In this document: in pieces, positions 1 through 26,139 of the stretch | Layout of the letters: each line of letters starts with the position of its first letter | How positions within the stretch are numbered: the first letter of the stretch is position 1 | NCBI GenBank assembly: GCA_030630935.1 | Contig: DAOVMD010000002.1 | Span: forward strand, 1-26,139 | DNA from: Candidatus Mcinerneyibacteriota bacterium | GTDB taxonomy: Bacteria; AUK180; JAQVHJ01 | Reading direction: 5' to 3' | Length of the DNA: 26,139 nucleotides | Translations under genes and position numbers: made by a program | The notes under the pieces: generated by a model | Database searches by the model: none | What the model saw: only the letters and a program-made list of their open reading frames with translations | Told to the model about the DNA's origin: nothing

Positions 1-356
1 ATATGACATGATTGAGAATAAAAAATAATGAAAGCTAATTACAATACAGTACACTAGTATGAAAACAATGATCCCCCAAGATATCAATGCACATTTATGT
101 ACATTGTGATAAAAAGTTAATGTACGTCCCCAAAAGTTTTCTCCCGAAAACTTCAGTTTGAGTAATCAGTTTGAGTTTGCTCCTATAAACAGGAGTATCT
201 TAATAATAACGTCTCAAACCCGAACTGAAAAATCAAGATAAATCCTTTCTGTTCTCTGTTTTCAATAGCGAAGCTGTCTATTGATTCCACTTGCTAAAGA
301 ATAATCGTAGAGACGTGCCATGGCACGTCTCCATATTATGTCCCCATTGTTTGCAT
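1..356. other. Gene-free stretch with nested hairpins, downstream of the Ca2+ ATPase gene
   Basis: I see no credible coding sequence here. It holds an 8-bp hairpin (134-141 with 146-153, loop TCCC), and an 11-bp direct repeat TCAGTTTGAGT at 153-163 and 166-176. The second copy can pair imperfectly (12 of 14) with 215-228, enclosing a small stem at 180-184/191-195. A perfect 20-bp palindrome lies at 311-330. The words CTTTCTGTT (245-253) and AGCGAAGCT (267-275) recur in the same order at 24716-24739, so part of this stretch belongs to a dispersed intergenic repeat family. The minus-strand operon ends at 357, so the hairpins would lie in its 3' untranslated RNA. Confidence 0.6.
311..330. repeat. 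Perfect 20-bp palindrome
   Basis: AGACGTGCCA is followed directly by its exact reverse complement. In RNA it would form an 8-bp stem with a CATG loop. On the minus strand it begins 26 bases after the stop codon of the Ca2+ ATPase gene. No T-run follows on either strand, so it is not a standard intrinsic terminator. It could be a dispersed REP-like repeat, an operator, or an mRNA 3'-end stabiliser. The function is unknown. Confidence 0.7.
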
Positions 357-3035
357 TTACAAGAATGCCGAGAGTATTGAGATTACAATTATTACAATCC
401 AGCCTTCTAACCCAGGGAATACAGTTCCGAAGAAGTTATTTAGAGCAGGAATTAGGAGGACAGATAATTGTGCAATCACAGAGATTAGTACGGCATAGAA
501 AAGATATTTATTTCCAAAGACTCTTTGCTTAAATCCCAACTTATCTTTTCCACGAATCAGGAATACATAAAGGAGTTGTGAAAATACAATAGTTGAGAAT
601 GCGAGTGTACTGCCAAGTATAAAAGCTTCATTGATATTTTCTGTTAAAGGGTTATCAGCTCCAAGATAATAAAATCCGATTGAGAATGCTATCAATGTTC
701 CGAGAGCAATTTTAATACCTCTCTTCATCATAGAGGATAGTAATTTGCCGGAGAAGAGCTTCTCATCAGGTTTCCTTGGGTTTCCCTTCATAACATCTCT
801 TGTTGCCCTGTCAAAGCTCAAAGCAGCAGCCGGTAACCCATCTGTAAGCAAATTAATCCAGAGTATTTGAACAAGAGTAATTGGGATTAAAAAACTCTTT
901 AAAAAGAAACTTATTACTATGCTCAGAAATATTGTAAGCACTTCACCTAAGTTACAGGAAATCAGATATTGAATGAACTTCTTGATATTATCATAGATAA
1001 TTCTTCCCTCTTCAACTGCTTTGACGATTGTAGAGAAATTATCATCGAGAAGAACCATATCAGCAGCATTTATAGTTACCTCAGTTCCTGTTTTACCCAT
1101 TGCAATACCGATATCTGCATTTTTGATAGCTGGAACATCATTGATCCCATCCCCAGTCATTGCGACGATATTGCCCCTTGACTTTAAAGTATCAACAATC
1201 CTTAACTTCTGGGCAGGGGAAATTCGAGCATAAGTAGAGATATTATCAACCATTTTAAGATAACGTCCATGTGAGATTTTAGCAAATTCAGTACCTGAAA
1301 TTGAAATTTCACCAGGATCTAGAATCCCGACTTTCTTCGCAATATTCTCTGCGGTCTTGAGATGGTCTCCGGTAATCATAATAGGTGTGATGCCGGCTGC
1401 TTCACACCTTGCTATCGCTTCTTTTACATCATCTCTTGGCGGGTCTAATAATCCTAACATCCCTTGAAAAACAAGGTTTGTTTCAAGGTCAGCATAATCT
1501 TCTACCTTAAGATCATTATCATTCAGGTCCCGGAATGCAAATCCAAGAACCCTCAGTCCGTCTTTACTCATCATTAAATTTTTCTGTAGAATTAAATCAC
1601 GGTTCTTAGAATCAAGCTCTTTTATGGAACCATCAGAGTCAATAAAATGTGTACTATCTTCAATAACTCTTTCCAGAGCACCTTTAGTATATAAAAGAAT
1701 CTTCCCTTTCTCATCCTTATTAATTGTACTCATCTTCATCCTGATTGAATTGAATGGAGCACTTCCAAGTCGCTTATTTCTGGTCCTAAGTTCAGAGAAA
1801 TTAAAACCTTGATCTTCTGCAAATTTTAATAATGCCACTTCAGTCGGGTCACCGATTACGCTATCTTCAGTTATATTTGAATTATTACATAAAGCACAGT
1901 TTGTTACTAAGTTTTTAATCAGCTCCAGGTGTAATTGCTTACTCTCAGATACAGGGATGATATTATCTTTGAATCCTATGTCAATACAGGTCATCTCATT
2001 CTTGGTGATTGTACCGGTTTTATCTGAACAGATTATTGTAGCACAACCAAGAGTTTCAACTGCAGGAAGATGTCTAATTATTGCTTTGTTCTTTACCATC
2101 CTTTGAACTCCAATTGCCAACGCAATAGTGATAATTGCAGGAAGTCCTTCCGGAATAGCTGCAACTGCTAATGATACCGCTGTTAAGAATGCAAGTTTTA
2201 CTGTAGGTATAAATATGCCGTTCTCCCAGGGATACTTAAGGAATATCATTGTGATTCCAACAACTACACTTATAATTACACATACAAAAATTATGAAGTT
2301 TCCTAACTGTTTTAATTTCTTCTGGAGAGGTGTAATTGTTTCCTTCTGATCAACAATCAAGGATGCAATCTGTCCAATCTCCGTATCTTGGCCTGTCTCA
2401 GTTATGATGCCATATCCTTCACCATCTAAAATTAATGTATTCATATAAACCATGTTTATCCTATCCGCAACCTGAGCATCTTCTGTAATAGGTTCGATAT
2501 TTTTATAGACCGGGAGAGATTCTCCTGTTAACATTGATTCATTAACTGATAAATTACGCAGCTTAAATAATCTCGCATCAGCAGGAACCTTATCACCAGC
2601 TTCTAAAAAAATTACATCTCCTGGTACAATAAGTGAAGAATCAATAAGTTGTAACTCACCATCACGAATAATCTTCGCTTTTAATTTTAAATGTTTCTTT
2701 AAAGACTCTAGTGATGTTTCTGCTTTATTCTCCTGAATAAAACCAAGTGTCGCATTAAATATGACAATTATTAGAATTATGATCCAATCGAAATCCTCCG
2801 GACCTTCCTTGAAAATAAATGAGAGAACTGCAGCTGCTAAAAGAATTAAAACCATGACCTCTTTAAATTGAGATAAAAGTATCTGAAATGCAGATCGTCT
2901 TCGCCCCTTCTTAAAAACATTTTTCCCGAATTGTGCTAAATTCTTCAATGCTTGTGCGGAAGAGAGACCTGTTTCTTTATTTGATTTAAATTCCTTAAAA
3001 ATTTCAGATGTTTCTTCTTTGTAAAATTTGCTCAT
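357..3035 (-). CDS. P2A-type calcium-transporting P-type ATPase
   Basis: This 892-residue membrane pump most likely exports Ca2+ from the cytoplasm at the cost of ATP. The family landmarks are in order: an N-terminal cation-ATPase domain (residues 1-75), the actuator motif TGES (170-173), PEGLPA in M4 (295-300, ligand E296), the phosphorylation site DKTGT (D338), KGA in the nucleotide domain (451-453), TGDH (555-558) and TGDGIND (627-633). M5 has N695 and E698, and M6 has N728, T731 and D732, matching the SERCA calcium ligands. The M8 position equivalent to SERCA E908 appears to be Q820, as in plasma-membrane Ca2+ pumps, so one ion per cycle is plausible (inference by eye alignment). The gene is full length. 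It starts one base after the rsmB stop, with AAGGAAG as ribosome binding site inside the end of rsmB, so it is the last gene of a four-gene operon. Confidence 0.93.
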   Translation of the reverse strand: MSKFYKEETSEIFKEFKSNKETGLSSAQALKNLAQFGKNVFKKGRRRSAFQILLSQFKEVMVLILLAAAVLSFIFKEGPEDFDWIIILIIVIFNATLGFIQENKAETSLESLKKHLKLKAKIIRDGELQLIDSSLIVPGDVIFLEAGDKVPADARLFKLRNLSVNESMLTGESLPVYKNIEPITEDAQVADRINMVYMNTLILDGEGYGIITETGQDTEIGQIASLIVDQKETITPLQKKLKQLGNFIIFVCVIISVVVGITMIFLKYPWENGIFIPTVKLAFLTAVSLAVAAIPEGLPAIITIALAIGVQRMVKNKAIIRHLPAVETLGCATIICSDKTGTITKNEMTCIDIGFKDNIIPVSESKQLHLELIKNLVTNCALCNNSNITEDSVIGDPTEVALLKFAEDQGFNFSELRTRNKRLGSAPFNSIRMKMSTINKDEKGKILLYTKGALERVIEDSTHFIDSDGSIKELDSKNRDLILQKNLMMSKDGLRVLGFAFRDLNDNDLKVEDYADLETNLVFQGMLGLLDPPRDDVKEAIARCEAAGITPIMITGDHLKTAENIAKKVGILDPGEISISGTEFAKISHGRYLKMVDNISTYARISPAQKLRIVDTLKSRGNIVAMTGDGINDVPAIKNADIGIAMGKTGTEVTINAADMVLLDDNFSTIVKAVEEGRIIYDNIKKFIQYLISCNLGEVLTIFLSIVISFFLKSFLIPITLVQILWINLLTDGLPAAALSFDRATRDVMKGNPRKPDEKLFSGKLLSSMMKRGIKIALGTLIAFSIGFYYLGADNPLTENINEAFILGSTLAFSTIVFSQLLYVFLIRGKDKLGFKQRVFGNKYLFYAVLISVIAQLSVLLIPALNNFFGTVFPGLEGWIVIIVISILSAFL

Positions 3036-3036
3036 A

Positions 3037-4380
3037 TTACTTCCTTGTTTTTATTAGTTTCACTAGAAAAAAACCAGTCTTCTGAATAGAAAACGGGAGA
3101 ATCTTTAATTTATTATCATTATAATAATCTTTAAATAGTTCAGGTATATAATCACTGATATCACCTGTTTTAAATTTATCTGTTAAGTTTAAAAAGGTTG
3201 TTATAACATTATCAGTCTCATCATCTTCAACTGAACAGGTTACATAAAAGATATTCCCACCCTCTCTACATAATTCCCCGGCTGCAGTTAGTAATTTTAA
3301 TTGCATTTTGGAGATATCTGCAATATCAGCTGAAGTTCGTTTCCAACGGATATCAGGTTTCGAAGAAACGACTCCAAGATTGGAGCATGGAGCGTCAAGT
3401 AAAATCGTATCAAAGTTTTTTGATAGATCAGAAGGTAAAGTTAAAGCATCAGAATTATAAAGACCTATATTAAATATTTCCCAGTTAATAAAATTCTCTT
3501 TCATCTCAGAAAATCTATCAACATTAATGTCATTTGCAATACCCGAGACCGAATCTCTTATCTTCTCATAAATAATTTGAGTTTTTAAGCCTGGAGCAGC
3601 ACAAATATCAGCATAATTTCCTTGAATACCTTCCGCAAAAATTTTGCCTATTAAGATTGAAGTTTCATCTTGAATTATAAAGTCTCCACTCCGCCATTCT
3701 TTTGAATCAATTACTTTTTGGATACCTGAGGGTAGTTTGAAAACTTTCTCTAAATAATCTAATTCCTCAAATTTAATTTCATTCTTTATCAGAAAACTCT
3801 TTAAAGACTCTGCAGAGCTCTTTAATAAGTTGGGTCTAATAAAATGAGGGTAATCGAGTTGATTAAATTTACAGTAGTTCTCAGTGTTCTCAATTCCAAA
3901 TTCCTCTATCCATCGCTTTATAAGCCAAAGCGGGTGTGAATATAAAATTGAAATCCGCTCTGCTCCTTCTAAATTTTTAAGGTTGTTTAACCATTCATGA
4001 TTCCTGCCGGATTCTCTTTCAATTTTCCGTAATACTGCATTTACCAGGTTTGCAAATCCGGAAAACTTTGAATGCTTAATGATTTCAACCGTATCATTTA
4101 AAATGGAATATGACGGTGTTTGATCCATGAAAAATAATTGATACATTGCAGTAATTAAGTTAGATTCTACAAATCCCGGAATTTTCTTTTTGTTATCGAG
4201 GAATTTATTTAAATGCCATTTCAGAAGAAGATAATTACATAGTGACCCCATAACTAATTTTGAAAAGTATCTTCTATCTTTAGGATCACTTAGCAATGTA
4301 ATTGATTTATTTAAATTCGGTTTATTCTCCGTGTAAAAAAACTTTGTTAAGAAATCAGCCGAAGAAAATCTTGCTTTCAT
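3037..4380 (-). CDS. rsmB: 16S rRNA cytosine-C5 methyltransferase, RsmB/Sun family
   Basis: A 447-residue SAM-dependent methyltransferase of the NOL1/NOP2/Sun family, expected to methylate C967 of 16S rRNA. The N-terminal ~140 residues are helical and NusB-like, the usual RNA-binding module of RsmB. The catalytic domain has the SAM-binding motif AAPGLKT (261-267; the common form is AAPGGKT), motif IV DAPCS (329-333, C332) and motif VI YVTCS (379-383). In the family C382 is the nucleophile that attacks the base and C332 helps release the product. Length is close to E. coli RsmB (429). Its ATG overlaps the stop of the upstream MFS gene as ATGA, which implies translational coupling. The specific target base is inferred from the family, because related Sun-family enzymes methylate other cytosines. 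Confidence 0.9.
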   Translation of the reverse strand: MKARFSSADFLTKFFYTENKPNLNKSITLLSDPKDRRYFSKLVMGSLCNYLLLKWHLNKFLDNKKKIPGFVESNLITAMYQLFFMDQTPSYSILNDTVEIIKHSKFSGFANLVNAVLRKIERESGRNHEWLNNLKNLEGAERISILYSHPLWLIKRWIEEFGIENTENYCKFNQLDYPHFIRPNLLKSSAESLKSFLIKNEIKFEELDYLEKVFKLPSGIQKVIDSKEWRSGDFIIQDETSILIGKIFAEGIQGNYADICAAPGLKTQIIYEKIRDSVSGIANDINVDRFSEMKENFINWEIFNIGLYNSDALTLPSDLSKNFDTILLDAPCSNLGVVSSKPDIRWKRTSADIADISKMQLKLLTAAGELCREGGNIFYVTCSVEDDETDNVITTFLNLTDKFKTGDISDYIPELFKDYYNDNKLKILPFSIQKTGFFLVKLIKTRK

Positions 4381-5672
4381 TTCACCTCTTTATAATTAGT
4401 TAAAGTTCTTCCAATAAAAAATGCGGCGATACTAAATAAAAAGGATAACATAAAAAGTAATTTAAATGAAAAGCCGGAGATAAAACCTCCTAATAATGGA
4501 AGAAGCATTATTGGTGTTACTAAAGAATTCATGAACCCAAGATAAATTGGACGAGAATCATCGGGAGCCAGGTCGAGTAAATAATTAAAATACCCCATCC
4601 TGTCACTGAAAAGGGTTACAATTATCAATACCGCGCTTAAGCTGAATAAAACTTGAGAGATATTCAACCCCCAAAGATTTCCAATGGTCAAATTCGGAGA
4701 GAAAAAAATCAGGATTAATATTCCAAAAATTAGGGTGAATAAAAGAGCAGTGTTTAGAAGCACTGTTTTATTGCCAAACTTCTTTGAAACTTTTTGCCAG
4801 ATAAAATTTGATAGTATTCCTAAAACTGATGCAATTGCAAGGTAAATCCCGGTATCACTTTTTTCAATTTGTAATTTCTCAATTCCGAATGGAATGATAA
4901 AAGGAATTGACATCAATCCAAAACCTGTACAAATTCGATAGATATAAAAACGGATAAAATTATTATCTTTTGAAAGTCTTTTTATTGAATGCAAAAAGAA
5001 ATCCCTTGAAGTTTCATGATTGTGATTCAATTCTGATGGGGGTTCTTTAACGAAGAAAAAAGCAATTAAAGCAAGCGTAGTAAATATTGCTGAAATAAAA
5101 AAAAGTATACAGAAATTATTTGGGAATTTAATCGATGAGTTGGTGCTTAAAATGAATTTAACTAAGAAACCTGCGATAAATGCTACAGCTCCCCCAAGTA
5201 TGAATCTCATTGCAAAAAATACGCTCCTTTTTTCATAAGTGATGCTCTTAGCAACAATATCCATGAAAGGAATTCCTCCTAAACCTCCTGTTCCATATGC
5301 AATGAAAAGGAATAGAAAAAAAACACTTGATACGAGTATGCCAGGACCTTTACCAATGAAACAAACAGTTATAGTAATTGAAACCCATGCTCCTATTCTG
5401 ATAAATGCAGCTAATTTGTAGAGCGGCATTTTATATTGATGACTGGATGCCCATCTGGTAAAGAAAACCTGTGGTAAAAACCAACCTGATGCAATTATTG
5501 CGGCTGCAACACCAACCAAAATCTTTGAGTCTGTTAATATAAGGATGAAAACTGGCATAACGAAATGCCTATCCCGGAAAGCTTCAGAAAAATGAAAAAA
5601 AATGCCATTTAGAACACCAAGAGTAAAATTCCTTTTTGAAAATTCAGCTGAGGAGCTGTTCTGTGGTTCCAA
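4377..5672 (-). CDS. MFS transporter, substrate unknown
   Basis: A 431-residue very hydrophobic protein with about 12 predicted membrane segments, arranged as two six-helix halves around a charged middle loop near residues 210-235. The general fold and the early basic loop after helix 2 fit the major facilitator superfamily. I cannot assign a substrate: it resembles the broad MFS_1 class without a diagnostic signature. The frame opens with a TTG codon at 5672-5670 (residues L/M-E-P-Q). Only a weak purine-rich AAAGAGAAAAG lies upstream, so the true start is uncertain by a few codons. The gene starts 44 bases after the TPR gene and overlaps rsmB by four bases, so it probably belongs to the same transcript. 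No promoter of the strong local type is visible in the 44-base gap. Confidence 0.8.
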   Translation of the reverse strand: MEPQNSSSAEFSKRNFTLGVLNGIFFHFSEAFRDRHFVMPVFILILTDSKILVGVAAAIIASGWFLPQVFFTRWASSHQYKMPLYKLAAFIRIGAWVSITITVCFIGKGPGILVSSVFFLFLFIAYGTGGLGGIPFMDIVAKSITYEKRSVFFAMRFILGGAVAFIAGFLVKFILSTNSSIKFPNNFCILFFISAIFTTLALIAFFFVKEPPSELNHNHETSRDFFLHSIKRLSKDNNFIRFYIYRICTGFGLMSIPFIIPFGIEKLQIEKSDTGIYLAIASVLGILSNFIWQKVSKKFGNKTVLLNTALLFTLIFGILILIFFSPNLTIGNLWGLNISQVLFSLSAVLIIVTLFSDRMGYFNYLLDLAPDDSRPIYLGFMNSLVTPIMLLPLLGGFISGFSFKLLFMLSFLFSIAAFFIGRTLTNYKEVK

Positions 5673-5716
5673 TATCTTTTCTCTTTCTAATATTGTATGA
5701 ATCTTGTTTTAAAAGA

Positions 5717-6463
5717 TTATTTTAGTGACAGTTTATTATAAAGTAATCGTGATTTTCTCTTGTCTATTTTTGCCTGGATTGGATCTGAGGGATTCTCCTC
5801 ATTAAGTACTTTCTTTAATTCAATTTTTGCCTTCTCATCCTGCTTAAGTTCAATATATGTCAAAGCTAATTCATAATGAGTTAGAGTATCATTAGGTTTT
5901 AACTTTATTGCAATTAGCAATTCCTTAACTGACTTCTCTTTGGATCCACCTTTGAATCCTGGAATCTTTCTGTATAGAACTCCAAGAACATGATGAGCAC
6001 CATTATGGTTAGGATTTAACTCCACAGTTTTTTTCATCATTTTTTTAATCGGATCTATAAGAAATAATGATTTTAAAACTCCCTTTGTATTACCTATCAT
6101 ACCCATCGATACTCCTGACCAGTAATAAACATCAGGATTTTTGGGTTCCTTGGCAATTCCTTTTTCTGCCCATTCCTGAGCTGTTTCAAATAAGGTGACT
6201 TTCTTGCTCTTCTCTTTTGCCAATTTACCTTTCCAATAATGATACCTTGAAATCCGCCAATAAACTTCACCGTCATTTGGATTCGACTTAAGAAGTTCAT
6301 TTAATTTAGTGTAATATAACTCAAGGTTATCCCCTTCATCACGGGAGAAATATAAAGCATCTATTTCTTTAAAAGGGTCAACCTTTTCAGGTTCGTCACC
6401 AGCAAAAATTAAAACTGGAAATAAGAAAATAAAAAGTAATGAAATAACTAGAATCTTTCGCAT
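5717..6463 (-). CDS. Exported TPR-repeat protein (TatT/RMD-like)
   Basis: A 248-residue protein with a clear Sec signal peptide: positive MRK, a hydrophobic core to residue 20, and cleavage likely after A21 (IFA-GD). The mature part is helical with tetratricopeptide-like repeats, recognisable by spaced A/G-Y-W-x-G and P-N-x-x patterns around residues 55-90, 95-150 and 155-225 (for example LNPNHNGAHHVLGVLY). The middle, with GNTKGVLKS and a long gap between repeats, recalls TRAP-associated TatT/RMD-type TPR proteins, but no TRAP transporter genes are here. It is probably a periplasmic protein-binding scaffold; the partner is unknown. The ribosome binding site GGAGG is excellent. It is the first gene of the minus-strand operon, driven by the promoter at 6486-6514. 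Confidence 0.82.
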   Translation of the reverse strand: MRKILVISLLFIFLFPVLIFAGDEPEKVDPFKEIDALYFSRDEGDNLELYYTKLNELLKSNPNDGEVYWRISRYHYWKGKLAKEKSKKVTLFETAQEWAEKGIAKEPKNPDVYYWSGVSMGMIGNTKGVLKSLFLIDPIKKMMKKTVELNPNHNGAHHVLGVLYRKIPGFKGGSKEKSVKELLIAIKLKPNDTLTHYELALTYIELKQDEKAKIELKKVLNEENPSDPIQAKIDKRKSRLLYNKLSLK

Positions 6464-6485
6464 CTTATATCCTCCTTTTTTAAAA

Positions 6486-6514
6486 ATTATAGCATATTAA
6501 AGTTGAAAAGTCAA
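6486..6514 (-). promoter_or_regulatory. Sigma70-type promoter for the TPR-MFS-rsmB-ATPase operon
   Basis: On the minus strand TTGACT (6514-6509) is followed after exactly 17 bp by TATAAT (6491-6486), with an extended -10 TATGC directly before it. The start of transcription would lie near 6479, just ahead of the GGAGG of the TPR gene. Its -35 box abuts the -35 box of the divergent folD promoter with no base between. Confidence 0.85.
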
Positions 6515-6531
6515 TTTTTTTATGATATAAT
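6503..6531 (+). promoter_or_regulatory. Sigma70-type promoter for the folD-mocA-xdhC operon
   Basis: TTGAAA (6503-6508), a 17-bp spacer and TATAAT (6526-6531), with extended -10 TATGA. Transcription would begin near 6538, leaving a very short leader with the ribosome binding site AAGGTG at 6539-6544. The 16-base -10 region at 6519-6534 is identical to that of the SLBB gene promoter (25431-25446). Confidence 0.85.
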
Positions 6532-6549
6532 AAGCAAAAAGGTGAACAA

Positions 6550-7398
6550 ATGGAATCACAAATTATTAAAGGTAAAGCAATTGCAAAGGAAATTCGTCTT
6601 AAATTAAAGAAAGAATTCGATATGTTCTTAGAGAATAACATAACTCTTAAGGTTGCTGTAATTTATTTCGGGAGCGATCCTTCCGCAGAAAGCTACATTA
6701 AATCAAAGGAAAAGACATTTTCAAAAGTAGGGGTGGAGATTGAGAAATTTAATTTCGATTTGGATGTGGAGTTTACTGATGTGAAAGATAAAATCGAACT
6801 ACTGAATAACAATGATGATTTTGTCGGTATCATGATTGAAATGCCAATACCTGAACATATTGATAAATTTAAATTATTTAATCTATTAAACCCGGGAAAG
6901 GATATTGATTGCTTGACTCCATTTAATTACGGCAAACTTTTTTTAAATGACGAAATTGTAGTACCTGCTACTGCGGCTGCGGTCCTTGAAATTTTGAAGC
7001 AGACAGGGATTGAAATTAAAGGCAAGAATATTACAATAATTGGTAGATCCAATATCGTCGGGAAGCCTCTTGCAATTCTATTAATTAAAGAACATGCAAC
7101 GATTACAGTTTGTCATACAAAAACTAAGAATGTGAAAGAGCATTCAAGAAATGCTGATATCCTGATTACATCTGCAGGAAAAGCAAACCTGGTAAACTCA
7201 GACTACATTACAGCGAATTCAATTGTTATCGATGTCGGGATCAATTTTTTTGAAGGTAAACTCTGTGGTGATGTAAATTATAACGATGTTCTTAATAAGG
7301 TGAAAATGATTACTCCGGTTCCCGGGGGAGTTGGTCCTGTTACTTCGGCTTGCCTTCTGAAAAACCTTCTAAATCTTTTAAAGGATAAGATGAAATGA
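6550..7398 (+). CDS. folD: FolD-like methylene-tetrahydrofolate dehydrogenase/cyclohydrolase, divergent
   Basis: A 282-residue two-domain protein of the FolD family, which interconverts methylene-, methenyl- and 10-formyl-tetrahydrofolate. Conserved features are Y49 and K53 (human Y52/K56), D120 (human D125), GRSNIVGKP (165-173) and TVCH for the NAD(P) domain, and TPVPGGVGPVT (255-265). Two active-site parts are altered. The usual QLPLP is EMPIP, so the catalytic-site glutamine is E97, and the usual PCTP loop is PATA (139-142). The strongly conserved glycine after D120 is cysteine. It may still be an active FolD, or a specialised paralogue. The operon overlap (ATGA) with a MocA-like gene, followed by xdhC, suggests a link to purine or molybdenum-hydroxylase metabolism (inference). 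The start follows AAGGTG and a strong promoter. Confidence 0.85.
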   Translation: MESQIIKGKAIAKEIRLKLKKEFDMFLENNITLKVAVIYFGSDPSAESYIKSKEKTFSKVGVEIEKFNFDLDVEFTDVKDKIELLNNNDDFVGIMIEMPIPEHIDKFKLFNLLNPGKDIDCLTPFNYGKLFLNDEIVVPATAAAVLEILKQTGIEIKGKNITIIGRSNIVGKPLAILLIKEHATITVCHTKTKNVKEHSRNADILITSAGKANLVNSDYITANSIVIDVGINFFEGKLCGDVNYNDVLNKVKMITPVPGGVGPVTSACLLKNLLNLLKDKMK

Positions 7399-7982
7399 AA
7401 AATAACCTCTCTGCAATTATTCTCTCTGCAGGAGAATCATCGAGAATGGGCTCACCAAAAGCACTTTTGAAAATTGGTGAAACAACATTCCTCGAGAAAA
7501 TCTATAAGAATCTACTTATATGTCACTTTCATGAAATAATCGTTCTTCTTGGAAAAGATAATGATAAGATAAAATTAAAATTTGAGAAACTACTGGTTAA
7601 GTTTATTGTAAATGAGTCATATAAACAAGGCCAGTTATCTTCAATTATTAAAGCTTTAGATTCTGTGAAAGAAGAATCTGAAGGTATATTTCTAACCCTC
7701 GTTGATATGCCACTGGTTCAAAGTGAGACAATGAAAATCTTGATTGAGGAATGGAATTCAAATAAAGATAAAATAATAATCCCAGAATATGAAAATAGGG
7801 GAGGTCATCCTGTTATCTTTCCTAAAAAGTTTTTCCCGGAACTTAGAGCTGCTCCACTCGAGGAAGGTGCAAGGTTTGTAGTTTATAATAATAAAGATAA
7901 AGTAATCAGAGTCCCTGTTAAGGATATCGGAATTAGAAAAGATTTTGATTATCCTAAAGACCTCGATGAATTAGATTTGTAA
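7395..7982 (+). CDS. mocA: MocA-like molybdenum cofactor cytidylyltransferase
   Basis: A 195-residue MobA-like nucleotidyltransferase. The N-terminal signature LSAGESSRMGSPKALL (10-25) is the NTP-binding loop, D104 in LVDMPLV is the expected metal-binding aspartate, and RGGHPV (135-140) followed by EEGAR and DFDYPKDL (183-190) is the pattern of MocA/YgfJ-type enzymes rather than MobA or GlmU. The family transfers CMP from CTP to molybdopterin for xanthine-dehydrogenase-family enzymes. Length is normal. It overlaps folD by four bases and is followed 11 bases later by xdhC, its usual functional neighbour, which strengthens the call. The exact nucleotide (CMP against GMP) is inferred from family and context. 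Confidence 0.85.
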   Translation: MKNNLSAIILSAGESSRMGSPKALLKIGETTFLEKIYKNLLICHFHEIIVLLGKDNDKIKLKFEKLLVKFIVNESYKQGQLSSIIKALDSVKEESEGIFLTLVDMPLVQSETMKILIEEWNSNKDKIIIPEYENRGGHPVIFPKKFFPELRAAPLEEGARFVVYNNKDKVIRVPVKDIGIRKDFDYPKDLDELDL

Positions 7983-7993
7983 AGGATATAATT

Positions 7994-8812
7994 ATGACGG
8001 ATAAAATTTTAAAAGAAATCACAAAGAACCTTAACGATGGAATTGAATTTGTTGTTGCAACAATTATAAAAGCCGAAAGATCAACTCCTGCAAAAATCGG
8101 TGCTAAAATGATTGTTTTTATGGATGAATCAATTAAAGGCACAATTGGTGGCGGGGGAATTGAACATCTTGCTATTAAAGATGCATTGAAATATCTGAAG
8201 AAGGGAGAGTCAATTACAAAACATTATGATTTAACCCCTAAAAATAATGAAATGAATTCATCAGCAATCGGTATGCTTTGTGGTGGATGGGTGGAAATAT
8301 TCTTTGAAGTCCATAAATCAGAATCGAATATTATTGTTTTTGGAGGAGGACATATCGCTCTGGCAATTTCAAAATTCTTGAATATCCTGGACTTGAATTT
8401 TTCAATCATCGATGATAGAAAAGAATTTGCAAATAAACAAAGATTTCCTAGTGCAAAAAATATTTATCACAAGAATTATAATAAGATTTCTCTTGATGAA
8501 ATTGTAAATAAAAATTCCTTCATCGTTATTATTACACATGGACATAAAAACGATCTAATCTGTCTGGAAAAATCAATTAAATCTAATGCAAAATATATTG
8601 GTATGATTGGCTCAAAGACTAAAATCGCAGCAACATTTAAAAAATTAAATGAAAAAAATATCCATCCTGAAAAGGATCCGAGAGTCCATTCACCAATTGG
8701 TTTAAAAATCGGGGGTGATTCACCTGAAGAAATAGCTATCAGCATCATTGCAGAAATACTAACTATCAAAAACCGTAGAGGAGGGACGGTGCTCCCATTT
8801 TGTCCCATTTAG
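7994..8812 (+). CDS. xdhC: XdhC/CoxI-family molybdenum hydroxylase maturation factor
   Basis: A 272-residue cytoplasmic protein. The N-terminal XdhC_CoxI domain has STPAKIGAKM (30-39), GTIGGGGIE (49-57) and MLCGG (94-98). The C-terminal Rossmann-like XdhC_C domain has VFGGGHIA (115-122), THGH (181-184) and GMIGS (203-207). XdhC proteins bind the molybdenum cofactor, protect its terminal sulfuration and deliver it to xanthine-dehydrogenase-type enzymes. No such enzyme is encoded in this window. The ribosome binding site is AAAGGA. The last ~9 residues (GTVLPFCPI) are unlike the family end and are encoded by a GC-rich REP-like stretch (8783-8806). An element adjoining the transposase gene may therefore have replaced the original 3' end. 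Confidence 0.85.
   Translation: MTDKILKEITKNLNDGIEFVVATIIKAERSTPAKIGAKMIVFMDESIKGTIGGGGIEHLAIKDALKYLKKGESITKHYDLTPKNNEMNSSAIGMLCGGWVEIFFEVHKSESNIIVFGGGHIALAISKFLNILDLNFSIIDDRKEFANKQRFPSAKNIYHKNYNKISLDEIVNKNSFIVIITHGHKNDLICLEKSIKSNAKYIGMIGSKTKIAATFKKLNEKNIHPEKDPRVHSPIGLKIGGDSPEEIAISIIAEILTIKNRRGGTVLPFCPI
8783..8806. repeat. GC-rich REP-like inverted repeat inside the 3' end of xdhC
   Basis: GGGAC (8783-8787) can pair with GTCCC (8802-8806), and alternatively GGGA (8783-8786) with TCCC (8793-8796). The stretch is far richer in G+C than its surroundings and lies between the conserved part of xdhC and the RAYT-type transposase gene, where a REP palindrome served by that enzyme would be expected. 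The assignment to that role is inferred. Confidence 0.4.
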
Positions 8813-8856
8813 CTCTTTAAATTGCACTATATTGGAGTAGTGTAGATGGGGAAGCG

Positions 8857-8883
8857 TCCTTCACTAACCCAAAACGTGAAGGA
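8857..8883 (+). promoter_or_regulatory. Hairpin covering the transposase ribosome binding site
   Basis: TCCTTCAC (8857-8864) pairs perfectly with GTGAAGGA (8876-8883) around an 11-base loop. The right arm contains most of the Shine-Dalgarno AAGGAG (8879-8884) of the gene starting at 8892. In mRNA the stem would hide the ribosome binding site and limit transposase synthesis. As DNA it may also be a REP-type hairpin recognised by the enzyme. A second, weaker stem lies just upstream (8825-8829 with 8838-8842). Confidence 0.6.
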
Positions 8884-8891
8884 GATTCATT

Positions 8892-9764
8892 ATGAATAGA
8901 AAAGCAAGGCTTGACCTACCAAATTATTTTTACCATATTATTTGTAGAGGTCAAAGAAAACAACCACTTTATTTCTCTCAAAAAGATTTTTTTATTTTTC
9001 TAAAATTCCTAAAAGAACTTCTTAATGAGACAGATATAAAATTATATTCATTCTGTTTATTAAGAAATCATTTCCATCTTCTTGTTTACAGGACAAAAGA
9101 TTCTTTAGGTAAATTCATGCATTTGTTAAATACAAGATATGCAAATTATTTCAATGGGAAATATAAAAGAGTTGGTTATGTATACCAAAATCGTTTTAAG
9201 TCATTTATTATATTAAATGAGAGCTATCTTATAAATGTCCTTTTTTATATCCATAATAATCCGGTAAAAGCTGGAATTGTAAAAAGAGAGGAAGATTACA
9301 AATTTTCAAGTGCAAGATTTTATCATGGTGATTCAAATACTTTTATTCCACTCAAGAAAATACCGATATTTGCAAAAAAGAACGGAGTGAAACTATATAA
9401 AAAAATGTTGAGTGAAACAAAATTTGAAATCCCAATATTTAAAGATGGAATCGGAACAGAAGATGAATATAAGGAATTAGAGAAGCGTAAAAAGGGAAGA
9501 GAAAAAGGATATATTATTAATAAGCGGAAAAACTTTGAGATATCATCTGATATTAAAACTGAATTTGAAATAATTTTTAAAACTTTGGAGTATTCGAAGA
9601 AAGATATTCATCAATTTCGATTAAAAATCTTCCCTAAAAAAGTTAGAGATAAAATTGTTCTTTATCTATTTAAAAAAGGGTTTAATCAAGCTCAAATTGC
9701 CCGGTTTTTTTGTATCAATAAAGCAACAGTGTCAAGAATAATAAAAAAGGAGAAAATGAAGTAA
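8892..9764 (+). CDS. Y1 transposase, REP-associated (RAYT-like), with C-terminal HTH
   Basis: A 290-residue single-strand DNA transposase of the IS200/IS605 Y1 superfamily in its REP-associated subgroup. The start MNRKARLDLPNYFYHIICRG is typical of TnpA_REP proteins. The metal-binding HUH motif is NHFHLLV (H60, H62) and the likely nucleophile is Y119 in FYIHNNPVKAG. The C-terminal third adds a helix-turn-helix at about 262-287 (QAQIARFFCINKATVSRIIKK), found in one branch of these enzymes. The gene looks intact. The ribosome binding site AAGGAG is clear but enclosed in a hairpin. These enzymes act on short palindromic repeats spread over the host genome and are usually single-copy, domesticated or semi-mobile genes. 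The stop codon lies within the first copy of a 39-bp repeat. Confidence 0.88.
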   Translation: MNRKARLDLPNYFYHIICRGQRKQPLYFSQKDFFIFLKFLKELLNETDIKLYSFCLLRNHFHLLVYRTKDSLGKFMHLLNTRYANYFNGKYKRVGYVYQNRFKSFIILNESYLINVLFYIHNNPVKAGIVKREEDYKFSSARFYHGDSNTFIPLKKIPIFAKKNGVKLYKKMLSETKFEIPIFKDGIGTEDEYKELEKRKKGREKGYIINKRKNFEISSDIKTEFEIIFKTLEYSKKDIHQFRLKIFPKKVRDKIVLYLFKKGFNQAQIARFFCINKATVSRIIKKEKMK

Positions 9765-9795
9765 ACATAATACTGCAACAAAATGCAACCCCCGT
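9757..9795. repeat. 39-bp direct repeat, copy 1
   Basis: Identical base for base to 10916-10954. It starts TGAAGTAAACATAATACTGC and ends in CAACCCCCGT, and it includes the last codon and stop of the transposase gene. It lies 18 bases downstream of the radical SAM gene on that gene's strand. Confidence 0.9.
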
Positions 9796-9813
9796 TCCTC
9801 TATTACTTTCTCA

Positions 9814-10896
9814 TTATATTACATTCTTTAAGCAGTGCTTACAGAATTCGGGAAGGTCTCCTTTTGCTAATTTGTACTTAAGGTTGAATGCATCTTTTGA
9901 ATTCCAAATTTTTTTCAAAGTATTTTTATTAATATTACCCAAATAAATTTGAGGATGAAAAAAGTTTTCTTTATTAAGAAAGTAAAACTTTCTTTTATAT
10001 GATAAATAAGTGCAGGGAGAAACATTACCTTGCCAATCAATTATGACCCAACTTAGATAACAATTTTTAACTGGTTTGAATTTTAAATCTGCAATTCTGA
10101 AATTCAATTTATCCCGGGTAATAAATTCTCTTATCTGATTGAAAATATTCACATATTTTTCATCGGGTTCTTTTCCATATAAGATTTGAGTAGAATAATA
10201 TTCCGAATAAGGCTCCAACCCATTAATTATATAACAGTCAATCCCGATCTTTTGAAGTGTACTATATATCTGAATCAGTTCATTTACATTTTCTTTTGAT
10301 GATACTGTAATTACTCCGATCTCTCTCAAATTACTTTTTGAATTATTCCTTTCCTTAATCAGAGTTTTCAGGTTGTTGATAATGGTATTAAAATCCGCAC
10401 CTTTTCTGATTCGATTGAATTTTTCCTCCTTAATACTATCAATAGAAATAAAAATTTTATCCAGACCACTTTTAAGAAGCAAGTCAACCATATTTTTATT
10501 CAGCAGAATTCCGTTGGTAGTTAAAAAAACCTCAAGGTTAGGATTAATGCCTTTCACATACTGAATTATTTGAAATAATTCCGGGTGGAGAAGAGGTTCA
10601 CAATTTAAAGATAGAGCTAAACTGGTTAAGTTTTCTAAGTCAGGTCTAAGTCTTTTTATTGTATCAAAACTTATGAACCCGGGATTATGATACCATTCTT
10701 TCAATGAACAAAATTGGCAATCGATATTACAATGTCCGGTGATATCCAATTTTATCCCGTATAGTTTGGGTGGAGAGAAATAATATTTTGATTTCAAAAG
10801 TAAGTTTTTAAGGCTTGAATTTAAAAAATTCTGATCAACTTTTTTGATTAGTTTTTTAATTGATTTAATAATATACAGCTTCAACCCCCCGTGCAT
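9814..10896 (-). CDS. Radical SAM/SPASM-domain protein of unknown substrate
   Basis: A 360-residue enzyme with the radical SAM cluster motif C56-x3-C60-x2-C63 (within DITGHCNIDCQFC), so it binds a [4Fe-4S] cluster and SAM. The TIM-barrel continues with the SAM-binding LSLNCEPLLHPE (95-106). The C-terminal SPASM-like part has C279, C295, C352 and C355, which probably hold an auxiliary cluster. SPASM proteins modify peptides or act on sugars and cofactors; nothing nearby identifies a precursor peptide or substrate. The start is uncertain. The ATG at 10896 gives MHGGLK, partly encoded by a C-rich stretch resembling the repeat end, and no Shine-Dalgarno is visible. The original 5' end may have been altered. 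It is bracketed by perfect 39-bp repeats, and its neighbours do not suggest an operon. Confidence 0.82.
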   Translation of the reverse strand: MHGGLKLYIIKSIKKLIKKVDQNFLNSSLKNLLLKSKYYFSPPKLYGIKLDITGHCNIDCQFCSLKEWYHNPGFISFDTIKRLRPDLENLTSLALSLNCEPLLHPELFQIIQYVKGINPNLEVFLTTNGILLNKNMVDLLLKSGLDKIFISIDSIKEEKFNRIRKGADFNTIINNLKTLIKERNNSKSNLREIGVITVSSKENVNELIQIYSTLQKIGIDCYIINGLEPYSEYYSTQILYGKEPDEKYVNIFNQIREFITRDKLNFRIADLKFKPVKNCYLSWVIIDWQGNVSPCTYLSYKRKFYFLNKENFFHPQIYLGNINKNTLKKIWNSKDAFNLKYKLAKGDLPEFCKHCLKNVI

Positions 10897-10915
10897 TAAT
10901 CAATGATTCAGCTTC

Positions 10916-10954
10916 TGAAGTAAACATAATACTGCAACAAAATGCAACCCCCGT
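10916..10954. repeat. 39-bp direct repeat, copy 2
   Basis: Identical to 9757-9795. It sits five bases beyond the stop codon of the M14 peptidase gene and upstream of the radical SAM gene. A partial third match (CAACCCCCCGT, one extra C) is at 10882-10892 at the radical SAM start. Both copies follow the 3' end of a minus-strand gene in the same orientation. Confidence 0.9.
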
Positions 10955-10959
10955 CCCTT

Positions 10960-12744
10960 CTAATGAATTACAGCTAACTTGAATTTTTTGATAACGGTAT
11001 TATTATCTTTTGAAACTTTGAGAACAGCTAAATAAGTACCGGATGCAATGTCTTCACCGTGGTCATTTTTCAAGTACCAGATAATCCTATCGTGATATGG
11101 ATCACCGTTTGAAAATTTGGGTTCAAACTTTTTAACAAGGTCTCCAGAAATATTATAAATTTCACATTCAATTTTAGCATCGGCAGTGAGCATATTAAAG
11201 TGAATAGTTTGATAGAGAGTGTTCTTTGCAGGATTAGGAATCACAATTGGTTTGATGCCAAATTGAAATTCTCCTGGTAATTTTTCAAGGTAAATATTTT
11301 TTTTAACCGGTGTTGAATTAATTTTTATTGAAACTGTTTTTGGAATATATCCAGCTTTTGAGAATGTAAATTGAAAAGAACCTTTAGGTAATATCCAGTG
11401 ATATTCTCCGGTGGTTTCATTTGATTTTCTTGGGCTTATCATATTTGTGTCGACAAAGTTATTTGTGACCCTAACCAGCAATGGTAGATTCGTTTCAGCA
11501 TCATAAACATTACCATATAGCAATGGTCCATTCAATCTTCTGAAATATTCTTTACAACCCTCCCATGCTCTGGAAGAGATGGTATTTATTCTTGATCCCG
11601 GGGGGATGAAAGAAGTTGCCAGTTCAATTGTATATGAGAATATCCCATTGTTTCCATATAACCAATCATCGGAATCTCCTGCAGCAGGATAGAATTCTCG
11701 GGACGCCAGTGAGGTATAGGTTCCACTGTCAGAATCTCTAATGATTTTTCCTGCTACAGAATCAGAGATTTCACGTAATGTAGAATCATCCGGGGCAACT
11801 GAATCATCAGCATAACCAAATGGAAACATAACTACTTCACCATAGGAATGGAATGAAACAGAGATATAGAAATTGCGTTCATTTGCAAGCTTCCGGACTG
11901 CTTTTGTTTCAGGTTCAGAAAACGCAGACTCGCCCCGATATATTTCATCTTCAGGATTGGGGCTTGAACCGTCACCTCCCCAGAACCATCCGTAATTTCT
12001 ATTCGGGTCAACTCCGTCATTATCTGCAACAAAAGAATGATTACCATCGTTATCTCTGCAGTTCTTCCTCCACCATACATTCTCACCATCTAAAACAACT
12101 GCATGCCCGTCAGGGTTTAAGATCGGAATAAAGAATATCTCAAAATTATCAACCCAACTTTTTATTTCAGGATCGGTTGAATAACCGTTTATAAGTTCAT
12201 TCATCATATACAAAACAACTTCAGTTGAAATAGGTTCTCTTGCATGATGAGCTCCTATAAAAAGGAGTTCAGGTTCTTCTTCATCGATAGATGGATTATC
12301 TGAAATTTTCAGCATCCAGATTTCTCTGGAACGATAATCAATATGGTAACTCGAGCCTCCAACTGTCTTCTCCCAAGCATCTCCGATATCATATAATTTG
12401 CACAAGGTAGAATTATTTAATTCATAATTCTCTAAAATAGTTTGAACTTCATCGTATGTATGATATTCCGGATCAAGCTTACTTCTTAAAGTCTTTTCAG
12501 TTTCTAAAATCTCAATTCGATATTCCCAAACCGTACGGAGTTCCTTGAACTTTTCCTGATCCAGAACTAAATCAATATATTCTCCGGGCTTATAAGAGGC
12601 AATGTCAGGATTTATTATAAGGATATCCTTGGGAATATCTTTACCGGGTAAATAAATTCTATAAATGTTTTTCTCAGCATAAGTTTGACTGCAAAATAGA
12701 AAAGATACTAATATAATTACAGAAATAACTTTTAGTTTCTTCAT
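10960..12744 (-). CDS. Secreted M14 zinc carboxypeptidase with C-terminal FlgD/T9SS-like domain
   Basis: A 594-residue exported peptidase. The signal peptide ends near A23 (SQTYA-EK). The M14 domain (about 90-405) has zinc ligands H167 and E170 in GAHHARE and H299 in SFHS, substrate arginine R249 in DPNRNY, and general base E374 in YTIEL. It should remove C-terminal residues from peptides outside the cytoplasm. It continues with a carboxypeptidase-regulatory-like beta domain (about 408-487) and a final beta domain (about 495-594) with NPAKN, NISGDLVKKF and DIASGTYLAVLK, which resembles FlgD-Ig or T9SS-type C-terminal domains. An in-frame ATG exists at 12831, but it lies upstream of the -10 box, so the start at 12744 is chosen. 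That start also gives a standard signal peptide. The gene is monocistronic by appearance. Confidence 0.9.
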   Translation of the reverse strand: MKKLKVISVIILVSFLFCSQTYAEKNIYRIYLPGKDIPKDILIINPDIASYKPGEYIDLVLDQEKFKELRTVWEYRIEILETEKTLRSKLDPEYHTYDEVQTILENYELNNSTLCKLYDIGDAWEKTVGGSSYHIDYRSREIWMLKISDNPSIDEEEPELLFIGAHHAREPISTEVVLYMMNELINGYSTDPEIKSWVDNFEIFFIPILNPDGHAVVLDGENVWWRKNCRDNDGNHSFVADNDGVDPNRNYGWFWGGDGSSPNPEDEIYRGESAFSEPETKAVRKLANERNFYISVSFHSYGEVVMFPFGYADDSVAPDDSTLREISDSVAGKIIRDSDSGTYTSLASREFYPAAGDSDDWLYGNNGIFSYTIELATSFIPPGSRINTISSRAWEGCKEYFRRLNGPLLYGNVYDAETNLPLLVRVTNNFVDTNMISPRKSNETTGEYHWILPKGSFQFTFSKAGYIPKTVSIKINSTPVKKNIYLEKLPGEFQFGIKPIVIPNPAKNTLYQTIHFNMLTADAKIECEIYNISGDLVKKFEPKFSNGDPYHDRIIWYLKNDHGEDIASGTYLAVLKVSKDNNTVIKKFKLAVIH

Positions 12745-12784
12745 TATATATACCAAACTCTCTTTTTTAAAGTTATCTAGAAAA

Positions 12785-12813
12785 ATTATACCATAATATA
12801 TAAATCTTGTCAA
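12785..12813 (-). promoter_or_regulatory. Consensus sigma70 promoter of the M14 peptidase gene
   Basis: On the minus strand a perfect TTGACA (12813-12808), a 17-bp spacer and a perfect TATAAT (12790-12785) with extended -10 TATGG. Transcription should begin near 12778, some 34 bases before the chosen start codon. This excludes the upstream in-frame ATG at 12831. Confidence 0.88.
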
Positions 12814-12831
12814 GTATTTAAACAAGTTCAA

Positions 12832-13140
12832 ATGTTTAAGTGTTCAATAGTTCAAGTGCTGAAAAAAGTTAAAGTGTGCGAGAGTAGTGATAGTTCAATA
12901 GTTCAAGAGTTGAAAAACGAGTTCAAGTGTTCAAGCTGTTGAGATAGTTTAATAGTTCAAATGTTTTATAAAGGCATGCCATGCTCAAGCAACAAAGTTG
13001 CTTGAGCAGAGATCAGAGATCAGAGAACGGTTGTTTTAAGATTGCAGTAGAGGTCCAAACCCTGATTAAAGTAAGTAAGTCACCCGTGAGAAACAAAATA
13101 GTTCAAATGTTAAGAAAACGGTCAAGTATTATTGAAAAGA
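12832..13140. repeat. Degenerate GTTCAAG-type intergenic repeats
   Basis: This gene-free stretch is built largely from variants of GTTCAA(G/A/T)TGTTCAAG. The 15-mer GTTCAATAGTTCAAG occurs at 12842-12856 and 12893-12907, and GTTCAAGTGTTCAAG at 12921-12935. Further variants lie around 12952-12964 and 13101-13111. A 7-bp unit AGAGATC is repeated three times (last copy degenerate) at 13008-13028. Spacing is irregular and no sequence looks like a CRISPR spacer. I see no coding potential. Confidence 0.75.
12982..13008. repeat. 12-bp perfect inverted repeat (hairpin)
   Basis: TGCTCAAGCAAC (12982-12993) and its exact complement (12997-13008) flank a 3-base AAA loop. There is no T-run beyond either arm, so it is not a normal terminator. 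It lies between the divergent M14 and first pilin promoters, inside the repeat cluster. Confidence 0.8.
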
Positions 13141-13164
13141 TTTTAATTTTTTAATTTAAATTCC

Positions 13165-13194
13165 TTGACATTTATTGATAAAATATGTTAAAAT
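13165..13194 (+). promoter_or_regulatory. Promoter of the first prepilin gene
   Basis: TTGACA (13165-13170), an 18-bp spacer and TAAAAT (13189-13194), with extended -10 TATGT. It is nearly the same sequence as the pilM promoter (15195-15223): both begin TTGACATTTA and share AAAATATGTTAAAATA around the -10. Transcription starts near 13201, close to the ribosome binding site AAGGAT. Confidence 0.8.
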
Positions 13195-13219
13195 AAAACT
13201 TTCAAGAAGGATATAAATT

Positions 13220-13699
13220 ATGAATAAGATATTTGCTAAATCAATATTTCCTGGTTTTACATTAATAGAATTAATGATAGTTGTTGCAATAATTGGCATA
13301 CTTGCAGCTTTTGGAATACCGAATTTTATCTATGCCAGGAGACGTTCGTTTCTTGCTTCATGTGAAGCTAATTTACGAGGTTGTTCAACCGCGATTACTC
13401 TTTATCACACGGACACCAAGACCTGGCCAACAGATCTGAATATTTTGATCAACCATGGTTACCTTGAGAATGCTAAATCGATCCAATGTCCTTTAAATGC
13501 TCCTACCGAATATGCATTTACGTTATTCCAGCCTGGTGATTCGGATTATGATAACCTTGGGCGCCTATATGAAATTGAATGCTTAAATACTACTGCCGGG
13601 GGCGGTCCGATAAAGCATGTAGGGCGTTCAGGACCGAAGTCCTCAATGAATGTTCTTAAATATGTTTGGGGTCTTGGTATCTTCACCATTGAGAATTGA
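13220..13699 (+). CDS. Type IV prepilin, first paralogue
   Basis: A 159-residue pilin precursor. The leader MNKIFAKSIFPG is cut by prepilin peptidase before F13. The mature N terminus FTLIELMIVVAIIGILAA is a canonical type IV pilin helix with E at mature position 5. Residues FGIPNFIYARR continue the helix. The globular part has cysteines in SCEANLRGC and later at SIQC and EIEC, which could form disulfides. The C-terminal HVGRSGPKS motif is shared with the next gene (HVGSAGPRS), so the two are paralogues; this one is longer, with about 20 extra residues around the D-loop region and tail. Its own promoter lies just upstream. Whether it is a major or minor pilin cannot be told. A second promoter begins right after it. 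Confidence 0.9.
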   Translation: MNKIFAKSIFPGFTLIELMIVVAIIGILAAFGIPNFIYARRRSFLASCEANLRGCSTAITLYHTDTKTWPTDLNILINHGYLENAKSIQCPLNAPTEYAFTLFQPGDSDYDNLGRLYEIECLNTTAGGGPIKHVGRSGPKSSMNVLKYVWGLGIFTIEN

Positions 13700-13709
13700 T
13701 ATTTTCAAC

Positions 13710-13738
13710 TTGACTTATATTGATTTTTATGCTATACT
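13710..13738 (+). promoter_or_regulatory. Promoter of the second prepilin gene
   Basis: TTGACT (13710-13715), a 17-bp spacer and TATACT (13733-13738), with extended -10 TATGC. The leader is about 50 bases long and ends in AGGAGGTGA (13778-13786), an almost perfect Shine-Dalgarno. This fits strong expression. Confidence 0.82.
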
Positions 13739-13793
13739 ATAATAGATCCTAAAGAAATGCGGGAAATTTTGACAAAGAGGAGGTGAAAAGTAA

Positions 13794-14213
13794 ATGAAAA
13801 AAGCAAAAGGTTTTACACTTATCGAGCTGATGATCGTTGTTGCTATTATTGGTATTTTGGCCGCAATCGCAATTCCTAACATGATTTATGCAAGAAGAAA
13901 AGCTATCCTTTCTTCATGTTCAGGAAACTTAAGAAATCTTGGTATTGTTGTTACCAACTATTCAACAGATCATAAGGGACATTATCCACAGGATTTGGAT
14001 TGTTTAGTAGACTTAGGTTACATTGAAGGATTACCACCATGTCCAAATTCCGATGTCGATTATTCCTATCCAGCTCCTGGTTGGGACTCTACTAGTTTTA
14101 CTATCTTCTGTCCAAACCCCACAAACCATGTCGGTTCTGCCGGTCCTAGAAGTATAACCGCTTCTCTGTATTATGAAGCAGGCAGGGGTGTCACACAGAT
14201 GGATCAACCATAA
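13794..14213 (+). CDS. Type IV prepilin, second paralogue, probably the major pilin
   Basis: A 139-residue prepilin with a short leader MKKAKG, then FTLIELMIVVAIIGILAAIA after the cleavage site, and the continuing helix IPNMIYARRK. It shares with the first pilin the SC-x2-NLR segment, a DLGYIE-type turn with a following CP, and HVG-x-x-GP-x-S near the end. Cysteines lie near SSC, DC, PPC and FC. Its own extended -10 promoter, near-perfect ribosome binding site, and a strong terminator directly after it imply high, partly separate expression. I therefore infer that this is the main structural subunit. Its size is typical of small type IVa pilins. Confidence 0.9.
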   Translation: MKKAKGFTLIELMIVVAIIGILAAIAIPNMIYARRKAILSSCSGNLRNLGIVVTNYSTDHKGHYPQDLDCLVDLGYIEGLPPCPNSDVDYSYPAPGWDSTSFTIFCPNPTNHVGSAGPRSITASLYYEAGRGVTQMDQP

Positions 14214-14246
14214 AGTTTGATCTTTAAAATTAAATATAATCAATTC

Positions 14247-14272
14247 GCCCCGTTTATCGGGGCTTTTTTTTT
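14247..14272 (+). terminator. Intrinsic terminator after the second prepilin gene
   Basis: GCCCCG (14247-14252) pairs with CGGGGC (14258-14263) around a TTTAT loop, followed by nine T. It separates the abundant pilin transcript from pilD. No strong promoter follows, so pilD probably depends on read-through. Confidence 0.92.
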
Positions 14273-14292
14273 ATCAATTTTGGAAACTTAAA

Positions 14293-15105
14293 ATGATTTA
14301 TATAATTCTCTTTTTATTTGGACTGATAATCGGTAGTTTTCTTAATGTATGTATTTATAGAATTCCAAGAGATGAGTCAATTGCATTCCCCCCTTCAAAA
14401 TGTCCAAACTGTCAAACCCCTATAAAGTTCTATGATAACATACCTGTTATAAGTTATATTATCTTGGGGGGGAAATGTAGAAAGTGTAGGGAGAAGATTT
14501 CTATAATTTACCCTGTAATTGAATTGATAACTGCAATTTTAATCCTATTAGTTTTTATAAAATGGGGATTTACTTTCCAATCAATTATCTCTTTTTTCCT
14601 GACAATTTCACTGATCGTTATCTTTTTTATTGATCTTGAACATAAAATTATCCCGGTAAATCCACTTCTTATATTAGTTCCTATTACTTTGTTGTTACTA
14701 GATACTATGCTATTTTCTAAAACCGGGATCAAAGTTTTTTTACTCGATTATATTCTTGGAGGGGTGATAGGGTTTTTATTAATTTTTTTAATTAGAATTA
14801 TTTCAAAACCAATTTTTAAACGCGAGGCAATGGGAATGGGAGATGCTTACCTTTTTCTTTATCTCGGATTATTCTTAGGGTGGCGAAGTCTTCTTTATAT
14901 CCTTTTTATATCTTCAATTATCGGGGCATTGATCAGCATTATTCTTTTAGTCATTACTAAGTCAAAAGAACGTGAAATTCCTTTCGGACCCTTTATATCA
15001 ATTGCCAGTTTAATATATCTATTTTTCGAGAAATATATTTTAATAAATCTCAATATTTATCAGGTATTTAATGACTTGATTTTTATCATAAAACATTCGA
15101 TTTGA
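14293..15105 (+). CDS. pilD: Prepilin peptidase / N-methyltransferase PilD
   Basis: A 270-residue polytopic inner-membrane aspartic protease that cleaves prepilin leaders and N-methylates the new N terminus. The N-terminal part has GSFLNVCIYRIPR (14-26) and two CxxC pairs, CPNC and CRKC, typical of bifunctional enzymes that carry the cytoplasmic zinc-binding loop. The two catalytic aspartates are in FFIDLEHKIIP and in MGMGDAYLF (usual form GxGDxKL). About eight membrane segments follow the usual pattern. The ribosome binding site is weak. It lies between its substrates (the two pilins) and the pilM operon. A single PilD could also serve other prepilins in the genome. Confidence 0.93.
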   Translation: MIYIILFLFGLIIGSFLNVCIYRIPRDESIAFPPSKCPNCQTPIKFYDNIPVISYIILGGKCRKCREKISIIYPVIELITAILILLVFIKWGFTFQSIISFFLTISLIVIFFIDLEHKIIPVNPLLILVPITLLLLDTMLFSKTGIKVFLLDYILGGVIGFLLIFLIRIISKPIFKREAMGMGDAYLFLYLGLFLGWRSLLYILFISSIIGALISIILLVITKSKEREIPFGPFISIASLIYLFFEKYILINLNIYQVFNDLIFIIKHSI

Positions 15106-15194
15106 ATTCCTTTGAGGCTTAAAGAAGTATTTTAAATTAACCCTAGAAATTACCTGTCTTTGGAATAACATTATATGTATAAAATTATTTTTTA

Positions 15195-15223
15195 TTGACA
15201 TTTAAACAAAAATATGTTAAAAT
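15195..15223 (+). promoter_or_regulatory. Promoter of the pilMNOPQ-C operon
   Basis: TTGACA (15195-15200), a 17-bp spacer and TAAAAT (15218-15223), with extended -10 TATGT. It matches the first pilin promoter over the -35 side and over 16 bases spanning the -10. It is the only visible promoter for the eight genes to 23154. Confidence 0.85.
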
Positions 15224-15254
15224 ATACCTGTAACAAAAATTATGGAGGTTAATA

Positions 15255-16304
15255 ATGGGTTTATTAGATTTTTTGGGTAGCGGAAAGCCCAAATTAGCCA
15301 TAGATTTAGGGGCTGATAGTATAAAAATTCTGCAAATGGAAGGAACCCCCGGCAACTATAAACTGAAAAATTTTACGATTGAGTATTTAGAAGAAGGCTT
15401 CTTTTCTGAAGGCATGGTACAGGATACATTGAAGGTAGGAGAGAAGATAAAAGATGCCATGGCACAAACGGGCATGAAGGCAAAAGCAATCGTAACAGGA
15501 GTTTCCGGCAGGTCAGTAATTATCAAGTTTATAAAGCTTCAAAATAAACCCGATCAGGAATTAGATATAGATATTAAAAATGAAGCCACCACATATATTC
15601 CATTTGAGATTTCAGAAGTTGTAATGGACTATGCAAAGTTAGGTGTTGATTCGACTGATCAAGTTGATATTATGATCACTGCAATTAAGAGAGAAGACAT
15701 TGAGACAATGAATGGTTTTTATAGTTCAATAAATTTAGCTCCCGGAATTGTTGATGTTGCCCCATTAGCAATATTCAATGCTTTGGAAGCCAATTATGAT
15801 CTTGAGGGAGACAAGTCGTATGCCTTAGTAAATATTGGTTCTTCAATGACTAATTTAATAATGATTGATAAGGGAGTTCCCAAATTTACCAGAGATATTT
15901 TTAATGGTGGATTGAACTGCACTAAATTTATTGAGAGAATGAGAAGGTTAGAATTTAAGGATGCGGAGAAATTTAAGAAAGCGCAACGTGAGAATGTTGG
16001 TGAATTATATTCAATCATTGGAAATCCTTTAGGAGAGTTAGTTCGAGAAATCAGTGGAACATTTGAATATGTTCAAGGTATGAACTTCAGCCCGTTAAGT
16101 AGGATTTATTTATGTGGCGGGAGTGCATTAATTCCTAATTTAAAAGATTATTTTGTAAATCAGTTTGGAATAGAAACAGAATTAATGAATCCGTTTAAGA
16201 AGATAGATGTAATTGGGAGTACAATTGATACTCATTATCTTGAAGCGATTGCTCCACAGCTTGCAACAGGCGTAGGTCTTGCAATTAGAACAATAACAGG
16301 ATAA
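15255..16304 (+). CDS. pilM: Type IV pilus assembly protein PilM
   Basis: A 349-residue actin-like cytoplasmic ATP-binding protein that forms the ring linking the pilus machine to PilN. The first phosphate loop is AIDLGADSIKI (about 15-25), the second is around LVNIGSSMTNLIMIDKG, and the adenosine motif is IYLCGGSALIPNL. FTRDIFNGG is the conserved PilM strand between them. Length is normal (350). The ribosome binding site GGAGG is strong. It is the first gene of the operon, with pilN 22 bases behind, the same order as in proteobacterial and Thermus T4aP loci. Confidence 0.95.
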   Translation: MGLLDFLGSGKPKLAIDLGADSIKILQMEGTPGNYKLKNFTIEYLEEGFFSEGMVQDTLKVGEKIKDAMAQTGMKAKAIVTGVSGRSVIIKFIKLQNKPDQELDIDIKNEATTYIPFEISEVVMDYAKLGVDSTDQVDIMITAIKREDIETMNGFYSSINLAPGIVDVAPLAIFNALEANYDLEGDKSYALVNIGSSMTNLIMIDKGVPKFTRDIFNGGLNCTKFIERMRRLEFKDAEKFKKAQRENVGELYSIIGNPLGELVREISGTFEYVQGMNFSPLSRIYLCGGSALIPNLKDYFVNQFGIETELMNPFKKIDVIGSTIDTHYLEAIAPQLATGVGLAIRTITG

Positions 16305-16326
16305 TAAATTTAAGGAGACCTGTATT

Positions 16327-16866
16327 ATGTTAAAAATCAATCTTGCTATTAAAGAAGAAAAGGGGGGGAAAGTACCCCAGGAATGGATAGTAGTAGGTTT
16401 TTTCGCTGCTGTAACACTCTTTATTATGATAGGTATTATGTTTAGTAATAATGGCAAACTTAACAAACAGAGGGATGAGATTACGCAGAAGAAAGCCGAG
16501 CAGAAAAAACTGGAAGCGATAATTACGCAGATTAACAATCTAAAGAAACAGAAATTGAATCTTGAAAAGAAGAATAAAGTTATTGATGAACTTAACCGCG
16601 GTCGGCAAATTTGGCCGAAGATAATGCGAATGTTAGTTGAAACAAAACCTGAACAGTTATGGATTAAAAAAATCGAGGGAAGTTCAAAGCAGATTCAATT
16701 GGAAGGAAGTTGTTTTTCACATTTAAATGTTGCTCAATTTATGGAGAACTTAAAGAGTGATTCAATGGTAGCATCTGTTACTCTTAACAAAACCATTTCA
16801 GCTGGAGTTAGGAGTACAAGTGGTGGTGAGTTGGTTAATTTCTCATTACAAATTAACCTTAAATAG
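16327..16866 (+). CDS. pilN: Type IV pilus inner-membrane protein PilN
   Basis: A 179-residue bitopic protein. The short cytoplasmic N terminus MLKINLAIKEEK is the PilM-binding type of tail (usual core INLLP; here INLAI). One membrane helix follows at about 21-39, then a coiled coil at about 45-92 rich in K/Q/E, and an alpha/beta domain with LWIKKIEG and LEGSCFSHLNVAQFMENL, characteristic of PilN. It pairs with PilO to form the periplasmic alignment complex. Length is close to the family norm (about 180-200). The ribosome binding site AAGGAG precedes it. Confidence 0.92.
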   Translation: MLKINLAIKEEKGGKVPQEWIVVGFFAAVTLFIMIGIMFSNNGKLNKQRDEITQKKAEQKKLEAIITQINNLKKQKLNLEKKNKVIDELNRGRQIWPKIMRMLVETKPEQLWIKKIEGSSKQIQLEGSCFSHLNVAQFMENLKSDSMVASVTLNKTISAGVRSTSGGELVNFSLQINLK

Positions 16867-16888
16867 AAAACAATGGAGATTAGCAATA

Positions 16889-17482
16889 ATGAAGGGTAAT
16901 TCAAAAATTTATGTTTATGGACTTTTAATCTGTATTGGTATTGCAGCAGGATTTTGGTATTTCCTATTCAGGAATCAAAAATTCGACTATGATAAAGATT
17001 TCAATACTCTCAAGGATGTCTCACAAAAGATTAGTGAGGCACGAATCAAGGAGCAGGAGAAGGAGAGTGTTGAGCGTGAGATTGAAGTTTTGAAGATGAA
17101 GTTGGAATATGCAAGAGAAAAACTTCCGACAGAAGAAGAGATCGATAAGCTATTAAGAGAGATTCATGATATTGGACTTCAGGCACGAATAAAATTTATT
17201 CATTTTGTTCCTGGTAAAAAGGTAAAGCTTTCAGGGCAGGAATATTTTAAGAAACCCATTGAAATGAAAGTTGTAGGACCTTATCATCAGATAGGGATAT
17301 TTTTAAATAAGATTGGTGGACTCCCTCGAGTGGTTAATGTTCAGAATCTTTCAATGCAGCGAGTTGTGCTTTCGAATAACCAGGGAGTCGAACGAGCTAC
17401 GATTAAGGCATTCACATATATCTATCCTGACAAACCGGGAGATAAGAAGCCGCCGCCAAAACCAAAACCAAAACCTCATTAA
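16889..17482 (+). CDS. pilO: Type IV pilus inner-membrane protein PilO
   Basis: A 197-residue bitopic protein with one membrane helix (about 8-27), a periplasmic coiled coil (about 38-85) and a ferredoxin-like domain containing MKVVGPYHQIGIFLNKIGGLPRVVNV, the PilO signature. It forms heterodimers with PilN and contacts PilP. The frame opens earlier (16820), but that would overlap pilN and spoil the N terminus; the ATG at 16889 has GGAG at 16875-16878 and gives a normal protein. The tail PPPKPKPKPH is an unusual basic proline-rich extension of about 15 residues, possibly a binding segment in the periplasm. Confidence 0.92.
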   Translation: MKGNSKIYVYGLLICIGIAAGFWYFLFRNQKFDYDKDFNTLKDVSQKISEARIKEQEKESVEREIEVLKMKLEYAREKLPTEEEIDKLLREIHDIGLQARIKFIHFVPGKKVKLSGQEYFKKPIEMKVVGPYHQIGIFLNKIGGLPRVVNVQNLSMQRVVLSNNQGVERATIKAFTYIYPDKPGDKKPPPKPKPKPH

Positions 17483-17496
17483 TCGGAGTTTTACTA

Positions 17497-17943
17497 ATGA
17501 AAAGAAAAATGTCTTTAGTTTTAAGTTTATTCTTACTTATTTCAATTCTGGTTTCTTCAGGCTGTTTATCAGAGCAAACGATCCAAGATACTAAACCAGC
17601 TCCTACTGTGATGAAACCAAAACCAACAGACACTACAAAAACGCTGAATATTGAGGATGAGAAATTTATTTATTCACCCGAAGGTGAGAATCCGTTTGAA
17701 CCGGTAATTACAACCGTTATCAAGATAAATATTGACAAGATTAAGTTAGTCGGTATAATTTGGGAAGAAGGAAATCCCACAGCATTGGTTGAAGATGAGA
17801 ATAAAGTAGGTTATATGTTACGTGAAGGTGATTTTGTAGATCCTGATAATAACATAAAAGTTGTTTCCATTGACAAGAAATGTATTGTATTTGATATTCG
17901 GAAAGATTTATTTCATGTTACAAAGAAGTATTGTTTAAAATAG
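17497..17943 (+). CDS. pilP: Type IV pilus lipoprotein PilP
   Basis: A 148-residue lipoprotein. The signal sequence ends at LVSSGC with the acylated cysteine C23; the lipobox is slightly atypical (serine at -3). A disordered proline/threonine linker (about 30-50) precedes a small beta domain beginning around FIYSPEGENPFEPV, with KLVGIIWEEGNPTALVEDE and YMLREGDFV, the HR-type fold of PilP/GspC that docks to the first secretin N domain. It is shorter than E. coli-type PilP (about 170). The ribosome binding site is GGAG. After it, 58 bases separate it from the secretin genes, including a weak hairpin. Confidence 0.9.
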   Translation: MKRKMSLVLSLFLLISILVSSGCLSEQTIQDTKPAPTVMKPKPTDTTKTLNIEDEKFIYSPEGENPFEPVITTVIKINIDKIKLVGIIWEEGNPTALVEDENKVGYMLREGDFVDPDNNIKVVSIDKKCIVFDIRKDLFHVTKKYCLK

Positions 17944-18001
17944 AGTATAATATATATTAGTTTAGTTATACTAATTACAATTAGAATCAAGGAGGAAGCT
18001 G

Positions 18002-19315
18002 ATGAGTAAGAAGCTGAGATTAACAACATTTATAATGCTATTTTTATTACTACTGCTTGTAAATGCTTTTGCCGATGAGAATTCGAATGTTCTTGTTACT
18101 GAAGATAAACAGGAAATTACATATGATCCTGGGACTCAGACTATAACTTGTGATATCTTTAATGCAAATATCAAGCATCTACTTCAGTTATTTGCTGATA
18201 TTCAGCAAATGAATGTTATTTTTTCATCAAGGGTAAAAGGTACGTTTTCAGGTCGATTGATTAATGTTCCGATTAAAGATGCTTTTAAAATAGTATTAGA
18301 CAGTAATGGACTTGGTACAGAAGAGAGTGAAAATATCATTAGAATAGATACCAAAGCATATTTAAAGGCAGAGAAATCGAAAAAGATGAAAATTCAGGAA
18401 ACCGAGTTATTAGCAAAAGATACAATTACGAAGACAATCCCTGTGAACTATGGAGATATTACTCAATTGAAAGCAAATGTTTCAAAGGTTCTTACACCGG
18501 GGAAGGGCAAGGTTTCTGTGGATTCAAGAACTAATCAGCTAATTGTAACAGATATTCCAGAAAGGTTTGTAGTAATTGAAGAGCTAGTCAGGCGATTAGA
18601 TGTTCCAATTCCTCAAGTTATGATTGAAGCGAAAGTAGTTCAATTACATAATATAGAAACTTCGCATTTAGGTATCTACTGGACCGGAACAAATGCAGTT
18701 AACCCGGTTGCCGACCCTGTTGTTTCAGGTGGTCAATATACCGGTGATGCACCAACTGGGACTATAGCTACAGGTATGTTTCAAATTCAAACAGGTTTTG
18801 TTACTGATTACGTTGCACTGGAAGCAACAATTTCTCAGTTAGCTTTTCAGAGTAAGGCGAAGATCTTATCAAATCCAAGAATTGCAACATTAAATAATGA
18901 GACAGCAAAAATTAATATAGGTAATAAAATACCTTTAAGAATGCAGTCGGAGGATGGTACACTTACAACGCAATTAACAAATGTTGGTACAGTTATTACT
19001 GTTACTCCTCAGATCAATCATGAAAATAAAATAATAATGAAAATTAAACCTGAAGTAAGTTCAATTGCCGGTGCTGTTTCAACGGGACCACTAATTGACA
19101 CAAACTATGTCGATACAAAGATTATGGTGAATGACGGTGACACTGCAGTTATTGGTGGGTTAGTAAAAAATGAAATAACGAAATCCGAAGTTGCTGTTCC
19201 ATTTTTTAAAGACTTACCATTTATAGGCAAGTTATTTAAAACAAATGATAAAAATAGAGATAGGATTGAAATATTAGTCTTTGTTACACCTAGAATAATT
19301 AGAAATTATGAATAA
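18002..19315 (+). CDS. Short type IV pilus secretin (first of a tandem pair)
   Basis: A 437-residue exported protein with a signal peptide (cleavage near residue 24, NAFA-DE). It has an STN/N0-like domain (about 45-118, with NVIFSSRVKGTFSGRL and NIIRI), one N1/KH-like domain (about 145-200) and a full secretin beta-barrel domain (about 205-435). The domain ends KIMVNDGDTAVIGGLVKNE and ILVFVTPRIIR, the classical secretin signature. It lacks AMIN domains. Its gate region (LGIYWTGTNAVNP, 223-235) and barrel are clearly related to the following gene, so the pair arose by duplication. It could build its own ring, form mixed rings, or serve a different substrate. The ribosome binding site AGGAGG is strong. 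Confidence 0.9.
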   Translation: MSKKLRLTTFIMLFLLLLLVNAFADENSNVLVTEDKQEITYDPGTQTITCDIFNANIKHLLQLFADIQQMNVIFSSRVKGTFSGRLINVPIKDAFKIVLDSNGLGTEESENIIRIDTKAYLKAEKSKKMKIQETELLAKDTITKTIPVNYGDITQLKANVSKVLTPGKGKVSVDSRTNQLIVTDIPERFVVIEELVRRLDVPIPQVMIEAKVVQLHNIETSHLGIYWTGTNAVNPVADPVVSGGQYTGDAPTGTIATGMFQIQTGFVTDYVALEATISQLAFQSKAKILSNPRIATLNNETAKINIGNKIPLRMQSEDGTLTTQLTNVGTVITVTPQINHENKIIMKIKPEVSSIAGAVSTGPLIDTNYVDTKIMVNDGDTAVIGGLVKNEITKSEVAVPFFKDLPFIGKLFKTNDKNRDRIEILVFVTPRIIRNYE

Positions 19316-19329
19316 ATCAGGAGGGCAAT

Positions 19330-21927
19330 ATGTCCAGGAAAAAGATTAATTTAAAAAGATTAATTATACTGCTGATTGTAGCAGGAGCATTAGGAATCTT
19401 CAATCTTGTTTTTGCAGTTTCGGAAGTGAACAATGTCAGTTTTGTCCCCGGTTCAGATGGGGCTTTGATTAACATTTCGATTTCAGGTCCGAAAGATTAT
19501 TCTGTAAATAAGGTTGGTAGTCTTATAATAATTGATCTCAAGGACTCAGAGAATAATTTTGGGGAGAGAACAATTGCGGGAGACGGCAATATCATCTCAG
19601 ATATTGTTGTAACGCAATATATGAGGCAGCCTCAGAAACAGGTTAGGATAACTGTTAAATTAACAAGAGATATGCCTTATAATATTTCTAAGTCAAATGG
19701 TCAGCTCACAGTTGAGGTTGGCAGTATTGCCGGTCTAAAAGATTCCGGACCATCTCCCACTGCAGAGATTCCTGCAATTTCTGAAGAAGAGATTTTAATT
19801 ATTGCAACTGAGAAATATATTACTCAGATGACAGATGAAGCTGACGAATTAATGGAAGCGAAGAAATATAAGGAAGCTACTGCGTTGTACAATAAGATTG
19901 CTTCCGGAGATTATGAAATTCCAAAGTCTGTAATAAATGATGTAAAAGTAGAATTGGGAATTATATCTCCAAAACCAACTCCACCTCCTCCAGAACCGGA
20001 ACCAGAACCAGTAATTCCACCTCTTCCAATTCCAGAACCAGAACCTGAAATAGTTATACCGACAATTCCAACTCCACCAATTCCAACTCCACCAGTGCCG
20101 ACTCCACCAGTTCCAACTCCGGAACCCCCACCAACCCCACCTTCACTTGCTTATTCATCAATTAGTGATATAAATTATTCAAAGATGGGTAACGAAGTTA
20201 AATATACAATTAAAACCAGTAAAAAACCTTATTATAATTTCTATCCGAAATCACAAGGAAATGGGCTTATAATAGAGTTAAAGAATTCGTTAAATGCATC
20301 CGGGATAAAATCCTTACAAGTAGATAGTGATATAGTTAAGAGTGCATCTGTTTCAGTTGAAGGAGATGACCTTTTAATCTCTTTGGATTTCGGTCCTGAT
20401 AGCAAATATCAGATTTATCCGGTTGGAGATAATATTGTTTTATCTGTAACAAAGAAGACATTTGAGCCAGTTCCGGTCGCGGAAGTTTATCCAGAACCTA
20501 CTCCCACACCGGTTTATACTCCTCCTACTCCGGTACCAACAGACGTTCCACCGGAACAAGTTTATCTTGATGATCAATTTAAATCTGAGGGACCTTCATA
20601 TGCAGAACTATATTCAGGTTATAGAATACCGCCTGAATCTGAAATAACACAGATTGACGTTGATGTTGCAGGAGACGAGTTGATTTCATATTCTGAGATG
20701 AAAATAAAAACGGAAGATTTAAGTAAAGATGATTTATTAGTAGAGAAGAGAAAATATAAAGGAATGACTCCAATTTCTATGGAGCTTGAGGGAGCAGATA
20801 TTAAAAACTTCCTGAGATTGATTTCATATAAAACGAACATCTCAATTTATTCTGATCCAGGTGTATCTGGTCAAGTAACAATTAAATTGAAAGATGTCCC
20901 TTGGGAAGTTGCTCTTGATAATATTCTGAAGAATGCAGGATTTACTTATGAATGGCAAGGTGATCATATGATTCGAGTCACTAAATTAGATATCCTTGAA
21001 AAAGAGAAAAAATCAGAGCTTGAAGCGAAGAAGTTGAAGGAGGAGATGGAACCGTTAATTACAAGGATTTATACTATTTCATATTCTGATCCTAATTCAT
21101 TGAAGACTCTAATCAAAGAGCAGCTAACTAAGCGTGGAGAAATAGATGTCAACAAACGTGCAAATAAAATAATAGTTACTGATGTTGCAAAATCATTTAA
21201 GAAAGTTGAAAAATTAATTTCAGAACTTGATCTTGAAACTAAACAGGTAAATATCAGTACACGAATTTATCGATTGAATGATATTACTTCTAAAGATATT
21301 GGAGTTTATTGGAAAGGGAGTAATACAATTAATCCAGCTGCAAATCCTACCACAACAGCAACAAGTAACTTAGGGCCTAATGTTCCTAGTCAAGGAATTG
21401 GTCAGATTGTTATTGCAACTCAATCTCAGATGTATTCTATCGAAGCAGCCATTACTGCATATACATCCACAAACCAGTTGGATCTTGTTACAAGCCCTAA
21501 TGTTACAACTCTAAATCATGTTCCTGCACAGATTGTTATAGGTCAGATGGTACCTATTACAATGTTAGATAATGCAGGAAATACTGTGACACAATTAACA
21601 ACAATTGGTACAAAGATTATTGTTACTCCACATATTAATGCTGAAGACTTAATCATTATGAAGATTCATCCGGAGATTAGTGCACTTGCCGGAACAACTG
21701 GTGAGGTTAATATTGCAACTAGTGAAGCGGATACAAAGGTCATGGTAAAAGATGGTGATACCGCAATTATTGGTGGATTAACAGAGGTTCGCGAAACTAA
21801 GTCAAAGTACTTTATTCCGGGCCTGCATAAAATTCCAATCTTAGGATTATTAACAAAGAACTCAAGTAAAACAATGAGTACCGCGGAAATCTTGATATTT
21901 GTAACACCCAGGATTGTAAGACTATAA
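19330..21927 (+). CDS. pilQ: PilQ, long AMIN-domain secretin (second of a tandem pair)
   Basis: An 865-residue outer-membrane secretin. Order: membrane signal (about 10-30), AMIN domain 1 (about 32-131, peptidoglycan binding in the family), a helical TPR-like pair (about 165-210), a proline-rich linker (215-271, repeats of PTPP and PEPEPE), AMIN domain 2 (about 274-375), a second proline/threonine linker (about 385-410), N0/STN (about 478-552), N1 (about 578-636) and secretin (about 640-865). The secretin ends KVMVKDGDTAIIGGLTE and ILIFVTPRIVR. The linker DNA (about 20055-20145) carries ~15-bp tandem repeats encoding PTPPV units, a possible slippage site for length variation in whole codons. 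The first secretin gene ends 14 bases upstream. Confidence 0.94.
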   Translation: MSRKKINLKRLIILLIVAGALGIFNLVFAVSEVNNVSFVPGSDGALINISISGPKDYSVNKVGSLIIIDLKDSENNFGERTIAGDGNIISDIVVTQYMRQPQKQVRITVKLTRDMPYNISKSNGQLTVEVGSIAGLKDSGPSPTAEIPAISEEEILIIATEKYITQMTDEADELMEAKKYKEATALYNKIASGDYEIPKSVINDVKVELGIISPKPTPPPPEPEPEPVIPPLPIPEPEPEIVIPTIPTPPIPTPPVPTPPVPTPEPPPTPPSLAYSSISDINYSKMGNEVKYTIKTSKKPYYNFYPKSQGNGLIIELKNSLNASGIKSLQVDSDIVKSASVSVEGDDLLISLDFGPDSKYQIYPVGDNIVLSVTKKTFEPVPVAEVYPEPTPTPVYTPPTPVPTDVPPEQVYLDDQFKSEGPSYAELYSGYRIPPESEITQIDVDVAGDELISYSEMKIKTEDLSKDDLLVEKRKYKGMTPISMELEGADIKNFLRLISYKTNISIYSDPGVSGQVTIKLKDVPWEVALDNILKNAGFTYEWQGDHMIRVTKLDILEKEKKSELEAKKLKEEMEPLITRIYTISYSDPNSLKTLIKEQLTKRGEIDVNKRANKIIVTDVAKSFKKVEKLISELDLETKQVNISTRIYRLNDITSKDIGVYWKGSNTINPAANPTTTATSNLGPNVPSQGIGQIVIATQSQMYSIEAAITAYTSTNQLDLVTSPNVTTLNHVPAQIVIGQMVPITMLDNAGNTVTQLTTIGTKIIVTPHINAEDLIIMKIHPEISALAGTTGEVNIATSEADTKVMVKDGDTAIIGGLTEVRETKSKYFIPGLHKIPILGLLTKNSSKTMSTAEILIFVTPRIVRL

Positions 21928-21945
21928 ACGTGAGGTGATCATATT

Positions 21946-23154
21946 ATGCCGAAGTTTTCGTACAAGGGTCTAAAGGGTACAACACAAATTGCAGGTGAGA
22001 TTGAAGCACCGGATGCTGATTCCCTGAAGAGAAGATTGCAAGCACAGGGTATCCAGGTAGAGGAGATTAAAAAGAAGGGTGCATTGGATATTAATCTTAC
22101 TCTCCCTACAATTGGTACAGGTGTCAGTCTTAAAGAAGTAACTATCTTTACTAGACAGTTCGCTACAATGATTGATGCTGGTCTTCCATTAGTTCAATGC
22201 TTGGATATTCAGGTTAAACAGCTTGAAAATCCTGCTTTCAAAAAAATTATAAAAAAGGTTAAGGAAACAGTCGAGAGTGGAAGTACTTTTGCTAATGCTC
22301 TGGGAAAACACCCAAAACTGTTTGATAGACTTTTTGTGCATATGGTTGAAGCAGGAGAAACAGGCGGTGTACTTGAAGTTATTATGGACAGGTTAGCTGT
22401 CTATATGGAGAAAGCAGATAAATTAAAACGAAAAATTAAAGGTGCTATGATTTATCCGGTTATTGTTTTCTCCCTGGCGATTATTATTGTTTACGGACTT
22501 GTTACATTTGTTGTTCCTGTATTTGCAAAAATGTTTGAAGGTATGGGAAGTAAACTACCTGCAATTACTCAATCGCTATTGGATCTATCTAATTTTTCGA
22601 AAAAATACGGTATCTTTATTATTGCCGGTCTGGCAGGGGCAGCGTTTTCTTTTGTAACAGGAAGACAAAAATCGACTAAATTTAAATACATGACCGATAA
22701 TTTAACGATGCATCTCCCGATATTTGGGCAATTGATTAGGAAAAATGCAGTTGCCAAGTTTACCAGAACACTAGGAACATTGATATCTTCAGGTGTTCCA
22801 ATTATTGATGCATTAGATATTACTGCAAAAACTTCAGGTAACCTGGTAATTGAAACAGCTGTTTATGAAACTCGTAAATCAATTTCAGAAGGAAAAACTA
22901 TTTCAGAACCTCTTAAGAAAACAAAAGTTTTCCCTTCAATGGTTATTCAGATGATTGATGTTGGTGAACAGTCCGGAGCTTTAGATCAGATGCTTGAAAA
23001 AATCGCAGAATTCTATGAAGCTGAAGTTGATGATCAGGTTGATAACTTAACCGCCATGATGGAACCGATAATTATCGTTTTCCTCGGCACAAGTATTGGA
23101 TATATCGTTATCGCAATGTTTATGCCGATATTAACAATGGCTAGTAATTTATAA
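21946..23154 (+). CDS. pilC: Type IV pilus inner-membrane platform protein PilC
   Basis: A 402-residue GspF/PilC-family protein on which the assembly ATPase acts. A short cytoplasmic head (MPKFSYKG) is followed by two duplicated T2SSF domains: the first with FTRQFATMIDAGLPL (69-83) and AGETGG (136-141), the second with FTRTLGTLISSGVPI (272-286) and VGEQSGALD (339-347). Membrane segments lie at about 170-192, 222-238 and 373-397. The length is standard. The ribosome binding site GAGGTGAT is strong. It is the last gene of the operon, closed by a terminator. Many bacteria place pilB and pilT next to pilC; they are absent here. Confidence 0.95.
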   Translation: MPKFSYKGLKGTTQIAGEIEAPDADSLKRRLQAQGIQVEEIKKKGALDINLTLPTIGTGVSLKEVTIFTRQFATMIDAGLPLVQCLDIQVKQLENPAFKKIIKKVKETVESGSTFANALGKHPKLFDRLFVHMVEAGETGGVLEVIMDRLAVYMEKADKLKRKIKGAMIYPVIVFSLAIIIVYGLVTFVVPVFAKMFEGMGSKLPAITQSLLDLSNFSKKYGIFIIAGLAGAAFSFVTGRQKSTKFKYMTDNLTMHLPIFGQLIRKNAVAKFTRTLGTLISSGVPIIDALDITAKTSGNLVIETAVYETRKSISEGKTISEPLKKTKVFPSMVIQMIDVGEQSGALDQMLEKIAEFYEAEVDDQVDNLTAMMEPIIIVFLGTSIGYIVIAMFMPILTMASNL

Positions 23155-23171
23155 AATATTTCAAATTATTG

Positions 23172-23209
23172 TGGCGGTCATTTCAAAAAGAGTGACCGCC
23201 ATTTTTTTT
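23172..23209 (+). terminator. Intrinsic terminator after pilC
   Basis: TGGCGGTCA (23172-23180) pairs with TGACCGCCA (23193-23201), followed by eight T. The next open frame starts only 12 bases after the T-run, with no separate promoter visible, so it may be expressed by read-through. Confidence 0.93.
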
Positions 23210-23221
23210 GTTTGAATAATT

Positions 23222-24508
23222 ATGCAAAATATAAAAAAAGAAAAAATACTAAGAATACTTCTCTACACTTTTTTAACCATTATATTCATCATTCCATTTT
23301 TGAATACTGCTTCTAATGTAATTTTGAAATTTCAAATTACTTTTATCTTCGCCGCGATAATGATTGTAATGCTTGCATTTTATAAGTTCTGGAAGTTAAC
23401 ACCATTTAGAAAAATTATTAATTACTTCATTGCTTTTATATTATTGAATATTTTATTTATTCCATTCTCTATCAATATCTCTAATTCAATAAGAACAATA
23501 TTCTTCTTCTCTTCATACTTGATGGTGTTCTGTATCTCAATCTTCTTTACTATAAACTTTAAAGAAGATAAAACAATAAGAAAAATTATCAAAAATGCAC
23601 TCTATCTCCTGTTATTTATTGTAGCATTAAAAGCAATAACACAGTTCTTTTTTGAATTTGATTATATGTTAAAAAATATTAATGAACTGAGTATTCCTGC
23701 TGATAAACTTAATGATTATAAATTAAGATTGATGGATAAAAGGGTATTCTCATTCTTTCTTTACTCAAATATCTTTGGAGGTTTTCTTAATCTCTTGATT
23801 CCATTAGTCTTTGGTGTTATTATAATTAGATCTAAAAATAAAAAAAATAAAGTAGAAACGATTATTTCAATTTTAATTATCATAACTTCTGTTATTGCAA
23901 TGTTATTAACAAGGTCAATTGGTGTTATATTGTCGATATCCTTAACTATAATAATTATATTCTTCTTAATTAAAAAAGGTTTAAACATAAAAACAATAAA
24001 ATATGCTTATATCTCAATTTTCACAATGCTTTTATTAATCTTAGTACTGCTCTTCACAAGAAGAAATGATTTAACAGATGTACTTAGTTACACTAATCCG
24101 GTTATTATGAGATATTATAACTGGGTTGCAGGATTAAATATCTTCTTCACATACCCCTTAACCGGAATAGGGTTAGGTAACTTCGGGGATATATATCCAC
24201 GATTTATGATTAAAGGACATACTCAATATGTTCACAATACTTACATTCAGATCCTACTTGAATCCGGAATCATGCCCTTTATCTTCTTAGGGCTGAGCTC
24301 ATGGGAATTCATTAAAGCAGCATACCGGAGTATTAATAAAGTGAACCCTCTTTATGACTTTAGCCTATATCTATTTGCCGCAATATTTACTTTTATATTA
24401 CATAATACAGTGGATTTTTCCTTCTATACTTACTCAACGGGCATCACTTTTTCTGTTCTTGCCGGCATTCTCCTTGGTATAAACCATGAAAAACACATAT
24501 ACCATTAA
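23222..24508 (+). CDS. O-antigen ligase / Wzy_C-family membrane protein
   Basis: A 428-residue protein with about 11-12 predicted membrane segments and one large periplasmic loop at about 285-345. This loop holds RYYNWVAGLNIFFTYPLTG and IGLGNFGDIYPRF, and then the family hallmark HNTYIQILLESG. This layout is that of WaaL O-antigen ligases, Wzy polymerases and PglL/PilO-type protein O-oligosaccharyltransferases, which sequence alone does not separate. Position just behind the pilus operon makes pilin glycosylation a reasonable idea; capsule or lipopolysaccharide assembly is the alternative, given the export-type protein downstream. No Shine-Dalgarno precedes the ATG at 23222, so the start is uncertain. 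Confidence 0.78.
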   Translation: MQNIKKEKILRILLYTFLTIIFIIPFLNTASNVILKFQITFIFAAIMIVMLAFYKFWKLTPFRKIINYFIAFILLNILFIPFSINISNSIRTIFFFSSYLMVFCISIFFTINFKEDKTIRKIIKNALYLLLFIVALKAITQFFFEFDYMLKNINELSIPADKLNDYKLRLMDKRVFSFFLYSNIFGGFLNLLIPLVFGVIIIRSKNKKNKVETIISILIIITSVIAMLLTRSIGVILSISLTIIIIFFLIKKGLNIKTIKYAYISIFTMLLLILVLLFTRRNDLTDVLSYTNPVIMRYYNWVAGLNIFFTYPLTGIGLGNFGDIYPRFMIKGHTQYVHNTYIQILLESGIMPFIFLGLSSWEFIKAAYRSINKVNPLYDFSLYLFAAIFTFILHNTVDFSFYTYSTGITFSVLAGILLGINHEKHIYH

Positions 24509-24564
24509 GTATACCGCCATCATAAAAAAATATAAATATATACGCAACGGTATAATTATATAAT

Positions 24565-24645
24565 TAGAGAAAGCTGAATAAGGTGAGTTGAATCCTTCAA
24601 CAGAGACGACAAAGAAATGATGGTTTAAATAAATGGCTTTCTCTA
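24565..24645. ncRNA. Candidate structured RNA closed by a 10-bp stem
   Basis: TAGAGAAAGC (24565-24574) pairs perfectly with GCTTTCTCTA (24636-24645), extended inward by two wobble pairs. Inside lies a 6-bp hairpin GTTGAA/TTCAAC (24587-24592 with 24596-24601, loop TCC) and a purine-rich single-stranded segment. The architecture is riboswitch-sized (81 bases), but I recognise no known class, and the next gene is over 800 bases away. Strand is not determined. It could also be a dispersed repeat. Confidence 0.35.
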
Positions 24646-24664
24646 TAAAACGATTGTTTCCGCG

Positions 24665-24697
24665 CCCAGATACCCTAACGAAGTGCGTGGTTCTGGG
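24665..24697. repeat. Interrupted hairpin, CCCAGA-type
   Basis: CCCAGA-ACC pairs with GGT-TCTGGG (24665-24674 with 24689-24697, one bulged T), and ACG with CGT inside. The core ACCCTA-ACG-CGTGGTTC resembles the hairpin at the end of the window (26098-26115), so both may belong to one repeat family. Confidence 0.5.
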
Positions 24698-24876
24698 TCT
24701 ACTCTCTGATATCTGCTTTCTGTTATATACAGCGAAGCTTTATGCTCTTTGATCTAGGTGAGGCTAACAGAGTTAACCGTTATGGTCTCAATATAAAAAT
24801 TATTTTTAAATTTTATATTATAGGTTTTTCTCCATTTTAGTTGGTTGAAATTCCAGTGAAAGTCTGCTTAGTCTTT

Positions 24877-24899
24877 AATACAAAGCACTTTGTATTTTT
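24877..24899 (+). terminator. AT-rich terminator-like hairpin
   Basis: AATACAAAG (24877-24885) pairs with CTTTGTATT (24888-24896) and runs into five T (24895-24899). The stem is AT-rich and therefore weak. It could end a transcript reading from the O-antigen-ligase-like gene or from the structured region. Confidence 0.4.
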
Positions 24900-24976
24900 G
24901 ATTGAATACATATTTCATTTTCATTAACGTTTAAAAATTCTTTATTTAGGATTTTTGCTTATAATTTTCTATTTTT

Positions 24977-25080
24977 CTTTTTTATTGTTTTTTCTCTGCG
25001 TCCTCTGCGCCCTCTGCGGTGAAATTTGCATTCAATCAAATCTTTAAGCAACAAATGCTCTAAACGATTATAAACAATAT
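24977..25080. repeat. Diverged intergenic duplication, copy A, with CTCTGCG triplet
   Basis: The 65 bases 25016-25080 match 25236-25300 at 58 positions by eye. Upstream, CTTTTTTATTGTT is shared as well. Copy A carries in its middle three 9-bp units beginning CTCTGCG (24994-25002, 25003-25011, 25012-25020), where copy B has a CCCCG/CGGGG hairpin. Confidence 0.8.
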
Positions 25081-25157
25081 CAATGGTGAGAATTTTTTCT
25101 TTTGTTTTTATCTTTTTATCGTATGGGTGTTTTATTTCCTATGGTCAGAGCGACCAG

Positions 25158-25174
25158 CCGGTAGCCCCTACTGG
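25158..25174. repeat. GC-rich hairpin between the two repeat copies
   Basis: CCGGTAG (25158-25164) pairs with CTACTGG (25168-25174, one wobble) around CCC. It stands out as GC-rich against AT-rich flanks. Function is unknown. Confidence 0.5.
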
Positions 25175-25188
25175 ACATTCCAAACATC

Positions 25189-25300
25189 CTTTTTTTATTG
25201 TTCTCCGTGTTCGGAGTTTACCCCGCTTTTTCGGGGCGGTGAAATATGCATTAGATCGAATCTTTAAGCAACAGATGCTCCAAACAATTATAAACAATAT
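25189..25300. repeat. Diverged intergenic duplication, copy B, with CCCCG/CGGGG hairpin
   Basis: It corresponds to copy A 212-220 bases upstream. In place of the CTCTGCG triplet there is CTCCGTGTTCGGAG followed by CCCCG (25221-25225) and CGGGG (25232-25236) around a CTTTTT loop. The shared part then begins with GCGGTGAAAT and ends TATAAACAATAT. Confidence 0.8.
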
Positions 25301-25413
25301 AAATAAGTCAATTACATGTCTTTTTAAAGTCCATGTCTATTTTTTCCCTTTTTTTTTGTTTTTTAAGTTCTCGTTAGTTCCCTGTTAATATTTTTCCAAA
25401 TAATATTTTTCTA

Positions 25414-25443
25414 TTGATATCTTTCGTCTATTTATGATATAAT
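25414..25443 (+). promoter_or_regulatory. Promoter of the SLBB gene
   Basis: TTGATA (25414-25419), an 18-bp spacer and TATAAT (25438-25443), with extended -10 TATGA. The -10 region 25431-25446 is identical over 16 bases to that of folD. Transcription would begin near 25450, a few bases before the GGAG. Confidence 0.82.
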
Positions 25444-25467
25444 AAGGTTAAGTAATGGAGAATGAAT

Positions 25468-25917
25468 ATGAAAAACAAAACTATAACTCTTATCTTGATA
25501 TTTTTAATGTTGTCCATAAATTGCTTTTCCGGAGATGATAAAGGCTATGTCACCGGTCATGAATTGAAATTGATGATCAAAGTAAATATCTGGGGAGAAG
25601 TTAGAAATCCAGGTGAATTCCTGGTTGAAGACGGAGCTGATTTAATCAGTTTGATTTCTATCGCAGGCGGACCTACCAATTATGCTAATCTACGAAAAGT
25701 AAAACTTATTCGAAATGTCGATGGTAAAAAAACTCTAATAAAGATAAATATAAAAAAGTATACTGATTCCTCAGAGAAAATTGAAATACCTACACTCCTT
25801 CCCGGAGATGTTATAATAATCCCAAAGAGTATAAGAGCTGATTGGAATATGATCATTCAGGTTATCTCCCAGATAGCTATTATTTTGAATGTGATATATG
25901 TAATTAAACGCGATTAA
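25468..25917 (+). CDS. Small exported SLBB-domain protein with C-terminal membrane helix
   Basis: 149 residues from the second of two nearby ATGs. The one at 25462 is only one base from the GGAG (25457-25460), while 25468 has a normal seven-base spacing. The signal peptide ends near CFSG-DD. One SLBB fold follows (IKVNIWGEVRNPGEFLVEDGA, then IAGGPTNYANL and LLPGDVIIIPKS), as in Wza-type polysaccharide export proteins, and the end is a hydrophobic helix (WNMIIQVISQIAIILNVIYVI) with basic tail KRD. The N-terminal Poly_export domain of true Wza is missing, so it cannot build a Wza channel alone. Small SLBB-plus-helix proteins occur near exopolysaccharide genes. A link with the O-antigen-ligase-like gene upstream is possible. 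It has its own promoter. Confidence 0.82.
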   Translation: MKNKTITLILIFLMLSINCFSGDDKGYVTGHELKLMIKVNIWGEVRNPGEFLVEDGADLISLISIAGGPTNYANLRKVKLIRNVDGKKTLIKINIKKYTDSSEKIEIPTLLPGDVIIIPKSIRADWNMIIQVISQIAIILNVIYVIKRD

Positions 25918-25921
25918 TTTC

Positions 25922-25938
25922 GGTTAACTCCGTTAACC
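25922..25938. repeat. GGTTAAC/GTTAACC hairpin after the SLBB gene
   Basis: A perfect 7-bp stem with a TCC loop, five bases beyond the stop codon. It lacks a T-run. A one-mismatch relative (GGCTAAC-AGA-GTTAACC) is near 24754-24770. Confidence 0.7.
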
Positions 25939-26097
25939 TTATAGAGAAAAGCTTTGCTTCTCGCTGCATTTATAATTTATGATTGATAATTATTAATTGA
26001 TAAACCGATTTCTCTATCGTTTGTTAATCCCTTCCTTTGATAATTTTATATTCCTTTCTTTTTATATTTAAAAAAGCTCTCGTTAGTTTTTTAATAG

Positions 26098-26115
26098 GGA
26101 ACCCTACGTGGTTCC
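26098..26115. repeat. GGAACC/GGTTCC hairpin near the window end
   Basis: A perfect 6-bp stem with loop CTACGT. It shares the ACCCTA and CGTGGTTC words with the hairpin at 24665-24697. The stretch 25939-26139 otherwise holds no gene that I can support. Confidence 0.6.
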
Positions 26116-26139
26116 TTACTCTTAAGCTCTCCCGATACG

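Follow-up and report, generated by a model that had tools for sequence, protein, structure and literature searches.

Paired PilQ-type secretins in a single type IVa pilus operon of Candidatus Mcinerneyibacteriota

Secretins are generally regarded as homomeric rings, with each machine having one; why, then, does a single type IV pilus operon carry two secretin genes? PilQ, the secretin of type IVa pili, forms a 12-15-mer ring in the outer membrane through which the pilus leaves the cell. The window analysed here is a stretch of 26,139 nucleotides from a 3.16-Mb assembly (471 contigs, 80% complete; genome G000). Its pilus operon runs from 15255 to 23154 in the order pilM-pilN-pilO-pilP-secA-secB-pilC and is preceded by pilin-like genes and a pilD-like gene. 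A sequence-only reading had placed two secretin open reading frames in this operon, and both were recovered as described, the first (secA, product A) at 18002-19315 with 437 aa and the second (secB, product B) at 19330-21927 with 865 aa. The features of the locus are as follows.

13220..13699, + strand: pilin-like protein with an N-terminal methylation motif (Pfam N_methyl, 5e-7)
13794..14213, + strand: major-pilin-like protein, GFTLIELMIVVAIIGILAAIAIP (Pfam N_methyl, 2e-10)
14293..15105, + strand: prepilin peptidase, PilD-like (sequence; phmmer to PilD-like genes of other phyla)
15195..15223, + strand: candidate promoter of the pilM-pilC unit, TTGACA-17-TAAAAT with TG before the -10 (consensus scan)
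15255..16304, + strand: pilM (Pfam PilM_2, 7e-54; TIGR01175 above cut-off)
16327..16866, + strand: pilN (Pfam PilN, 6e-11)
16889..17482, + strand: pilO (Pfam PilO, 1e-25)
17497..17943, + strand: pilP, lipoprotein-like (position and a weak Pfam PilP match, 0.001, below cut-off)
18002..19315, + strand: secA, AMIN-less PilQ-type secretin, 437 aa (Pfam, TIGR02515, AF2 model)
19330..21927, + strand: secB, AMIN-bearing PilQ, 865 aa (Pfam, AF2 core model)
21946..23154, + strand: pilC, inner-membrane platform (two T2SSF repeats; PilC/GspF models)
23171..23202, + strand: candidate intrinsic terminator at the operon end (13-bp stem, T-run)

The candidate promoter matches the consensus at 11 of 12 positions and is a lead only, since the scan as a whole returned as many matches as shuffled sequence. 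A perfect sigma-70 match within pilP (17732-17759), considered as an internal secA promoter, was dropped: it is absent in G001, and total matches again equalled those in shuffles. For pilO, the ATG at 16889 is a more likely start than the GTG at 16820 of the listed reading frame. A PilD-like gene also lies upstream of pilM in loci L115, L117 and L119.

Several neighbouring genes were observed alongside. Directly after pilC, the gene at 23222-24508 is Wzy_C/O-antigen-ligase-like and is kept in four genomes, one match being slightly under the cut-off (elsewhere L118:3057-4208, L120:3090-4058 and L121:3049-4191); it is possibly a pilin O-oligosaccharyltransferase. Further upstream lie a Y1/IS200-like transposase with a C-terminal HTH (8892-9764), a radical SAM protein resembling a tungsten-cofactor oxidoreductase maturase, under the cut-off of that model (9814-10896, - strand), and an M14 carboxypeptidase with a weak T9SS-type C-terminal sorting domain (10960-12831, - strand).

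Domain content of the two secretins

Both genes have strong Shine-Dalgarno sequences (AAGGAGG for secA, CAGGAGG for secB) and signal peptides recognised by eye. Pfam identified Secretin (5e-44), Secretin_N (2e-12) and a weak STN/N0 domain in secA, with N1 at residues 143-205 and the secretin domain at residues 283-434. No AMIN domain was detected by Pfam in secA, in agreement with the sequence-only reading. In secB, Pfam matched Secretin (6e-35), Secretin_N, STN and AMIN; the linkers are proline-rich and the secretin domain lies at 21460-21921. AMIN, a wall-binding domain, is common in PilQ proteins without being universal, and two copies had been proposed for secB. The first, at residues 35-129 (19432-19716), is clear and above the cut-off, but the second, at residues ~280-366 (~20167-20427), is weak, with 18.1 bits (cut-off 20.5) and E 0.003 when scanned alone. 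The AMIN of secB in G005 is under the cut-off.

The PilQ model TIGR02515 gave secA 285.3 bits, above the curated cut-off of 284.35; among its orthologues the score was 298.4 in G001 and 237-252, under the cut-off, in the second family of the class (f2). The same model was the top-scoring NCBIfam model for secB at 236.5 bits (orthologues 234-260), below the cut-off, and trees group secB with PilQ. Scores for GspD (TIGR02517: secA 202, secB 168, cut-off 351 bits) and HofQ (NF010083: secA 190, secB 164, cut-off 554 bits) fell short. For each of the two proteins the best structural match of the AF2 model (mean pLDDT 75.6 for secA, 74.3 for secB) was V. cholerae PilQ 6w6m, matched over residues 49-435 of secA and by the secB core model with Z 17.8. 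N0, N1 and long barrel strands are present in both models, including the N0 that is weak by Pfam in secA, and the C-terminal VTPRI motif and lip strands are predicted in both. The Phe of the GxLF motif is invariant in 42 outside secretins and is retained in secB orthologues, whereas the window secB reads GLLTK. Going by this substitution, solo assembly of B might have been lost in this species.

Age and upkeep of the duplication

We built two maximum-likelihood trees, in which the secA and secB clades each received 100/100 support and were placed as sisters (98/95 with 42 outside rows, 99/94 with twelve close relatives swapped in). Paralogy by duplication, as originally proposed, is thereby upheld. 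Because the two clades are monophyletic and sisters, the duplication predates the split of the two families in the class sample, which comprised seven genomes (G000-G006). Judged by these trees, pilQ duplicated once before the class radiated and both copies were kept; within the trees' sample the duplication is specific to this lineage. Core identity between secA and secB is ~32-35%, similar to that between secretins of different phyla. In L149 (G092) and L152 (G120), the nearest single-copy relatives in other phyla, the only secretin at this place is an AMIN-bearing PilQ, although this node is weaker (92/79). Since these relatives carry AMIN, descent of secA from an AMIN-bearing form by AMIN loss would be the simpler reading of the phylogeny.

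The duplication had initially been argued from a shared segment, YWxGxNxxNPxAxP. The segment is indeed present and unique among the fetched reading frames, but it spans 14 residues (226-239 and 660-673), slightly more than first given, and it is weak as evidence of duplication. Orthologues of either gene do not conserve it and it lies in a disordered, low-confidence loop, and we dropped it as proof. The two copies of the segment share 67% DNA identity, which gives no sign of recent gene conversion.

Both genes were followed across the class. In six of seven genomes (G000-G005), secA shares a contig with secB or at least with its 5' end. The seventh, G006, has the 3' part of secB but neither PilO nor secA, and is uninformative because its secB contig breaks off at the linker. 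The order in G001, from the window's family, is pilO-pilP-secA-secB, whereas G002-G005 of family f2 have pilM-pilN-secA-pilO-pilP-secB followed by pilC, with pilO and pilP between the two secretins. The contig carrying secA ends inside secB in G001-G004; in G002-G004 the break falls at the low-complexity linker of secB and the remainder starts another contig.

If the first gene were decaying, as the sequence-only reading allowed, then its orthologues should show it. Instead, secA is intact in 6/6 informative genomes, and omega for the G002/G003 pair was 0.09-0.12 for secA, 0.08-0.12 for secB and 0.07-0.12 for pilO; this pair alone was used because dS was saturated in more distant ones. The comparison with outside secretins used 60 columns conserved in 80% or more of them; secA orthologues retain a mean of 46.2 of these columns and secB orthologues 44.8. 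By these sequence measures both genes are intact and under purifying selection at omega ~0.1. We consider it very probable that the locus encodes two functional secretins from an ancient duplication.

Two secretins on one platform

The proposal of a single PilMNOP-C platform held up. PilO gave one match per genome in the six class genomes where it was found, and PilC one locus per genome in the five best class assemblies. Given one PilO and one PilC locus, secA and secB must use one platform, unless parts were missed. No second GspF was found in the family f2 genomes. We note that several PilB/GspE-type and several PilT-type ATPase matches occur per genome in G000-G006, so that many motors stand against a single PilC locus in each of the five best assemblies. 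Besides the pair, the window genome has one further secretin, which is GspD-like and lies on a different contig, making three in all. This third secretin was seen in L123 (G000:C208), L124 (G003:C25) and L122 (G006:C27); it adjoins pseudopilin-like genes in L123 and L124, and proteins resembling the window's transposase lie near it in L124.

Polar recruitment of PilQ in M. xanthus depends on its AMIN domains, and across ten surveyed species the presence of AMIN broadly follows polar piliation, three exceptions aside (PMC10653833). An AMIN-bearing and an AMIN-less secretin side by side therefore suggest two differently placed channel populations. We tentatively propose two homomeric channels that differ in AMIN-based anchoring, a reading we hold at a little under even confidence. 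A and B would each form their own homomeric outer-membrane ring, and the N0/N1 domains of both rings would connect them to one shared PilMNOP-C platform. B would be held to peptidoglycan by AMIN, probably at septal or polar sites, and A, having no AMIN tie to the wall, would be placed and anchored differently. One motor could thus serve pili at two kinds of sites, or through two kinds of channel. The weak AMIN domains of the window secB count against separate channels, as does the fact that co-operonic paralogues often form mixed rings.

If A and B instead assembled into one secretin, then A would supply barrel subunits while B would occupy some positions with its AMIN arms, leaving fewer wall anchors and more room around the pilus. 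We regard such a mixed ring as short of even odds, yet nearly as likely as two channels. The two genes share an operon, have strong ribosome-binding sites and lie 14 bp apart in the window; there is a single platform, and both copies occur in every informative genome. There is also a precedent in PulD, where full-length and N-truncated subunits assemble together in vitro despite the difference in their periplasmic length, but the barrels in that precedent are identical (PMC4604470), whereas the cores of A and B have diverged to the extent given above. In family f2, moreover, pilO and pilP separate the two genes. We rate two channels as somewhat more likely than a mixed ring. A stricter form, in which an obligate heteromeric secretin would form one gate from two paralogous subunits, one with wall-anchoring arms, throughout the class, we consider less likely than not. 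Charge reversals fixed in the class (K389/E391/D404 in A, E/R/K in B) were considered as evidence for orthogonal or for complementary interfaces and dropped, as they point neither way: 3 of 11 fixed charged columns were reversed, against a mean of 3.2 in control comparisons of other clade pairs.

A division of labour, with A specialised for DNA uptake or for protein or pseudopilus export and B serving the pilus proper, seems improbable to us. The AMIN-less A has a size like that of the DNA-uptake secretin HofQ, and many PilB- and PilT-type ATPases make several extension and retraction programmes per platform conceivable; T. thermophilus makes two distinct pili from one machinery (PMC13039148). 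However, A scores 190 bits with the HofQ model, far below its cut-off of 554, the pair has no linked competence gene, and the GspD-like third secretin already sits elsewhere with pseudopilin-like genes. A nested or stacked channel, as the sequence-only reading had floated, with one ring extending the other toward the inner membrane, is physically possible but found no specific support and is very improbable, since a complete N0-N1-gate/barrel with lip strands and VTPRI is predicted for each protein, so that both would sit in the outer membrane. It is barely credible that a recent tandem duplication left A as a relic, or that the pair is an assembly artefact: six genomes of two families, each assembled independently, have an intact orthologue of A, the divergence of A and B is as deep as that between phyla, omega is ~0.1, and nothing was found in support of either idea.

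With two diverged, conserved paralogues on one type IV pilus platform, the class is a natural experiment. It bears on whether heteromeric secretin rings are possible and on whether pilus machines are directed to distinct sites in the cell by AMIN domains.

Comparison with known systems

Two secretins in one pil operon had been called unusual, and the survey supports this. The nearest relatives from other phyla carry a single secretin at this place; the pilMNO-type clusters of twelve close single-copy relatives likewise contain one each, and no second secretin turned up in the sequence flanking 80 loci of other phyla. Among the best matches listed for 232 surveyed genomes, read by eye, there was no second same-contig PilQ-like pair, and a search of the small phyla of G092 and G120 found no same-contig secretin pair. 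Our literature search for two PilQ or tandem secretins, in open-access papers, returned nothing relevant, a weak form of absence. The portions of Denise et al. 2019 drawn on here describe ATPase and inner-membrane platform duplications and mention secretin co-option, and contain no secretin duplication inside one T4aP locus (PMC6668835).

The pair resembles type IVa PilQ (TIGR02515, pilMNOPQ operons) in its N0, N1 and secretin domains and in its place after pilMNOP and beside pilC. It differs in having two paralogous secretins rather than one, one of them without AMIN, and in the position of secA, which varies between the families of the class. Short AMIN-less or split PilQ proteins of other phyla match secA in size and domains and end pilMNOP, but there the short secretin is the operon's only one. 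An AMIN-less form of 409-458 aa stands alone at the secretin position in L143, L144, L147, L148 and L151. In L035:5060-7152 and L037:5090-7152, PilQ is split into an AMIN-only gene and then a short secretin of 406 aa, with a 4 bp overlap.

Genome G045, from another phylum, has two tandem ~1000-aa secretins (L126:6081-12254, - strand). Like the present pair, these are adjoining paralogues beside PilM-like and PilO-like genes; unlike it, they are far more divergent, near-equal in length and without AMIN, with six Secretin_N repeats each, and they apparently represent an independent event. The T. thermophilus machine shares with this locus the principle of several outputs from one machinery, but the description as used here has a single secretin, PilQ (PMC13039148). 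Each part of the present arrangement is thus known, and what appears to be new, as far as a weak absence of precedent can indicate, is that two diverged secretins are fixed together within one type IVa pilus operon.
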